A stretch of DNA of 58,936 bases from a virus. Positions 1-58,936 of the stretch are shown one piece after another (the stretch's first letter is position 1; each line of letters begins with the position of its first letter). The position numbers were made by a program, and so were the translations under genes. The stretch covers positions 1 to 58,936 of IMG/VR virus record IMGVR_UViG_3300017613_001793, one strand, 5' to 3'. The notes below the pieces were generated by a model. The model ran no database searches. It had not been told where the DNA came from and worked only from the letters and a program-made list of their open reading frames with translations.

Positions 1-754
1 CGTCTGCTAATTTTATCTTGAATTCTAATGCACAGTCATATGCTTCTTCATTTGTCATGTTTTGTGGTAGTGCATGACCTCCTCTGGTTGTCTCTGCATT
101 ATATCCATCCATGAAGTCACCTAATTCGTCGACCACTAATATTGGACTTTCTTTTTCCTCTATTGTAGTTTTGATTACTAGGTCTGCATAGCTCAATATT
201 ACTTCCTTATTCCATGGAACTGCATACATTGCATTATTCTTTGGATTGGTTTCCATTCCTACATGAACATCTGTAATTGTTGTAGTGTCGAAATCTTTTT
301 CCGTTGCCTTTTCATACTCTATGTATTCTGCTGGCTTAATGTGTTTGCTGATTATTGCTTCGAAATCAAAGTCTTTTAATTCTCCTTCTACGAATTTGTC
401 TTTGAACACAACATTGTATGCTGGGACTCCATAGTGATGTGGCAGGAATTTGTACGAGCTTAGGTCTTCGAATTTCTGATTGTATTTTTTACAATATTCC
501 TCTATTCCTAAAACGCTTTGTGTTTCTGCATCCCAAGCTGATACGAATTTTGGTTTATCTTCGTAGTCATTTGGTACTGTGTCACTTTCATTCTTGACTG
601 ACACAGGCTTACCATCTCGTTTGTTTATGATTAGCTCTCTTTGCTCTGGAGTTATAGAGTATTGAGCTTTTTTTCTGTCTTTTTCTGTCCTAACGCTTTT
701 GCCTAAGAATATTGCTTCTTCGGCTGTTAATCTCATTCTGATTATTTCTGACAT
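1..754 (-). CDS. Metallophosphoesterase-like phage protein (partial, C-terminus beyond the window)
   Basis: The frame is open from an ATG at 754 to the window edge, giving the first 251 residues. Residues 161-166 (TDVHVG) supply a D-x-H motif (D162, H164) and residues 212-216 (GDFMD) a GDxxD motif, the first two metal-binding blocks of calcineurin-like phosphoesterases. The expected GNH[DE] and GHxH blocks would lie outside the window. A conserved-looking stretch TTRGGHALPQNM (about 222-233) follows. The N-terminal part (about 1-60) is charged and may be a DNA-binding region. The family role in phages is unknown to me; the phosphoesterase fold is inferred from the motifs only. An 8-bp inverted repeat lies just upstream of the start. 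Confidence 0.6.
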   Translation of the reverse strand, partial: MSEIIRMRLTAEEAIFLGKSVRTEKDRKKAQYSITPEQRELIINKRDGKPVSVKNESDTVPNDYEDKPKFVSAWDAETQSVLGIEEYCKKYNQKFEDLSSYKFLPHHYGVPAYNVVFKDKFVEGELKDFDFEAIISKHIKPAEYIEYEKATEKDFDTTTITDVHVGMETNPKNNAMYAVPWNKEVILSYADLVIKTTIEEKESPILVVDELGDFMDGYNAETTRGGHALPQNMTNEEAYDCALEFKIKLAD

Positions 755-760
755 ATAATT

Positions 761-827
761 GTTTTAGTTACTAAAACCGAGCCTATGTTCGCTTGTCGAC
801 CAATAAATGTACTACTTTTTATAGTAC
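761..827. repeat. Two short inverted repeats in an intergenic gap
   Basis: The gap between two genes holds a perfect 8-bp inverted repeat with a 1-base spacer (GTTTTAGT at 761-768, ACTAAAAC at 770-777), 7 bases from the start codon of the phosphoesterase-like gene. A second one has 6-bp arms (GTACTA 809-814, TAGTAC 822-827), directly after the stop of the upstream gene. The second could be a weak terminator; the first could be an operator or a leader hairpin that affects translation. No clear promoter is visible here. Confidence 0.4.
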
Positions 828-835
828 TTTTGGTT

Positions 836-1189
836 TTATACCTTAAATTTCTTATAAGGTGCGTCTATCACAGGTGCATCTATTTCTACACCTTCTGACT
901 CTTTTTCTTCTCTAATCTGATATGCTGTTCTCTTCTTCACGAACCTCCAGGTAGCATAACTTGGTTCTTGCATTCTTTTCAATAATGGTATGAATACTGG
1001 TGGGTTCTTTCTGCCCTCTAATAATATTCCTGCGACTATGTCATCATTCTTCAATATATCTCTAATGATATATTTATCTCCCTTTTTAATCCATATAGGA
1101 AACATTCTATTAACTGCGTTCATCATCTCTGGCTTTATGCTAGAGTCTACACACATCACTTCATCTCCTATATCAAATTCGTCGTCCAT
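836..1189 (-). CDS. Conserved-type small phage protein, unknown function
   Basis: Complete 117-residue frame isolated by a terminator upstream (1213-1242) and inverted repeats downstream. The middle (about 7-70) alternates hydrophobic and polar residues in a way that suggests a small beta-barrel (GDEVMCVD, WIKKGDKYIIRDI, PPVFIPLLKRMQEP). The last 30 residues are charged and probably disordered. I recall similar short proteins in other Bacteroidota phages but cannot name a function. It has no signal peptide or membrane segment. Confidence 0.6.
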   Translation of the reverse strand: MDDEFDIGDEVMCVDSSIKPEMMNAVNRMFPIWIKKGDKYIIRDILKNDDIVAGILLEGRKNPPVFIPLLKRMQEPSYATWRFVKKRTAYQIREEKESEGVEIDAPVIDAPYKKFKV

Positions 1190-1212
1190 TATCTTATTGT
1201 TTTTGCCACCTA

Positions 1213-1242
1213 AAGCCCCTAGCGTAATCTAACTAGGGGCTT
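1213..1242 (-). terminator. Rho-independent terminator after the groES-groEL unit
   Basis: A perfect 10-bp stem, AAGCCCCTAG (1213-1222) with CTAGGGGCTT (1233-1242), and a 10-base loop. It lies downstream of groEL and of the 57-residue frame that follows it. Read on the minus strand the stem ends in only a short T tract (CTTTAGG), so termination may be partial. Confidence 0.7.
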
Positions 1243-1271
1243 ATCTATATATTATCTTTGCCACACTTATT

Positions 1272-1445
1272 TCAGAGGGCGCTCCACAACAACGTGTCGT
1301 ACTCAAGATATTGTAGTATTCTTTCTGCCTTAGAACTACATGTATCTGTTATTTCATCGGCTATTAGAAGCACTACTAATTTTAGTTCGATTAGTAGCGA
1401 GTTAAACCATAGCGGACAAAGGCAGATGATTAATTTGATTACCAT
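1272..1445 (-). CDS. Small hydrophobic protein behind groEL (57 aa)
   Basis: An ATG lies 3 bases after the groEL stop and opens a 57-codon frame ending in TGA about 30 bases before the terminator. Residues 1-29 are largely hydrophobic (MVIKLIICLCPLWF, then LKLVVLLIA) and the rest is acidic/polar. This looks like a single-span membrane peptide with a cytoplasmic tail. The tight spacing and the terminator after it argue for a real gene; the lack of a recognisable family argues for caution. Confidence 0.45.
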   Translation of the reverse strand: MVIKLIICLCPLWFNSLLIELKLVVLLIADEITDTCSSKAERILQYLEYDTLLWSAL

Positions 1446-1448
1446 ATT

Positions 1449-3095
<1,647 letters not shown>

Positions 3096-3107
3096 TTAAT
3101 TACTATT

Positions 3108-3395
3108 TTAAACTATTGCGAAGATATCTGACTCCTTCATCATCAGATATGTTTTGTCTTCAATAACTATTTCGGTTCCTGAATACTTCCCAAAAAGCAC
3201 TTCATCTCCTACTACAACAGTCATCGGTACAAACATTCCGTTTTCATACCTACCAAGCCCAGAGGCTACAACTCTTCCTTTTTGAGGTTTTTCTTTTGCC
3301 GAGTCTGGGATGATAATTCCCCCTGCAGTTTTCTCCTTAACTTGAGGCATTTCAATAATCACTCTGTCCGCGAGTGGTCTGATTTTAACTTCCAT
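3108..3395 (-). CDS. groES: Co-chaperonin GroES (small subunit)
   Basis: Full-length 95-residue GroES. It has the N-terminal [10 protein letters not shown] strand, the mobile loop region around [12 protein letters not shown] (about residues 20-31) with the GGI(I/V) tripeptide that contacts GroEL, and the C-terminal ESDIFAIV end. It is placed directly upstream of groEL in the usual bacterial order, 6 bases after the 100-residue gene, so it is an internal operon gene without its own promoter. The phage therefore supplies a complete chaperonin pair rather than only a GroES substitute such as T4 gp31. Confidence 0.97.
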
Positions 3396-3401
3396 ATATA
3401 A

Positions 3402-3704
3402 TTATTTTGATTGTTTTCTTTTTACATCACCAACAGTCTCTTCTTTGTTGCCTGTGATACGTTTATAAATGTCACTATTTTTTACTGCCTCCCAATTAGA
3501 CATGGATGTATCCACATCCTCTCTGATGATAGGTTCAGTCGTCGACTTTTTTCTAAGCTCGTCATTTTTAGTGATTATTTGCTCCCTTAAAGCACTAGCT
3601 ACGTGATTTTCACTAGTCTCAAACATCTTAGCGATATCTTTTAGAGAGTTGTCTTTTAGTATTGCCATGAGATTGGCATTAAGTAATTTTTCTTTTATCG
3701 TCAT
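3402..3704 (-). CDS. Small helix-turn-helix-like protein, unknown function
   Basis: A 100-residue frame. Residues 20-45 (LKDIAKMFETSENHVASAL) look like a helix-turn-helix of the kind found in sigma/resolvase-type proteins, which suggests nucleic-acid binding; the remaining 55 residues are charged and likely disordered. It lies between a 35-residue membrane frame and groES in one operon. I do not recognise a family. Confidence 0.5.
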   Translation of the reverse strand: MTIKEKLLNANLMAILKDNSLKDIAKMFETSENHVASALREQIITKNDELRKKSTTEPIIREDVDTSMSNWEAVKNSDIYKRITGNKEETVGDVKRKQSK

Positions 3705-3705
3705 G

Positions 3706-3813
3706 TTAGAATATTATTGCGTGAACAATGTGGGCTAGTAGAGCTATTACTCCGCATGCTATTAAGATTAATGCCGCACATATTGAAAAAAACTTTACGT
3801 ATTTACGCTGCAT
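3706..3813 (-). CDS. Single-span membrane peptide (35 aa)
   Basis: A 35-codon frame that starts inside the last codons of the upstream gene (overlap 3803-3813) and ends 1 base before the start codon of the next gene. It begins MQRKYVKFF and continues with one uninterrupted hydrophobic stretch (about residues 8-34), giving a basic, inward-facing N-terminus and one membrane helix. It fills exactly the gap between two genes, which supports it being real. Function unknown; a holin-like or host-membrane role is only a guess. Confidence 0.45.
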   Translation of the reverse strand: MQRKYVKFFSICAALILIACGVIALLAHIVHAIIF

Positions 3814-4009
3814 CTTGTTGAAGTTTTCTGGTTTGACATTTAGGACAGATTACCATCCCTTTGAGTGCATAGTTATTACCTAAGCAGTGTGCTACTGAAC
3901 CACACATAGTTCCACCCTCTTTCGCGTAGATGTGTTTTACTGAATCAAATTTCTTTGCCCAGTGAGAGCAGTCGAGTTCATGCCCTGTTGTTGTGAATAC
4001 TTTTCCCAT
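3803..4009 (-). CDS. Small zinc-ribbon-like protein
   Basis: A 68-residue protein with several Cys/His residues: C14 and H16, C36, C42 and a C-terminal CPKC pair (55-58). It may bind one zinc ion. An ATCGG leader motif followed by AAAA precedes the ATG and supports this start. No family recognised. It is in the same unit as the genes leading to groES and groEL. Confidence 0.55.
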   Translation of the reverse strand: MGKVFTTTGHELDCSHWAKKFDSVKHIYAKEGGTMCGSVAHCLGNNYALKGMVICPKCQTRKLQQDAA

Positions 4010-4028
4010 TTTTCCGATTTTTAAATTA

Positions 4029-4352
4029 TTATATTTTGTTGATTTCTTTTACTAAATAGTCATACATTTCCTCATCTTCTATACCAAGACCTTCTGCAAG
4101 ACCATCTCCATCACTTAAAGCTGTGATGAAAGAACCGCTTGACATTTCAGGTAATTTATTTTCAAATACTTGGTAGGTAATCCATTCGATATGATCTTTC
4201 ATACAATGTGGTGCTGAGAACTCTGATGTTGCTCTAAGCAATATTAGCTGGGCAACGCTTTCTGGTTTATTGTTCTCATTAATATTTCTAGCTACTGCCA
4301 CTTCTTTAGCAATTACTGCTATCTCTTTGTCTATTTGCTCCTTTGTAATCAT
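4029..4352 (-). CDS. Hypothetical protein, first gene of the groES-groEL unit
   Basis: A 107-residue soluble, mostly helical, acidic protein. It is the first gene after the promoter at 4386-4426 and its ATG is preceded by the ATCGG leader motif (AAAACATCGGTATT). It has no motif I can assign. Being first in a unit that also makes GroES and GroEL suggests expression in the early or middle phase. Confidence 0.55.
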   Translation of the reverse strand: MITKEQIDKEIAVIAKEVAVARNINENNKPESVAQLILLRATSEFSAPHCMKDHIEWITYQVFENKLPEMSSGSFITALSDGDGLAEGLGIEDEEMYDYLVKEINKI

Positions 4353-4385
4353 AATACCGATGTTTTAATGTTTTTAATTATACTA

Positions 4386-4426
4386 TAAAGATACGTACCC
4401 CATATGACATAAACAAATTTTATGTC
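4386..4426 (-). promoter_or_regulatory. Bacteroidota-type promoter with palindromic operator (unit 4352-1272)
   Basis: On the minus strand, TTTG (4417-4414) is followed after exactly 20 bases by TATCTTTA (4393-4386), close to the Bacteroidota TTTG-N19-21-TAnnTTTG consensus. The TTTG sits inside an inverted repeat with arms GACATAAA/TTTATGTC (4406-4426). The sequence after the -7 box (TAGTATAATTAAAAACATT, then AAAACATCGG) resembles the leaders of the other four copies of this element. It is inferred to drive the operon that ends with groEL. Confidence 0.55.
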
Positions 4427-4432
4427 AGAAAT

Positions 4433-4639
4433 CTACTTATTTCTATAAATTAAATCAGTGTATAGCCTTAATCGCTTGGATTTCCATACATATTCGCTAT
4501 TTAGTAGTTCAATGGCTTTCTCGTATTTGATATCATTCAATTCAATCTTATTCTCATACCTCTTGAATTGGACGACGCCTCCTACTATTAATACTATTGC
4601 CAATATAAGTATTGTTATTAATTTCCCTTGAACATTCAT
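4433..4639 (-). CDS. Small single-span membrane protein
   Basis: A 68-residue protein with one transmembrane helix near the N-terminus (about residues 6-25, ITILILAIVLIVGGVV) and a charged C-terminal domain. Its start overlaps the end of the upstream gene by 4 bases, which is typical of translational coupling. It is the last gene of the unit starting at 8682. The topology resembles small phage spanin- or Rz-like proteins, but no partner is recognisable. Confidence 0.5.
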   Translation of the reverse strand: MNVQGKLITILILAIVLIVGGVVQFKRYENKIELNDIKYEKAIELLNSEYVWKSKRLRLYTDLIYRNK

Positions 4640-5556
4640 TTCTTTGAGTTTTTTTGTTTCTCCATTATTATTTCAAATGCAGTTCTGTTTGAATCTCTTA
4701 TTTTCTTTTCTACTGTATCTATTGTGTTCCCAGACTTTCTCCTTTGTTCTCTAATCTTATTTCCAAATACATCGTTGTGCGATACTTTTGCTAAAGGAGA
4801 TTCTTCTATTTCTTCATGGTCAATGTCTTCTGTTTCTTCGACGACGTCCTGAACTAATTCGGCTGTCTGTATTAATGCATCGTTGAATAGCTCAATTTCT
4901 GGGCCATCATCTTTGACTAATTTAGTTGCCGTCATTAGCTCTATTAATTCAATCAACTCTTTTGTGGTTAACTTATCGAAATTATATCCCTCTCCGTCAG
5001 CCTCTACTTTATCCCTATTAACGAAGTTGTTCAGTTGAATGTTATACTTTTTTGTATGCAGTCCTAATAATCTTTCTTTTGCTATAAGCGCATCCATTGC
5101 TAAAATGTAATGCTCGATTCTTTTGTATTTATGTTTAAACCCTATTAATCCAGCAGCCGCCGATATGTGTTTGTCGTGAGTGGAATCATATCTTCTTAGA
5201 TGTAACCCTATTAGGTAATCTTTATTCTCCTCGAATTCTTGAACTATTTGGGTATTAGCATTCATTATTAATGTAGCCGCATAGTCTGAGGTATACCCTC
5301 TCTCTTCTAATACAGTTATAATATCTGACCTCTTGTACCCTTCTTTATACATCTTAATTACATCATTCGATACTTGAGACGTTGTCGTAATCTTCGAATC
5401 GCATAATTTATGTAGGAAATCTTTAATAGTTTGTGTCAGCTTGATTTTGATTTTACCCTTATTGACATCTCTCAAGTATGGATAATCGTGTTTCTGCACC
5501 CATTTGATTTGCTTACCTTTATATTTTCCTGTTTTAAATACGTATGTGAGTGACAT
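4636..5556 (-). CDS. Terminase-small-subunit-like DNA-binding protein (paralogue 2)
   Basis: A 306-residue protein. The N-terminus (KTGKYKGKQIKWVQ, about 8-21) resembles the short C-terminal module of ExoX-type nucleases. It is followed by a helix-turn-helix-like region (VIKMYKEGYKRSDIITVLEE, about 65-84). A LLGLHTKKYNIQLNNF motif follows at about 163-178 and closely matches LHDQNVNIQINNY in the gene immediately upstream. This layout of a helical DNA-binding part and then a short oligomerisation-like motif is common in small terminase subunits. No large terminase subunit is in the window, so packaging is an inference. The C-terminal third is acidic. Confidence 0.45.
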   Translation of the reverse strand: MSLTYVFKTGKYKGKQIKWVQKHDYPYLRDVNKGKIKIKLTQTIKDFLHKLCDSKITTTSQVSNDVIKMYKEGYKRSDIITVLEERGYTSDYAATLIMNANTQIVQEFEENKDYLIGLHLRRYDSTHDKHISAAAGLIGFKHKYKRIEHYILAMDALIAKERLLGLHTKKYNIQLNNFVNRDKVEADGEGYNFDKLTTKELIELIELMTATKLVKDDGPEIELFNDALIQTAELVQDVVEETEDIDHEEIEESPLAKVSHNDVFGNKIREQRRKSGNTIDTVEKKIRDSNRTAFEIIMEKQKNSKK

Positions 5557-6251
5557 TATATAACTTTTATTTTAGACAATAGTTCTTTTAATCTGTGTTG
5601 CTTTTCTGCAGGCAGAATATCTATGTTGAACTCCCTGTCCATATAGTTGTTTATTTGAATGTTTACATTCTGGTCGTGTAATCCCGCCACATTCTCTTTA
5701 CTCCTCAGTGCCTTTAATGCATATGAATCTGCCCCTTCTTCTCTGAATTTAGAATATAGCGTTTCAAATCTGTCGATGTGACTTAGCAATATCTCTTCAT
5801 GAGTTACTATGGACGACTTTCTTATTTCCTCTTCTGCTAAACTTATTTCCTTTGAGACATGTACTAATGATATTCCGAACTCTGCACTTATTAAGTCTTT
5901 TATCTGCATATCACCCAAGCCTTTCATTTTAGCCTCCAGAATGATTTTTCTTCTTAGCATCATTAATTCAGTGTTTCCTCCTGATGTGCTGCCCAATCCT
6001 CCTTTGACGCTACTTTTCTTTAATACCTTAATTTCTGCCTTAGGTAATTTTTTCTCAAAGGCTTTCTTGGCTTTAGCAGCTTCTTTATCTAAGAGCTCTT
6101 GCCTAGTCTTAGCTAATGCTTTGAAATTCTTATCCTCATATCTTTTGACCTTACCATTCTTGTAAGTACGCAAGAAGAAGAATATTTTCTTTTCTTTGTC
6201 GTTAGCTATCTCTGAAAGAGGTACTCCTGTAAATTCTTTTTTTGCTGGCAT
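5556..6251 (-). CDS. Terminase-small-subunit-like DNA-binding protein (paralogue 1)
   Basis: A 231-residue protein. Residues 1-75 are very basic (many Lys), residues 95-140 look like a helix-turn-helix unit (KIILEAKMKGLGDMQIKDLI, then FGISLVHVSKEI), and residues about 193-205 contain the motif LHDQNVNIQINNY that is also present in the downstream neighbour. Coupled with that neighbour by a 1-base overlap, it probably acts with it. A small terminase subunit is the best guess; a transcription regulator is the alternative. Confidence 0.45.
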   Translation of the reverse strand: MPAKKEFTGVPLSEIANDKEKKIFFFLRTYKNGKVKRYEDKNFKALAKTRQELLDKEAAKAKKAFEKKLPKAEIKVLKKSSVKGGLGSTSGGNTELMMLRRKIILEAKMKGLGDMQIKDLISAEFGISLVHVSKEISLAEEEIRKSSIVTHEEILLSHIDRFETLYSKFREEGADSYALKALRSKENVAGLHDQNVNIQINNYMDREFNIDILPAEKQHRLKELLSKIKVI

Positions 6252-7744
6252 TAGTCTAATGTTAAATAAATAAGTTTTTCCTTAGCTCTAGTGATGGCTA
6301 CGAATAGCAAATTCTGTTCTTGTTCCAGTTCCCATTTCTTTACTGCATATTCTGATGGAATTAATCTCTTGCCCTCATACTTCTCTATTAGAAAAACATT
6401 TCTAGCCTCTAAACCCTTTGACTTATGCACTGTCATTAATTGAACACCTTCTCTAGTCTCGTCGCTAAATATTCCTTCGATAAAATTAATAACTTGGTCC
6501 ATCATACCAAACTTTTTGTAGTCGATAATCATTTTAATAGTATTTACTTTCTCTAAAAGCATTACATATGCTGGGTTGTTCTTGGGTTTTGACAATCCTT
6601 TTTCTTTTAGCTTTAATGCCCTAAGTGCTAGTTCTTCGTTTAGTTTCTCAATTCCTATCTGAGTAGATTTCTTTTTCCACTTAGATATGAGATTCACTAA
6701 TCCCTCTTCGATATCTTTTCCTCTAATTGTGCATTTTAGACCTCTCTGTATCAACTGAAAGTATGCAGATATCAGTGGTCTATTATTTCTGCACAATACA
6801 AAATCACCTTCCTGTACCTCTTCGAACTTTCCTTGCCTAACTTCTCCTTCAGCTGCATATTCAAATGGTTCAATGGTTGGACATATCTTTTTAGCTTCTG
6901 ATACAATGTTTTGTGAACACCTATATGATATACTCAAAGGTAATTCTATTGTATTTGGGAGTGCTGCGAAAGATTTGAAGCTTCCTGAATCTGCACCTAA
7001 AAAACTATAGATACATTGGAAGCTATCTCCTAAGCCTATGAATCTTCCATCTTTGCCAATTAATCTTTTTACGAATTCTTGTTGACACTTGTTTAAATCC
7101 TGAAGCTCATCTATAATTGTGAAGTCGTACTTTGGCAACTTTAATCTCTCCTGTGTGACAGGTAGATATATCATGTCTACAAAATCAATGATGTTGTTGT
7201 CTGTTCCTAGAAACATATTGTACACTTTCATGTCTTCTAGAATACCTATTATATTTGGAATATCCTTTTCCTCAATTACTATATCGTAGTAGAGTGCCAC
7301 ATCCATAATGCCCTGCACATCTGTAGCCGACATGGTCATTCTTAACTTATCTATAATATCTCTGTAAACAAATTGCTTCTTGAATTTTTCTTTTCTCTCT
7401 AAATCCTTTAGGTATTTATCTGAGAACCTGAAAGTCTTATATTCGTTGACAATTAATCTTGCTTTGTAGAAACCCATTAGCACATTCATTCCTAATGAGT
7501 GAAGTGTCGTGCATTTAATATTAGGTGTGAGCTTCATACTTAGCTCCTCTACAATAGATTTGTTGAATGCTAGAAAAGCTGCTTCCTTTCCTGCTGGAAT
7601 TAATTGGGATATTTCCACAGCCGTCGTAGTCTTACCTGAGCCTGCAGTGGCATTCACCACTATGTTTTTATCTGTGACCATGATGGTCTCGTAGATGTGC
7701 TCCTGATATATAGAGGGCTTCATTTTTGGTTTAACTTCTTCCAT
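6251..7744 (-). CDS. Superfamily 1 DNA helicase (UvrD/Rep/PcrA type)
   Basis: A 497-residue ATP-dependent helicase. Walker A is at residues 34-40 (AGSGKTT), motif II is DELQD (212-216), followed by GDSFQCIYSF (motif III region). Near the C-terminus are MTVHKSKGLEARNVFL (motif V) and LLFVAITRAKEKLI (motif VI). It is shorter than host UvrD (about 720), which is usual for phage members such as T4 Dda. Expected roles are clearing proteins from DNA, fork rescue or recombination. It sits in a unit of small genes that leads to the two terminase-small-subunit-like proteins. Confidence 0.9.
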   Translation of the reverse strand: MEEVKPKMKPSIYQEHIYETIMVTDKNIVVNATAGSGKTTTAVEISQLIPAGKEAAFLAFNKSIVEELSMKLTPNIKCTTLHSLGMNVLMGFYKARLIVNEYKTFRFSDKYLKDLERKEKFKKQFVYRDIIDKLRMTMSATDVQGIMDVALYYDIVIEEKDIPNIIGILEDMKVYNMFLGTDNNIIDFVDMIYLPVTQERLKLPKYDFTIIDELQDLNKCQQEFVKRLIGKDGRFIGLGDSFQCIYSFLGADSGSFKSFAALPNTIELPLSISYRCSQNIVSEAKKICPTIEPFEYAAEGEVRQGKFEEVQEGDFVLCRNNRPLISAYFQLIQRGLKCTIRGKDIEEGLVNLISKWKKKSTQIGIEKLNEELALRALKLKEKGLSKPKNNPAYVMLLEKVNTIKMIIDYKKFGMMDQVINFIEGIFSDETREGVQLMTVHKSKGLEARNVFLIEKYEGKRLIPSEYAVKKWELEQEQNLLFVAITRAKEKLIYLTLD

Positions 7745-7945
7745 TTATACCATATCATTTATATCTACATAAGATGTTTCACCTTTTGCATCTATTATTT
7801 CTACTTCTTCATCTGCATCAAAGCTTATTTGAGCACTTGTTCCACAATCGCAGCTATAATCTAGGGTGAAGTGTTTATCTGTACAGTCTACACCTGGATT
7901 ATCCTGGCACATCATTTCCTCACAATTTGGGCATCTAACTTCCAT
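7745..7945 (-). CDS. Small zinc-ribbon protein
   Basis: A 66-residue acidic protein with two pairs of cysteines in the first half: CPNC (5-8) and CDC (32-34), plus C13 and C20. This fits a small zinc ribbon. The end of the gene directly abuts the start of the SF1 helicase gene, so the two may be coupled and perhaps partners, but that is an inference. Confidence 0.55.
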   Translation of the reverse strand: MEVRCPNCEEMMCQDNPGVDCTDKHFTLDYSCDCGTSAQISFDADEEVEIIDAKGETSYVDINDMV

Positions 7946-7946
7946 A

Positions 7947-8135
7947 CTATAAACTTTCTTTTGCCATGTCGATTAATAAATCTGCTTCATCTGCTACCGC
8001 TCGGTACTTTTCTACTTCTCGAGTTAGGTAATAAATTTGCCTTCTTTCTCTGAACATAGCCATATGAGAAACATTCTCGTTAGCTATTAATTTGTCTAAA
8101 AGCTCTTCTGCTTTTGTTCTTGCTTCATCTTGCAT
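7947..8135 (-). CDS. Short helical protein, unknown function
   Basis: A 62-residue, highly charged, probably all-helical coiled-coil protein. The ATG is preceded by the leader motif AAAAATCGGTGTT. It is placed 2 bases before the zinc-ribbon gene. No recognised family. Confidence 0.5.
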   Translation of the reverse strand: MQDEARTKAEELLDKLIANENVSHMAMFRERRQIYYLTREVEKYRAVADEADLLIDMAKESL

Positions 8136-8146
8136 AACACCGATTT

Positions 8147-8539
8147 TTATTTTATTTGTAAATATTCTGTTAATTTCTTCATGAAAGAAATGTGGTCTGC
8201 TGGTATCTTATTGAACTGAAAACCATATTTGCGTTTCTTTAAATCTTTATATACTAGCCAGAGGTCTTCTTCTTTTATAGCACCAAAGTCATTTGCCGAG
8301 TCATCCTCTATGTCCGTTTTCTCGAGAGCGCTAAGCACATCTAAGAGTAGTGCCTTATTTTCTCCTTTGTAAGCCATAGCTGTCATAGTGAACCAATTCT
8401 TAACTCTATCGTAGTTATGAGTATTCATATTCTCGCTATACCAATCTGCCACATAAGAGGCTTTCTCCCTCACACATTTCTTCTGTCTAGCTTTTACCCT
8501 AACCACTTGCCATTGTATGTTGAATTTATTCGACCTCAT
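8147..8539 (-). CDS. Hypothetical protein (130 aa)
   Basis: A 130-residue, basic N-terminal, mostly helical protein without a motif I recognise. Its ATG overlaps the stop of the 48-residue gene upstream (ATGA), which implies coupled translation. It is an early member of the unit driven by the promoter at 8707-8747. Confidence 0.5.
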   Translation of the reverse strand: MRSNKFNIQWQVVRVKARQKKCVREKASYVADWYSENMNTHNYDRVKNWFTMTAMAYKGENKALLLDVLSALEKTDIEDDSANDFGAIKEEDLWLVYKDLKKRKYGFQFNKIPADHISFMKKLTEYLQIK

Positions 8540-8682
8540 TTTAATAATTCTTTTACTTTCATATTCATATCGTATTCCACTTCTCTAGCGAGGTGGAAGT
8601 GCGACATATAGCTGAGCGTGAGCCCGAAATAATTTGCTACTAATTGGAGGTCGGTTTGACCTAATGTTCTTGAATCCTTCAT
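8536..8682 (-). CDS. Small protein with helix-turn-helix character (48 aa)
   Basis: A 48-codon frame starting at the ATG at 8682, directly after the leader motif AAAAAATCGGTAGT, and ending in an ATGA overlap with the next gene. It is the first gene of its unit. Residues about 9-32 (TDLQLVANYFGLTLSYMSHF) can be read as a helix-turn-helix, so it may be a small regulator. The promoter, the leader motif and the coupling to the next gene all support it being real. Confidence 0.55.
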   Translation of the reverse strand: MKDSRTLGQTDLQLVANYFGLTLSYMSHFHLAREVEYDMNMKVKELLK

Positions 8683-8706
8683 ACTACCGATTTTTTAATT
8701 ATAACC

Positions 8707-8747
8707 TAAAAGTAAGACTTAGTTCTGACATAAACAAATTTTATGTC
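8707..8747 (-). promoter_or_regulatory. Bacteroidota-type promoter with palindromic operator (unit 8682-4433)
   Basis: On the minus strand TTTG (8738-8735) is followed after exactly 20 bases by TACTTTTA (8714-8707). The same palindrome as at 4406-4426 (arms GACATAAA/TTTATGTC) covers the TTTG box at 8727-8747. The following leader reads GGTTATAATTAAAAAATCGG and then the start codon. The identity of the palindrome at two unit starts suggests one regulator controls both units. Confidence 0.6.
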
Positions 8748-8791
8748 TAAAATCTATCTTAAGTGATTTTATTACTTCTTTGAGAATAAAA

Positions 8792-8807
8792 CCCGAATTC
8801 ATTCGGG
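8792..8807 (-). terminator. Terminator after the winged-helix gene
   Basis: A hairpin formed by CCCGAAT (8792-8798) and ATTCGGG (8801-8807) with a minimal loop. On the minus strand it is followed by TTTTATT. It lies 36 bases after the stop of the winged-helix gene and upstream of the promoter at 8707-8747, so it separates two units. Confidence 0.6.
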
Positions 8808-8842
8808 AATAATTATTTATAATTATATGATAATAAACAAAA

Positions 8843-9748
8843 CTAAAATGCATTTGGTATGCTTTTTGGTGTCGACTTTGCTTTCGATAAAGGGTACGAC
8901 GTTCTTTGGTTATTATTTACGAAGTAAGAAAAGAACTCTTGAGTTAGTGTAAGTATATTGCAATCGTTCTGAACTACATTTCCAAACATCCAGTACAGAG
9001 AATTATCAATAGCCTTCATAGGTATATAATCTATGTAGCTGACTCTCGACTCAACAACCTCAAAGTTTCTTTTAATTGTGAAAAAGCCATTGGCTTCCCC
9101 TCTTCGTTCTATTAGAGAACCTTGTTGAATGCTTTTAAAGCCCAACAGCTTGGCTAGATTACCGCAACTAATCTTATTTTGAATTCCACCTCTCATCATA
9201 CAAGACTTATGGTCTTCCCTTAGTTGTTTAATCCTCCCCAAAGTTTCTGGGCTGTTATCCTTAGTTCTCTGATATTTAATCTTTCTATTTATTTTAGTTT
9301 TTTCCTTATGTGCTTGGTTTTTAGAATTCTTATGCACATCTAATAATTCAATGAAGTTTTTAAACTTCTTAGTATCTTCCAATCCTTCTACATTTATGCC
9401 CTGATACCTATGACTCTTGGCTATATTTTTCTTAGCTCCAGAGAAACGTATCTTGACACCTATTAATTTAAGAGCTCTTTTGTAAGATATAACTTGATAG
9501 CCTACAACTTTACCTTTAATTACATATGGGATTAGGAAACCTGCTGTCACAAGCTTCTTTAGATAAATTGTTATCGATGCAGGGGAAAGAGTGGATGCTT
9601 CTTCTATGGATTTATTGATAGAGCCAATTCTTAGCTCTCCATCTTTCAATGTTTTCAATTTTAAATAAAACAAATACTCGCTGCTTAACCCTTTGGATTT
9701 AGCAGCGCGATAAGAACCATAAAAGTATTTGATGTATTTCCTTTCCAT
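8843..9748 (-). CDS. Winged-helix DNA-binding protein, monocistronic
   Basis: A 301-residue basic protein. Residues about 15-85 look like a winged helix: helices in GLSSEYLFYLKLKTL and INKSIEEASTLSPASITIYL, then a wing GFLIPYVIKGKVVGYQVI. A second possible DNA-binding part is at about 205-250 (SCGNLAKLLGFKS, then QQGSLIERR). I chose the ATG at 9748 because the longer reading begins with TTG inside the terminator stem. The gene has terminators on both sides. A replication initiator or a regulator are both plausible; the sequence does not decide. Confidence 0.6.
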   Translation of the reverse strand: MERKYIKYFYGSYRAAKSKGLSSEYLFYLKLKTLKDGELRIGSINKSIEEASTLSPASITIYLKKLVTAGFLIPYVIKGKVVGYQVISYKRALKLIGVKIRFSGAKKNIAKSHRYQGINVEGLEDTKKFKNFIELLDVHKNSKNQAHKEKTKINRKIKYQRTKDNSPETLGRIKQLREDHKSCMMRGGIQNKISCGNLAKLLGFKSIQQGSLIERRGEANGFFTIKRNFEVVESRVSYIDYIPMKAIDNSLYWMFGNVVQNDCNILTLTQEFFSYFVNNNQRTSYPLSKAKSTPKSIPNAF

Positions 9749-9750
9749 AA

Positions 9751-9807
9751 AAAAACCCGGCAAAGTGCATAATGAAATGCGAGCTTGGAAAGGCTGGCCG
9801 GGTTTTT
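9751..9807 (-). terminator. Branched terminator directly upstream of the winged-helix gene
   Basis: An 11-bp closing stem, AAAAACCCGGC (9751-9761) with GCCGGGTTTTT (9797-9807), encloses 35 bases that can form two inner hairpins (GCAT/ATGC at 9767-9780 and AGC/GCT at about 9782-9795). On the minus strand a run of seven T follows, and the next codon is the ATG at 9748. It ends the unit that finishes at 9926. Because it touches the start codon it could also act as an attenuator or translational switch. The 118 bases between it and the gene at 9926 show no gene. Confidence 0.7.
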
Positions 9808-9925
9808 AGGTTCAAATTATATAGAGATATGATTTGCTATGTATGTCTAAAAAACTCACTCCACGCCTTCCCCTGCGTTGATAAATTATTATGTGGTAAA
9901 ATTAACTACTTTCTATATACGAAAG

Positions 9926-10432
9926 TCAATTTCCCTGAAGAATTTTGTGATAAAAGTAAACTTTTTCTATTAAGTCTGTGAAACTCAAGTCGGTAAGTGT
10001 GAATAAATACATTCCTGTTATGAAGGCAATTACCTTAATGGCAATGTAAAATATCCTAAAATTCACGTGAACGAAGTGAACTGACCACCATATTTCCTTA
10101 CCAATGAGTCGAGGTAATTTGAAATAGAACCAAGTCCTTTGAAAAAATATATCCCACTTTGCTACTGTCCCTAAATAAAAGAATGGCTTATTCATTCCAT
10201 AATTCATAAATTGGTCAAAAACAGCTGTAAATATTAATGCCGACCCCAAAGACCAACAAGCGCATTGAGTTCCCATTGCTAAAAAGAAGTATAGGCGCAT
10301 AATCCAACGCGACACATGACTTTCTATATATTGCTGTTTAGTTATATGCTCGACATCTATTAATGCTGAGACAGCAGCGAAACCGAGAGCCGCGAATATG
10401 CCTAACAGGGCAATCGTAAGAGTGTACAACAT
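9926..10432 (-). CDS. Multi-span membrane protein, unknown function
   Basis: A 168-residue protein with about three membrane helices (residues about 3-25, 45-72, 122-148) and an aromatic-rich central loop. The start overlaps the stop of the 71-residue membrane protein upstream by 1 base (TAATG), so the two are probably made together and may form one complex. No holin or transporter family is recognisable. It is the last gene before the branched terminator. Confidence 0.55.
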   Translation of the reverse strand: MLYTLTIALLGIFAALGFAAVSALIDVEHITKQQYIESHVSRWIMRLYFFLAMGTQCACWSLGSALIFTAVFDQFMNYGMNKPFFYLGTVAKWDIFFQRTWFYFKLPRLIGKEIWWSVHFVHVNFRIFYIAIKVIAFITGMYLFTLTDLSFTDLIEKVYFYHKILQGN

Positions 10433-10647
10433 TATTTTAAAATGTTTTTATAGTTTAAATAATGTAGGAATGGAACTACCACTAGAGCTAGTGCATAGAT
10501 ACCTAATGAGAAATACCAGACTGGGCTTTCTCTAATAATTTCTGTAATCAAAATAAGGGTCGCCATAATTAACAGCGCCCCTATAAAATTTAATGCTTTC
10601 TTTCTTCCAAGAAGATATCCTATGAATGTATCGTTTTTATTTTCCAT
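10432..10647 (-). CDS. Small two-span membrane protein
   Basis: A 71-residue protein with two hydrophobic helices (about 18-37 and 44-62) joined by a short loop (RESPVWYF) and a charged N-terminus. The size and topology fit a holin-like protein, but no endolysin gene is nearby to support that. It is coupled to the larger membrane protein that follows. Confidence 0.5.
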   Translation of the reverse strand: MENKNDTFIGYLLGRKKALNFIGALLIMATLILITEIIRESPVWYFSLGIYALALVVVPFLHYLNYKNILK

Positions 10648-10666
10648 AGGATAAAGTTAACCATTT

Positions 10667-10990
10667 TTATTTCGGTTTTCCAAATTTCTTACCGAAATGT
10701 GCCCTCTCATGCTTATCTAACCCAATAGAAGGCGCAGTATCATTATGCCAAGACTCTTTTCTCCTAGCAGCTTTTTCTGACTTTTTGCGACCTTTTCCTC
10801 GGATTCTTTCATGAGTAGCAATCGAAATAGAGGCGATTCCCATCATTTTTAACTCTAATTCTGGATTGTTAGGACAATGTACTTTTTCGTTAGAGTCTTC
10901 ATTTTTCACTTCGGCTACGAAGTCTCTTTTACCTTTAACGAATTTCTTATCACAGTCACAATCCGAGCACCAAAAATTTCCTTTTACCAT
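10667..10990 (-). CDS. Small basic cysteine-containing protein, unknown function
   Basis: I place the start at the ATG at 10990, 1 base after the stop of the RuvC-like gene; an upstream ATG at 11020 would overlap that gene by 29 bases. The product has about 107 residues. The N-terminal region holds C-x2-C-x-C (FWCSDCDCDKKF) and one further Cys about 27 residues later (HCPNN), so a zinc site is likely. The C-terminal half is very basic with a Lys/Arg-rich stretch, which suggests nucleic-acid binding. Family not recognised. Confidence 0.5.
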   Translation of the reverse strand: MVKGNFWCSDCDCDKKFVKGKRDFVAEVKNEDSNEKVHCPNNPELELKMMGIASISIATHERIRGKGRKKSEKAARRKESWHNDTAPSIGLDKHERAHFGKKFGKPK

Positions 10991-10991
10991 C

Positions 10992-11504
10992 TTAATATTT
11001 TCTTCTACAGTGTTCTGCAATTAATAATGCATCCACAATGCCGTCATGGGCTACTCTGGACCTTTCTGAACCTAAGAATTTTTCTCCAGGAAATAAGCGC
11101 TGTGCAGCTACCAAAGAAGTGGCTTTCGTATCAGTCTTCATTTTTCCCTTTGACTTCTTCTTTATAACTGAGACACCTTCCCACATTTCTTTTTGCCAAG
11201 CTTTCGGAGCTACCTTTATCCAACGTAATCCGTTAGCAATAGTCATTCCTTCTAGTAAACCTAAGCATCTTCCAAATTGAAAGTTGGCCTTAGCTCCAGC
11301 ACCAAATATAGAGTGTACGTCCTCTATTCCAACCACACTTATTTCATATGTAGTATTGTACTGTTTAAATATCTCAGCCAATGCAGTGATGTCTATTTCC
11401 TTTTCTTTAATCAAAGGGATTTTGCAGTAGTCCACAATTTTCTTATCGTGTCCTATAACTGCAATCGCCCCTTTCTTTCCTACGTCAATTCCGATACTAA
11501 CCAT
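10992..11504 (-). CDS. RuvC-like Holliday junction resolvase
   Basis: A 170-residue RNase H-fold nuclease. It begins with the strand SIGIDVGKKGAIAVI carrying the first acidic residue (D7). The second acidic residue is in VVGIEDVHSIFGAG (about 56-69), a form of the RuvC family E-x-(Q/D) motif. The last acidic pair is in AHDGIVDALLIAEH (about 151-164). The length matches RuvC (about 170). The enzyme would cut four-way junctions during recombination-linked replication or before packaging. Its neighbours are the Mre11/Rad50-like pair, which fits a recombination module. Confidence 0.85.
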   Translation of the reverse strand: MVSIGIDVGKKGAIAVIGHDKKIVDYCKIPLIKEKEIDITALAEIFKQYNTTYEISVVGIEDVHSIFGAGAKANFQFGRCLGLLEGMTIANGLRWIKVAPKAWQKEMWEGVSVIKKKSKGKMKTDTKATSLVAAQRLFPGEKFLGSERSRVAHDGIVDALLIAEHCRRKY

Positions 11505-11732
11505 TTATTTCATTTTAAATGACTTACCTTCTTTAACCCTATTCCCCTTGATATAATCAATTGTAAGGGCAAGTGCTTTCTTTAAGTCCTTATTTTCTAC
11601 TTTTTTCTTTGTCGAAAAGATATAGAATCCCCATAATTGTGTTTTCTTTCCATAACTATGAGTGAAAACTAATCCTTTAGTCTCATTAGTTAATACTTTC
11701 AGTTCTTCGAACAATCCTCCTATTTCTGCCAT
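11505..11732 (-). CDS. Hypothetical protein (75 aa)
   Basis: A small basic protein between the Rad50-like and RuvC-like genes. It appears to have a beta-hairpin (GLVFTHSYGKK, then LWGFYIFSTKK) and a helical C-terminus. No family recognised. Its placement suggests an accessory role in recombination. Confidence 0.5.
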   Translation of the reverse strand: MAEIGGLFEELKVLTNETKGLVFTHSYGKKTQLWGFYIFSTKKKVENKDLKKALALTIDYIKGNRVKEGKSFKMK

Positions 11733-11743
11733 AATTTATTGTT

Positions 11744-13831
11744 TTAATTGTAACTTGTAATATTACTGATTTTATTTTCCTTAGTCACTTCTAACATGCT
11801 GCAATCCACATTTGGTTGCGATTGTGCTATCATGAATACTGTTTTATCCACATCATTTAATGAAGTAGCGATGGCGCCCATAGCTTCTCCGTCGGCGCTT
11901 TCTAATATTTCATCACAGAATAAAAGGTCTAGCCCACCATTCTTACATGAAGTATTAATTAATGTCTGCATGGATAGGATACACGACAAATCTACTTTTG
12001 CCTTTTCCCCTCCAGAGAACTTACCGAAGCTTTCTGTAGTTAAATTATCTCTACTTATTTCGATTGAGATTTCTTCCTTCATTTTACCATTAGCTAACTC
12101 CCTGAACCCATCTATGACAACCCTATTATCACATTTCATCTTATCTAGGAAATGATTAGCTTGCTGTTCGATTAATGTCAGCGATTGGTTGGCCAAGAAT
12201 GATTTGAATCTTTTAAAGTTCACTTTCCATTCAGTTATTTCATCTAACTTCTCTGTTTCTACTTCCAGTAGGTTTCCATTCTTGATAATAAGCGACTCTT
12301 GTTCCTTTATTTGTTCACCGAGCTTCTTGATTAATGCAATGGTTGGGTCTGGTTCTTCATTTATTTCAAATATCTTCCCCTTGATTTCCTTAATCTCCCC
12401 TTCCAATTCCTCTATTCTCCTATTAGCTCTATCACACATTCTTTGCTGAGACTCAACTCCATCTAGGCATCGTTGTAGGCGATTAGCTATGTCCCTTCTA
12501 TTACCCAGCTCCCTTTTTTCTTCTTCTCTTTTTGCCCTTAGCTTGTCATTAAGGTCTCTCACCTCTTCTTTGAACTCCACTCTAGCATCTTCCAATTCCT
12601 TTTCCAATTCCTCTTTAAGTTCTCTCGACTCCTTTAATGAACCATTGGCCACATCTATATCTGTTGCCAGTATTTCGCACACCTGAACTTCTATTTCTAA
12701 CTGCTCTTTGCATTCTTCTAGGTCCATTTCAACCTCTCCTACTAAGAATTTGTGGCTACACGATGGGCATTCAATTTCCCCCAGAATTATTTTATCTAGC
12801 TTAGAGCGCTTAATTTCCGACTCTCGTAATAATCCTTTGTTCTCGAGAACTTCTGTTGACACCTCTTTAATTATTTCTGACACCTCCTGGATAGATGCAT
12901 TCATTTCATCTCTAGTATCTAGATTGAATTCTGTCTGCCTTTCCCCAATCATTTTCTCAATCTCGTCGATTTCTTTGTAGATATCTTCTACCTTGGTCAA
13001 CTTAGCTTCCTCGCCTTCTATCTTAACCTTTCTTTCTTCATAAGATTCTAGATTCTTTCTTGCAGCCTCTTCTTCCTTAATAAAGTCTTGGATTCCACCC
13101 ATCTTCTGCATCACTCTTTCTTTGAGAGACTCTACTCTTTTAGCTTTCTCTGCCATCATATCCCTAACCTTAGCCTCAGATACCTGTTCTTGTAGTAATT
13201 CTATTTTAGATGAACAGCTAGCTTTCGCCTTAATTATTTCATTCACAACATTTTGTTGTTCTGCAGCATCCAATTCTATTTGTGGAAAAACTGCATCTAT
13301 ATAATCAGCTTTTGAGAAACGATTTATTACTTCTTTTTTCTGAGTGTCTGAAGACAATAGCAGAGATGCGTATTTCTCCTTTGATATTAAGTAGTAGTTA
13401 GCTAGGTCACTGGCACTTATTTCTAAATACTCAAGAATGACCTTGCTTGTTTCTGCAGGCTTTAAATCCTCCAGGTCTTCTCTTAATACATCATTCTCAT
13501 ATAGTTTTACGGTGGTTGCCTTTTTAGCGAGAATTTCTCTTACAATTCTTAGACTCATCCCTATAACTGGATTCTCTATTACTAAAGTTATTGTCGCCTT
13601 ATCCTGGCCGTTTCTAATTAACTCCTTATTCTTTGACTTACGAAGAGAGTTCCCAGTCATGCAGAAATACACCATTTCTAGAATACATGACTTTCCCGAG
13701 CCATTGCTTTCCACACCTCTATCTGTAAGATTTTTCCCATAGATTAGAGTAGTGTCCCTTTGTTTGACTTCAATTTCTGTTTTTTCGTGAGAGAGAAAAT
13801 CCTCTGCACTTATGCTTTTTAAACTCCACAT
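11744..13831 (-). CDS. Rad50/SbcC-like recombination ATPase (T4 gp46-type)
   Basis: A 695-residue SMC-family ATPase. Walker A is near the N-terminus (SNGSGKSCI, 42-50). A long coiled coil of about 200-590 is broken by a zinc hook CPSC (355-358). Near the C-terminus come the ABC signature FGKFSGGEKAKVDLSC and Walker B LDLLFCDEILESAD. With the Mre11-like partner encoded upstream it forms the exonuclease/endonuclease complex that resects DNA ends for recombination-dependent replication. The length is shorter than SbcC (about 1050) and near T4 gp46 (560). The start has an ACATCGGT leader. Confidence 0.93.
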   Translation of the reverse strand: MWSLKSISAEDFLSHEKTEIEVKQRDTTLIYGKNLTDRGVESNGSGKSCILEMVYFCMTGNSLRKSKNKELIRNGQDKATITLVIENPVIGMSLRIVREILAKKATTVKLYENDVLREDLEDLKPAETSKVILEYLEISASDLANYYLISKEKYASLLLSSDTQKKEVINRFSKADYIDAVFPQIELDAAEQQNVVNEIIKAKASCSSKIELLQEQVSEAKVRDMMAEKAKRVESLKERVMQKMGGIQDFIKEEEAARKNLESYEERKVKIEGEEAKLTKVEDIYKEIDEIEKMIGERQTEFNLDTRDEMNASIQEVSEIIKEVSTEVLENKGLLRESEIKRSKLDKIILGEIECPSCSHKFLVGEVEMDLEECKEQLEIEVQVCEILATDIDVANGSLKESRELKEELEKELEDARVEFKEEVRDLNDKLRAKREEEKRELGNRRDIANRLQRCLDGVESQQRMCDRANRRIEELEGEIKEIKGKIFEINEEPDPTIALIKKLGEQIKEQESLIIKNGNLLEVETEKLDEITEWKVNFKRFKSFLANQSLTLIEQQANHFLDKMKCDNRVVIDGFRELANGKMKEEISIEISRDNLTTESFGKFSGGEKAKVDLSCILSMQTLINTSCKNGGLDLLFCDEILESADGEAMGAIATSLNDVDKTVFMIAQSQPNVDCSMLEVTKENKISNITSYN

Positions 13832-13838
13832 ACCGATG

Positions 13839-14870
13839 TTATATTAATTCTAAATATTTTTGACCCTTCTTAACGTCTTTAATTTCCCCTGCCTTACAGA
13901 ACTCCGTGAAAGCTTCTTTGATATTTGACCTATCAAATACTATTAGTTCGCCTTCATTTATCTGCTTTTTAATAACTTTGGTCTCGTCTTCGTATTTTAC
14001 GTCGAAACCTAATTCTTCCATCTCCACTTTATTTATGGCTTCCAATTTCTCTTTTCCACCCCTAAATAATACCCTTACATGATTTTCTGTATTCTTGTGT
14101 TCCTTCTGAACTTTTTTGAGAGCCTCTTTATCTCCTGCCTTAACCTCTACTTTTATGTAGTGTGGAAAGTCTAGCTGGAAGTATTCGAATGTAGCATCAT
14201 CATATAATACTGTCACACCCTTCTCATTATCTTCCCCGTAGTTTCCTGCAAACATTGAGCCGATGTAGTGGATATTCTTTCCTACCTTACTTCTATTATG
14301 GTAATGCCCTACAAATACTGCATCAAATTTAGCAAACATTTTAGAAGTTAATGAGTTCTCCACAGCACTAGCGTCATTATTCTTTACACCAGTAACAGCT
14401 ATATGCGTGAGGAGTACGTTTTTTCTTGTCGTGTCGACATTTTTTACTGCCTTCTTTAGATAATCCTTGTAGTTGCCATCTTCCTTGAAATAAGGTATGA
14501 AATGTATCCTCACTTTACCTAAGTCTAAATGATTGTAGTTCTTAATCAGATTACAATACTTGTCAAATACATCTAGGTAGCTGTTTTCACTGTCTAAATT
14601 AGTTTTGTCATGATTCCCTGGGATTTGATATACATCTAAATCCTCCTCATCATCCTGAAATAAATTGAATATTGTTTTTGCTGTACGTAGCGAAGTTTCT
14701 GGTTGGGCGTTTCTTGTAGTGAAGAAATCTCCCCCATGACAGAATGTATTTATCCCTAGTTGTTTCATTAGTGCAATTGATTGCTTGAAACATGAAATAA
14801 CTAATTCCTCGTTACTTTTCTTTAGGTGACTATCTGTACCTAATACTGCTATTGCTTTTCTTTCTGCCAT
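13839..14870 (-). CDS. Mre11/SbcD-like nuclease (T4 gp47-type)
   Basis: A metallophosphoesterase of 343 residues. Its motifs are in the expected order: TDSHL (near residue 13), GGDFF (about 42), GNHDKTN (about 84), LTHIAV (about 157) and VGHYHN (about 190). It would be the nuclease partner of the Rad50-like ATPase whose gene starts 8 bases downstream. I chose the ATG at 14870 (MAERKAIAVLG) because the leader motif AAAATCGG ends exactly at it; a longer reading would start with TTG. Confidence 0.93.
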   Translation of the reverse strand: MAERKAIAVLGTDSHLKKSNEELVISCFKQSIALMKQLGINTFCHGGDFFTTRNAQPETSLRTAKTIFNLFQDDEEDLDVYQIPGNHDKTNLDSENSYLDVFDKYCNLIKNYNHLDLGKVRIHFIPYFKEDGNYKDYLKKAVKNVDTTRKNVLLTHIAVTGVKNNDASAVENSLTSKMFAKFDAVFVGHYHNRSKVGKNIHYIGSMFAGNYGEDNEKGVTVLYDDATFEYFQLDFPHYIKVEVKAGDKEALKKVQKEHKNTENHVRVLFRGGKEKLEAINKVEMEELGFDVKYEDETKVIKKQINEGELIVFDRSNIKEAFTEFCKAGEIKDVKKGQKYLELI

Positions 14871-14896
14871 CCGATTTTCCAATTTTAATTATGTTG

Positions 14897-14970
14897 ATGC
14901 CCACCCGAGGTTCGAACTCGGAATCTTCTGTACCAAAAACAGATGTGTTAGCCAGTTACACTAGCGGGCA
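14897..14970 (-). tRNA. tRNA-Gln (anticodon UUG)
   Basis: The minus strand folds into a full cloverleaf of 74 bases. The acceptor stem is TGCCCGC/GTGGGCA with one G-T pair. The D stem is GTGT/ACAC with GG in the loop. The anticodon stem is TCTGT/ACAGA around the loop TTTTGGT, and the T arm is CCGAG-TTCGAAC-CTCGG. The anticodon TTG reads CAA (Gln). CCA is not encoded and must be added. It lies 8 bases after the lipoprotein gene and upstream of the Mre11-like gene. Confidence 0.93.
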
Positions 14971-14977
14971 TGGGTTT

Positions 14978-15205
14978 TTATTCTCCTACTGGTCTCGGCT
15001 TATATGCCGCTCCAGTTAAGAAGTCAATTCCTATTCCAATAGGAAAAAACCAAGCATTGAAGATTAATGGTGCTACTCTTACCCTTCTTTTTTCTTCTCC
15101 AGGCTTAGGCTTAGTTGTTTGGTGCTTTGTAATATGCCCACCGAATACCGATGCACAACTTGAAAATGTTACTGCTATTGCTACTAATAATAATACTTTT
15201 TTCAT
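14978..15205 (-). CDS. Small lipoprotein
   Basis: A 75-residue protein with a lipoprotein signal peptide: MKK, a hydrophobic core (VLLLVAIAVTF) and a lipobox ending at C17 (FSSC). The mature part begins CASVFGGHIT and ends with the pattern IDFLTGAAYKPRPVG. Similar small lipoproteins occur in Bacteroidota genomes and their phages, as far as I recall. A surface or periplasmic role such as superinfection exclusion is possible. It lies between two tRNA-type genes, a typical place for extra cargo genes. Confidence 0.75.
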   Translation of the reverse strand: MKKVLLLVAIAVTFSSCASVFGGHITKHQTTKPKPGEEKRRVRVAPLIFNAWFFPIGIGIDFLTGAAYKPRPVGE

Positions 15206-15227
15206 AATCTCTGTTTTTTAATTGTTA

Positions 15228-15298
15228 GAACCACACATGAGAGTCGAACTCATGGACCCCATCTATGATGCGGTACTCTATCCGGTAGAGCTGTGGTT
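15228..15298 (-). tRNA. Degenerate tRNA or tRNA-like RNA, anticodon uncertain
   Basis: The minus strand gives an acceptor stem AACCACA/TGTGGTT, a D arm (GCTC/GAGT around a loop with GG) and a clear T arm (ATGAG-TTCGACT-CTCAT). The total is only about 71 bases. The linker between acceptor and D stem is missing and the variable loop has 3 bases. The anticodon stem is imperfect (CCGCA/TGGGG with one G-G mismatch). The loop TCATAGA would place ATA as anticodon with C at position 33; shifting by one gives CAT (Met/Ile) with a weaker stem. It may be decaying or a non-standard tRNA. Confidence 0.5.
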
Positions 15299-15342
15299 AC
15301 TGCCATCCTCATTGCTTAAACCTAGAGGTAGGACTTCTTCTT

Positions 15343-16728
15343 TTATGCTTTTTTCTTCTTATTTCTAAGAGCTGCAATTCGGTCTTTAGCTGACCCTCCT
15401 TTTTTAGCTGCAGGCTTTTCCTCTTTAACTTCGTCTTCGAAAGGTAAAGGTTCCACTACAGGAGCTTCTTCTTCTTCTTCCTCTGCTTCTTCTTCCCCCT
15501 CATCTTCTTCCTCTATTTCATCTTCCTCTTCTTCAACTTCTTCCTCTTCCGCAGCAACTGCATTCTGTGCCTCATCTAACCAAGCAAAAAGCATTTCTCT
15601 GATTTCTTCGTCAGTCATCTTTTTGGTAACGATGATTCCACATTCGTTCTCTTTATTGAAAGCTTTCAATGCTTTTCTATCCATTGCATCGAAATCGAAT
15701 TCAGCTACTTCACCTTCTTTTTCAGAAGCCTCTCCTTCTTCATCCTTTGCTTTTGGTGCTGGATATGCTCTAGATAATTCTTCGCATATATCTAAGAAAG
15801 CTTCATGTGCGAATACTCCGAAGTCGTTAGCTTCATCTAAGTTTTTTAAACCTTCCATCGCAGTATCGAAATCTGCTGAAGTATAGCAATCCACATATTG
15901 GTCATGCAATGAATCGAATTCCATGAAGTCGTCCAATTGCTTGTCTGTTAATGGTGCTAAATTAATTTGCTTTGTTTCTTTGTTGAATGACGAATCGATT
16001 TCAGACTTATAATAATCCATTGCCTTTTTAGCATCTTTATTATAAGTAACATCAAACAACCTTCCATCATCTGGGTCAGTGAATGGATTAGTAGACTCAC
16101 TACCTAATGGCTCATCTGAGCTCTCTCTTGCGATAAGGTCATTCAATCTTATCTTAACTGCTTTTCCAATCGGAAGTTTTCCGAATGTACTTACACCACC
16201 CACAACTTTGTCTGCAAACATCATCCATTCTGGCTTCCCAGTAATTCCGTTTACTCTTTGTGCTGGTACTGGAGAATACTTACCATAAATAGGCAATAGT
16301 TTTTCGGTAACTGCAGCTTCATCATTACCTTCCCCTCTTAATGTTCTTGTCAAGAACTTGATATATTCATCAACGATATCTTTTCCAACAGAACTGTGGA
16401 TTCTACCATCAAATACTCTTTTGCGAACCTTTTTCATTTTAGGTACCCCGCCTTCCATGACAACTTTTCCGTCATCATCTCTTTCTTTTACTTCTACTTC
16501 CAACCACCATCTTTGAACTGGCACTACAAATGAATGTGTTGCACCGTCTTCCGTTGGGTGTGCTGGGTACAGACGGAATCTGTTTAATCCGTCTTCGATT
16601 TTATGATACGTTGCGAACGTATTCTCAAATTCCTTACCTGCAGCTTTATCTACTGCCTTGTCTTGAGCTTCTAATTCAGCTGCTGTGACTGTGCTCTTGA
16701 ATTTACTTCTGTCAAATTTTCCTGCCAT
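15343..16728 (-). CDS. Probable single-stranded DNA-binding protein (gp32-like)
   Basis: A 461-residue protein with a globular N-terminal two thirds. The region about residues 40-80 (KIEDGLNRFRLYPAHP, HSFVVPVQRWWLEV) resembles the start of phage gp32-type OB-fold proteins. A long acidic low-complexity part (about 385-435, mostly Glu) and a short basic end (KKGGSAKDRIAALRNKKKKA) follow. The acidic tail is typical of SSB proteins, which use it to recruit partners. It is placed with replication and recombination genes. The assignment rests on architecture and weak similarity, so a different DNA-binding role is possible. Confidence 0.5.
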   Translation of the reverse strand: MAGKFDRSKFKSTVTAAELEAQDKAVDKAAGKEFENTFATYHKIEDGLNRFRLYPAHPTEDGATHSFVVPVQRWWLEVEVKERDDDGKVVMEGGVPKMKKVRKRVFDGRIHSSVGKDIVDEYIKFLTRTLRGEGNDEAAVTEKLLPIYGKYSPVPAQRVNGITGKPEWMMFADKVVGGVSTFGKLPIGKAVKIRLNDLIARESSDEPLGSESTNPFTDPDDGRLFDVTYNKDAKKAMDYYKSEIDSSFNKETKQINLAPLTDKQLDDFMEFDSLHDQYVDCYTSADFDTAMEGLKNLDEANDFGVFAHEAFLDICEELSRAYPAPKAKDEEGEASEKEGEVAEFDFDAMDRKALKAFNKENECGIIVTKKMTDEEIREMLFAWLDEAQNAVAAEEEEVEEEEDEIEEEDEGEEEAEEEEEEAPVVEPLPFEDEVKEEKPAAKKGGSAKDRIAALRNKKKKA

Positions 16729-16750
16729 CTTTCTTTTTTTTAAATTAAAT

Positions 16751-17308
16751 TTATTGTTCTTTGATTCTGATTAATATTCCGTTAATTTCTTCTTCTAATA
16801 ACTCCCTGTCGAAGTCCTCTGGTCTGATTTTGTCCGTTAGTTTATTTAATTTATCGTCTTTCGATTTAACTGCCCAATACAATGAGTTGATTATATCTCG
16901 TTGCTTTTGTAGTCGAATAACTTCTTTTACTTTACTTGCGTACTCAGGTGTAGCTTTTATTACTGGCTCAATCTTATTTGTAGAGGGCACTTCGACCACT
17001 TTTCTTCCTTTTGTATTCTCATAGGATGTAGTTCCCTCTTTTGCCACCTTTGCATATTCTTGTGCGTAGAAAATTTCCTGGCTTAATTTAGCTCTAGATA
17101 AAGATTCTTCTGCAGCTGCCACCATATTCCCTAATCTATTTAGGACAGTTGAACACGTAAGTAGTTCTCCAATAATATTATGGTACTGAATTTTTGTAAC
17201 CTCATCTGTATCGATTTCGTCAAATGATGTTAGTTTTAGCATCACTGTTCTATTTCCTAATGGAAACTCGATTACTTCAGCGTCGTCGTCAAAATATGCA
17301 TCGTTCAT
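16751..17308 (-). CDS. Hypothetical protein, helical (185 aa)
   Basis: A 185-residue acidic protein. The N-terminus may form a short beta-sheet (EVIEFPLGNRTVMLKLTSF) and the rest is helical with coiled-coil character. It overlaps the upstream gene by 1 base and precedes the SSB-like gene, so it is probably made with it. No family recognised. Confidence 0.5.
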   Translation of the reverse strand: MNDAYFDDDAEVIEFPLGNRTVMLKLTSFDEIDTDEVTKIQYHNIIGELLTCSTVLNRLGNMVAAAEESLSRAKLSQEIFYAQEYAKVAKEGTTSYENTKGRKVVEVPSTNKIEPVIKATPEYASKVKEVIRLQKQRDIINSLYWAVKSKDDKLNKLTDKIRPEDFDRELLEEEINGILIRIKEQ

Positions 17309-17859
17309 TAGTCCTTGATTTTTTTAACTACACTTCTAATACTTTGATAAGAGGCATCGAAACCCTCAACCTTACTTATTTCTAAGATTGAGAGTCCTAA
17401 TGCGTGAAATTTTCTTACCTTGTCTGCCTTAGTTCCTTCGCTTGATAGGATTTCTGCTACACCCTCTAATGTATCGCCTAGATTCTTGGCTGCGGTTCCT
17501 ACTTTACCCAAAGTTTCTGTTTTTTCTACTTTTTCGATTTCTTCGGCCTTTTCTACCTCTTCGATAGATTCTTCATCAGGAGCGCCAATTGGCTCTTCTT
17601 CTTTTTCCTCCTCGAATGCCCTTTCTTTCTCGGCGTAAGTTTCTTCTTGAGGTGCCGCTTCTTTTAATTTCTTGTGAGAGCCATTCTTAGCCCACCCTTT
17701 GCCGGATGAATTAGCTTCTCTCTTTTCTAAGATTTCTAATGCGATTTCTTCTGAGATACCCATAAGGGCATTTTTCTCTAATTTTGTTAGGAGAGCCTCA
17801 GTGCTATACTTAGATAGCCTCTTTTTTGTCTCCTCACGAACTACTGCTTTTGTTGCCAT
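17308..17859 (-). CDS. Acidic coiled-coil protein with C-terminal helix-turn-helix-like end
   Basis: A 183-residue protein and the first gene after the promoter at 17889. Residues 60-110 are rich in Glu/Lys and probably disordered or coiled coil. Residues about 148-183 (KFHALGLSILEISKVEG, then SYQSIRSVVKKIK) look like a helix-turn-helix used in phage regulators. It may bind DNA, perhaps as a regulator of its unit. The leader motif here reads ACATCGTT. Confidence 0.5.
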   Translation of the reverse strand: MATKAVVREETKKRLSKYSTEALLTKLEKNALMGISEEIALEILEKREANSSGKGWAKNGSHKKLKEAAPQEETYAEKERAFEEEKEEEPIGAPDEESIEEVEKAEEIEKVEKTETLGKVGTAAKNLGDTLEGVAEILSSEGTKADKVRKFHALGLSILEISKVEGFDASYQSIRSVVKKIKD

Positions 17860-17888
17860 AACGATGTTGTTTTTAATTAATTATACCC

Positions 17889-17946
17889 TAAAAATAAATA
17901 CAATTTCTGAGATAAACTAATTTTATTTAAGATAAAATGATTTTAT
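17889..17946 (-). promoter_or_regulatory. Promoter element with ATAAAA/TTTTAT palindrome (unit 17859-9926)
   Basis: On the minus strand TATTTTTA (17896-17889) is preceded, after exactly 20 bases, by TTAG (17920-17917), in the position where two sister sites have TTTG. A 15-base inverted repeat ATAAAATGATTTTAT (17932-17946) lies just upstream and overlaps the queC stop codon. The same 15 bases occur at 24346-24360. The leader GGGTATAATTAATTAAAAAC and then ACATCGTT runs to the start codon. Confidence 0.45.
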
Positions 17947-18995
17947 TTTGCTTTTTTAGCTAAAAACTCTTCATAACCCTTCTTTCTTAGCTCACAAGCT
18001 GGACAATCATCGCATCCATACCCCCAATCGTGAAACTTATCTCTGTCTCCATTATAGCAAGTATGACTTTCTGCTATTACGAATCCTAGACAACCTTCTT
18101 TCTCTGCCAATTCGAAAGTTTCTGCTTTATCTAAATACATTAGTGGTGTCTCAATCTTTATCAGACCTATATTAGCCATGTTCGCGCTAATGTCCCCATT
18201 CGCCTCTCTACCTAGAAATGATTCATGGTCACTTACCCATTTCTCGAATTTCTCCTTACCTCTTCCATTAGCCCCATACTTTCTCATCAGATTAGCCACA
18301 TACTCACATTTTGCATATGAAAGCCTAAACTCCCAAGTATCTAATTTGCCTAGAGAGTTCTCGTTCTTCTTCCTCTTTGTAACAGTCCCAGCTCCAAAGA
18401 AAGCTTGTATTTGATTTAGTATTCCCTCATCTGCCTGCTCTACTGAGAAGGTTGGGTAATATACTTTTCCTGCCTTTGTCTCGTAAGAGCTTCTTGAAAA
18501 AGAACCCTCTCCATCTATAAAGCCTGCAATCCACTCTGGAGTAAGTGAGTGACCACTACTTCCAATATTACTCGTCTTTTCTATTTCATTAATAAAAGTA
18601 CGACGACAATCAAAATAACCACTGAAATCAGTTTCACATGTTCCTGTAACTAAAGTCTCAGCTCCAATCTTCTGTGCGTAAGCGTGTGCCAGCGTTATAA
18701 ACAATTGATTCCTATTTGGAACGAAAGAATCTGGTAAGCCTTTGTCGTTAAGCTTATTGACGTCTCCGTTAGAAGTTAATGCACTTTCTACTAAAGTTCC
18801 CAAGAATGAGATATCAATAACTGTTTGCTTTACCCCTTCACTATTACATATGGTTTTAGCACAATCTAATTCAACAGAGTGTTTCTGTCCATAATTAAAT
18901 GTAATTGCTTCTACTATGTCATATCGGCTTAGTGCCCAATATAAGCATGTTGTGGAGTCCTGACCCCCTGAAAATATTACTACTGCTTTTTTCAT
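17943..18995 (-). CDS. queC: 7-cyano-7-deazaguanine (preQ0) synthase QueC with an inserted LAGLIDADG domain
   Basis: QueC converts 7-carboxy-7-deazaguanine to preQ0 using ATP and ammonia. The ATP loop SGGQDST is at residues 9-15. The family block TGTCETDFSGYFDC is at 117-130, IETPLMYLDKAETFELA at 281-297, and the four zinc cysteines are C313, C328, C331 and C334. Normal QueC has about 220 residues; this one has 350 because about 129 residues (143-271) are inserted. They contain a LAGLIDADG motif (WIAGFIDGEGSF, 155-166). Without the insert the reading EKTS-NMANIGL restores the usual family spacing. Last gene of its unit. Confidence 0.9.
   Translation of the reverse strand: MKKAVVIFSGGQDSTTCLYWALSRYDIVEAITFNYGQKHSVELDCAKTICNSEGVKQTVIDISFLGTLVESALTSNGDVNKLNDKGLPDSFVPNRNQLFITLAHAYAQKIGAETLVTGTCETDFSGYFDCRRTFINEIEKTSNIGSSGHSLTPEWIAGFIDGEGSFSRSSYETKAGKVYYPTFSVEQADEGILNQIQAFFGAGTVTKRKKNENSLGKLDTWEFRLSYAKCEYVANLMRKYGANGRGKEKFEKWVSDHESFLGREANGDISANMANIGLIKIETPLMYLDKAETFELAEKEGCLGFVIAESHTCYNGDRDKFHDWGYGCDDCPACELRKKGYEEFLAKKAK
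18183..18569 (-). mobile_element. LAGLIDADG homing-endonuclease domain inserted in queC (possible compact intron)
   Basis: A 387-base in-frame segment encoding residues 143-271 of the queC reading frame. It has one LAGLIDADG helix (residues 155-166) and about 100 further residues of the type seen in single-motif LAGLIDADG proteins, which act as dimers. No intein signatures are visible: there is no Cys/Ser at the N junction with a TxxH block, and no C-terminal HN plus Cys/Ser/Thr. The borders I infer from QueC alignment leave T before the insert and G as its last base, as group I introns require. Too little space remains for an obvious intron core. Boundaries may shift by a few codons. Confidence 0.7.
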
Positions 18996-19537
18996 TACTT
19001 CTGTTTTATGTTGTTCATTAAATCCTCCCAGAAAGTTCTCAGCCTGCTATCTACATCACCGCATAACTCTACGAAAGGAATATTATATTTTCGGTAAGTC
19101 ATATAGTAAATTCTTTCTAGTTCTTTTCTATATTCCTCATCCGTATCTCTTACACCATCTGAAACTGCTTCAAATTCTATTGGTAAATAGTAGTGGTGTG
19201 TGTACATTGGAAGGCAGCTTAGGAAGATTGCTTCTTGTTCCTTGTGCTCTTCATAAGTGAACTCTCCTTGTAAATAACTCCAAGTTCCATAAACGAAAGC
19301 ATCGATTGCCCCTCTGTCTGAAATAAATTCTCCGTTTAGAAGACTATTTCTGTAATGAGCTTTTAATATCTCACTTTGAGAGTAATGGTCTGCCTCTTTG
19401 TTTATCTTAATACCTGACTTTATTAATGTCCTTACTATTTCCTCATAGATAGGCATGTCGCCTACATCTTTTTTCATGTCCTCTAGAAGAGTTGACTTTC
19501 CACTAGACTGAACGCCTGATAATACTACTCGTGCCAT
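18995..19537 (-). CDS. P-loop NTPase/nucleotide kinase-like protein (AAA_28 type)
   Basis: A 180-residue protein starting at the ATG at 19537 (MARVVLSGVQ), 2 bases after the stop of the DpdA-like gene. Walker A is GVQSSGKST (residues 8-16). A DRG motif in EFISDRGAIDAFVYGTW lies near residue 80, and a C-terminal part YLPIEFEAVSDGVRDTDEEY fits the AAA_28/NadR-like kinase group. It may phosphorylate a nucleotide or nucleoside. Its place between queC and dpdA hints at a role in the modified-nucleotide pathway or in nucleotide supply, which is inference only. Confidence 0.7.
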   Translation of the reverse strand: MARVVLSGVQSSGKSTLLEDMKKDVGDMPIYEEIVRTLIKSGIKINKEADHYSQSEILKAHYRNSLLNGEFISDRGAIDAFVYGTWSYLQGEFTYEEHKEQEAIFLSCLPMYTHHYYLPIEFEAVSDGVRDTDEEYRKELERIYYMTYRKYNIPFVELCGDVDSRLRTFWEDLMNNIKQK

Positions 19538-19539
19538 AA

Positions 19540-20313
19540 TTAATGTATATAACTTCTGAACATTTTTACATTGTGCGTGATGCACTTTAATTCCTCCTCT
19601 GAGATATCTCTATCTAGATTGTCAGCAATCAATTCTGCTGGCTTTTCGAATGAGAATGGTTCTTTTGTGAACTTATTCATATTCCAACCATGCACTATTG
19701 GAGCGCTTGTATCTACAGAGTGAATGTAATCCATTACATTTCTGTCATACTCCAAGAATTCAGATGCATTCTGACATCCTAATAAATGGAGTTTTTTATT
19801 CTCCAATCTACTATTGCGTCTCAAATACTCTAGGAAATCTTTTCTACCATTTCCATCAGACAATGTCTTGAAATTAATCCCCACAATGTCAATTCTGTTT
19901 TCTGTGCAGAAATAATCGAAGCACTCTACATATTCTTTTAATGTAGTTCCTTGAACCACAGCGAAGAATTTAGGTGTCGAAGCTGCTCCATACTTTTCTA
20001 AGTATTTGCGTACTGATGACATAGTTCCTCCCATATCTTGATACACATCTGGAATTACTAAGTGAGAAGGATTATACTCTTCACCTAATGCATGCAATAT
20101 GTCGCTATCAATTGGATAACCTAATTCATAGCAGCTATTGTCCAGGATAGAGAAATCCGCTTCTTCCATCTTTACTTTATAGAAATCTGCATATGTTGAA
20201 TCATAATGCCCCCCTCCCTCTATTAATAAGTGAGCTAATCCATAAGGATAGTCGTTTATTAAATCGTGTGCTTCAAAGAACATCTTCGGGATTTCGTGTG
20301 ATACTTTAATCAT
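19540..20313 (-). CDS. dpdA: DpdA-like DNA 7-deazaguanine transglycosylase
   Basis: A 257-residue TIM-barrel-type protein distantly like tRNA-guanine transglycosylase. Features are SILDNSCYELG (55-65, first conserved Asp D58), LVIPDVYQDMGGT (85-97), FFAVVQGTT (116-124), VGINFK (144-149), LHLLGCQNASEF (175-186) and IHSVDTSAPIVHGWN (197-211), where D201 matches the position of the catalytic Asp of TGT. DpdA enzymes exchange guanine in DNA for preQ0 or related bases. The surrounding folE, queE, queC and kinase genes in the same unit fully fit this. TGT-type action on tRNA is the alternative, but the short length and phage context favour DpdA. Confidence 0.75.
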   Translation of the reverse strand: MIKVSHEIPKMFFEAHDLINDYPYGLAHLLIEGGGHYDSTYADFYKVKMEEADFSILDNSCYELGYPIDSDILHALGEEYNPSHLVIPDVYQDMGGTMSSVRKYLEKYGAASTPKFFAVVQGTTLKEYVECFDYFCTENRIDIVGINFKTLSDGNGRKDFLEYLRRNSRLENKKLHLLGCQNASEFLEYDRNVMDYIHSVDTSAPIVHGWNMNKFTKEPFSFEKPAELIADNLDRDISEEELKCITHNVKMFRSYIH

Positions 20314-20825
20314 TTTGATTCCCCCTCTTTTCTTTGTGCATCATTTTGGAATTGACCATCATACGTATTTAATACGATATTTGAGTCATGTGCATATACT
20401 TGACAAATTCTAGCACCTACTTCAATCTGAATTGGGTGTGCCACTACTATTACTGAACCTATATTTTCAGTTTCGAACCCAGCATCGAATACCGAGGAAT
20501 GGAGTATTGTTCCATTTCTCAGTAAACTACTTCTCTGCCTTAACAACAACATTTTGTCATTTGGGATTTTACATCCCTGTTCGAAATCTACATTATAGGC
20601 ACCTGGCTCTAAATGCCAAGTCATAGCCTGTGTCTCATTGTCTACCGATATATCCACATCAGCATACTTTACTAATTTAGTTTTCCCTTTCTTTGGGATA
20701 ACTCCTACTTCTAGCATTCTTTGAATTCTGGAAACATTTAAGTCAATACCGTGTTGTGCGATATTTCCTTCATCGATATTCCCAGTAATAATGCCCTGTT
20801 CATATAATTCTCTACCTGTTATCAT
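20310..20825 (-). CDS. dCTP deaminase/dUTPase-family protein
   Basis: A 171-residue protein of the trimeric dUTPase/dCTP deaminase fold. Family signatures are QHGIDLNVS (about 24-32), LLLRQRSSLLRNG (about 93-105), VFDAGFETENIGSVIV (about 112-127) and VGARICQVYAHDS (about 137-149). The family removes dUTP or makes dUMP precursors for thymidylate. The exact reaction cannot be read from sequence alone. It overlaps the next gene by 4 bases (ATGA) and belongs to the modification unit. Confidence 0.75.
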   Translation of the reverse strand: MITGRELYEQGIITGNIDEGNIAQHGIDLNVSRIQRMLEVGVIPKKGKTKLVKYADVDISVDNETQAMTWHLEPGAYNVDFEQGCKIPNDKMLLLRQRSSLLRNGTILHSSVFDAGFETENIGSVIVVAHPIQIEVGARICQVYAHDSNIVLNTYDGQFQNDAQRKEGESK

Positions 20826-20836
20826 ATCTCTAGTTA

Positions 20837-21463
20837 TTATAGCGTGTTAATAAAATTCTCAAATTCAGCTCTTGCTAAATTATCGTTATCTAAGAATACA
20901 CCTGTTAATTTAGATGTCTTCATAGTTGAGTTGTGCTTAATTCCTCTATGCGAGCAACAAGTGTGATTTGCAGATATTGAAACTGCTACACCTAAATTCC
21001 CCTCACATACCTTATCGATGTGTTTAGAGATTTGCTGCGTTAAGTTTTCTTGAACTTGTGGCCTTCTACTGTAGAATTCAACAATTCTGTTCAATTTTGA
21101 TAACCCAATAATCTTTCCGTTTGGAGAAGGAATGTATGCCACATGAACTTCACCTGCGAATGCTAAGTGGTGGTGTGAACACATTGACTTCATTTCGATA
21201 TTCCCTTGGAATACTAATCCATCATACTTTTCGATGTTATCGAAAGAAGTGATTTTCAGCTCCTCTTGGTAACGCCCCTTAATAAGGTCATTCACAAAAG
21301 ATTTAGCTACTCTCCTTGGAGTGTCAGCACTATTTGGGTCATCTGCATGGTCAATACCTAATGCTGTCATGAACTCTGCATAGTGACTTGCAGCTTTTGT
21401 AATCATTGCTTCTCTTTCCTCTTCATTTAGAGGCATGTTGTGGTGTGCATGTTTCTTTTCCAT
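20837..21463 (-). CDS. folE: GTP cyclohydrolase I (FolE)
   Basis: A 208-residue enzyme that turns GTP into 7,8-dihydroneopterin triphosphate, the first step of preQ0 synthesis. Zinc ligands lie in SMCSHHHLAFAG (C95 and the following His) and in HTCCSHRGIKH (167-177). ADTPRRVAKSF (46-56), the N-terminal family block, and RIVEFYSRRPQVQENLT (126-142) are typical. I chose the ATG at 21463, which overlaps the queE stop (TAATG); a longer frame to 21523 would overlap queE by 61 bases. Coupled to queE. Confidence 0.93.
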   Translation of the reverse strand: MEKKHAHHNMPLNEEEREAMITKAASHYAEFMTALGIDHADDPNSADTPRRVAKSFVNDLIKGRYQEELKITSFDNIEKYDGLVFQGNIEMKSMCSHHHLAFAGEVHVAYIPSPNGKIIGLSKLNRIVEFYSRRPQVQENLTQQISKHIDKVCEGNLGVAVSISANHTCCSHRGIKHNSTMKTSKLTGVFLDNDNLARAEFENFINTL

Positions 21464-22218
21464 TATACTCCTGTTGTTTGGTCCCAAACTTCTACTTGCA
21501 TACGCGATGTAAAATTCACGCATTGGTCTATAGCTATTTGAGCGGTTAATTTATTGTTAATTAATAATTCTTTTAATGTTGAAGCTGGTGGCATTAGCCA
21601 AACCTTCTTTCTATCTATGAATGGCAAGAAGTCTTTTACAATCTCCTCCCATTGTTCTTGCCGTGAAATTACGAACTTAAAGATAACATTTCCCTGCTGA
21701 CCTAAAGAATACAGCACATCTTTGTCATATCTAATTTTTCTGTCAATGCCTGAGTTAGATAATTTTGGGGAACAGTTTATCTGATTTACTGGAAAGTCAA
21801 CTACTATTGTTCCATTTGTTTCTAGCTCAATGAATGGTGTGAAGTTGTGCTTGTTTCTAAACCACTCTAGGTAAGCTTTAATCTTTTTCTTCTGTAATAA
21901 TGGCTCTCCGCCTGTTATTACTAAATGCGCTCCTTGATAAAGTCTTAACACCATCTTACCATCTAACACCTTTTCGAAAGGTACTTGACTTCCTTTTAGA
22001 AATACATTTGCCGTATCACAGAACCATTCTGCGTCGTCGACATCTTTTACTACTTCATCGATTTCACCCTTGACAAATCTATTGCCTTGTTTTTGTGTGA
22101 ATCCGCATGTTAGGTTGCAACTCTTTAATCTTAAAAAGACTGAAGGTATTCCTACTGTCCTACCCTCTCCTTGTAGAGAATAGAATACTTCTGATACTGC
22201 TATCGTTTCGTTTTTCAT
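21463..22218 (-). CDS. queE: 7-carboxy-7-deazaguanine synthase QueE (radical SAM)
   Basis: A 251-residue radical SAM enzyme that turns 6-carboxytetrahydropterin into 7-carboxy-7-deazaguanine. It begins MKNETIAVSEVFYSLQGEG, the QueE hallmark, followed by KSCNLTCGF and then, 28 residues after the second Cys, WFCDTAN. The cluster motif therefore reads C-x3-C-x28-C instead of the compact C-x3-C-x2-C. Further blocks are LVITGGEPLL and IELETNGT, both family motifs. The start is the ATG 11 bases after the helicase stop; an upstream start would overlap the helicase gene. Confidence 0.9.
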   Translation of the reverse strand: MKNETIAVSEVFYSLQGEGRTVGIPSVFLRLKSCNLTCGFTQKQGNRFVKGEIDEVVKDVDDAEWFCDTANVFLKGSQVPFEKVLDGKMVLRLYQGAHLVITGGEPLLQKKKIKAYLEWFRNKHNFTPFIELETNGTIVVDFPVNQINCSPKLSNSGIDRKIRYDKDVLYSLGQQGNVIFKFVISRQEQWEEIVKDFLPFIDRKKVWLMPPASTLKELLINNKLTAQIAIDQCVNFTSRMQVEVWDQTTGV

Positions 22219-22229
22219 TGATTTATTAT

Positions 22230-24281
22230 TTATGCTGTTTCTAATTCTTCTTTTACGTTCCACTTACCAGCTTTCAATAGTTCGTGAATTTTATCTATCT
22301 TAATATGACCTTTTGTTTTTGTACTATAAGTGCTTTTAAACTTTTCCTCTTCAGGCATTCCCTCTTTCCAATCCCAATCCCTATCTCGACTTACTAAATG
22401 AACAATCATATCATTGTTGTGCTTGTTGATTTTTCCTTTTGGAAATTCAAGCTTCTCAATTCTACCGTATTCCCAATCTCTAAAGTAGTTATTAAATCTT
22501 AGGTCCTTCTCTAATACGAAAACATTGTCTTTAGCAACATGCTCGTTGATAGTATTCTCCCACTGCTCTTGTTTAAACTTACGTGCCTGCTCTTTGAATT
22601 CTTCCAAATTGATTTTCGATTCCTCTAAATCATTTACCTGTGACAATATCCCTCGACTATCTTGCAGAAGTTCTTCTTCGTTATCTCTAAATACCTCCGA
22701 CATCTTCCCTAAAGCAATGCCTATATTAACATCAACCAGTCTGTCTCTTCCAGAACCGCTACTACCATAAGATAGTAACGGAATTGACACCTCGCCCTCC
22801 TTATTGAACACTACTGCGATTGTTGTTGTGCGATAATTACTGAAGGTTTCCTTATCTACGCTTTTTGAGAAATAGTATATTGTCGTACTCCTGTAGCTTT
22901 TCTCTACCACAAATTGTAAGTTATTATATCCACTTTTCATTAGCTTGGCTAGAAGTTCTCCTAGTAATTGGAACAGTTCTGCTATTTTCTCATCAGTTGT
23001 CTTGTTTTCTGCCTCAGCATATTCCAATCCCTTAGATAGGTTCTTCATATATTCCTCTGCCGACATCTCAACTATTTCTCCTACGAAATCTGTTAAGTCT
23101 TCAGTGTACTCACCACTAGCTGTTCTACCTACTATTTTATTTCCTTTCCTTTTTCCGTTAGGGTCTACTTTTGGGTCTAATGACCATTGCTTTGCAGAAC
23201 TTAATGTTCCATATTCTTCTGTCCAACCACAACAATCTAGAACTACCAATTCACTTCCGTCACTTTTAATCCTAGTTCCTCTTCCGACAATCTGCAAATA
23301 TAGTGTTAATGACTTAGTTGGTCTGGCACCTATAATACATCCTGTGTCGGGAAGGTCTACTCCCTCAGTAACCATTTCAACGTTGATTATGATTTGAACT
23401 TTCTTCTTTTCATAATCGCTAAATGCTTTTTCTATTTCCTGAGATGACTTAGTGGAGTCAATTTGTACTATTTTACTAGCCGCATATCCTCCATGCTTGA
23501 TGAAACAATCCCTTAAGTCAGCTGCGTGAGCTAAATCTACTGCGAATGCAATAGCTTGTTTTTCTTCCCCAAACTTCTTGTAAGTATCTACTATGTATTC
23601 TAAGTATTTGGGTTGGCGCATGTATCCACTTAATTCAGTAGACTGATAATCATTGCTATTTTCCTTCACCTGTTCCTTTAACGATTCTTTGTCAATAGGC
23701 GATTGGAATGTTTTGTATTTCGATAAATATCCTTTTTGAATTAATGATGCAGTCGTTTCCGTAGAATTAACTAATGTTTGATAGTGCTTATCTAAACGTT
23801 TTCCATCTTTACGATATGGTGTTGCATCTACCCCTAAAAGTTTATGTGTTGGGTATGCCTCAACTAGTGCGGTTAATACCTTATCATAACTATTGGTTCT
23901 AGAATGACGTGCTTCATCTATAATAACCCTATCCCATTTTCTAAGGATTAGTTTTTCTAAACGTTTGTCATTTACTGCAGTTCGGATTGAAACTACTACT
24001 ACAGGCGCATCTAAGTCTTCAGATTTCTGACCATATAATATACCTGTTTTGATACCTAAACCATTTAGTCTATCATGTAGCTGAGTTAAGAGCCTTTTCT
24101 TGTGTGCGAATATAAGTATTTGTTCTTTTGGGAACTTACTTACTAAATTTGTAAGTATTACACTTTTTCCACCTCCAGTAGGCAATTGATATAGAACTGA
24201 GCGAAATTCTTTCCACGCATTTTCTATGTTTTTAGTATCAGTTATCTGATAGTCTCTTAATTTAATGTCCGATTTTTTCAT
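22230..24281 (-). CDS. Superfamily 2 DNA helicase (DEAD/DEAH-like, UvsW/type III res-like)
   Basis: A 683-residue helicase. It has a Q-like start (LRDYQITDTKNI), Walker A PTGGGKS (34-40), motif II IIDEARH (120-126), motif III VDATPYRKDG, and the C-terminal RecA-like motifs VTEGVDLPDTGCIIGARPT and LQIVGRGTRIK. The C-terminal 280 residues carry no recognised domain. Likely roles are branch migration or replication-fork restart as for T4 UvsW. It is the first gene of the modification unit; its leader has AAAAATCGG, then AACGG just before the ATG. Confidence 0.9.
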   Translation of the reverse strand: MKKSDIKLRDYQITDTKNIENAWKEFRSVLYQLPTGGGKSVILTNLVSKFPKEQILIFAHKKRLLTQLHDRLNGLGIKTGILYGQKSEDLDAPVVVVSIRTAVNDKRLEKLILRKWDRVIIDEARHSRTNSYDKVLTALVEAYPTHKLLGVDATPYRKDGKRLDKHYQTLVNSTETTASLIQKGYLSKYKTFQSPIDKESLKEQVKENSNDYQSTELSGYMRQPKYLEYIVDTYKKFGEEKQAIAFAVDLAHAADLRDCFIKHGGYAASKIVQIDSTKSSQEIEKAFSDYEKKKVQIIINVEMVTEGVDLPDTGCIIGARPTKSLTLYLQIVGRGTRIKSDGSELVVLDCCGWTEEYGTLSSAKQWSLDPKVDPNGKRKGNKIVGRTASGEYTEDLTDFVGEIVEMSAEEYMKNLSKGLEYAEAENKTTDEKIAELFQLLGELLAKLMKSGYNNLQFVVEKSYRSTTIYYFSKSVDKETFSNYRTTTIAVVFNKEGEVSIPLLSYGSSGSGRDRLVDVNIGIALGKMSEVFRDNEEELLQDSRGILSQVNDLEESKINLEEFKEQARKFKQEQWENTINEHVAKDNVFVLEKDLRFNNYFRDWEYGRIEKLEFPKGKINKHNNDMIVHLVSRDRDWDWKEGMPEEEKFKSTYSTKTKGHIKIDKIHELLKAGKWNVKEELETA

Positions 24282-24322
24282 CCGTTGTTTCCGATTTTTG
24301 TCCGTTAATTCCTTTGAATACC

Positions 24323-24360
24323 TAAATATAAAAACTTTATTTCACATAAAATGATTTTAT
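24323..24360 (-). promoter_or_regulatory. Promoter element with ATAAAA/TTTTAT palindrome (unit 24281-17943)
   Basis: On the minus strand TATATTTA (24330-24323) is preceded after 20 bases by TCAT (24354-24351), which lies in the centre of the inverted repeat ATAAAATGATTTTAT (24346-24360). The same 15 bases occur at 17932-17946. The -35-like box differs from TTTG, so this promoter may depend on an activator or be repressed through the palindrome. It would drive the helicase and preQ0/DpdA genes. Confidence 0.4.
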
Positions 24361-24370
24361 TTCAGTTTTT

Positions 24371-24853
24371 TTACTTTTCGTAGTAAATTCCTGAGTTTTT
24401 ATCATTCTCATTGCATTCTACCTTAACAACTTTACATCTATTAGCATCTGTCTTAGACATCACTTCATTCATCTTTTCGAAGACTAATCTTGCAACACTT
24501 TCGGCACCCATCTTATCTAATACGATAAGTTTAAGAATACCCATTTGTTCCATTTGTTGAAAGATATCCAAATACGGGTCATCCTTCTCTACCATAGTTA
24601 CGTGGTCAAACATACTGTTCATCCAAGTTTTTAGGCCATTCCCTCCACTTGGACTGTCTGCATCTTTAAAACCACCGAAGTCTACAATCCAGTTCATGTC
24701 ATCTAGTTGCTGGTCTACATCTGGCTCATTGCTTTCAAACCATACTTTAAACTTAAATGCATATCCATGTAGCAACTCACAATGCGAGTGAGATGCTTTC
24801 CATTGTCTTAATGCAATTGAATAATTGTCGAAAATTTTTGTTGATTGATACAT
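24371..24853 (-). CDS. queD: 6-carboxy-5,6,7,8-tetrahydropterin synthase (QueD)
   Basis: A 160-residue member of the 6-pyruvoyltetrahydropterin synthase/QueD family. It would convert dihydroneopterin triphosphate to 6-carboxytetrahydropterin, between FolE and QueE. The zinc region reads WKASHSHCELLHGYAFKF, so the usual H-G-H has become H-G-Y. The catalytic Cys and two His are present. Further features are MNWIVDFGGFKD and SMFDHVTM, both conserved. A subgroup of divergent QueD proteins has the same HGY form as far as I recall. It is the last gene of the polymerase unit, not in the same unit as queE and folE. Confidence 0.85.
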   Translation of the reverse strand: MYQSTKIFDNYSIALRQWKASHSHCELLHGYAFKFKVWFESNEPDVDQQLDDMNWIVDFGGFKDADSPSGGNGLKTWMNSMFDHVTMVEKDDPYLDIFQQMEQMGILKLIVLDKMGAESVARLVFEKMNEVMSKTDANRCKVVKVECNENDKNSGIYYEK

Positions 24854-24870
24854 ATACTATTTTTTTAATA

Positions 24871-26775
24871 TTATTTAATTGGACAAGCTCCACCTTCACA
24901 TCCTTCTACGTCGAAATCATCTTCGCTAACTTCTACTGATGTTATTGGTCTTACGCCTGATATTGCTTTTTCATATTCTTCTTTACTTATTGTCTCATAA
25001 GGTGCTTGGTCAAATCCATGCTCTGATTCTAATAAGAAACTTAGCGTCTTGAAGTTTTCTCCATAGTTCTCGTTCAAGTAGGTTTTGATTTCTGGTAAAT
25101 CTTCTTTCTTGTAATAAACTGTGCAACTTACTGAATTATCAGACCATTCAGCCTGCATTCTTCTAATAACATCTAGCTGCTCTTTCCAATTAGATGTCGC
25201 CGCTACTGGAGTTCCTTCAGGTACGCTACATGGAAATTCTACCACCATTGTTGACTTATCTGTAGAGCCATCGAAATTTCTTTGTGGTTCTATATGATAT
25301 CCATGTGACCTACATACTGCTAATAAACTACTGTTTGTTGCAATTCTTATTCTTCTTATATAATAAGGTCCTGCTGGATTCGGGTGTACTCCTGGAGTGA
25401 CACCTGCCAATAGGCTTAATGTTCCACTTGGCTTTACTGTTGTTAATTTAATTGATTCAGGAAATCCATTTGCTGCTGAATATTCTTTGTCATATTCCCT
25501 TAACCATTCGTAAGTGGCTTTCAACCAACTTCTTTGCTCCTCTGTAGCCTGCAACACACCTGTTACACCAATTCCCATTCTCATATTAGCATTTACAATT
25601 GACTCTGTTTCCTTTAAGCTACAACTTAATGAAAGAGAATGTTTGTTTACTCTATACGATAATCCGACTACTGTCTTTAATTCTTCTGCACTTTCTATGT
25701 TTGGTAGGAAGATTTCTCCTAAGCAACATGTCTCGAAGTTATTTAATGACTGTTCTGCACATGGATTGTAAACCATTACATCTGGGTCTGGATATTCAGT
25801 TTCTCCTGCCCTACCTACTTTTCTAGATAATTCTAAGTTGATTAATCCATAAGGCTCGCCTTGCTCATAAGTATCCCAGAATTCTTGTGGTAGTGCATTT
25901 GCATCATCACATGCTACTGAGTTGTTACTCATATTTCTCCAATTTGGTATCTGACCTAAATCCCATCTTTTTGCTTTTAGGTAATCGATATCGTCAGAAT
26001 CTCCTATTGCTAATTGAGCTGACCTTCTTACATTTCCTGATACAACTATTACGCCGATGATGTTCATAAGGTCTAGGCAATCAATTGGTCTTAGCTTTTG
26101 ATTTGCTCTATTGTTTAATACCATATGAATCTGGTGTATCCCTTCGCATAAATCTTCTGGCCCTGATGCTAATCCACCGAATCCTTTAATTGGAGCTCCT
26201 TTTGAACGTACAAGCTGTGTCGAATACGTAAAACTCTCTCCTGTATAGAAATGTGCCTTTAGTACTTTCCCTAGTAATTTAATCCACCCTTCGCGTGTGT
26301 CAGGTACTATGAAGTCAGCATCTGCTGTATCTAATCTCCTAATCTTAATCTTCCTCTTTAATCTAGGCAATTGGTATACGTGCTCTTTTTGAATATTGTA
26401 TCCAACTCCAGAACCTAACATTAACATTTCCATTGTCCATGTGAAAGGTCTTATTGGAGAGTCTACTACTACCCCTGCACAATTCTGTAATGAAGGTAAT
26501 CCTAATTTGTCTACTGTCTTAGTTCCTAGCTGCCACATGAATCTACCTGCTACTGACCATTTGAGTTGCATTCTTGTGTTGAAGTAAGTTTCCTTCTCTT
26601 CATCACTAAACTTCAAATTAAGTTGTTTCTCACATGCATTGATTTCTCTTTCAACTATCTGATAAAATTCCTCTGTAGGAGAATTAGCATCTGATTCTTT
26701 GATTCTTCTAGCATAGGTTCTCTTCATTGTGATGTAGCCAATGCCTCCCCAAGGAGTTGTTTGTTCTCTATTCAT
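24871..26775 (-). CDS. Adenosylcobalamin-dependent (class II) ribonucleotide reductase
   Basis: A 634-residue single-chain enzyme of the NrdJ type, similar in layout to Lactobacillus leichmannii ribonucleoside-triphosphate reductase (about 739). C99 (LQNCAGVV) and C350 or C351 (FETCCLGEI) are the reducible pair. NPCAEQSL (337-344) contains the radical Cys C339 and Glu E341. The C-terminal CEGGACPIK has the swinging redox cysteines. It makes deoxynucleotides for phage replication and needs no oxygen or activase, only a B12 cofactor from the host. No separate small subunit is present. Confidence 0.9.
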   Translation of the reverse strand: MNREQTTPWGGIGYITMKRTYARRIKESDANSPTEEFYQIVEREINACEKQLNLKFSDEEKETYFNTRMQLKWSVAGRFMWQLGTKTVDKLGLPSLQNCAGVVVDSPIRPFTWTMEMLMLGSGVGYNIQKEHVYQLPRLKRKIKIRRLDTADADFIVPDTREGWIKLLGKVLKAHFYTGESFTYSTQLVRSKGAPIKGFGGLASGPEDLCEGIHQIHMVLNNRANQKLRPIDCLDLMNIIGVIVVSGNVRRSAQLAIGDSDDIDYLKAKRWDLGQIPNWRNMSNNSVACDDANALPQEFWDTYEQGEPYGLINLELSRKVGRAGETEYPDPDVMVYNPCAEQSLNNFETCCLGEIFLPNIESAEELKTVVGLSYRVNKHSLSLSCSLKETESIVNANMRMGIGVTGVLQATEEQRSWLKATYEWLREYDKEYSAANGFPESIKLTTVKPSGTLSLLAGVTPGVHPNPAGPYYIRRIRIATNSSLLAVCRSHGYHIEPQRNFDGSTDKSTMVVEFPCSVPEGTPVAATSNWKEQLDVIRRMQAEWSDNSVSCTVYYKKEDLPEIKTYLNENYGENFKTLSFLLESEHGFDQAPYETISKEEYEKAISGVRPITSVEVSEDDFDVEGCEGGACPIK

Positions 26776-26795
26776 TTGATTTGAAATTTTTTAAT

Positions 26796-29700
26796 TTATA
26801 CTATTTTTACCTTCGTAGACTTATTTGTTTGTAGTATGTTACATTGTCTAAATGTATCGTACTTTATTTCCCCAGCAATGAACATTATCTTATCTTTGTT
26901 GTTCAATATCTGTTCCTTATACTCAGGCCATATTTCAGCCCACATTATAACGGTTACCATATTATTATTACAATCTAGTGTAATCATGGCGAAAGGACCT
27001 TTGACACTCTTTCTTTCCATTACTTCATATATAACCCCACCAATACATTTTTTGATACCTCTTGAGTTATCATCTAATATGTAATCTTCTGATACGAAGT
27101 TTTCTTGAAGCCCTGTTGAGTGATACAGTTTAGTGTAATCTATATACCCTAGTCCACATAGCTGTTTTTGTTTCAAGGTGAAGAAATAACTTTTCCAGCT
27201 TACGTCATCATTGAATTCTTCAGGCACATCACTATCTGTTAGTGCACAAAACTCTTTGATTATACTAAATCTTTTTTCTGGTTGTGTTGAATCTATCTTG
27301 TAAATCTGGTCAAACGCTCCGCACAAAATAAGGTTTAAAATTACTCTTTTATTTACCACTCTTTTCTCAACTCGCCCGAAGAAATCTTCCAAGGAAAGGA
27401 AATCTCCTCCTAATTCTCTTTCTGACATTATTGCCACAGATGCTTTCTCGCTAATAAATTTAACGGAAGTTAGTGACCAATATATGGTGTTTGTTTTGGT
27501 GTCGCTTGTGTATCCAGGCTGCGAATAATTTACATCTGGTGGCGATATCTTTATTGGAGATGTCTTTTGAATCTCATTTATTCTAAAGGGTACTTTGTCT
27601 ACATCTGAATATTCCAATGAAGTTATCCAGAACTGTAAAGGGTAATTGTATTTGAACCATTGACAGTAGTATCCTGTGAAAGCATATGCTGTTGCGTGAG
27701 ACCTGTTAAATGCATATGAAGCGAAACTTTCTAGGTTGTTCCATAATTTGATTGCATCTATCTTATTATATCCCTTACTAATCGCACTTGTAACAAATTG
27801 GTCTTGGTAATTCTTTAGGTATTCGATATTCTTCTTACCCATCGCACGCCTTACATCATCTGCTTCAGCTAAACTAAATCCCCCAATTGCCACACAGATA
27901 CTCATTACCTGCTCTTGATATACTATATTGGAATAGGTTGGTTCTGTTATTTCCTGAGTACCCAATAAGTATTCAGGGTAATCTTCTCCATTCTTAATCT
28001 TAGCATATTTCTTGTGAGCCCCAATTTCCATCGGTCCTGGTCTATATAGTGCTACTGTTGCAATTAAATCTTCTATGTTGTCAGGCATTAATGTTTGACA
28101 ATATCCTTTTAATCCTGCTGCACCGAATTGGAACACATCCTCATTTAATCCTTGTCTAAATAAGTCATAAACTGGTTCTTGGTCTAATGGTACTTTTTCA
28201 AAGTCGATTACTTTATTGCAATCTTGTTTTATCAAGTCAATGATGCATTGGAATTTTTCTAGTTGCTTAATTCCTAAGATATCTGCTTTTAAGAATCCTG
28301 CTGCATCTATATAGTAACCTTCCCATTCTGTAATTAATACATCGTCTACCTTTTTAATTGGCATCCATGTATACATATTTCTACTGTTTCCGTATTGGTC
28401 TTCTTTTGGTGCAATTACCACCCCTGCAGCGTGAATTGATTGTGTCTTTGGTGATGCGAGACATGTCGGTATTAAATTTATCCAGCTTAAGTTCTTTTGG
28501 ATAAAGGCTTTTAATCTCGGTGTCGTCATTGCTTGCCTGAATAAATCCGTAAATGAAGATTCTGGGTCTATCATTGTTGTGAAGTAATTCAGTTCTTGTG
28601 GAGATATTCCTTTTTGCCTCCCCAAGTCTTTTATTACAGCTCTCATCTTTAGAGTTGCATATGTACCAATTGAAGTTACATACTCAGGTTGATATCTTTG
28701 CTCTATATATCTTTTGATTTCATCTCTTCTGTTTCCAGGGAAATCCATATCAATATCGGGTGCTGAACTTTCTAGACGAGACTCATTTAAGAACCTTTCG
28801 AAGATTAAGTCATATTCTATTGGGTCTACTTTTACTAGCCCCAATAAATATGCCACTAATGACCCAGCTGCTGAACCCCTTCCCACTCCTGACATTATGC
28901 CTTGAGTATCACACCATGCCACTATATCCCATAGTACTAGGAAATAATCTAAGAAGCCACCTTTCTTTAATACTGATACTTCTTTGTCAATTCTTTCCCA
29001 ATAAACATCGTGGTCTTCAATCTTATCATCGATTCTTGTCATTCCCTTATCTATCAAATCCCAGAAAAGGTCTTCATTTGTATCGAACTCTTCTTGTTCT
29101 AATTCTGATAGTTCATATTGAGGTAAATGGAATACTCCTGTTTCAATAGTGAAATCACATACTTCTTTAATTATCTGTAAACTCTCTAACCCTTTTTCTA
29201 TTAATGTATCCAATCTATCATCTGATTCCTTGAACAATGGAATTGCCTGACAAAAGATGTCATCTGTTGATTTGAAATATTGGTCTGCAGATTGATTGTA
29301 GAAGTTGGTTTTTCCAATTTTATTCAATACGTGTCTGATTGAATGGTCTTCTGTATCTAAGTAATAGCTATCACAAATTATCACTGGCTCTAAAACGTCC
29401 ATGAAATTGTCTAGATAGTTTCTAAGATTTAATAAGTGCTCTTTATCCTTTTCATCTGAAAGGTATTCCACAGTATCGAATTGAAAATATATGTATTCGA
29501 AACTTGCTTTCAATTCTTTGATGTGTCTTGGCCCTAGATGAGCTGTCACACACACTAGATGCTCTGATAATTCTAATAGCCTGTTTAGCTCTATGAATTT
29601 CTCTTCACAATTGTGTACGTTAACTTCTGAATTGATTAAAAGTAGGTTTTTCCACCCAGCCTCATTCTGAACATATAGCTTTACTAGAAATTCTGCGTGA

Positions 29701-30221
29701 GTTTTTGAATCTCTTACTAGAACTTCTTCACCTATGATATAATTCATTCCCTTTTTCTCACATGCCATTTGAAAGGCTAATGTTCCAGATAGGGTGCTCG
29801 TTTCACATAATCCTAATGTATCTATTCCTAAGAATTGTGCTTTCTTAATCCAATCTTCATAGTCACGACTTCCATTACACAAGTCGTATTTACCATGAAC
29901 ACCTAAATATGGAAAGTCAAATTTGTCTTGTAATTTGGCTTCACCTATATATTTGAATGGAGTAAGGGTTATTTCAGCGTCATCGATTAGGCTGTAGTAC
30001 CATTTTCCTCCGAAGCAGAATAAGTAGTTTTCAATTCTGTGTTGTGAGATTAATGAGCCTTCATTTCGACTTACTAATAGATTGAAATTCTCGTCAAATA
30101 GAACTTCATTTTTGCTCTCTATGATGATGAAAGACCTTTCACACACCTTTATTAGAGAAGAATTTTTCCCGATAAGGGACCAATCGAGCTTATTCAGCTC
30201 GCACCAATTTTCGATTTTCAT
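26796..30221 (-). CDS. DNA polymerase III alpha subunit (family C polymerase)
   Basis: A 1141-residue DnaE-type replicative polymerase. About 100 N-terminal residues precede a PHP domain beginning YLGVHGKYDLCNGSRD (105-120). The polymerase core has GVGRGSAAGSLVAYLLG (445-461) and the catalytic aspartates PDIDMDF (488-494). Later motifs are QEQVMSICVAIGGFS and SYAFNRSHATAYA. An OB-like region ends the protein. The PHP metal motif H-x-H is HGK, so proofreading by PHP is unlikely. No epsilon exonuclease is visible in the window. It would be the main replicase for this phage. Confidence 0.93.
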   Translation of the reverse strand: MKIENWCELNKLDWSLIGKNSSLIKVCERSFIIIESKNEVLFDENFNLLVSRNEGSLISQHRIENYLFCFGGKWYYSLIDDAEITLTPFKYIGEAKLQDKFDFPYLGVHGKYDLCNGSRDYEDWIKKAQFLGIDTLGLCETSTLSGTLAFQMACEKKGMNYIIGEEVLVRDSKTHAEFLVKLYVQNEAGWKNLLLINSEVNVHNCEEKFIELNRLLELSEHLVCVTAHLGPRHIKELKASFEYIYFQFDTVEYLSDEKDKEHLLNLRNYLDNFMDVLEPVIICDSYYLDTEDHSIRHVLNKIGKTNFYNQSADQYFKSTDDIFCQAIPLFKESDDRLDTLIEKGLESLQIIKEVCDFTIETGVFHLPQYELSELEQEEFDTNEDLFWDLIDKGMTRIDDKIEDHDVYWERIDKEVSVLKKGGFLDYFLVLWDIVAWCDTQGIMSGVGRGSAAGSLVAYLLGLVKVDPIEYDLIFERFLNESRLESSAPDIDMDFPGNRRDEIKRYIEQRYQPEYVTSIGTYATLKMRAVIKDLGRQKGISPQELNYFTTMIDPESSFTDLFRQAMTTPRLKAFIQKNLSWINLIPTCLASPKTQSIHAAGVVIAPKEDQYGNSRNMYTWMPIKKVDDVLITEWEGYYIDAAGFLKADILGIKQLEKFQCIIDLIKQDCNKVIDFEKVPLDQEPVYDLFRQGLNEDVFQFGAAGLKGYCQTLMPDNIEDLIATVALYRPGPMEIGAHKKYAKIKNGEDYPEYLLGTQEITEPTYSNIVYQEQVMSICVAIGGFSLAEADDVRRAMGKKNIEYLKNYQDQFVTSAISKGYNKIDAIKLWNNLESFASYAFNRSHATAYAFTGYYCQWFKYNYPLQFWITSLEYSDVDKVPFRINEIQKTSPIKISPPDVNYSQPGYTSDTKTNTIYWSLTSVKFISEKASVAIMSERELGGDFLSLEDFFGRVEKRVVNKRVILNLILCGAFDQIYKIDSTQPEKRFSIIKEFCALTDSDVPEEFNDDVSWKSYFFTLKQKQLCGLGYIDYTKLYHSTGLQENFVSEDYILDDNSRGIKKCIGGVIYEVMERKSVKGPFAMITLDCNNNMVTVIMWAEIWPEYKEQILNNKDKIMFIAGEIKYDTFRQCNILQTNKSTKVKIV

Positions 30222-30232
30222 TTTACCAATTT

Positions 30233-30700
30233 TTAAAATATACGAGTCACTTTCTCCATAGACATCAAGTATTCCTTGTTGTTTATTTTGACTAAGACTT
30301 TTCTTTCTTCTATATCATTCTTGACTACAACTCCTTCTTCAATTCCTTTATCATCAAAGAAAACTTTCACTGGAGATTCCTTGTAGTAGTAATTCCATAA
30401 ATCCCAATATTCCTGCTGAGCTTTAACTTCTTTTGAAGTATAGTAGAAATGCGGGTACCCTTTTTCTCTGAAAACTTTTTCAGTATATTCTTCCTCTATC
30501 TTCTTATGGTCAAAGATGCTTGGAAGGGAGTTCTTCTTTGCTATATCAACAATCTTCTTTTTCTTACCTTCGGATACTTTACTCCAATATTCTTTCAAAT
30601 GTGGTTTTAAATATATCTTTGCTCTTAATTGGCATACGATGTATTCTTCTTGAAGAACATCGAACAATTCTGTTACACTTAATTTTCTACTCATACTCAT
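30233..30700 (-). CDS. Hypothetical protein between primase and polymerase genes (155 aa)
   Basis: A 155-residue charged, basic protein. The first 100 residues are helical with many Lys and aromatic residues. The C-terminal part (about 105-155) has a beta pattern (EGVVVKNDIEERKVLVKINNKEYL). Directly upstream, TATTTTTAGGGG on the minus strand resembles the -7 box of the other promoters, but no TTTG box lies 20 bases further up. I do not recognise a family. Confidence 0.5.
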   Translation of the reverse strand: MSMSRKLSVTELFDVLQEEYIVCQLRAKIYLKPHLKEYWSKVSEGKKKKIVDIAKKNSLPSIFDHKKIEEEYTEKVFREKGYPHFYYTSKEVKAQQEYWDLWNYYYKESPVKVFFDDKGIEEGVVVKNDIEERKVLVKINNKEYLMSMEKVTRIF

Positions 30701-30720
30701 CCCCTAAAAATATAAAAAAT

Positions 30721-31668
30721 TTACTTCAGTTTAATAATGTTTAGCTTTTTTCTGTAAAAATCTACAGGACTAAAGCGCTTTTCCATGCTTTTCTGCATTT
30801 CTTTCTCGTTAATGTCGCCTGGGTCCTTCCCTTCTGGCGGTAAAATTATAGTTACTTTTCCAAATTCCTGCTCTAACTTGAAAGCATGGTTTTGAATAAC
30901 CCCTATCACATCTGCTTCATAAAACAATATAATGTGCTTTATGTCGAACATTTTCATCTTCAGAATCTGATAAACAGATACTTTGGCTCCAAATGTACAG
31001 CAACATTTTATCTTATCTTGGTGGTCAAGTTTTAATAACTTGTCTACGCCGACCTTATCTAAAATCCCCTCTACTAATATAAGGGTATCAGTTTCTTCTG
31101 TAATTTCTTCTATGCCCCCTAATAACTTAGCAAAGTTGGATTTGGAGTTCTTGTACTTTGGTTCTATATCCTTATTTGTTCCTCTCCCCAGAAACCCTTT
31201 AGTCTCCCCATCTTCTTCAATTAGGAAAATTACCCTATCTCTATATTGTTTATCTAGAGTTGTTGTTCCTACCACATATTTATCAAAGTTGGTGAAACCT
31301 CTATTTTCTAGATACTCGTTTGCCTTTACTCTTCTGAATCCTATTGGTGGGCTCACTTTTGGTGTCTCTAAATCATAATCCTCTTCACCACCAGGCTTTT
31401 TACCTAATTCTATTTCTAGCTGCTCGCCTAATTTTATTACCTCTTCTTTTAGTAAATCCTCTCTACCTATTTTCCTAAGTAGTTTGAAGATATTGCCTGT
31501 TTCTCCACACTGACTTTTCCTGAAGCATCCAAATAAGTGGTTATCTTTTGTTGATATCCCAAATTCATTTCCTCCACAGTATGGGCATTCTCCATAGACA
31601 TTACTTTTGGTATTGTCTAATCGGCCTCCACCAATTAATGATTTTAATATGTCATTCTCTAGTTTCAT
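30721..31668 (-). CDS. DnaG-type primase
   Basis: A 315-residue primase. The zinc ribbon is at the N-terminus (C28, C31, C48, C54: ECPYCGG, then FGCFRKSQCG). A TOPRIM domain with LILVEGILDKVG (196-207, catalytic Glu E200) follows. The DnaG catalytic core and the C-terminal helicase-binding domain are short or absent, so the enzyme is compact, like other phage primases. Its gene overlaps the helicase gene upstream by 4 bases, so the two proteins are probably coupled. Confidence 0.85.
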   Translation of the reverse strand: MKLENDILKSLIGGGRLDNTKSNVYGECPYCGGNEFGISTKDNHLFGCFRKSQCGETGNIFKLLRKIGREDLLKEEVIKLGEQLEIELGKKPGGEEDYDLETPKVSPPIGFRRVKANEYLENRGFTNFDKYVVGTTTLDKQYRDRVIFLIEEDGETKGFLGRGTNKDIEPKYKNSKSNFAKLLGGIEEITEETDTLILVEGILDKVGVDKLLKLDHQDKIKCCCTFGAKVSVYQILKMKMFDIKHIILFYEADVIGVIQNHAFKLEQEFGKVTIILPPEGKDPGDINEKEMQKSMEKRFSPVDFYRKKLNIIKLK

Positions 31669-33020
31669 TTAGATACTTGTTTGGTTTCTTCATTCCAGAA
31701 TGATTCTAGTGTTCTCTTACTATCATAAAATCTACTATTACGCATAGATTGAAATATCCTAAAGGTTTGTCCTGACCTATACTTTCTAAATTTATCATTG
31801 AATAGCCTCATTACTCCTGCCTCATATTCATCAGTTGTCTGATTTAATGTTACGAAATAACTAAATGGCTTTAAAGCACCCTTAAATTCACTAATGTCAC
31901 TTCGTGTCATTACGTAATCTGGATTATTCCATTTGTCTGGCTTAATATCATTGGCTTGAGTTGCAGTTGCTGTGGCGACTTTAAATTCAGTTGCAATGTT
32001 GGTTATTTTGTTAGCTATATCTTCCCTTCTTTTTCTCTCACCTGTTTCACTATTAAAATACTTACCTCTTGATGTGAAGATTTCCAGGTAATCAAACAGT
32101 ACTAGGTGCACTTTTCCATTTGCCTTCTCTATATCTATCAGATGCTCCCTTGCATCATCTATTGACATGTTGTCAAACTGTTCTGATGCCACTACATATA
32201 TCTCTCCTTTTTTATTCAAGATATCTTCGCGTACTTTTTTAATACTCGTTTTCTTGCTTGAAGGAATGTTTCCTAATTCCATTTCCTCTAAATCAACTGA
32301 GGTCCATCCAGCATCATATGCATCCAGTGCTTCTCTTTCTGTCCCCTCTGCCTGAAAATGTACTACTCTATATCCTAATCTAGCAGCATGAAGACCTAGC
32401 CATCTTAATAATGTTGATTTTCCTACTCCTGACCTTGCCAAGAATAATGCAGATGTTCCTGATGAAAGACCTCCTCTTGTATAATGGTCAAAAGGGTGTA
32501 TTCCTGTTGGCACTTTTGCTTTATCTATATTGGCAGCACCTAATCTTCTTTCCGCTTGCCTTTCCTCGAATTGTTCGAATACTCTTGAATGAACATCTTT
32601 CTTGAAATTGAATAAGAATATCTCCTCGCTTTCTTTAGCTAGTAATTCAATGGCTTCTTCTGTTTTTTCTTGGTTATATAAGGTACCCACTTTTTTGTAT
32701 AGTTCCTTAAACCTCATTTCCTTTAGAAAGGATTCGAGCTGATTGATAATCATATCCCTCTTATCCGTTACTCTGCAGGCTTTCATCTTAACCAGTATTG
32801 CCTCTGCATCTGTATCCCCTTTTACCCTTTCACTTAATACACCTATTGTGGGGATTACTTCTTCTAACTCATATACGTGAGTTATTTGCTGCCAGACCTT
32901 TTGGTGTGCGTCTGTTGGCAGAAAGTTATTTTTTAAGTTTTCTAGCCCTAGCTCCAGTACAGTTTTACTAACTATACACGACTTGTAGAACTCTATTATG
33001 AAATCTTCCGATAATTGCAT
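31665..33020 (-). CDS. Replicative DNA helicase (DnaB-like)
   Basis: A 451-residue RecA-fold helicase. An N-terminal helical part (1-150) is followed by the ATPase: GIHPFDHYTRGGLSSG (173-188), Walker A ARSGVGKSTLL (195-205), HFQAEG (motif 1a) and LFDYLEIF (Walker B, about 306-313). TATATQAND is the DnaB H4/Q-like block. The protein is expected to unwind DNA at the phage fork together with the primase encoded next. Confidence 0.9.
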   Translation of the reverse strand: MQLSEDFIIEFYKSCIVSKTVLELGLENLKNNFLPTDAHQKVWQQITHVYELEEVIPTIGVLSERVKGDTDAEAILVKMKACRVTDKRDMIINQLESFLKEMRFKELYKKVGTLYNQEKTEEAIELLAKESEEIFLFNFKKDVHSRVFEQFEERQAERRLGAANIDKAKVPTGIHPFDHYTRGGLSSGTSALFLARSGVGKSTLLRWLGLHAARLGYRVVHFQAEGTEREALDAYDAGWTSVDLEEMELGNIPSSKKTSIKKVREDILNKKGEIYVVASEQFDNMSIDDAREHLIDIEKANGKVHLVLFDYLEIFTSRGKYFNSETGERKRREDIANKITNIATEFKVATATATQANDIKPDKWNNPDYVMTRSDISEFKGALKPFSYFVTLNQTTDEYEAGVMRLFNDKFRKYRSGQTFRIFQSMRNSRFYDSKRTLESFWNEETKQVSK

Positions 33021-33608
33021 TTATTTTCTTTTAAACCTATGATGAAATATTTGTGGATATCTTTTTTCGAGAATATCCTTACATGTTGTTTTTTCTTTGC
33101 ATGATAAACAGTGCACTGACCTAGAACTGTATAGAGTAGTGTTTTCTAAACAATGCGTAAGTTGTCGCTCTGTATTTGTGAATCTAGCCTTTTCCAGTTC
33201 CTCGTGCTTTAAAAGGTCGTGTCGTTCTTCTCTGACCTCTTTAATTAGATTTAAAGCTTCACCTCTTGGGACTTTTGTCTTCTCTATTAATGTCGAAGTA
33301 AATGTATAATCAAAGTCGGTGTTTCTATCTAACCATCTTTTGAAAGCTTTCGGGCCTATTATATAAGCCATAACTACTCTCCCACTATATGCTGAGATAT
33401 CTAGTTCGCTCCAATATGCGAATTGGAATGTGAAGTATGTAACTATGAATTGGTCACCTATTGATTCTAAGGTGTATTTCTTATCTAGAGTTAACAAGAA
33501 TTTATCTATCTGCTTGTGAGCACTCTCGGATGCCGAGTAGATATATGACTCGTTATTGTAGAGTCTCCGATAGAATAGCTCATAGAGAGCAATAATCTTG
33601 TTTTTCAT
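33021..33608 (-). CDS. Hypothetical protein, first gene of the replication unit
   Basis: A 195-residue protein directly before the DnaB-like helicase and directly after the promoter at 33637. Residues about 150-190 hold four cysteines (HCLENTT, then SVHCLSCKEKTTCKDI), a possible zinc-binding end. The rest is mostly helical. Placement suggests a helicase loader, but I see no loader ATPase motif. Leader motif ACATCGG precedes the ATG. Confidence 0.5.
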   Translation of the reverse strand: MKNKIIALYELFYRRLYNNESYIYSASESAHKQIDKFLLTLDKKYTLESIGDQFIVTYFTFQFAYWSELDISAYSGRVVMAYIIGPKAFKRWLDRNTDFDYTFTSTLIEKTKVPRGEALNLIKEVREERHDLLKHEELEKARFTNTERQLTHCLENTTLYSSRSVHCLSCKEKTTCKDILEKRYPQIFHHRFKRK

Positions 33609-33636
33609 TTTCCGATGTTTTTAACTTACTAGACCC

Positions 33637-33675
33637 TAAAGATAAACAAATTTTAGATAAAATAAACAAATTTTA
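33637..33675 (-). promoter_or_regulatory. Promoter with tandem repeats (unit 33608-24371)
   Basis: On the minus strand TATCTTTA (33644-33637) is followed by AGGGTC and the leader GTTAAAAACATCGG up to the ATG. Upstream lie two direct copies of ATAAACAAATTTTA (plus-strand reading; 33642-33655 and 33662-33675), 20 bases apart, each with a TTTG on the minus strand. The distal TTTG is 22 bases from the -7 box. The unit start and the shared leader make a promoter likely; the unusual spacing leaves some doubt. Confidence 0.45.
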
Positions 33676-33703
33676 TGTAAAACTTTTATTTATTTTCAGA
33701 AAC

Positions 33704-34336
33704 CTATATAGAACTTGAGTCAGATGCTGAATCTGAAGCTGAATCTGAAGCTGATGCTGAATTCGACGCCGAACTAGAAACACTTTCTTGCTCTGTCCAT
33801 GAAATATCAATCTGTACGTTATCTTCCGTCTCGACTACTACTTCATTATCATAATCCTCTACCAGCTCATCGCATGGCTTGGCTTTAGCACCTTCTGCAT
33901 TTAAGTCAAACTTTCTAAGGAACCAAATTCCTAATACTGCATCTGGTTCCAATGAACCTAAGTCTAATGACAATCCGTCTTCTAATACAATGAATTCTGC
34001 ATTTAAAGGTTTTGCGTATTGACTTGGTACTTTCTCAAATACATAGTCTTGACAATTATCTACTGCAGGTAATACTAATGCTATTTCAAACTGTGATATG
34101 ATGTCTTCGTTCAGATAGGCCTTTAACTCTATATTATCTACTGTGTACCCTAAAGTGTTTTTAAGGGCTAGTAATCTATATTGGTTGTTAGATTCTGTGT
34201 TTAATGAGATGCTTGAAAATACCTCATTTAAAATATCATTGGGTACAATGCTACTACTAACGTATCCGCCTACTGATAATCTTGCTACTGTTTGAATTCC
34301 ATCAGCCACTGCTGAATTTGTGTATGTAAATCTCAT
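33704..34336 (-). CDS. Small structural protein with Ser-Ala-Asp tail
   Basis: A 210-residue protein at the end of the virion gene block. Residues 1-160 look like a beta-rich virion domain. The last 28 residues form a low-complexity tail of Ser, Ala and Asp pairs (SASASDSASDSASD), starting near residue 183. Other virion proteins in this window also carry Ser-rich linkers. It probably forms part of the fibre or baseplate periphery; no enzymatic motif seen. Confidence 0.5.
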   Translation of the reverse strand: MRFTYTNSAVADGIQTVARLSVGGYVSSSIVPNDILNEVFSSISLNTESNNQYRLLALKNTLGYTVDNIELKAYLNEDIISQFEIALVLPAVDNCQDYVFEKVPSQYAKPLNAEFIVLEDGLSLDLGSLEPDAVLGIWFLRKFDLNAEGAKAKPCDELVEDYDNEVVVETEDNVQIDISWTEQESVSSSASNSASASDSASDSASDSSSI

Positions 34337-34343
34337 ATTCCTA

Positions 34344-36653
34344 TTAATATATTTTTGCTGTAAATGTTGTATTGGCTACGAATACTGTTGCGGGTATATC
34401 GGTTATCGCCTCTACTTCTAAAGTACTCCCTGCGGTATAGCTACTAATGAAAGCTGAGATGCTAACAAGATGTGCTGCCCCGTCATTCTCGACAGTTTGG
34501 TTTCCGTTGTGGATAACTACTCCGTCTTTCTTTATCCTATATGTTATTACATAGTAAGTACCACCTCCACCATTTGTTGGGGCAATGTGTGAGGAGAAAT
34601 TAACCTCTACCTTTCCTGACCTATGTGGAAAGGGTGCGTATGCGGCTATTTGTGTGACTGCTGTACTCGCAATGCTGGTTCTGTTGGGGTACGAAAGGCC
34701 AGATATTTCTACAGCAGGTATGTTGTTCATTTTTGCTATAATCCAGGAAGCTCCGTTCCAGGTAGCTCTTATGTATAGACCTTCTTCTGAATTCTCTATA
34801 AAATGCATCTCCTCTGTTGTAAATTCTTTTAGCGCGCTATATCCAGAATCGACTATGCTAAAAACCTTGCCGTCTAGAGTTAATTCTTGGTTGATGTGAA
34901 TTATAAAGTAATTGCCATTAACTAATCCATCTGCGAGCACTATTCTCTTGGTATTGTTTAGTGTAAAAGCCGGTCCTGATATGTACTGGTATTGCTTACT
35001 AACCCCAACTGTCAGTGTTGTATCGTTTGGGGATGTAGCCAGTGCGAATGTGTTTGTTCCCAATAAATCTCCTAAATCAATAGCGGCGATTTGATTAACA
35101 TATGCGTCATCCTTTATTGTTAGTATGATTTGATTAGAGGTGTATAGCTTTATATATCCACCTGCCACGTTCTGTGCATAACTGTTTGTAGATACCACAC
35201 CTAATAAATCACCGTTACTATCGAATGCTTTTTCTGTATAAAGACCGTGAGTGGTATCTGCTAGCATGTTTAGCGAAGCTGAGTACTCATTGTTTTTCTT
35301 GTATCTATATCTAATTCCGTACTGACACGTGTCTGCATAAGCAAGTGCTCTACATAAACCGCTTTGGTCTGCTATCGGGAAGCTAAACACCTCTCTAGCT
35401 GTTGTAGGTTGGCCTGCTACTGGCGTTACATGGTCTACTGAATCTTGAGCCCATGGAATTAATTCAATTTCGATTTCCTCTGCATTTGGAACTAATATTA
35501 ATGTTCCTGGGTTAATAGTAACACCTCCATCATCAGAAACCTTATCTATATCTAGCCTATCTAACTTAAGATTTACTTGACCTCCACTACTACTGGTTGA
35601 CGTAGCCACTGTTGAATAACTACCATCTTCCCAATATAAAAGCCATCCGTCGAAATCCCCTGTAGCTGCATATGAAATATCTTTATATCTACCACCAGAG
35701 CCACCTGAAAGTGTTACTTGGTTTAGTTCTGAGCTTATAGAAAAGTTCTCAGATTTTATACCCCATGAAATATCTATTATGTTATATGCCCTTGTTGAGT
35801 TAGGGTGGTCATATCTTATGCGCTCGACACCGAATGCATTATTAACTGTTTTATCAACATTACTTAGGTAGTAGTTGGCTCTTGTCGTCCACACCTCTGT
35901 TCTTTTGTCTTGAACATACATATCAGCACCATCATTCTTAACCCTAGCTAAGTAAAATTCCTCTCCTGATATTTTTGCAGGCTCATCACCTGGAGCTCCC
36001 GTTTCCTCTACCAAGGTAAGCGTACATCCATCATATTGAAAAATGTTTTTCTCATCTTCTGTTGGCACAGCATCTGGAGCGAATGTTCCAACTACTGAAA
36101 GCATGAGGTCTGACTCTGGAGTGAAGAATCCTTGTAAGATTGCGTTCTGGTCATCTATTACTTCTAACACATCATACTCTATAGTATTGTGTGCTGAATT
36201 TAAGAATTTAACTCTTGCAGGAAAATATGGCTGTCCTCTCAATATGGTTGTGAGCTCTGCTGAAGTATCTCCAACCAAGTTTCCGCTAGCATCTATCGAA
36301 AAGTTACCTAATTCCATAGAAGTATACTCATGCTTTATTTTTACCCAGTACCACGTACTATCTGCAGGTACAGCAATATTACTTGTTGCTTTTCTGTAAA
36401 TAGTTAATCCGCTATTGTTTATAGCTTCAATTGGCTCATGTGAAATTGTAAGACCTACTCCTGGAGTTACTTTTCCATTATTGAATTGATTAACAACAGC
36501 TCTTTGTTCTGTAAAGTACTGTCTATCTACTAATCCAAAGGTTAATGTATTATCTAGCAAGAATTGTCTAAATCCTTTTTCATCTAATGACTTACGGAAT
36601 CTATCTAATTCTGCTTTTTCTAAAAATAATCCTGGTGCGAATTTTGTATACAT
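34344..36653 (-). CDS. Large tail fibre or baseplate-associated structural protein
   Basis: A 769-residue beta-rich protein without catalytic motifs. The first 60 residues are helical and charged (FLEKAELDRFRKSLDEKGFRQFLL). A long beta-structured middle and a C-terminal domain ending VFVANTTFTAKIY follow. Low cysteine content and many Thr/Ser/Asn/Gly are typical of fibres. Its place after other fibre genes and before the replication unit supports a receptor-binding or fibre role. Function is inferred from composition and context only. Confidence 0.55.
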   Translation of the reverse strand: MYTKFAPGLFLEKAELDRFRKSLDEKGFRQFLLDNTLTFGLVDRQYFTEQRAVVNQFNNGKVTPGVGLTISHEPIEAINNSGLTIYRKATSNIAVPADSTWYWVKIKHEYTSMELGNFSIDASGNLVGDTSAELTTILRGQPYFPARVKFLNSAHNTIEYDVLEVIDDQNAILQGFFTPESDLMLSVVGTFAPDAVPTEDEKNIFQYDGCTLTLVEETGAPGDEPAKISGEEFYLARVKNDGADMYVQDKRTEVWTTRANYYLSNVDKTVNNAFGVERIRYDHPNSTRAYNIIDISWGIKSENFSISSELNQVTLSGGSGGRYKDISYAATGDFDGWLLYWEDGSYSTVATSTSSSGGQVNLKLDRLDIDKVSDDGGVTINPGTLILVPNAEEIEIELIPWAQDSVDHVTPVAGQPTTAREVFSFPIADQSGLCRALAYADTCQYGIRYRYKKNNEYSASLNMLADTTHGLYTEKAFDSNGDLLGVVSTNSYAQNVAGGYIKLYTSNQIILTIKDDAYVNQIAAIDLGDLLGTNTFALATSPNDTTLTVGVSKQYQYISGPAFTLNNTKRIVLADGLVNGNYFIIHINQELTLDGKVFSIVDSGYSALKEFTTEEMHFIENSEEGLYIRATWNGASWIIAKMNNIPAVEISGLSYPNRTSIASTAVTQIAAYAPFPHRSGKVEVNFSSHIAPTNGGGGTYYVITYRIKKDGVVIHNGNQTVENDGAAHLVSISAFISSYTAGSTLEVEAITDIPATVFVANTTFTAKIY

Positions 36654-36683
36654 TTTCTATGTTTTAAATTGTAATATTAATAT

Positions 36684-38399
36684 TTATCTTTCTTGTATTC
36701 TAAAGAAACTGCTTAACTCAGCTGTTATATTACTTGTTCCTGTGTTGTTTCTTGCCTGCAAATATAGGTAGTCATTCTTATCTAAAGTTACTGCTGTAAG
36801 TATATTAAAGTAAGCGACATCTCTACCACCTTGTAAATTGTTTACTACTCTTGTTTGAGTTGTGTACTCTAGCTCTACAAAGGCACTGTCTGAATCATCC
36901 CATTTTCTAAATTTAATACTTACAGAATTATTGGCTGTGCTCTCTAAAACTACTTGAGCAGATACTTCAAATTCTCTGGGGGTAGACCCTAGGTGTCTTA
37001 ATTGACCTGGGGCGGGTGAGTCGAAGTGCTGTAAATCTAAATCTGTCCAAGTTAGGGCATTCATAGTCTCCCATGTAGAAACAACGGTTATGACTGTTGT
37101 CGCCTCTGAATCTACGGTTGAGTTCCCCCCTACATAAGTATTAGGCAGTCCGTTATTACCTTTCCAATCACAGGGTATATCCCCTGCCGCTAAATTAGGC
37201 ACTATGTTTGTATCATCTGCATCATAGACTCCACCCCTTGTGATTTCCGCACCACGAAATTGTATAGTGGATGGATTTGGAAAATTAGAGGGTTGAAAAT
37301 CCATAAACGCAGCAAGTGCGGGTAGGTCTATGTTTATATCTGTAAGAAATCTACTGTTCATTTGAAATGAGGTTCCTTCTTTAAATAAAGGTTCAGTCAT
37401 TGCCCCTGATAAACTTCTAACTAGTGAAGTTGTAATTCTATAACCACCTAACCAGGTGCCGTGTAATGTTAAACTTGGGCTGCCGCCAAACCTTCCCGTC
37501 CCAGACTCTAACCCTTGTCTGTAATTGTATAGGTCACCTAGAGATGTGCAATCTATATAATTGACTCTGATAAACTCGAAGGCGTTAAAACCCGTATCAT
37601 CGTATAATGCATATACCTTAGAAGTTGTCCCTGTTACGCTAACATAATAATCTGAGCCCAGTAAATTTCCAGAGCCAAAACCATCTCCACCAACGCTCTG
37701 TGAAATGAACATAGTGTAATTATTTTCACTGGATATTAAACCGCTTAAATCAAAGCCATATCCTTTGATGGTCATTCCTGCGGCAGGAACTGTTATCTGA
37801 GTGGTTCCTAAATCAATGATACCGTCTAGGAAGTATTCTTTTGTGCTGTCTATTGTACCACCTAAAGCTGTGGCAGCGTTGGCTTGTGTTACGACTATTC
37901 TATTTTCTAGTAGAGCTTCCTCGAGGCCTGTGATAGTGGACGCAGCTTGTGTCCCTGTGTGATTGGCTCTATCTAACAAATCTCCGTCTAGGGAGTTTGC
38001 TGTAGCCCCAGTCTCGATGCTATCTAACTTACTTAATAATGCGTTTGTAAAATCATTTGCAGACAATTCCTTTCCGAAGACTGTGTTAACTTTAGCTGCA
38101 AGAAACGCATCCATCTCTGCTTTTGTATATGCATCTCCTGAGCCGACAGACCATGTTGTGCCATCTGCCTGTAGGGTATATGTTTCGTCCTCACCAGTCA
38201 CATATACTCTCATCCCTGGGTATTTTGTTACAATCGCGTTCCTCTCTGCTGCATCTGCAACTATGTGCTTTAATGTAACTGAGTCAAGAAAGTCTTGTAA
38301 AAAGGTGTTCAGAATAGGTCCGGTAATCTCTTTGTTCCCATTCTCCTTTATTTTATTAGCTAGCTCGCTAATTAGTACTTCATATGCTTTGTTCGACAT
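36684..38399 (-). CDS. Tail fibre-like protein with beta-helix character
   Basis: A 571-residue protein. The N-terminus (about 1-120) resembles the conserved attachment part of Bacteroidota phage fibres: ELANKIKENGNKEITGP, ILNTFLQDFLDSV, then a short beta module and AYTKAEMDAFLAAKVNTV. From about 165 to 400 there are repeated short beta strands (GGTIDSTKEYFLDGIIDLG, TIKGYGFDLSGL) typical of pectate-lyase-like beta-helix proteins. The last 130 residues look like a beta-sandwich. Likely a receptor-binding or glycan-acting fibre; no active-site residues can be named. Confidence 0.55.
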   Translation of the reverse strand: MSNKAYEVLISELANKIKENGNKEITGPILNTFLQDFLDSVTLKHIVADAAERNAIVTKYPGMRVYVTGEDETYTLQADGTTWSVGSGDAYTKAEMDAFLAAKVNTVFGKELSANDFTNALLSKLDSIETGATANSLDGDLLDRANHTGTQAASTITGLEEALLENRIVVTQANAATALGGTIDSTKEYFLDGIIDLGTTQITVPAAGMTIKGYGFDLSGLISSENNYTMFISQSVGGDGFGSGNLLGSDYYVSVTGTTSKVYALYDDTGFNAFEFIRVNYIDCTSLGDLYNYRQGLESGTGRFGGSPSLTLHGTWLGGYRITTSLVRSLSGAMTEPLFKEGTSFQMNSRFLTDINIDLPALAAFMDFQPSNFPNPSTIQFRGAEITRGGVYDADDTNIVPNLAAGDIPCDWKGNNGLPNTYVGGNSTVDSEATTVITVVSTWETMNALTWTDLDLQHFDSPAPGQLRHLGSTPREFEVSAQVVLESTANNSVSIKFRKWDDSDSAFVELEYTTQTRVVNNLQGGRDVAYFNILTAVTLDKNDYLYLQARNNTGTSNITAELSSFFRIQER

Positions 38400-38404
38400 C
38401 TCGT

Positions 38405-40327
38405 TTATGTTTTAAAGTCATCATTAAAGTCTTCGTTAAAGCTTCCAATCGCTGCAGTATCTGCCTCGGCTTCTGTAAGACCTAACATGATGTTGTTAAA
38501 TGTACAGTCATAAGGTAATAGGAATTTTCTCATTGTTTCCCTTATTTTCTCATCACTATATCGCCCATTCCTATTTTTTAACCAGATATGAATGAAATTT
38601 GGTGTCTGTATAAAACCGTGACTATATGGTGTAGAAACTGGCTTTATTTTTATGTCCCAAATAAACAGTTCTCCTCCGACACTATTCTCGTTATCTAAAA
38701 CAATGTAGGGTATGATGTAATTTGCATTGCTCTTGAATCTCAAATTACTTCCGCTACCTAAACTATTCTCTAGCGTTCTATCTAGCTCATCCGTTGGAAT
38801 TACTTCCCAGTACTCAGTTGCTAGCGCAGGGCTAGTTCCATTTACTGTTTCTTTAATACATCTGTAATAAATATTACCTAAAGATACGATTTCTCCTTGT
38901 TCATAGAAATTAAATTCAGAGAAAATTGAGTACTTATTGTAATTAAATATCATTCCCCTTATATAAAGATACTTGTCATCTCTCTGTAGCTCTATTTTTT
39001 CAAGGAAGAAGTCGTTGTCATCTTGTGTCTTAATATCTTGCAGGCTGACTAGATTTCCATACGAATTGAAAGAGAAACACCCGAAAGATAAATTTCCTCG
39101 ACCAAGGCCTAGGCTCTCACTCACACTTTCACTCGAATCCTCTCCTTGCTTTACTACAAATGTTATTTCATAATCTAACTGAGGGTCTATTTTTATAGCC
39201 TTGTCGAAATCTAAATCACCCACACCCGCTACTTCACCTCCAGTAACATTACTGATGTGCATTACCTGCTTTCCTTCATCTGTTATTATATCACAGTTTT
39301 GTGAATTAAGCATTGGGTATACCAAGAGACTTTCTATGTCCTGAGAATCTTCATATGACTTATTACATGAGTTCTGATTAGACATCCCACCATACATTGG
39401 AGATGAGTTCCCTATGTTCCACCCAAGTTTTTCTGGTTTACTCAAACAGAAGATGAATTCATCTACTATACTGTAACATATTAATCTAAGTAATTCTCCA
39501 TCTACATGCCTTACTTTTACACTTGAGGTAGAAGAGCCTGAAATTGATTCTGATGTTGACACACTCTCGTCTGGGCAGTCATTTATGAATCCTACATTAC
39601 TCTTCTCCTTTATTACCTGGACCGTTCCCCTTTTTCTTATTTCATCATAGTAGTTCTGCATCAAATAATACAACTCTGCATATCCTATGTCGTCACAGAA
39701 GAATAGATTTCTCTGGTTTAAATAATTTTTCAATAATTCCTCATCCGCATAGAACTCACTGAAAGTTCTCGCTAGGCAAACAAATAATGCAAAGTAGTGT
39801 GTTACTGACCTCCAGAAATCTATGAAATCCCTGTCCTCGCTATTATCATCCCCCTTTCCTCTCTCTACGTATTTTGCTAATATTCCTTGTTTATATAATT
39901 TTTCCAGGACATTAATCGACCAATTCAGCGAACACATATTGTTGCATCCAAAATAATCGCTGTACATAGATGCATCATATGCTTCTCCACACAATACCTC
40001 GACGAAGTCTCCGTCTAATGTTACTGAATTAAATAATAATGACCCGCTATTATCTATACCTGTTCTTTGATATACGTATTCAATTACTAGTGAGTCTGTT
40101 GGGTTTATTACTATCCCTTGTACGTTTTCTGTTGTTAGAGCTAAGTATTCTGAGAAATTAATACCATCTACGCTATATCTGAATGCCTTTTGAAAATAAT
40201 TATCACCTGTCTCCCCAGAAACATTGTCTGTGAATGATAATAGTGTTACGATACCTATAATCGGGACCTCGGTCTTTATTATAAGAACATCGCCTAGCTC
40301 TGTTGCTCTATTTTCAATTACAGCCAT
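38405..40327 (-). CDS. Baseplate or tail-fibre-connector structural protein with Ser-rich linkers
   Basis: A 640-residue protein. The N-terminal third is beta-rich, the middle has a Cys-containing helical part (CNNMCSLNWSINVLEKL). Two serine/glutamate linkers occur: SVSTSESISGSSTSS (about 255-275) and EDSSESVSESLGLG (about 395-410). The C-terminal part contains another beta domain and ends with acidic residues. The surrounding genes suggest it links the baseplate to fibres. Function is inferred from position. Confidence 0.5.
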   Translation of the reverse strand: MAVIENRATELGDVLIIKTEVPIIGIVTLLSFTDNVSGETGDNYFQKAFRYSVDGINFSEYLALTTENVQGIVINPTDSLVIEYVYQRTGIDNSGSLLFNSVTLDGDFVEVLCGEAYDASMYSDYFGCNNMCSLNWSINVLEKLYKQGILAKYVERGKGDDNSEDRDFIDFWRSVTHYFALFVCLARTFSEFYADEELLKNYLNQRNLFFCDDIGYAELYYLMQNYYDEIRKRGTVQVIKEKSNVGFINDCPDESVSTSESISGSSTSSVKVRHVDGELLRLICYSIVDEFIFCLSKPEKLGWNIGNSSPMYGGMSNQNSCNKSYEDSQDIESLLVYPMLNSQNCDIITDEGKQVMHISNVTGGEVAGVGDLDFDKAIKIDPQLDYEITFVVKQGEDSSESVSESLGLGRGNLSFGCFSFNSYGNLVSLQDIKTQDDNDFFLEKIELQRDDKYLYIRGMIFNYNKYSIFSEFNFYEQGEIVSLGNIYYRCIKETVNGTSPALATEYWEVIPTDELDRTLENSLGSGSNLRFKSNANYIIPYIVLDNENSVGGELFIWDIKIKPVSTPYSHGFIQTPNFIHIWLKNRNGRYSDEKIRETMRKFLLPYDCTFNNIMLGLTEAEADTAAIGSFNEDFNDDFKT

Positions 40328-40328
40328 A

Positions 40329-40709
40329 TTATCCCTCTATTAACTTTTCGCATTGACCGAAAATAAGTATTGGCTGAGTTTCACCCAAACAATCTTTGAT
40401 TTTAACGATATCTTCTGTTAAGATATCAATTTCACCTTCTGCGCTACTAATAGTTAGCCAGAGTCTGTACCTAATTCTCTTTTCTTCTTTTGTTAGTGGC
40501 TTGGCTGCTGTTTCTACTAATAAAGATTCGCATATTGCGTCTCCTAATGTCTTAGCTATCTTCTTGTCTTCTATTTCAACTACTGTTGGTTCTCCATTTG
40601 GGGCTTTTAAAAAGCTTTTGTCATCTTTTAACACTAAACACCTCACGCTCTTACCTATCTCCTTCCCCTCTGCATCCTTTAACTTTACATCTACATCTAT
40701 TTTTGCCAT
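40329..40709 (-). CDS. Hypothetical small protein in the virion block
   Basis: A 126-residue protein with an N-terminal beta-rich half (VDVKLKDAEGKEIGKSVRCLVLKD) and a helical C-terminal half. No signal peptide, membrane helix or enzymatic motif. The position between two adhesin/fibre genes suggests a minor virion or chaperone role. No family recognised. Confidence 0.45.
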   Translation of the reverse strand: MAKIDVDVKLKDAEGKEIGKSVRCLVLKDDKSFLKAPNGEPTVVEIEDKKIAKTLGDAICESLLVETAAKPLTKEEKRIRYRLWLTISSAEGEIDILTEDIVKIKDCLGETQPILIFGQCEKLIEG

Positions 40710-40762
40710 CCTATAATTTTAATTATTTAGGTAAAAATACTAAATCTTTTTCGAATATTCTT

Positions 40763-41668
40763 CTAAACCCCAGAATCTCCTGTTATAGTCCAGCCCCCTG
40801 AGACTAAATTATCTCTAGCAACGTCTGCGGCTCCACCTAAGGTGTAGGTCAGACCTGTTACGTCAATTGAGGCGATGGCTTGATGTGTTCCAGCCTCCCA
40901 TCCTATTAATGTAGCATCGTAATTTGCTGTAGACATTCCACAGTTTTTTAATAGATTTCCGAAGTTTGTTACCCCAGTAATATCCCACGCAGCCAGGCTT
41001 TGGTTAAATGCTGTACACGCCTCGAAGATACCTGTTGGTGCTGTTGTTCCAGAAAAATCCCAGTTGCTGACATCTTGATTGAATGCTACACAGCCATACA
41101 TCATAGATGTCCAGAATTGGAATCCGCTTGTATCCCAGCTATTCATTGGCTGATTGAAGGTGTCACACGACATGAACATATAATCTACCCTATCTACCCC
41201 TGACATATCCCAATTATCAACGGGTCCGTTAAAACGAGCGCAGCTTCTAAACATATGGTTAGTATCTGCGCCTGATAAGAATATTGGCGCATCTGTATAA
41301 GTGTGTTCCATATTAACACAACCTCTAAAGGCAAGTGTCATTACCTTCCAGGGGTCTGTTCCCCAATTATCGATTGACATTACTTTCTCCTTGTCACCCC
41401 CGTTATTGAAATATATAGAGTTCATCTGCCCTGTAACAGATATTTGGTAAGTTCCTGATGAGCTATATACGTGCTCTAATTCACCCTGATTCCATACAGT
41501 AATCGTATCTGTATTCCCATCTCCCCAATCTATATCAAAGCTGTATGCACCTCCGCTATTTAGAGGCAGTATAAAAGTATCGTTTGCACTACCTGCCTGA
41601 GTAGTGTCCACTGTCATCATAAAGGGCGTGCTCCCTCCTGCTGTTAAGAAATGTGGTGTGTGAAACAT
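40763..41668 (-). CDS. Adhesin-like tail protein: PKD domain plus BspA-type repeats
   Basis: A 301-residue protein. Residues about 35-85 form a PKD-like domain (YSFDIDWGDGNTDTITV, then VYSSSGTYQISVTG). Residues about 110-245 hold four repeats of about 25 residues with the pattern MFxxCxxFNxxxxxWDxSGV (for example MFMSCDTFNQPMNSWDTSG), which is the BspA-like/DUF285 repeat of bacterial surface proteins. The short C-terminal part (GGAADVARDNLVSGGWTITGDSGV) is typical for such repeat proteins. It is likely to bind the host surface. Start overlaps the previous gene by 1 base. Confidence 0.75.
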   Translation of the reverse strand: MFHTPHFLTAGGSTPFMMTVDTTQAGSANDTFILPLNSGGAYSFDIDWGDGNTDTITVWNQGELEHVYSSSGTYQISVTGQMNSIYFNNGGDKEKVMSIDNWGTDPWKVMTLAFRGCVNMEHTYTDAPIFLSGADTNHMFRSCARFNGPVDNWDMSGVDRVDYMFMSCDTFNQPMNSWDTSGFQFWTSMMYGCVAFNQDVSNWDFSGTTAPTGIFEACTAFNQSLAAWDITGVTNFGNLLKNCGMSTANYDATLIGWEAGTHQAIASIDVTGLTYTLGGAADVARDNLVSGGWTITGDSGV

Positions 41669-42753
41669 TATGCGAAGTTTTGTACGTTATTAGCATAGTA
41701 GTTAGTTCCATCGTAATACAATGTTACTATGTCATAGTAGTTGTTTGTTGCTGTAATATCTAATGTAACTGGAGATGTTTCGCCTGGAAACTTAACTAGA
41801 GCAGGGAAGATAACATCTCTTGCTGTTGCACCTTGCTTGAATTTTATTAAATACGTAGCACCTGCTTTTGGATTTGAGAATGTTAATTCCACATCTGCTG
41901 TAGCACTACCTAAATCTATGTCTACACTATTCCCATCATCCCAATCAATCGCTTGCTCTGCACCTACAGGTGTTTTTGTTCCTTGTGGGTCTGAATATGC
42001 CTGGCCTGTTGTTCTGAAGCCTTGTTTTGTGTGAAGCTGACCTGTTGAATCGTAAATTCTCGCCCTATCTGTATCACCTGTCATTAAAATAAGGTCATGC
42101 TCTGTTGTGGTCCCCATCCAGGCTTGGTCACCACTCCAGATAGCTATACCTGCAGCAACTGTTCCTTCTGTTGCTGAAATAATATAACCATCTCCAGGAA
42201 TTACCACTTGTAACTTAGGCACATAAATACTTGCTGGATAGGCAGGGTCAATGTTGTATGGGTCATTACTTCCTATTGCAACTAAATCATTAGCGCTGTC
42301 TATTGTAACCAAACCTGCTTCAAAGAACATTTGGTCTTGAACTAAGATATTTTGCAGTGTCGGAACTGTAGCCCCGTTATTCGCTACACTAAATATTCCA
42401 TTCCCATCATGAGCGGTAATATCATCTACTGTTGCAACGACTACTCCGTTTATGGTAAATGTGTTTGCTTCTAAGCTAATTGACTGCGCAGCATCGTCAA
42501 GAACTATTGTTGTGCTGTTTCCTGATGCATCGAAATCACCTACAGTTACTATTAGGTCTGGTGTTGCTCTACTACCACTCTCTTCATACCCCTCTCTTGC
42601 ACTAACCAAAGTTTCCCACTGACCTGAATCTGTGTTATAGAAGTATGGCTGAGAATCACCTAGATTATGCCATATCTGATAGATGTTGTTCGGAGCTGTA
42701 GTTCCTACGAACATAGCTTGAACCAACCCTAAATTTTTACTTGTCTTTGCCAT
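41668..42753 (-). CDS. Tail fibre-like protein
   Basis: A 361-residue protein with a small N-terminal domain (MFVGTTAPNNIYQIWHNL, then YNTDSGQWETL) like the attachment part of phage fibres. A beta-rich middle with Asp/Thr-rich repeats and a C-terminal beta-sandwich (VELTFSNPKAGATYLIKFKQ, LYYDGTNYYANN) follow. Together with the neighbouring adhesin it is probably part of the host-recognition device. Confidence 0.55.
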   Translation of the reverse strand: MAKTSKNLGLVQAMFVGTTAPNNIYQIWHNLGDSQPYFYNTDSGQWETLVSAREGYEESGSRATPDLIVTVGDFDASGNSTTIVLDDAAQSISLEANTFTINGVVVATVDDITAHDGNGIFSVANNGATVPTLQNILVQDQMFFEAGLVTIDSANDLVAIGSNDPYNIDPAYPASIYVPKLQVVIPGDGYIISATEGTVAAGIAIWSGDQAWMGTTTEHDLILMTGDTDRARIYDSTGQLHTKQGFRTTGQAYSDPQGTKTPVGAEQAIDWDDGNSVDIDLGSATADVELTFSNPKAGATYLIKFKQGATARDVIFPALVKFPGETSPVTLDITATNNYYDIVTLYYDGTNYYANNVQNFA

Positions 42754-42756
42754 CTT

Positions 42757-43059
42757 TTAACCTTTATATATTAAATACCCATCTACAATCGAGTAGCCTT
42801 TTAATTCACAACTTGCTCCTGTTATTACCAATTCACCAAGCCCATTCAGAGTGACATCTATTTCAGAAGGCATGTTCTTTGCTTGAATAACAAGCTGACC
42901 TTCGATGTAAGAAACCCCATCTTGATTCCCTATTACATTAAATATGTCTGAACTTACAATATTAGGATATGATTGGTCATCATATTCTGTAATTATACCT
43001 ATACTAGACCCAGACTTTGAGAATGATGTTGTATTTGATATGTATTTTGTTTCAGCCAT
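42757..43059 (-). CDS. Small virion-block protein, unknown function
   Basis: A 100-residue beta-rich protein encoded between baseplate J-like and fibre genes, with overlap of 1 base with the upstream gene. It has no Cys-pair, membrane helix or known motif except a KG-end. It could be a baseplate wedge accessory. No family recognised. Confidence 0.45.
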   Translation of the reverse strand: MAETKYISNTTSFSKSGSSIGIITEYDDQSYPNIVSSDIFNVIGNQDGVSYIEGQLVIQAKNMPSEIDVTLNGLGELVITGASCELKGYSIVDGYLIYKG

Positions 43060-44270
43060 TAAATTGTTGTAAGTACTGTCTGTTGTAATGAGAAGTCAGC
43101 CACGTTCGGATAAAATTCTGCATTAACACCACCTTGTAAGTCTATTACTATTGCGCCATCTAGATTCAACATTCTGAATCCTCTTAGTCTTGGTAATTTA
43201 TTTCTATATGTTGCCACATCATTGTTTGGATAGAAGAATTGGTCGGGTACGTTCTTAACACCCCTAACGTTCTTTACTATCTGAAGTAACTCATCCCATT
43301 CTACTTTTTGAGCTCCAGGCTGCCAATATCTGAAATCCATGTATTTCGCAATAGCTATTTGGATGTCTTTTCTGATAGTATCTATACTTATATCCTGCCT
43401 TGTCTCAGCTCTAAAAGAAACATCTATGTATTGCCATTCGATATTCTTTAATTCAATTCCTTGACTGTTTCTCCCGTAAGGCTTTAATTCTGTAAGTGAG
43501 AAATATTGACCGCCTTGGTCTAACAGTGCATCTAATTCATTTTGATTTAGGTCAATTCCATTCTGTGTGACAATAGCTAGTGTTAATTTACCATCATTAC
43601 TTATTCCTTGATAAAACACTCTAAGAACATTGCTATTTATTTTCATAAATATTTGCTCTAACATAGAAATTGTTCTATTTGCACTTATATTATTTCCTTC
43701 TTTTATTCTAGCTCTAAATATTGAATCAGTCTCAACATCTCTTCCGAACTGAGCGTAGTATTCATTAACTACGTAATCGTGTCCAGTTGGCTCAGGAGAT
43801 ACTTTTGTAATTGTATTTGGTTCTACGTTTGTTTTTTCACCAACATCCACACTTCTTACTTTGGCGTAAGAAAATCCTTCATCTCCAATAGTTACTGATT
43901 CTTCTAATGTAAATTGAATACCACTTTTACTTTCGAAAGTATGTACCCCTGCAATATATTCTGTATCTACAGCCCCAACTACTAATACTGAAGTAGATGA
44001 CTCGCTTGCTCCGAAACGAGAAGACACACCAAAATTATCTGCTACTTGGTCTAATTGGTCTCCTGTTGCTAGGTCTGGAAAGAGTTTACTCATTGCCAAA
44101 ACAATATCCTTCTCTGCTTTCCCTGAAACTTTCGCTACACCATAAGCATGTGCATTTAATACACTATTGTCAGATACCTTACTAACCTTATCGGTTTTAT
44201 TCAATAAGGTCTGCATGTAAATCTGCTTGCGGCTCTCTACTGTTGTTGGTCTTATATTTAACTCACCCAT
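43059..44270 (-). CDS. Baseplate J-like protein
   Basis: A 403-residue protein of the baseplate J/gp6-like family. Family features are the helical N-terminus with LFPDLATGDQLDQVADNFGV (about 69-88), the beta domain with SVLVVGAVDTEYIAGVHT and SKSGIQFTLEESVTI, the block GEKTNVEPNTITKVSP (about 153-168), and a C-terminal part with LRVFYQGISNDGKLTLAIV. It would form the wedge ring of a contractile-tail baseplate. With the LysM protein and spike encoded upstream, it defines the baseplate block. Confidence 0.8.
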   Translation of the reverse strand: MGELNIRPTTVESRKQIYMQTLLNKTDKVSKVSDNSVLNAHAYGVAKVSGKAEKDIVLAMSKLFPDLATGDQLDQVADNFGVSSRFGASESSTSVLVVGAVDTEYIAGVHTFESKSGIQFTLEESVTIGDEGFSYAKVRSVDVGEKTNVEPNTITKVSPEPTGHDYVVNEYYAQFGRDVETDSIFRARIKEGNNISANRTISMLEQIFMKINSNVLRVFYQGISNDGKLTLAIVTQNGIDLNQNELDALLDQGGQYFSLTELKPYGRNSQGIELKNIEWQYIDVSFRAETRQDISIDTIRKDIQIAIAKYMDFRYWQPGAQKVEWDELLQIVKNVRGVKNVPDQFFYPNNDVATYRNKLPRLRGFRMLNLDGAIVIDLQGGVNAEFYPNVADFSLQQTVLTTI

Positions 44271-44305
44271 TACTTTTAAATTTTAATAAAATTAAAGAAA
44301 AAAAA

Positions 44306-45238
44306 TTAAACTATTGAGGTATTCAGCTTCTGAATATCTCCTAGCCTACCTTCCACTTCATATTGAATATGAATAGCGTCAGCATCTCTGCTGAAATCCA
44401 GTACTCTCATTGAGCTTATTGTATCGTCTGTTTTAAACGTTTCCGTTAACTGCCTTAGTAGCGTTGGGAAATTTAAGTAATTAACATTACTTCCTACAAT
44501 TAGCTTTTCATTGTAACCTTGAGATGGGAACTCTGGATTGTCTTCTTTTTTCAATTGGATTAATATATCAACTGCCTGCATGAAAGTATCAAGAGGGTCT
44601 AAGATAACTATGTCGTTGTCAACGAATGTTAGCTTTTTTGCTATATCTTTTCCATATATATTGTTTCCACTTAACTTATCCACTACAGCTCTTACTGTTA
44701 ATGAGAAAGAGCTTCTGAATGAAACATTTAAAAAAGCACCCCCTTCCGGAGTGTAATCTTCTTCAGTTAAGTTATTCTTTTTTGCCACATCAGCCCAACC
44801 ATCATCCCAATTACTATATCCCAACTCTCTTCTGGCTAGCTGCTCTAGTGTCTGACCTTGCTTTAACACAACCTCTGCTTCTGGGTCTGTGGAGAAATTA
44901 ACGGTGCTTTCTACACTTCGAAACCATTTGGCTGATTGATTAGCAGTCTCCAATACATTTAGACTATCTTCAATCTGCTCTATAAATGACCACCATCTGT
45001 AGTTTGTGAACTTTCCGGTATTACGGTTTATTAATTCAAGTATCTCCTTGACATCTCGAGTTAACCTTTTTAAGTTAGCAAATGACTCTGTGTCTACATT
45101 ATTAGTCTCCCCTTTATAGTAAGATATCACTCTTGGGTGGTTTGTCTCTAGGAACTGACTAAAATTACTGAAGTATTCCCTGATATCATATCTGGTTATC
45201 TTCTCGAATTCATCTAATATGTTATTTGGTGCAGCCAT
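44306..45238 (-). CDS. Baseplate protein with LysM-like domain (gp53-like)
   Basis: A 310-residue protein. Residues about 120-165 form a LysM-type module (VVLKQGQTLEQLARRELGY, then WADVAKKNNLTEEDY). The N-terminal part (1-110) is helical, the C-terminal part beta-rich. Phages with contractile tails use LysM-containing baseplate proteins such as T4 gp53 to bind the wedge or the cell wall. Its place next to the J-like gene supports a baseplate function. Confidence 0.7.
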   Translation of the reverse strand: MAAPNNILDEFEKITRYDIREYFSNFSQFLETNHPRVISYYKGETNNVDTESFANLKRLTRDVKEILELINRNTGKFTNYRWWSFIEQIEDSLNVLETANQSAKWFRSVESTVNFSTDPEAEVVLKQGQTLEQLARRELGYSNWDDGWADVAKKNNLTEEDYTPEGGAFLNVSFRSSFSLTVRAVVDKLSGNNIYGKDIAKKLTFVDNDIVILDPLDTFMQAVDILIQLKKEDNPEFPSQGYNEKLIVGSNVNYLNFPTLLRQLTETFKTDDTISSMRVLDFSRDADAIHIQYEVEGRLGDIQKLNTSIV

Positions 45239-45239
45239 C

Positions 45240-45992
45240 TTATAATTTCAATAGGTCTTTTGTTTTACCTAAGGCTACATTTGCTGCGCCTTGTACTACT
45301 TTTGCTGCCGCCAGGCTTGAAGATAATGATTTTGCACTCCTCCCTCCAACTATCGAATCCATAGAACCTAATCCCTTTATTGTCATAGTATAATTCCATA
45401 TACCATTACTACTCATATCCTGCTTAAATGTTAGGTTGGTGCATTTCATGAGATAGTTATTACCTAGAGCTAAATTATATAGGTAAAATGAGTAGGGTTT
45501 GTTATATTGGTCTAAAGACGTTGACTTGTCAACCATAGTCTGTAGTAACTTAATACACCCATAGCCTGACTTTATTTTTGAATTGAACACACTCTTCTTA
45601 AAGGCATCTGCTGCCTTATTGGTGCTAAAGGCACCTGATTTAGATGAATATGATAGCGCACCGAAGTCGATTAACTCTCCTCCGATTAAGAATTTAAGCT
45701 TCCTACCAAAGCTACCACTCATCACTATATCTACTGGGTCGAAAGTATTTGAATCTATCGTGACCACACCGCCCATTGTTTTTACAATAGAGGTGTTAGC
45801 CTTAGATACTTCTTCGAAGTTTGTCGGATTAATAGGGAATATGAAATATTCCTCTGTTTCTCCTTTTGAATTAACTAGCTCTAATGCGAAGACATATAGT
45901 TCGAAGTCATTTGGGTATAACCCATTCAGGCCTACTTTTCCAAGTACGCCTAATTTAGTTACAAACTGTTTCTTTACAAATTCTAGAGACAT
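45240..45992 (-). CDS. Baseplate/tail protein (tube-initiator-like)
   Basis: A 250-residue beta-rich protein. It has a typical tail-protein beginning in YVFALELVNSKGETEEYFIFPINPTNFEE (about 33-61), with the P-x-N motif of contractile-tail proteins, and a second beta part (SYGCIKLL, YNKPYSF, LALGNNYLMKC). It may bridge the tube and baseplate. The C-terminal part is helical (KSLSSSLAAAKVVQGAAN). Its neighbours are baseplate genes. The exact function is not decided by the sequence. Confidence 0.55.
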   Translation of the reverse strand: MSLEFVKKQFVTKLGVLGKVGLNGLYPNDFELYVFALELVNSKGETEEYFIFPINPTNFEEVSKANTSIVKTMGGVVTIDSNTFDPVDIVMSGSFGRKLKFLIGGELIDFGALSYSSKSGAFSTNKAADAFKKSVFNSKIKSGYGCIKLLQTMVDKSTSLDQYNKPYSFYLYNLALGNNYLMKCTNLTFKQDMSSNGIWNYTMTIKGLGSMDSIVGGRSAKSLSSSLAAAKVVQGAANVALGKTKDLLKL

Positions 45993-46061
45993 CCTTATTA
46001 TCCTTAATTATATGTGATTGACGGAGTTTGCCCTAAGGCTGTTTTCTTGAAGAAACAGTTA

Positions 46062-46469
46062 TTACTCCTCTCCTTCTTCTTCTGTCTCCTCTTCTTCTTC
46101 TTCGCTCTTCTCTACCTCTTCTTCCTCTTCTTCCTCTTCGGCTTTTTCCATTTCTTCATCAGAAGCTTCACCTTTCTCAACTAATTCGTAAGAATAAGAA
46201 CCTAACTCACCTGTTCTTTCAAGTGTCATGTTTGATTCAGACTTTTCTAAACGACTAGCTATCTGTGCATCTAGTTGTTCGAATGCTGTAGTCAATACAC
46301 CTTCAGTAACTTCTTCAGATTTAGCAAACCCTTCATTACATTGAGATGCAATACGGTTAGCTTGCTCTGCTAATACTTCCTCTGGAGTTTGTGCTCCTTT
46401 GTAAGATTTTTCTAAAAGTGTACCTCTATAAGAATCAAGAGATACGATGTTGTTTTTACTTTCGCTCAT
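46062..46469 (-). CDS. Acidic low-complexity protein, unknown function
   Basis: A 135-residue protein. Residues 1-80 are helical and moderately charged, residues about 100-135 are almost only Glu/Lys/Ser/Asp. The acidic tail is likely to be disordered. It lies between spike and baseplate genes and could be a scaffold or chaperone for baseplate assembly. No family recognised. Confidence 0.45.
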   Translation of the reverse strand: MSESKNNIVSLDSYRGTLLEKSYKGAQTPEEVLAEQANRIASQCNEGFAKSEEVTEGVLTTAFEQLDAQIASRLEKSESNMTLERTGELGSYSYELVEKGEASDEEMEKAEEEEEEEEVEKSEEEEEETEEEGEE

Positions 46470-46555
46470 TGGTTATAAGTTTATTTTTGATAAAGATAAC
46501 AAAAACCTTTCTTTTAAGGCCTTGTTTGTTTTTTTAAGATATAACATAAGTTTAT

Positions 46556-47005
46556 CTAAGCATCATCCCCATCATCATCAGGGAGATTCTCCTCATCAGG
46601 TAAGTACTCGGGAATTATCTTATCTATTTCTCGATGTAGTTGTTTTTTACACCCTGCTGCTATACCTATACTTATGTTCATATCTAATAGCGCAGCTAGT
46701 GCTGTTGCTATGTCGATTGGTAGCTGAACGAGTCCTGCTACAATTGCCGCTGCCGCATTGACCGCTGCTGTGGTTGCGTCCTGGATTGCTTTTTTAGTTT
46801 CCTTAATCTTTGTCTTTAAATCCAATGTCTCGTTTACCACTCTACACTCTTCCATCTTAGCATCTAAGTCTGGATAGGCATCTCTCACTTCTTGAGTAAC
46901 ACCTTCATTCTTTTTTCCATCACCGAACCAGATTCTGGTCATTTTTCGGCTTCCCATCTTAGGGTTCATTGTAACCCCAAATAGTTTTTTAGTTTCTATA
47001 CTCAT
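46556..47005 (-). CDS. Hypothetical protein with central Ala-rich helix
   Basis: A 149-residue protein. The middle (about 75-110) is Ala/Ile/Val-rich (AAVNAAAAIVAGLVQLPIDIATALAALL), which could be a membrane-inserting or amphipathic helix. Both ends are charged. It overlaps the spike gene upstream by 4 bases. Its position after a spike-like gene would fit a baseplate-hub or membrane-piercing accessory, but this is inference only. Confidence 0.45.
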   Translation of the reverse strand: MSIETKKLFGVTMNPKMGSRKMTRIWFGDGKKNEGVTQEVRDAYPDLDAKMEECRVVNETLDLKTKIKETKKAIQDATTAAVNAAAAIVAGLVQLPIDIATALAALLDMNISIGIAAGCKKQLHREIDKIIPEYLPDEENLPDDDGDDA

Positions 47006-47928
47006 AGTCCTACAAATGTTGTTTCACTTATTCCTATATCTTCAAATTGCTGTAATTTGGTTGCACCATCACTTTTAGCATATAACACCCTTCTGTCTCC
47101 GTTCAAGAAGAGTTCTTTCTCTCCTACATCTACTGTACAACCTTCTTCAGATAATTCAATCTCGGCCACTCCCGCTTTTAATATAAGGTTGCCGTCATCT
47201 GTTGCATCTATTGTTATCCCCCCAGCATCGTCTATTGTTACCTTCTTGCCGCTAGCTGTGTTGATTACTACCTCACCTTTTTTTAATTCTACTTTATTCT
47301 TAAATTCGTCTACATATTCGAAGCCATCTCCTTTTGTGTAATTTATAGAAGCGAGCGTATCTTCGTCTCCTATTGTTAGGTTAAAAGAGTTTTCCGCTGA
47401 TATGTTTATATCATTTGTAGTAACTACATTGATATCCCCTTGAGAATTGACATTTACCTCAGCTGTCTGCGATTTGTTTGATGCTATTATATTAATCCTA
47501 CCCCTTCCCTGATTGTGGTTCACAATGAGGTTTAAATCGCTATTCTTTCCATTCCCTGAAACTTCCACGAAACCGAACTTACTATCTCTCCTAAAACTAA
47601 ACTCATTTTCATTTAGATTTACAAACTCGTTGTTCTTATTTATGGTTCCAACTATTACAGGTTGATTCTTCTTTGGAATATTAACCCAAAAAACGATACT
47701 CCCTAGCCCTTTCGAGGATTTTGGGAATACTATCCTATCAATAGCTTCTTTTGTTATTAGGACATCATCTAGAGTACCTCCGTCATCCAATGCAACGGAT
47801 ATTGCGCCTTTTCTGTAGACACTCCTGATATAAGCAGCTCTATCTGTATCTAGTGGTAAAGTGATATACCCTATCCCCGCAGCATTACGTTTACTTATTC
47901 CTTTTGTTGATACTGTTTTTTCCATCAT
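47002..47928 (-). CDS. Baseplate spike protein (gpV-like)
   Basis: A 308-residue protein. The N-terminal part (about 20-110) looks like a gpV/gp5-type OB-fold domain (YRKGAISVALDDGG, GLGSIVFWVNIPKKNQPVIVG). The C-terminal part (about 150-290) consists of short beta repeats such as GDINVVTTNDINISA and GGITIDATDDGNLIL. These fit the beta-helix spike of contractile tails. It would form the trimeric puncturing device under the hub protein encoded directly upstream. Confidence 0.7.
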   Translation of the reverse strand: MMEKTVSTKGISKRNAAGIGYITLPLDTDRAAYIRSVYRKGAISVALDDGGTLDDVLITKEAIDRIVFPKSSKGLGSIVFWVNIPKKNQPVIVGTINKNNEFVNLNENEFSFRRDSKFGFVEVSGNGKNSDLNLIVNHNQGRGRINIIASNKSQTAEVNVNSQGDINVVTTNDINISAENSFNLTIGDEDTLASINYTKGDGFEYVDEFKNKVELKKGEVVINTASGKKVTIDDAGGITIDATDDGNLILKAGVAEIELSEEGCTVDVGEKELFLNGDRRVLYAKSDGATKLQQFEDIGISETTFVGL

Positions 47929-47930
47929 AA

Positions 47931-50900
47931 TTAAAAGAATTTAGGTTGAGCACCTCCCCAAGGCCTTCTCGGTGGCGCTGGATTAGCTGCTTTTAATCCT
48001 GGTACTGAGCAGAATTGTTTTTTCTTTAAAAAGAAGCAGAATACTTCAGGGTTTACTTTCCAATCGGCTAACATCTTATTTGCATCTGAATACCCTTGCT
48101 CTGCCTGAAGGAATTTATCATCATCTATTTCTGTGTTCACTATATTGAAGTATGAATGATTAACACCATTTAATTCAACTCCCTCTATAAAGTCCTCTAC
48201 CATCCCTCTCGATAATTCAAGTGTTGTTGTTCTTGATACAGAATCTCCTGATATTGCAGATGAATTAGATACTGACTCTACGTAAAATATCTCTCTCGTT
48301 GATTTTAATCTTACAAATGTACCTCTTTTAAATAACCTATTCCCTATCACAGTTATAGACCCAGACCTTATGAATGGATTATATGCATTGGATTCAATCA
48401 TGAATTTAAGGTCCAATATTCCTTGCTTTATAAAATATCCTGTTGGAAGCTTTGCATTCTTGTCTACTACCGGAAAATATGGTACATAGTTAGTTGTAAG
48501 GTCTAATGGCTTACTTCCCCATATATCTGCATATTCCTTAAAGTATATTGCCTTTAGGTAAGCGAATGCCATACTGTCTGCCTGACCTGCTATTAAATTC
48601 TGCGGTGTCAGCCTGTACCATGAATAGATTTGATTAGTTAACCCATAACTAAGGCTGTCACTAATTACATCGCTGTCATCTATTTCCATTACAAGTGACC
48701 TTTCCTCTATTACTGCAGCCTCTTCTTCTCCTACAGGTGTTTCCGTTTGGGTTGTTTCTCCCTCACCTGAAGGACTACCTACTGCCTCATATGCAGTTGT
48801 TTGCTCTACCAATACATCTTGGTCTGCTAACATACTGGTCATTCCTTTTTTATCAAAGGGTGGTTTTCTTATTGAAATATAATATTGGTCTCCATATGTA
48901 TCGAACATCATCTCTACAAATGGTTCTTGTGCTATCTTTCGAAGCGCATTCATTAAACTTCCCTGCTCGTTACCTATACTACTATCTACTACTCTCCTGT
49001 TTCTCACATTATCATCTACGAGTAACTTAATGATTTGCCATATACCTTTAGTTAACTTCAATTCATCTTTAACAACTGACTCATTTGCTGTTTCAATCTG
49101 CTTTAAGTGAGAATACATTCTCTGCATAGCTTGTTGACCAAATTCATTAAGGTCTTGAAACTTCTTTGGTAATTCAATAGCTCTTATTGATTTTCCTCTT
49201 TTTCTCAGTGCAGCTATTTCATCTTGGAAGTCAGCAAGTTCAGCTGTTAGCTCATCATGTCTTATCTTTTGCTTTATCTGAAGGTCAGAGGCTAAATTCC
49301 CTCCTGTTGCCAATGCAGCATCTGTTTCGAATACCTGACTCTTTTGGAAAGTACCTGACTCTAAGTTCTTATTCAGCTCATCATTCAAGAAGTCTTGTAA
49401 TGCCTTCCCTGCGTACTTATCCACTTCTGGTTCCTCTACTTTCTCCTTACTGTCAATTTGGAGTTCTTTAATTATCAGATTGTCATTAACCTTCCCCTTT
49501 ATCACTTTCTGCTTCGCTTTGATTCTAGCAATCTTTTTTTCGAGGCCTGTTAGGAAGTCTTTTCTCTCTTGGTCATTTATAACATTACCATTACCATCTC
49601 TCCACGCTCTTTTTCCCTTATACAATCTATTCCCGAAGAATGCAGGGAGTGTATCTGCCTTTATCTTAGCTGAACCAAATGTTGTTGCACCCCATCCTAC
49701 TAATTTGTTTTCTTTTTCAGTAATGTTCCCTTTCTTCTTGTTTTCCTTTACAAATTTAAGTAACTGATTGTATAAAGAATTTGTCTTAGGTGGGTTAGTT
49801 ATTTTCTCCACACCTATACTTTGTTCAAGAAGTTCTTTGATTTCAGTTATATTGATATCTCTATCCTCAATTTGCTTTTGTTTCTCTACTAGCGATTTTC
49901 TTGAAGTATAAAATTTTCTACTTCTTCTATCCTTGTATTCTAAGTCCTCTATGTCTTGACTGTTCGCATAACTCTCAAATAAGTCATCAGAGGTTATTTT
50001 TATAGTCGACAACGCATTCATCACGAACTTAAATGTATTATCTATTGTCTTGAACCCTAATTGGAATCTACTCTTTAATTGTCCGTCATATCGCTCCAAT
50101 CTATCACCATCATTCTCATTTGCGAAAATACCATCATCTATGTAATCAAAAGGGTAGAAATAAACTCCATCTTCTATAAAAAGCTTAGATAAATCCCTTC
50201 CACTAACGTTTATTGAAACATCTATATTTTCACCCGATGATGATAAAGTGTTGCTATCTACCAACCCAATCATATCATAAGTCTTTCCAGCTAGCTCAGA
50301 TTTTGGTACTTGAAATGTTCTTTCTGGATTCTCTCTATCTGTTTCTAGGTCTAATTTCTCATACCTTATAAAGATAACATCATTCTCCTGTATTGTGTGG
50401 TGAAAGAAATAATCATTTCTTTGCAACTCTTCACTTAATTGCTTATAAAAACCACCACTGCTTATAAAACCAGAATCAGTGAATTTTATATTAGGGTCTA
50501 ATTCCCATCCGCTACCATTACATTCAGTTGTAACGCCAGCTATATCCATACTCCAATTTCCTCCGTTAGCACCCACTGATGTTTTTATGTTCTTTACGAA
50601 AGGTGTGATGTCTAATAAAACATCTGTGTATTCACATTCATCATTCTTAGATAAAGCCCTACTCCACACCCAAACAGATAATGAATTAAAGACTTCTCTT
50701 ACCGAATGAGCTTTTGTTGCTGACTTAAACTTATATGTTCTCTCGTATCTAGGGTCTTTTAATAAGTAATAAAGTTGAGACGCCATGAATTGACTAAAGG
50801 TTCTAAAATCAACTACTTGATTTGTATCTAGTTTCTTTAGCTCCCTATCTACTTTTGTCAGAGGCAGTATTAGCTCTGTACCTATTTTCAAAGGTAATTG

Positions 50901-51149
50901 GCCTATTGCTAGTACGTTCTTCTCTGTTAGTTCTGCGATTGTTTCTGAGTAATCAGATTTCTCTCTTGACGAATAAAGTTGAAGTACCTTATCTATGTTT
51001 TTATTACCCAATTCATCTTCGAAATTAATTAATTCGAATATGTCTATCCCATGCCCGATTGAAGCTCCATCTGTAACGAAATCTATTAAGGTTTCGACTG
51101 AAGAGTCCCTATGTGGGTGCTTGTGATATGATTCTTTACTATTTGGCAT
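47931..51149 (-). CDS. Large baseplate hub protein (gpD/gp27-like)
   Basis: A 1072-residue protein. The first about 350 residues resemble a tail hub: YTDVLLDITPFVKNIKTSVG and VDSNTLSSSGENIDVSINVSG. A long charged helical section (about 410-700) follows, and the C-terminal part (about 880-1010) ends with beta-strand blocks FIRSGSITVIGNRLFKRG and RTTTLELSRGMVEDFIEG. The hub joins tube and spike in contractile tails. The gene order tape measure, hub, spike is as expected. The long internal helical insert is unusual and may interact with the tape measure. Confidence 0.7.
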   Translation of the reverse strand: MPNSKESYHKHPHRDSSVETLIDFVTDGASIGHGIDIFELINFEDELGNKNIDKVLQLYSSREKSDYSETIAELTEKNVLAIGQLPLKIGTELILPLTKVDRELKKLDTNQVVDFRTFSQFMASQLYYLLKDPRYERTYKFKSATKAHSVREVFNSLSVWVWSRALSKNDECEYTDVLLDITPFVKNIKTSVGANGGNWSMDIAGVTTECNGSGWELDPNIKFTDSGFISSGGFYKQLSEELQRNDYFFHHTIQENDVIFIRYEKLDLETDRENPERTFQVPKSELAGKTYDMIGLVDSNTLSSSGENIDVSINVSGRDLSKLFIEDGVYFYPFDYIDDGIFANENDGDRLERYDGQLKSRFQLGFKTIDNTFKFVMNALSTIKITSDDLFESYANSQDIEDLEYKDRRSRKFYTSRKSLVEKQKQIEDRDINITEIKELLEQSIGVEKITNPPKTNSLYNQLLKFVKENKKKGNITEKENKLVGWGATTFGSAKIKADTLPAFFGNRLYKGKRAWRDGNGNVINDQERKDFLTGLEKKIARIKAKQKVIKGKVNDNLIIKELQIDSKEKVEEPEVDKYAGKALQDFLNDELNKNLESGTFQKSQVFETDAALATGGNLASDLQIKQKIRHDELTAELADFQDEIAALRKRGKSIRAIELPKKFQDLNEFGQQAMQRMYSHLKQIETANESVVKDELKLTKGIWQIIKLLVDDNVRNRRVVDSSIGNEQGSLMNALRKIAQEPFVEMMFDTYGDQYYISIRKPPFDKKGMTSMLADQDVLVEQTTAYEAVGSPSGEGETTQTETPVGEEEAAVIEERSLVMEIDDSDVISDSLSYGLTNQIYSWYRLTPQNLIAGQADSMAFAYLKAIYFKEYADIWGSKPLDLTTNYVPYFPVVDKNAKLPTGYFIKQGILDLKFMIESNAYNPFIRSGSITVIGNRLFKRGTFVRLKSTREIFYVESVSNSSAISGDSVSRTTTLELSRGMVEDFIEGVELNGVNHSYFNIVNTEIDDDKFLQAEQGYSDANKMLADWKVNPEVFCFFLKKKQFCSVPGLKAANPAPPRRPWGGAQPKFF

Positions 51150-51160
51150 ATTATCTATTA

Positions 51161-53038
51161 TTAACTATCTACTGTATCGTTACCAAAGAAACTTGGCATT
51201 TCGATACCTAAAGCCTTACTCATTGAGAAATTGGCTTCTTTACCTTGCATTGTGTTTATAATTCCATTTCCTATCTCCTCTCCGATAGAACCACCATATT
51301 CCTTCATCACACCACCAACTTCTACTGCGAACTGCCTACCTACTTCTAGCATACCAGCTCCAGCCCCAGAAACGAATGCATCTGATACTGCTGCTTTTTG
51401 CTTATCTCTTTTGGATGTATTTCTACTACCCATTTTTTGTAAATCTAATTTATCTGTAAGTTCGTCATTTGAACCTGCGAAGTCATCAAAGGTTGTTGGG
51501 TCTGCTTGGAATTGTTCTACTAATTTCCTAGTAGCACCTGCACCCAATCCTAATCTAGCTTTAGTTGCCATCAGCATTCCTTCTCCCCCTCCAGTTTCCT
51601 TTTCTAATTGTTTTAATGTTTCAGATAAGAATCCTTCTTGAGAAATACCCTTTTCTTGCATCTCCATCATCTCAAACATACTTCCACCTGGATTCATCTT
51701 AGACAACACTTGCATGTTTCTAGCTTGTTGGAAGTCATTTCCTGGGCCAGCTAATGCACCTGAAATCTGCTGTATTCTCCCACCTGCTCTAGCGTCACCA
51801 AAACTTCCACCTACTTCTTTAAAGGCAGATATGATTCCTGTGGCTACGTTAGGGTCTGTTGTTTCCATTACCTCTGACTGTTTTGATACAAGAGAGTTTT
51901 GTAATTGGAGTATTTCTTGGAACTGTGTTGTGTCTCCTTCTGAAATAAACCCCTTTTCCTTCATTGTATTGTATACAGTCGATACATTTGTACCTAAATC
52001 ACCCCCATCTTGCATTCTTTGGTTTTTCAACATCTCTGTTAAAGTACCTCTATCTAATGAAAAGGCTCTTTCTGCCCCCATAAAGTCTTTTGTGTTCTTC
52101 TTATACCCCTCTCCAGAACCTAAGGCTGTAACTACTTGCTCGGCTATAGGCATTGTTTCTGCGATTGAGTATCCCATGTTTTGAGCAGAGAACATTCTGG
52201 TTTTACCACCCATTCGACCTCTCAATCCATGCATTCCTGTTTGAGCTGCATAACTTTCATTCTGAGACCTACCAACAGCACCACCTAATGCATCACCTAT
52301 AATAGGTATTCCTTTTAATGCATCCGCAAAGAATTGTTCCCCTGATTCTGCACCTGCCATAGCACCACCTACTTGACTTATCTTCCCAACTAACCCTTTT
52401 ACCATTTCAGCACCAAGTATAGCGCCGAACATTGATTGTTGCTGTTGTGTTTCAGGACTCTTCTGCCCAAGCATCTCAGACTGTTGAGATAACTTTAATA
52501 TTTCCTCTGGAGAGTATTTTGAAGAAAGAGAATCTGCATCATCTTCAGCAGCTGCTTTTCTAAACTCTGACACCTGCTTTATAACACCCTCTTTATCGGC
52601 TGCCATTTCTTTCATCGCAGTTAAAGAAATCTCCTCCTTAACACTCTTTAATCCCTCGACAACCTTATCTAAGTCTTTTATCCTTACATCACTAGCGCCA
52701 AGCTCTTTATTCAATCCCTTGTTTAACCCCTTTATCTGGGCAGCCCCTGCAGTTTTGGATATACTTCCGCTTGACGTAGCCTTCTCTATTCTACGCTTCT
52801 CTATTTCAAAGGTCTTGATGAGTGTTTCTTGCTCTTGCCTCAGAGCAGCCATATTGGCTTGGGTAGCTTTTGTTTGAAGCTTTATGTATTCGGTCTGTTG
52901 TTTTGTAGACAAAGATAGTTTGGTTGCCTCGTTTAAGACATTCTTGTAATAATCCTTGTTTATCTTGTCAGCCTCCATCATGGCCCCTTTAAGACCAGAT
53001 ACATCACCTCCAAATTTTACCGTTTTATTATCACCCAT
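51161..53038 (-). CDS. Tail tape measure protein
   Basis: A 625-residue protein. The first about 190 residues are helical coiled coil (YIKLQTKATQANMAALRQEQ), then a hydrophobic Gly/Ala-rich section (residues about 205-265, MFGAILGAEMVKGLVGKISQ, FFADALKGIPIIGDALGGAV). It follows the two tail-assembly-chaperone-like genes and precedes the hub, the usual position of the tape measure. At about 1.5 angstrom per residue it predicts a tail of roughly 90 nm. No peptidase or transglycosylase motif is visible. Confidence 0.75.
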   Translation of the reverse strand: MGDNKTVKFGGDVSGLKGAMMEADKINKDYYKNVLNEATKLSLSTKQQTEYIKLQTKATQANMAALRQEQETLIKTFEIEKRRIEKATSSGSISKTAGAAQIKGLNKGLNKELGASDVRIKDLDKVVEGLKSVKEEISLTAMKEMAADKEGVIKQVSEFRKAAAEDDADSLSSKYSPEEILKLSQQSEMLGQKSPETQQQQSMFGAILGAEMVKGLVGKISQVGGAMAGAESGEQFFADALKGIPIIGDALGGAVGRSQNESYAAQTGMHGLRGRMGGKTRMFSAQNMGYSIAETMPIAEQVVTALGSGEGYKKNTKDFMGAERAFSLDRGTLTEMLKNQRMQDGGDLGTNVSTVYNTMKEKGFISEGDTTQFQEILQLQNSLVSKQSEVMETTDPNVATGIISAFKEVGGSFGDARAGGRIQQISGALAGPGNDFQQARNMQVLSKMNPGGSMFEMMEMQEKGISQEGFLSETLKQLEKETGGGEGMLMATKARLGLGAGATRKLVEQFQADPTTFDDFAGSNDELTDKLDLQKMGSRNTSKRDKQKAAVSDAFVSGAGAGMLEVGRQFAVEVGGVMKEYGGSIGEEIGNGIINTMQGKEANFSMSKALGIEMPSFFGNDTVDS

Positions 53039-53348
53039 CAGTTTCGTTATTTAATTTCCCGACATCCAAATTATCGAATATGTCCTCTAATTCGCTCTCT
53101 ATAGCCTGGACACACTCTTCTCTTAAAATACCGTTCTTCTTATAAGCCTCAGCTAATTGCTTCTCTTCAGCAACCTCATCTAGGAGTTCTTTAAACATCC
53201 TATCCTCTAAAGAATCTAGGTAAACATCGATTTGGTTAACCTTACGATGTTCTTCCGAACCAAAAGCTATATTGTGCTTCTGCCTATATACCCTGTCATA
53301 CGGAAAAGTGTTGTTCCATAAGACAATCGTTTGCCTTAGGTTTAACAT
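53031..53348 (-). CDS. Tail assembly chaperone-like protein (second frame)
   Basis: A 105-residue charged helical protein between the tail assembly chaperone-like gene and the tape measure, where many phages carry a frameshifted extension of the first chaperone. The start ATG overlaps the stop of the previous gene (TAATG), and an in-frame TGA lies only 9 bases upstream of it. Reinitiation is therefore more likely than a frameshift. Its own end overlaps the tape measure start by 8 bases. Confidence 0.6.
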   Translation of the reverse strand: MLNLRQTIVLWNNTFPYDRVYRQKHNIAFGSEEHRKVNQIDVYLDSLEDRMFKELLDEVAEEKQLAEAYKKNGILREECVQAIESELEDIFDNLDVGKLNNETDG

Positions 53349-53734
53349 TACTTCTCACCTACCTTATCTAATAAGTGGTACCATGAATTCATCCATGGAA
53401 GGATTTTTTCAAGGTAAATGTTTATCAAAATGGTCATGTCTTTCATTTCCATTTCAGAGTAGCTTGCTACATTTAATGTTTTAAGTAACTCTGGACACAA
53501 GATAGTTAAATGAGAAATTGTATCAATAGAGAATTGAGCTAATTTGTCACCTAATAATGTTGTGTTTGATATTCTATTGTAGTTACCATTAGATAACTGT
53601 ACTTTCAATATAGCCAAATCCATCATTTGACCTGTATTGGGGAACTCTAAATCATAATCTGTTCCTTTGTAGTTGATGCTAATTACACGACTTGGTGTAT
53701 CATCTTTTTCTTCTTTCTTAACTGTTTCCGACAT
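53348..53734 (-). CDS. Tail assembly chaperone-like protein (first frame)
   Basis: A 128-residue protein located directly after the tube gene and a terminator and before a second short gene and the tape measure. That is the standard position of tail assembly chaperones (T4-like phages differ). The N-terminal part (VISINYKGTDYDLEFP) is a beta-hairpin and the rest helical. No sequence motif proves the function; the call is from synteny. Confidence 0.6.
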   Translation of the reverse strand: MSETVKKEEKDDTPSRVISINYKGTDYDLEFPNTGQMMDLAILKVQLSNGNYNRISNTTLLGDKLAQFSIDTISHLTILCPELLKTLNVASYSEMEMKDMTILINIYLEKILPWMNSWYHLLDKVGEK

Positions 53735-53778
53735 ATCTATATAAATTTTCTATAAAAATAAGGATTTTTTCCATAAAA

Positions 53779-53799
53779 AAAGAGCCTAGCAGGCTCTTT
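53779..53799 (-). terminator. Strong terminator between tail tube and chaperone genes
   Basis: A perfect 9-bp stem AAAGAGCCT/AGGCTCTTT with a 3-base loop, followed on the minus strand by a run of seven T in total. It lies 30 bases after the tail tube stop. It would reduce transcription downstream, so sheath and tube can be made in larger amounts than tape measure and baseplate proteins. Confidence 0.85.
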
Positions 53800-53828
53800 A
53801 ATTACTTTTGTATGTTATAAAACTCTTA

Positions 53829-54347
53829 TTAAGCGCTCTTAGTAACTGGATATAAGTACTTGAAAGACTGATTTCTACCAGCAACGTTTCCTTCGTTGAT
53901 ACTAACATTGTCACTTTCAATGAACATTCCCCTTACTGTTGCGTAAGGAATTGCTTTTGGTTTAATTAACTTTGTGTTTGGGTCAATTACATCTGCAAGC
54001 TTCTTGAATACGTCAATATCCACACCTAAATCATTAAGAACAAGTTGGTCCTCAAAATTCTCTTGGTTATTACCTGATGCAATCTGAGATAAGATATTAG
54101 AACCAAATACTCTTTCTATTGCATCTGTAACTCCAGATGTTTCATAGTTTACTTCCCAGAAGCTACATGAAACAGTCCCTGACCATTTGATAACAGCAAA
54201 TTCATCTGAAAAGATACTTCCTAATCCTTTAGACACATCTATTCTTCCGATAGTCTCGTTAATAGATACATCTTTCATTTTACCAATTGCCTGTCCTCTC
54301 ATCTTGATTATTGCAATCGCTCCTGTTAAAACTTTATTGTCAGCCAT
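53829..54347 (-). CDS. Tail tube protein
   Basis: A 172-residue beta-rich protein. The pattern GAIAIIKMRGQAIGKMKDVSI, then EFAVIKWSGTVSCSFWEVNYE is typical of tail tube proteins, where an early beta-hairpin is followed by a central helix. It lies right after the tail sheath gene and directly before a strong terminator, as in many contractile-tail phages. It forms stacked hexamers inside the sheath. Confidence 0.8.
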   Translation of the reverse strand: MADNKVLTGAIAIIKMRGQAIGKMKDVSINETIGRIDVSKGLGSIFSDEFAVIKWSGTVSCSFWEVNYETSGVTDAIERVFGSNILSQIASGNNQENFEDQLVLNDLGVDIDVFKKLADVIDPNTKLIKPKAIPYATVRGMFIESDNVSINEGNVAGRNQSFKYLYPVTKSA

Positions 54348-54377
54348 CTTATGTGTTTTTTATTTTATTATTAATTA

Positions 54378-56024
54378 TTATACGTTTACTGTAAATCCTG
54401 TGAAGAATAAGAAACTTATTTCACTGTTTGGTGTAAACTTGTATGTTACGCAATATGCATCTTGTTCTCTTTCAACAGTGATGTCTTGGAATCCAAGGAT
54501 TAGATTATCTGAACTTGGAGAAGCTATCTTTCTTAATAAATATCCCTCAATCCATGTCTTAACATCTAATTCAGATAACGTATTTCTGTTAACTCCATTA
54601 GGGTCTTTTAATAATTGTGCTTTTGCATTAACAATTATCTCTTTATTCAACTGTCTTGTAATTCTCTTAATTTGTTTAGAGTGGATTGTTCCATCATCAT
54701 TAATCAAGAAGTCATTTTTCTGTAAAGAATTAACTCCTTTTACGATATCGAAACTAGGTCCTTCTAACCTAGACACTAATAATCCTGCATCTAATGCAGC
54801 AACTACCTCTTTGTCATTTAATGTGTGAACCTCTCCATCTATCTTGATATTCTTGAACGTAAGAGGTACTTGAGGCTCTAATCCAGCTTCTCTACCAAGT
54901 AAGGCTGCTGCTTTGTAATAAGAGTCATAGACCTTAAATCCTGTCCCCACACTTCTAGATGCTATCTTTACACCACCATGAACTACTGTTACGTGGTCAT
55001 TGTCATAAAACAATGCAGTTGCTTTAGAGAACTCAAATCCACCTATATCACTTCCTGCAGCAATATAAAGCTCTGGCTTGAATACGCTGTTGTCTACGAT
55101 GTGAGTAAGTATCTTGAAGTTGTTAGCTGACTGTGCATCACTATCTCCCCAGTCATCTGCGAAAATAAAGCTAATGTTTACATCAGCAATCTCATCTAAT
55201 ACTTTTGTTAAGTTAGCTGTAGAGTAAACTTCTGTTCCTCCTGTTGCTAGATTATAATTTAAGTTACCTGCAAGGTCATAGTCATCTACCGAACCATCTC
55301 CTGCTACAGTGTTAGATTTTAATTTGAAGTGCGTGTTAAATACATAATCACCTTCCATCCAAGTGAATAACTCAGTCATGTCGTTAAACTCAGGTGTCGT
55401 TAAAATTAACTGTGGTAATGCATCTGCTTGCGTAATTCCATTAAAAGGTGTTCCGTTTTGGTCCAACCCTGTATATGTCCCTTTGTAAAATTTCAATACG
55501 AATTTGGTTGCATCTACTTCACCTGCTTCCATTAAGGCAGCAACTCCTGTTGATAACTCACCGTTAAATAAAACTCCATTCCCAACTAATCCTTCATCCC
55601 TCATCTGTAGTGTGAAGTCACCTCCATTAACTACACTCTCACTTCCATCACCATCTCCTGTGAAAGAATAAGATAATTCGGCTGGAACTGTTGTTGCAGC
55701 TCTAACATAAAGTACTTTTGATACCCCATCAACACCTGCTCCTGCAGGAGAAAATAATGGGTCTGCTAACAGATTCCAAACACCACCTTTTGTGTGGCTC
55801 TTCATCTCCTCAGTATCTGACAATATGTATATAGACCCTTTTCCAGACTCTAATGTACCATCGATACCAGAACCTCCACCATAACCTGCACCACTTCCTG
55901 TGTCTATTATTAATGTAGTTCCGAAATCTAAATCCAATGGAGGGTTTTTCTGTCCTGACTTAATTGTAGAACGCACTCCTGGTATAGTTACTATCTTTCC
56001 GTTAAAATTGAATTTTGTACTCAT
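54378..56024 (-). CDS. Tail sheath protein
   Basis: A 548-residue protein. The N-terminus has the sheath pattern IPGVRSTIKSG (about 14-24) and a Gly-rich loop GSGAGYGGGSG. The C-terminal part includes IIVNAKAQLLKDPNGVNRNTL and the block ILGFQDITVEREQDAYCV, a common sheath ending with donated strands. Length and order (sheath then tube) fit the contractile tail. It is the main structural protein of the tail. Confidence 0.88.
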   Translation of the reverse strand: MSTKFNFNGKIVTIPGVRSTIKSGQKNPPLDLDFGTTLIIDTGSGAGYGGGSGIDGTLESGKGSIYILSDTEEMKSHTKGGVWNLLADPLFSPAGAGVDGVSKVLYVRAATTVPAELSYSFTGDGDGSESVVNGGDFTLQMRDEGLVGNGVLFNGELSTGVAALMEAGEVDATKFVLKFYKGTYTGLDQNGTPFNGITQADALPQLILTTPEFNDMTELFTWMEGDYVFNTHFKLKSNTVAGDGSVDDYDLAGNLNYNLATGGTEVYSTANLTKVLDEIADVNISFIFADDWGDSDAQSANNFKILTHIVDNSVFKPELYIAAGSDIGGFEFSKATALFYDNDHVTVVHGGVKIASRSVGTGFKVYDSYYKAAALLGREAGLEPQVPLTFKNIKIDGEVHTLNDKEVVAALDAGLLVSRLEGPSFDIVKGVNSLQKNDFLINDDGTIHSKQIKRITRQLNKEIIVNAKAQLLKDPNGVNRNTLSELDVKTWIEGYLLRKIASPSSDNLILGFQDITVEREQDAYCVTYKFTPNSEISFLFFTGFTVNV

Positions 56025-56050
56025 TCGTCTTATTTTTAAGTTTTACTTAT

Positions 56051-56374
56051 TTAATCAATTACTTTTTTGTCCTTACAAACCTGAATCCAGTTGTCGTAAG
56101 AATCTTTTGTTTTTCCAAAGCATCTTTCTAAGTATTTTATAGAAACTCTGTCTAATTTATATAAATTACCGAACTCATACGCGGTAAATGCCTTTATTTC
56201 CTCTACAACCTCTTCTTTTTTGACTTCTACCGCTTTAGTTGCCTTAGCTATTTCGATGTCTTCCCACACCTCAATCTTGTCTAATAAGTCATTTCTTTTG
56301 TCATTTCTAGTAAAAGAGATGTTCTTCTCTCTACAGAATGCTTTCATTTCTCTTATGTTCTTGAACTTTTCCAT
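56051..56374 (-). CDS. Small protein with HeH/SAP-like N-terminus
   Basis: A 107-residue protein. Residues about 5-35 (NIREMKAFCREKNISFTRND, then KRNDLLDKIE) match the helix-extended loop-helix/SAP-like pattern used in small DNA- or protein-binding modules. The rest is charged with a C-terminal helical part. It is situated between neck and sheath genes, so a head-tail or packaging role is possible; unassigned. Confidence 0.5.
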   Translation of the reverse strand: MEKFKNIREMKAFCREKNISFTRNDKRNDLLDKIEVWEDIEIAKATKAVEVKKEEVVEEIKAFTAYEFGNLYKLDRVSIKYLERCFGKTKDSYDNWIQVCKDKKVID

Positions 56375-56464
56375 ATTAGCCTGTTGTAAAATATTGAATA
56401 AAAATAAGGATATTAATACGTATATGATTTAATAACTTATTTTTTTATATACACAAATTTTATT

Positions 56465-56722
56465 TTACTCAAAAGCTTTGAGTGCTTCGTGTTCTGAGAC
56501 GAGCTTTGTTATATCAGTTGTTGTGTATTCTTTTCCCGGCTCTATTGTAAATGTGAGCCCTTTTTCATGGGTATAAACACTGCCTCCTTTTTCTTTGAAA
56601 TAAATAGAGACTCTCACTACATTAGCTACCCAATCATAATTAACATTTGATATGGTTAGCTCTGGATTGTTTAATGTTATCCCTTCTTCGATATCTATAT
56701 ACGTTATTCCTGTTGCTTTCAT
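56465..56722 (-). CDS. Small beta-rich virion-block protein
   Basis: An 85-residue protein predicted to be all beta (ELTISNVNYDWVANVVRVSIYFKE). No motif recognised. It lies 10 bases from the upstream lectin fusion gene. The 90 bases after it hold only an AT-rich stretch with one TTTG and no matching -7 box. A small head-tail connector is possible. Confidence 0.45.
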   Translation of the reverse strand: MKATGITYIDIEEGITLNNPELTISNVNYDWVANVVRVSIYFKEKGGSVYTHEKGLTFTIEPGKEYTTTDITKLVSEHEALKAFE

Positions 56723-56732
56723 GTTTTTTATT

Positions 56733-58394
56733 TTAAAAGTGCACCCTTATTTGATGATAGTACCAATTGTTTGTTTTTGGTGTAAAAGATAAAATGCCAT
56801 TTGAGGAGAAATGCCTCGCCCTTGTGGGCGTTACTCTGCTTGTTGTGCTTGTATATTGTGTCCTATTACCTCCCATCCACATTATATTGATACTGTATAG
56901 ATTGCCATCTGAATTAAAAATGCTTAATAATTCGTTACTATTGGGTAAATACCAGCCCCCATAACCATCCTGTGTACTACTTAGACAGCTATCAATAGCA
57001 TTATTCCAATTACTTTTTACACTTGTAGTTGTACTCTTACTGTAGTACCATCCTAAGCCTGTTAGATTATCAATAATATACCTGTCTGTATTCCAATCTG
57101 GGATATCTACATAATTATCAACAGTCGTTGCGTTTCCACCTGTATCTGTAAATCTTAAATAATTACCAAATTCGTTTGGGTGTAGGAGCGTGAACCAATT
57201 GGCGCCTAATTCTTGCTCGTATAGAGGATTAACAGGGTCAGCAGGATAGGGCATATTGACCTGCCTCCAGTAATCATCTCCAACTCTATACTGTAAGGTC
57301 TGGCCTGTATTATTTGGCCTTTTGTATTTTATCCCTGCTTTCACTGGAGTTGGTATTGCAACAATGTCTTCCATTGAGGGGATGCTTGTTGTTGTTCCAT
57401 CTGAATCTGTGAAGTTGATATTCGGTAAGTCATGGTCCTCTAGCGTATCTACTGAGTAACTATTATTGTAATTACTAATATTAATTGGTACAGGTGTCGG
57501 TATGGGTGTGCACACCATTGGTGTCTGCGCTGGGAGTATAACTATATTCCCATCTGAATCTGTATGGTTTATGTCTTTTAATACAAAGATATCTCCTGAG
57601 CCTATATCTTTTGCATAGGTCGAATCACTATTTTCTATAGTAGCATCTGAACATGCAGGTGGTAAGCATACTCCCTCTGGCAGTACCTTAGCTAAAGGAA
57701 TAACCTCTTCCCTTCCTGTTGGAGGCTCACTTAATACAGAGAACTTAGTACAGATTTGCTGTATTATGTCTTCTGGGAATAAACTTTCTACTGTTACTTC
57801 GTATTCAAGGGCTAATCCTATTGCTCTCATGAAAATATGGGTCGGTACAATAGTGTTCATGTTTTGAATATCCCTTCCGCTTAATTTGATATTTTCTAAC
57901 CCCACCATATTAAAATGGTCAATCACAGGAATTAGTATTCCTCTTAGAAGGTGATATATCATTACTACCTCATTTGAATTATCACTTGTGACAACCAATT
58001 GGTATTGTGTTGAAAATCTTCTTGTGTAATTTGGTTTCTGTTGGTCTTCACCACCCATTCCCTTTACTTCTTGATACCCCCTATATCCCTCATCCAATGA
58101 CAATCCATCCTTATCTGATTGCTCAGCAGGTAATGTAATGTGTATTGTTGGGATATTTGCTCTCTCCATATTGAAGAAAACATTAACATCTAGAAATCTA
58201 GGATTATCAGGCTTTGCTAGAAAAACTGTTTTTGCTTGTTCAAAGAAGTTGTATCTTTGTAAGTTATTATCTCCACAGATTCTAAAAAGCAGAGTATCTT
58301 CCTCATTATCGAAGTTGTCGAAGTCTGTTCTTATGAACTCCAGTATTGCCTTTACTGCATTAAATATCTGTATTTCTGGTACTAATACTCCCAT
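56733..58394 (-). CDS. Neck/tail-completion protein fused to a C-type-lectin-like (DUF1566) domain
   Basis: A 553-residue protein. Residues 1 to about 235 resemble a tail-completion protein of the neck (FNAVKAILEFIRTDFDNFDN, then IYHLLRGILIPVIDHFN). About 270-430 holds three repeats with a core like TDSDGNIVILP or FTDSDGTTTSIP, common in Bacteroidota phage tail proteins. About 435-553 is a DUF1566/C-type-lectin-like domain (NLTGLGWYYSK, YGGWYLPNSNELLSIF, then ARHFSSNGILSF and KTNNWYYHQIRVHF). The last part resembles the variable region of retroelement-diversified lectins. It would put a binding domain on the neck. Confidence 0.65.
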   Translation of the reverse strand: MGVLVPEIQIFNAVKAILEFIRTDFDNFDNEEDTLLFRICGDNNLQRYNFFEQAKTVFLAKPDNPRFLDVNVFFNMERANIPTIHITLPAEQSDKDGLSLDEGYRGYQEVKGMGGEDQQKPNYTRRFSTQYQLVVTSDNSNEVVMIYHLLRGILIPVIDHFNMVGLENIKLSGRDIQNMNTIVPTHIFMRAIGLALEYEVTVESLFPEDIIQQICTKFSVLSEPPTGREEVIPLAKVLPEGVCLPPACSDATIENSDSTYAKDIGSGDIFVLKDINHTDSDGNIVILPAQTPMVCTPIPTPVPINISNYNNSYSVDTLEDHDLPNINFTDSDGTTTSIPSMEDIVAIPTPVKAGIKYKRPNNTGQTLQYRVGDDYWRQVNMPYPADPVNPLYEQELGANWFTLLHPNEFGNYLRFTDTGGNATTVDNYVDIPDWNTDRYIIDNLTGLGWYYSKSTTTSVKSNWNNAIDSCLSSTQDGYGGWYLPNSNELLSIFNSDGNLYSINIMWMGGNRTQYTSTTSRVTPTRARHFSSNGILSFTPKTNNWYYHQIRVHF

Positions 58395-58397
58395 CTT

Positions 58398-58936
58398 TTA
58401 AAATCCTAATGTATCTAATATTTTATTCACTGCATGATTTAACTCAGCCTCTGCATTTTGCTCGAAGCTACTTAATGCCCTTCCAGCTAGATTATGAGTA
58501 TCTATCCCAGGATGTGTCCAACTATCATCCAAACTCTTGTCTGACACTTTCCTGAAGCTCATATACATACTTTGGTCTGTCTTACTATCCCTTACCTTAA
58601 TAACTCCCTCATAGATGCTTTTGAATGCTTTTGATTCCGGCACTTCTCCTTGGGCGTTAGTGTTGGGTGTCTTGTATTCAGCAGGTATCTCTCCTATCTG
58701 TAATCCAGAACTTCTTCTACCCCCACCAGGAACATCTATATTTGTTTTCTTGTTCTTAACAATGCTATATATGTCCTTTGGCATTTTATTTGAAAACACT
58801 GAGCTTTCACCTATTGAGCCTGGGGTTGAGTGTCTAAATGGAATTGTTAAATACCATCCACCATCTGCTTTTAATTTCTTTTTTGAGGATTTTCTAAACC
58901 CTTCTTTCAAATCAAATGCTGATGCACCTTCTTCTA
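58398..58936 (-). CDS. Neck protein, HK97 gp10-like (partial, N-terminus beyond the window)
   Basis: The frame continues through the right edge of the window: upstream of a possible TTG at 58910 the codons read EGASAFDLK in phase, so the true start lies outside. The visible 179 residues contain GGWYLTIPFRHSTPGS and a C-terminal helix (LNHAVNKILDTLGF). These are consistent with the gp10-like neck or head-tail joining proteins of tailed phages. It is followed 3 bases later by the neck/lectin fusion. Confidence 0.6.
   Translation of the reverse strand, partial: EEGASAFDLKEGFRKSSKKKLKADGGWYLTIPFRHSTPGSIGESSVFSNKMPKDIYSIVKNKKTNIDVPGGGRRSSGLQIGEIPAEYKTPNTNAQGEVPESKAFKSIYEGVIKVRDSKTDQSMYMSFRKVSDKSLDDSWTHPGIDTHNLAGRALSSFEQNAEAELNHAVNKILDTLGF

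Follow-up and report, generated by a model that had tools for sequence, protein, structure and literature searches.

An in-frame LAGLIDADG domain in a loop of a phage QueC and its counterparts in phage DNA methylases

The queC gene in the window (the whole 58,936-nt stretch of viral DNA analysed, IMG/VR record IMGVR_UViG_3300017613_001793) contains an intact single-motif LAGLIDADG domain, confirmed here to lie in frame and modelled as a separate domain in a loop of four residues. A homing endonuclease within a gene is usually attributed to an intron or intein, because an insert that is not spliced should break the host gene. We consider it likely that this insert is a homing element that sits in the loop without being spliced, giving a 350-residue chain that is at once a working QueC and a dimerising, DNA-cutting homing endonuclease. 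The original prediction had offered two explanations, a homing domain tolerated within the enzyme and a minimal group I intron; the former is favoured and the latter disfavoured by what follows. Together with gene-converted equivalents in phage DNA methylases, the QueC insert suggests that splicing can be dispensed with where a loop is tolerant, and the loop-nested LAGLIDADG architecture is not peculiar to methylases.

The extended queC frame and its nested domain

The reading frame is open over all 350 codons, with no internal stops, and its product exceeds the insert-free sister QueCs of related phages (217-236 aa) by 129 residues, as measured in an alignment with 22 insert-free or intein-removed QueCs. 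This agrees with the excess of about 130 codons noted originally, and the positions then given for the insert and for the LAGLIDADG motif were also right (Table 1). Family assignment was by PF06508 (E 1.3e-68) and by TIGR00364 (above cut-off) in Pfam and NCBIfam searches. Residues 3-148 matched profile positions 1-149 and position 150 resumed beyond the insert, which places it between these two profile positions. The queC product retains every one of the 49 residues that are invariant in a set of 15 insert-free QueCs; P128F is the sole change at a near-invariant position. The C-terminal part keeps the four zinc cysteines (C313, C328, C331 and C334), and the QueC motifs on both sides, including the ATP loop, are intact as had been claimed.

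Table 1. Coordinates of the queC gene and its parts, other genes in the window, and frames compared in Rhodobacter phages
Feature	Coordinates	Strand	Description or basis
queC ORF	17943..18995	minus	350 codons, 7-cyano-7-deazaguanine synthase with nested domain
QueC N-terminal part, residues 1-145	18561..18995	minus	ATP loop SGGQDS; Pfam profile 1-149
Insert, residues about 143-271	18183..18569	minus	129 codons over family length; alignment with 22 QueCs
LAGLIDADG_1 homing-endonuclease domain, residues about 152-262	18210..18542	minus	PF00961, E 2.9e-11
Motif WIAGFIDGEGSF, residues 155-166	18498-18533	minus	retains the acidic residue E163
QueC C-terminal part, residues 279-350	17946..18161	minus	Pfam profile 150-209; conserved columns
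FolE, GTP cyclohydrolase I (preQ0 pathway)	20837..21523	minus	PF01227, E 1.8e-48
QueE-like radical SAM protein (preQ0 pathway)	21463..22263	minus	phrog_2076, E 1.1e-45
QueD-like protein (preQ0 pathway)	24371..24853	minus	phrog_2389, E 3.3e-33
GroEL-type chaperonin	1449-3077	minus	phrog_5725, E 4.5e-182
RcMrWorf (L246) methylase	4239-5972		with insert
RcSalem (L245) methylase	4239-5522		empty
RcIroh (L247) HNH endonuclease gene	2729-3265		overlaps thyX start
RcMcLean (L249) HNH endonuclease gene	2727-3263		overlaps thyX start

In the alignment, the insertion loop of the nearest sisters reads NxG-(4 residues)-IxIxTPL, and the insert follows the helix FINEIEKTSNIG and directly precedes IKIETPLM. 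Removing it restores the family spacing, as the original prediction held, but the exact borders proposed were not fixed by this, since any 129-codon block inside about residues 143-278 gives the same result. Because the borders slide over several codons, the argument that a T before the insert and a G at its end mark a group I intron has no weight. A near-direct repeat, TAATAT(T/A)GG, was considered as a pair of excision marks at the two junctions and rejected, as its copies are 132 codons apart and do not restore the spacing exactly; it is probably due to chance. Near the insert ends there is also an imperfect 11-base inverted repeat (18226-18236 and 18545-18555; TGGTCACTTAC and GTGAGTGACCA, 91% complementary), which could likewise be chance.

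The LAGLIDADG_1 profile (PF00961) matched residues 156-253 over positions 1-98 of 102, above its cut-off, and the domain is therefore complete. Almost nothing of the insert is left over, so that the earlier description of a motif with little else was too weak. Codons 120-200 contain no in-frame ATG, GTG, TTG or CTG; having no conventional start of its own near the motif in this frame, the endonuclease should exist only fused to QueC.

For structure prediction we used separate QueC and LAGLIDADG alignments; a joint alignment misplaced endonucleases onto QueC. The full-chain AlphaFold model, built on 29 sequences, superposed on Bacillus subtilis QueC (3bl5) with a Z score of 27.2 and an rmsd of 1.6 Angstrom over 192 residues, and pLDDT was mostly near or above 90 in its QueC part. 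The insert formed a separate region, flanked by helix 132-146 and strand 280-282, whose elements follow the LAGLIDADG order; its pLDDT in this model, where it had no alignment depth, was about 53-72. Modelled by itself (19 sequences, pLDDT 77), it adopted an alpha-beta-beta-alpha-beta-beta-alpha-alpha fold that Foldseek matched to I-OnuI and the single-motif I-TnaI with E about 1e-7.

FolE, QueD, QueE and QueC are all encoded in the window, making up the whole route from GTP to preQ0, which is also carried by phages that modify their DNA with 7-deazaguanines (PMC6884629). QueC with the domain attached should still make preQ0 for such modification. Elsewhere in the window, the phage encodes a GroEL-type chaperonin; identification of the product of 19540-20313 with a sister phage's transglycosylase-like protein was rejected, as the two do not match.

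Rarity of the insert and equivalent inserts in DNA methylases

Looking for empty sites in relatives, as the original prediction had suggested, we found that 297 of the 318 phage records containing QueC matched the query at one place over at least 80% of its length, and nearly every one of the 60 matches listed was a single piece close to full length. Among 80 viral QueC loci, the only interrupted QueC was that of the intein-bearing sister phage L014 (IMGVR_UViG_3300003536_000020). No second QueC with the same insert was present in the viral contigs, genome contigs and phages searched, a set that possibly excludes records very near the window. A close-relative scan of the viral contigs for the insert found none, the phage collection gave only two weak homing endonucleases, and a search of insert-free QueC carriers (six records or genomes), run without a positive control, gave no relatives. 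In 395 genomes of one phylum there were only seven weak matches (30-41% identity), and the nearest relatives found were about 25-42% identical. The queC insert is known from one metagenomic record only; the searched collections held no close relatives of this phage genome, and the QueCs most similar to its own came from Cellulophaga phages and others associated with Bacteroidetes.

To describe the wider occurrence of the architecture, we collected 84 distinct LAGLIDADG frames from viral contigs and applied an automatic criterion that asked for 60 residues ahead of the motif and 160 beyond it. This flagged five frames: the DNA methylases L124, L251, L252 and L253, and L151, a long protein that resembles an endonuclease and has no host enzyme that we could recognise. 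By inspection we added L096-L098 and L250, methylase frames that are truncated or have a shorter leader. Pfam recognised both methylase and LAGLIDADG domains in L124, L098, RcMrWorf, RcAqua, Taj, Phalconet, Hegedechwinu and Mova. The methylase insert site is a loop between the DPPY region and RVLKPGG, and the methylases of RcIroh and RHph_X2_25 have the same flanks with no insert. QueC was the only phage host enzyme other than a methylase that we found. In the methylase of L252 (IMGVR_UViG_3300017651_000041), the nested LAGLIDADG domain is accompanied by a long in-frame low-complexity stretch between two EPxVVARKP-like copies, which resembles the published ShiLan domain.

Twenty-two Rhodobacter phages have the methylase locus nearly fully in common, and the insert is present in 3 (577 aa) and absent from 19, with a length of 427 aa in the empty methylases that were read. 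RcMrWorf, with the insert, and RcSalem, empty, differ in their surroundings at only 4 of 885 positions upstream and 19 of 2409 downstream (together 23 of 3294), whereas the tract directly upstream of the insert has 52 mismatches in 233 positions (Fisher p 5e-46 against the surroundings) and the stretch just downstream has 21 in 80. At the protein level, the inserts of RcMrWorf and the uncultured phage L124 share 68% identity. Homing with co-conversion of the flanks would leave a bounded divergent tract of this kind, and a similar one could arise if an insert-bearing but divergent allele took part in ordinary recombination; by either route, the tract is evidence that an unspliced methylase insert moved. 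Another presence/absence polymorphism lies nearby, as RcIroh and RcMcLean have an HNH endonuclease gene that overlaps the start of thyX upstream of the methylase and is absent from RcSalem and RcMrWorf. In the mycobacteriophages Taj and Kersh, the nested peptides are of equal length and differ with dN 0.20 and dS 2.2, the latter near saturation, which indicates purifying selection on the nested reading frame.

Explanations for the queC insert

Read as a minimal group I intron, the 387 bases would splice themselves out as RNA, their core would overlap the coding sequence and the mature QueC would have about 221 residues. While its position and in-frame length would permit this, and a U/G border rule can be satisfied because the borders slide, an Rfam search of 1.1 kb of the queC locus at E<=10 gave nothing for group I introns, its only hit being to an lncRNA of no relevance on the opposite strand, and the insert RNA folds no better than shuffled sequences (z = -0.32). 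In addition, a coding domain that has no start codon of its own occupies nearly the whole insert, the methylase inserts of L124 and L098 likewise had no Rfam matches, and published work on the Taj-type insert saw no intron supporting it (PMC11855218). Rfam and folding by themselves leave room for a very divergent RNA splicing element; on all the evidence we regard an intron as extremely unlikely. Less credible still is an unusual intein that has no recognisable splice blocks. An in-frame insert with a LAGLIDADG domain is like endonuclease-bearing inteins, and true inteins do invade phage queC, as in L014, but the endonuclease fills the 129 residues and leaves no room for an intein splicing domain, and the insertion point lies in a variable loop rather than in a conserved motif of the active site. 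Intein profiles of Pfam and NCBIfam gave no matches to the queC product, in keeping with the splice blocks having been reported as missing from the start, whereas the same models found the L014 intein, which scored above cut-off for TIGR01443 (intein C-terminal) and weakly, below cut-off, for TIGR01445 (N-terminal). That intein, in the queC of L014 (2561-4186), has 318 residues, begins with Cys, ends in His-Asn followed by Ser, contains an HNH-like endonuclease region and interrupts the conserved motif ETDY|SGYPDC. Phage queC is thus open to at least two different kinds of mobile insert.

More plausible than either, yet still unlikely in our judgement, is a domesticated or decaying domain that has lost homing and survives as an appendage of QueC, either neutral or DNA-binding. 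The ordinary codon use of the insert for this genome, the lack of a known second copy and the distance of its nearest relatives would fit this; against it, the motif is intact, including E163, the fold is complete, and strong purifying selection acts on the corresponding inserts in methylases, which have moved recently. The single metagenomic record also leaves a very small chance that the gene is an assembly chimera or a queC inactivated by a random insertion, but both junctions preserve the reading frame, the loop is the expected one, the insert contains a complete domain and has native codon use, and the host enzyme retains every invariant QueC residue.

What the analysis shows for queC is the anatomy of the gene and a lack of recognisable splicing signals; QueC activity, dimerisation, cutting and homing of the unspliced, loop-nested element are inferred, as follows. 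The LAGLIDADG domain occupies, in frame, the four-residue loop between a helix and the IxIxTPL strand, and the whole gene would be translated as one 350-residue chain whose QueC part folds around the insert and keeps making preQ0. The single-motif endonuclease, which needs a partner, would dimerise. QueC is a homodimer, and could supply the dimer geometry that such an endonuclease needs. The endonuclease dimer would then cut the insert-free queC of co-infecting phages near the loop, and repair from the insert-bearing copy would spread the insert. For queC, the conversion tract in the methylases serves as an analogy and does not prove these last steps. With slightly less than even confidence, we suggest that unspliced homing domains in variable loops of unrelated phage enzymes could be a general third way beside introns and inteins. 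The cultured Rhodobacter phage pairs make the question of unspliced homing testable, and other overlong phage enzyme genes may hide mobile elements.

Comparison with known systems

The original prediction had called the arrangement unusual, which holds, but it is not without precedent: a lone LAGLIDADG domain has been published in mycobacteriophage DNA methylases of the Taj_79 type (PMC9957025, PMC11855218). Like the queC insert, it is a single-motif LAGLIDADG in frame, forms its own domain in predicted structures and has no detectable intein or intron; the queC insert shares this anatomy in its in-frame LAGLIDADG, the splicing apparatus that searches did not find and its insert-free homologues. 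The hosts differ, an N6/N4 DNA methylase in the one case and a 7-deazaguanine synthase in the other. While the authors saw no strong evidence of transfer of the Taj-type insert between lineages (PMC9957025), such evidence now comes, for this architecture, from the Rhodobacter pair. What is new here is a host enzyme unrelated to methylases and evidence that the unspliced form moves.

In the fungal mitochondrial rps3 fusions (the I-OnuI and I-LtrI group), the endonuclease is also in frame with a host protein gene, and this group is among the solved structures closest to the queC insert. The rps3 fusions are double-motif enzymes inside an rnl group I intron (PMC5626475), unlike the queC insert, which has a single motif and lies in a phage metabolic enzyme with no intron. 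By comparison, the ShiLan domain (PMC11855218) is, like the queC insert, read through in frame in a phage enzyme gene with no detectable splicing, and it spreads; its endonuclease is an HNH enzyme in another reading frame, whereas that of queC is in the enzyme's own frame. The L014 intein is likewise a mobile insert in queC, in a sister phage, and differs in its length, splice motifs, HNH-like region and conserved target motif from the LAGLIDADG domain nested in the variable loop.

Follow-up and report, generated by a model that had tools for sequence, protein, structure and literature searches.

Why a protein of the head-tail joint should end in a lectin-like domain, and whether such a domain could serve phage attachment away from the tail tip, is the question raised by a single uninterrupted open reading frame of 553 amino acids at positions 56733-58394 (minus strand), whose chain ends C-terminally in KTNNWYYHQIRVHF. 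The window, as we call the whole stretch of DNA analysed, comprises all 58,936 bases of an IMG/VR record, which is a linear fragment, and its source is a virus of bacteria, specifically a myovirus, as seen from genes for a sheath, baseplate, DNA polymerase III, class II ribonucleotide reductase and a GroEL-like protein. The latter chaperonin is encoded by the phage at 1449-3077 (PF00118, E 1.9e-77). The features of the locus are collected in Table 1.

Table 1. Features of the terminator locus in the window, with the evidence for each assignment.
Feature	Position	Strand	Basis
Upstream neck protein, truncated at the window end	58398..58934	-	PHROG 16819, E 4e-29; related loci keep this family upstream of the terminator
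Tail terminator domain, residues 1-221	57732..58394	-	Homology to pre-sheath gene of related phages; AlphaFold2 fold
Linker, residues 222-339, most of two ~47-residue TDSDG units	57378..57731	-	Low pLDDT; repeat alignment
Mobile cassette, residues 340-553	56736..57377	-	Alignments and IMG/VR relatives; common to unrelated phages
Lcl_C / DUF1566 C-type-lectin-like domain, residues 440-546	56757..57077	-	Pfam; fold match
Partner gene of the cassette, 85 aa	56465..56722	-	Homologous ORF follows the cassette gene directly in unrelated phages
Small pre-sheath gene, 107 aa, outside the cassette	56051..56374	-	C-terminal motif common to relatives; comparable terminator-sheath ORFs in L007, L009, L011, L023, L051, L072
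Tail sheath	54378..56024	-	PHROG 279, E 5e-19
Probable tail tube	53829..54347	-	Directly after sheath; weak virion-structural PHROG 985 match

Homology, synteny before the sheath and predicted fold identify the N-terminal domain as a tail terminator, so that the 'head-tail joining domain' of the first-pass annotation can now be named more specifically. Residues 3-217 are 27-33% identical to a protein of about 220 amino acids whose gene immediately precedes that of the sheath in Chryseobacterium phage MA9V-3, where the match to the N-terminus reaches an E value of 4e-32, and in Bacteroides phages (among them DAC16 and SJC03), and distant Lysinibacillus SPO1-like phages match residues 57-217. 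In the window, the gene likewise lies between the neck protein genes and those of sheath and tube. With the terminator domain and residues 222-553 modelled separately, the AlphaFold2 model of the former, built from 33 sequences, reached a mean pLDDT of 89, and its top fold match was the tail terminator of phage 812 (Foldseek E 1.5e-8). VIA scored this terminator at Z 15.6 (199 residues aligned to 8q01_M, rmsd 4.0) and Z 15.3 (197 residues), and the next matches were mostly terminators and tail caps, namely those of Pa193, E217, T5, XM1 and lambda gpU. The Pfam model SP10_terminator matched the N-terminus below the cut-off (E 0.042) and the terminator alignment, searched as a profile against the PDB, retrieved no relative; the fold search alone found one. 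The terminator gp99 of phage 812 is a hexamer that caps the tail (PMC12886913), and by analogy with this homologue the protein of the window would form a hexamer as well. Over about 200 residues the predicted fold of the window protein agrees with that of gp99, as does its pre-sheath position (8qkh, 8q01; PMC12886913), whereas the gp99 chain of about 275 residues is without the lectin extension that the window chain carries.

This extension is exceptional among the relatives of the terminator. A sheath alignment used as bait in IMG/VR led to 80 related loci. With the window and isolates counted, 77 loci encode a terminator homologue; the other 76 homologues are all standalone proteins of 205-345 amino acids. 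A second bait search with terminators gave 22 hits, partly on the same contigs, and the 21 complete ones have 214-236 amino acids and no extension. Querying IMG/VR directly, be it with the full protein or the terminator of a relative, returned no match. Within this clade, the lectin fusion is thus found in the window only, among about 90 terminators.

The related loci display peculiarities of their own. In L064 (1457-1561 and 3611-3622) and L067 (3123-3190 and 4837-4850), the terminator ends in an apparent half BACON domain (..WTLE*) and the other half (MAKAAWLT..P.SG) opens the next ORF, a pattern which recurs at later gene boundaries. A frameshift is unlikely because of stops and intergenic gaps, and these split proteins may join by fold complementation. 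Additional genes between terminator and sheath, in L008 (2729-5725), L074 (3636-5990), L064 and L067, comprise metallopeptidase-like, amidase-like and endonuclease-like ORFs and repeat proteins, as read from sequence only. The sheath of L042, L044, L048, L058, L065, L070, L073 and L086 exceeds that of the other members of the group by about 100 residues (about 650 amino acids; 874 in L086), which suggests inserted domains.

At its other end, the same uninterrupted chain carries the DUF1566/C-type-lectin-like domain recognized early on. Lcl_C/DUF1566 (PF07603) matches with an E value of 4.8e-10 and 40.2 bits, above the gathering score of 34.9, and structure prediction, which agrees with the proposed architecture at both ends by giving a terminator fold N-terminally and a C-type-lectin-like fold C-terminally, identifies the C-terminal domain of Legionella Lcl as the best solved match (8q4e; Foldseek 2.8e-4, Z 9.7, 119 residues, rmsd 3.2, 18% identity), followed by many C-type lectins with Z scores of 7-8.7. 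Legionella Lcl is a trimer which binds sulphated glycosaminoglycans, and its DUF1566 domain may, according to the same work, have a part in trimerisation as well as in recognizing carbohydrate (PMC11162425). Judged by this fold, the C-terminal domain of the window protein is probably sugar-binding. Lcl from Legionella pneumophila resembles the window protein in Pfam family, fold and the C-terminal placement of the domain on a long stalk (8q4e; PMC11162425), but its identity to the window domain is about 18% and its stalk is collagen-like and exposed on the bacterial surface.

Between the two domains, a linker of low pLDDT contains the TDSDG-containing units of about 47 residues, which the repeat alignment places at residues ~251-297 and ~303-349; from about residue 352 on, pLDDT values in the model of residues 222-553 are mostly 80-90. 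Of the three TDSDG repeats originally described, two are therefore linker units, while the third motif reads TDTGG and belongs to the conserved FGNxxRFT segment of the cassette. Similar TDSDG units also precede the cassette in L105, L110, L121 and L138.

The C-terminal cassette leads a life independent of the terminator. An alignment search of IMG/VR with the cassette yielded 357 tblastn-confirmed relatives, 80 of which were kept for analysis, and the 79 non-identical cassettes fall into 49 clusters at 60% identity, with more than 110 residues before the cassette in the representatives of 37 clusters. The cassette is grafted onto at least five types of neck protein: the 812-type terminator of the window, a gp17-type terminator (Tail_completion_gp17, PF11367, with fn3; L126, L119, L113), a phrog_4671 terminator with a weak fn3 match, encoded between the Hc1 head-closure gene and the sheath (L092), a phrog_1004 neck protein (L058/L090) and a PF05521 head completion protein (L151). 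The phrog_1004 carrier belongs to a relative of the window phage whose own terminator is plain, and the fusion has 554 amino acids compared with 163-437, mostly 250-280, in the other 58 homologues. In L092 and L108 the cassette is 53-54% identical to that of the window; their N-termini resemble the window's no better than unrelated sequences do. The same cassette on unrelated head-tail joint proteins makes it a mobile unit, and the lectin region of L141 and L149, 98% identical with no match upstream, is as expected of module exchange. Further cassettes are standalone genes or part of tail proteins, as in L087. Not every fusion is proven to sit on a neck protein because the N-termini of the L105 type matched no identified protein; with no tie to terminators found, they were left out of the neck-protein count.

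Almost all carriers found are uncultured phages. Neither of the two cassette forms used as queries, those of the window and L159, convincingly matched any phage of an isolate collection, and a search of one genome per species with the cassette gave only one match, in a Flavobacteriales MAG. Tandem lectin cassette genes, each followed by its own small ORF, occur in L125 (6567-9653), L143 (6843-9628) and L175 (7761-9476).

Besides its carrier, the cassette is accompanied by a small downstream gene, the 85-residue partner, which had been missed by the first-pass annotation. A profile made from three partner members found others independently, with a best E value of 2e-24. An ORF of 55-130 amino acids starting with ATG follows 69 of the 73 non-redundant cassette genes, as opposed to 56 of 284 other genes (Fisher p 1e-33, a value which overstates independence since the genes are related); counted by cluster, the linkage holds in 42/49. 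A second common partner subfamily (MATYKFPQFNVEIVNPT...) may be a remote relative of the first (hhalign E 9.5e-5, probability 59%). The first subfamily occurs in six of the 34 records searched, all of them cassette carriers that had gone into the query; it is absent from the other 28, the phage of L058 included, whose partner-like ORF is too divergent for the first-subfamily model. Searches for the family gave nothing convincing in the PDB and no named PHROG, and none with NCBIfam for the window's partner. The simplest guess is that the partner of about 80 residues probably helps the lectin domain to fold or assemble.

Whether the lectin domain is diversified by a retroelement was an obvious concern. 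DUF1566 was the commonest domain among targets of diversity-generating retroelements (DGRs) in one human microbiome survey (PMC4159848), which made the suspicion reasonable, and a DUF1566/C-type-lectin fold at the extreme C-terminus, as in the window, is typical of such targets, also in phages (PMC4159848; Bacuni phages, PMC8143477). A reverse transcriptase encoded at another place in the phage genome and, the window being a fragment, perhaps outside it, would then use a template to rewrite the 3' end of the gene, which would be the variable repeat. We regard this as very unlikely, since in contrast to the known targets neither enzyme, template nor signature was found. The window, as stated initially, contains no reverse transcriptase and no template repeat, the best candidate of the template scan having 17 non-adenine mismatches in 70, which is chance level. 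Reverse transcriptases are equally absent from 65 related records, and 50 further records gave only a broken sub-threshold fragment, so that neither the window nor about 110 related records, many of them fragments, contain an intact enzyme. The fragment, from the phage of L153, was not counted, as it is weak, with 43 amino acids open and four stops inside. Scanning 1.2 Mb of cassette loci gave no template repeat but a few low-count hits with 33-39 mismatches in 60. The last approximately 360 bases of the lectin region are indeed locally divergent in three groups of related phages, at 55-78% identity versus 85-95% in the flanks (L094/L097/L101, 68-77% versus 85-94%; L138/L161/L167, 74-78% versus 90-95%; L151/L178, 55% versus 86%). 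The adenine test was performed on the cassettes of relatives, the window itself being without a close relative, and showed no adenine enrichment; third codon positions and indels are among the variation. The pattern looks like divergence and module exchange rather than adenine mutagenesis, and does not support the proposed reading of the 3' end as a DGR target.

The reading we favour, with a probability of about 0.6, is a tail terminator ring with tethered Lcl_C domains that acts as a neck-displayed multivalent glycan adhesin and forms a mobile two-gene unit with the partner. A hexameric terminator ring would cap the contractile tail at the head junction, with each subunit extended by a tether of about 120 residues, two TDSDG units included, and then by the C-type-lectin-like Lcl_C domain. 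About six lectin domains would surround the neck, possibly arranged as trimers as in Lcl, and could provide a multivalent, probably weak, adhesin whose target would be extracellular matrix, mucus or a polysaccharide on the host surface and which would supplement the receptor-binding proteins at the far end of the tail. The cassette and the partner of about 80 residues would travel together. Exposure at the neck and glycan binding are predicted from fold and position, and the role of the partner is likewise a proposal. Of the original proposal of a whisker-like neck adhesin for mucus or surface binding, the neck protein and the lectin-like domain stand, the adhesin is plausible by analogy and the recurrence of the cassette on unrelated neck proteins speaks for it; mucus in particular is neither favoured nor disfavoured. 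The most forceful argument for the usefulness of neck display is that the cassette has been grafted onto connector proteins repeatedly, and faster divergence of the lectin region than of its flanks is as expected of a ligand-binding domain. Against an adhesin it can be held that the C-terminal strands of the 812 terminator complement the sheath (PMC12886913), the outward route of an extension not being obvious, that DUF1566 may also act in trimerisation, that the fusion is confined to the window within its terminator clade, and that the cassette can also stand alone or sit on proteins of other kinds.

The main rival, which we hold to be unlikely, is a structural decoration of the neck in which Lcl_C and partner stabilise or assemble the collar, for example by trimerising, and bind no ligand. 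The DUF1566 domain of Lcl contributes to trimerisation (PMC11162425), the neck of phage 812 has decoration proteins thought to reinforce it (PMC12886913) and the presence of a partner gene points to a unit for folding or assembly; yet more than 75 terminators of the same family manage with no Lcl_C extension, the cassette moves between unrelated scaffolds and its lectin region, unlike a scaffold, diverges faster than its surroundings. That a missing stop merely joined the terminator gene to an adjoining cassette gene, giving an assembly chimera or an accidental functionless fusion, is the least probable of the readings considered: the fusion has been seen once only in this terminator clade and standalone cassette genes exist, but the frame is continuous through a repeat linker that accompanies the cassette elsewhere too, base composition does not change abruptly at the junction, and independent contigs again show the cassette, the partner and a related fusion to a neck protein.

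Adhesins borne on the neck have precedents, and so do DUF1566 domains in phages. Lactococcal 936 phages possess CBMs on the neck passage structure (NPS), one of which binds host cells (PMC6669499), and this structure is, by analogy, the closest functional precedent for the neck-displayed adhesin: like the proposed window protein, it presents many copies of glycan-binding modules at the neck, in addition to the receptor-binding proteins of the tail tip and exchangeable between phages. The 936 NPS is, however, a separate collar protein with a BppU-like N-terminal domain, coiled-coil fibres and other CBM folds, whereas in the window Lcl_C is fused directly to a terminator through a TDSDG-repeat linker and comes with a small partner gene. 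Neither a repeatedly grafted lectin-terminator fusion with a small partner gene nor any paper treating DUF1566 and tail terminators together was found in the literature searched, the coverage of which was incomplete. A broader reading, tentative and at somewhat below even odds, is that a portable two-gene adhesin unit, the Lcl_C cassette with the partner as chaperone or second subunit, spreads by grafting onto any available connector, be it a terminator, a head-completion or another neck protein, as a general neck-adhesin strategy missed by isolate collections.

For annotation, the locus illustrates that DUF1566 in a phage need not imply a DGR or a tail fibre, and the partner adds a previously undescribed gene family. 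The tail tip is where receptor-binding modules are generally looked for; here the terminator, an assembly part, seems to have been turned into an adhesin carrier, which offers a concrete example in which capture of host or habitat glycans at the neck could be tested cheaply.
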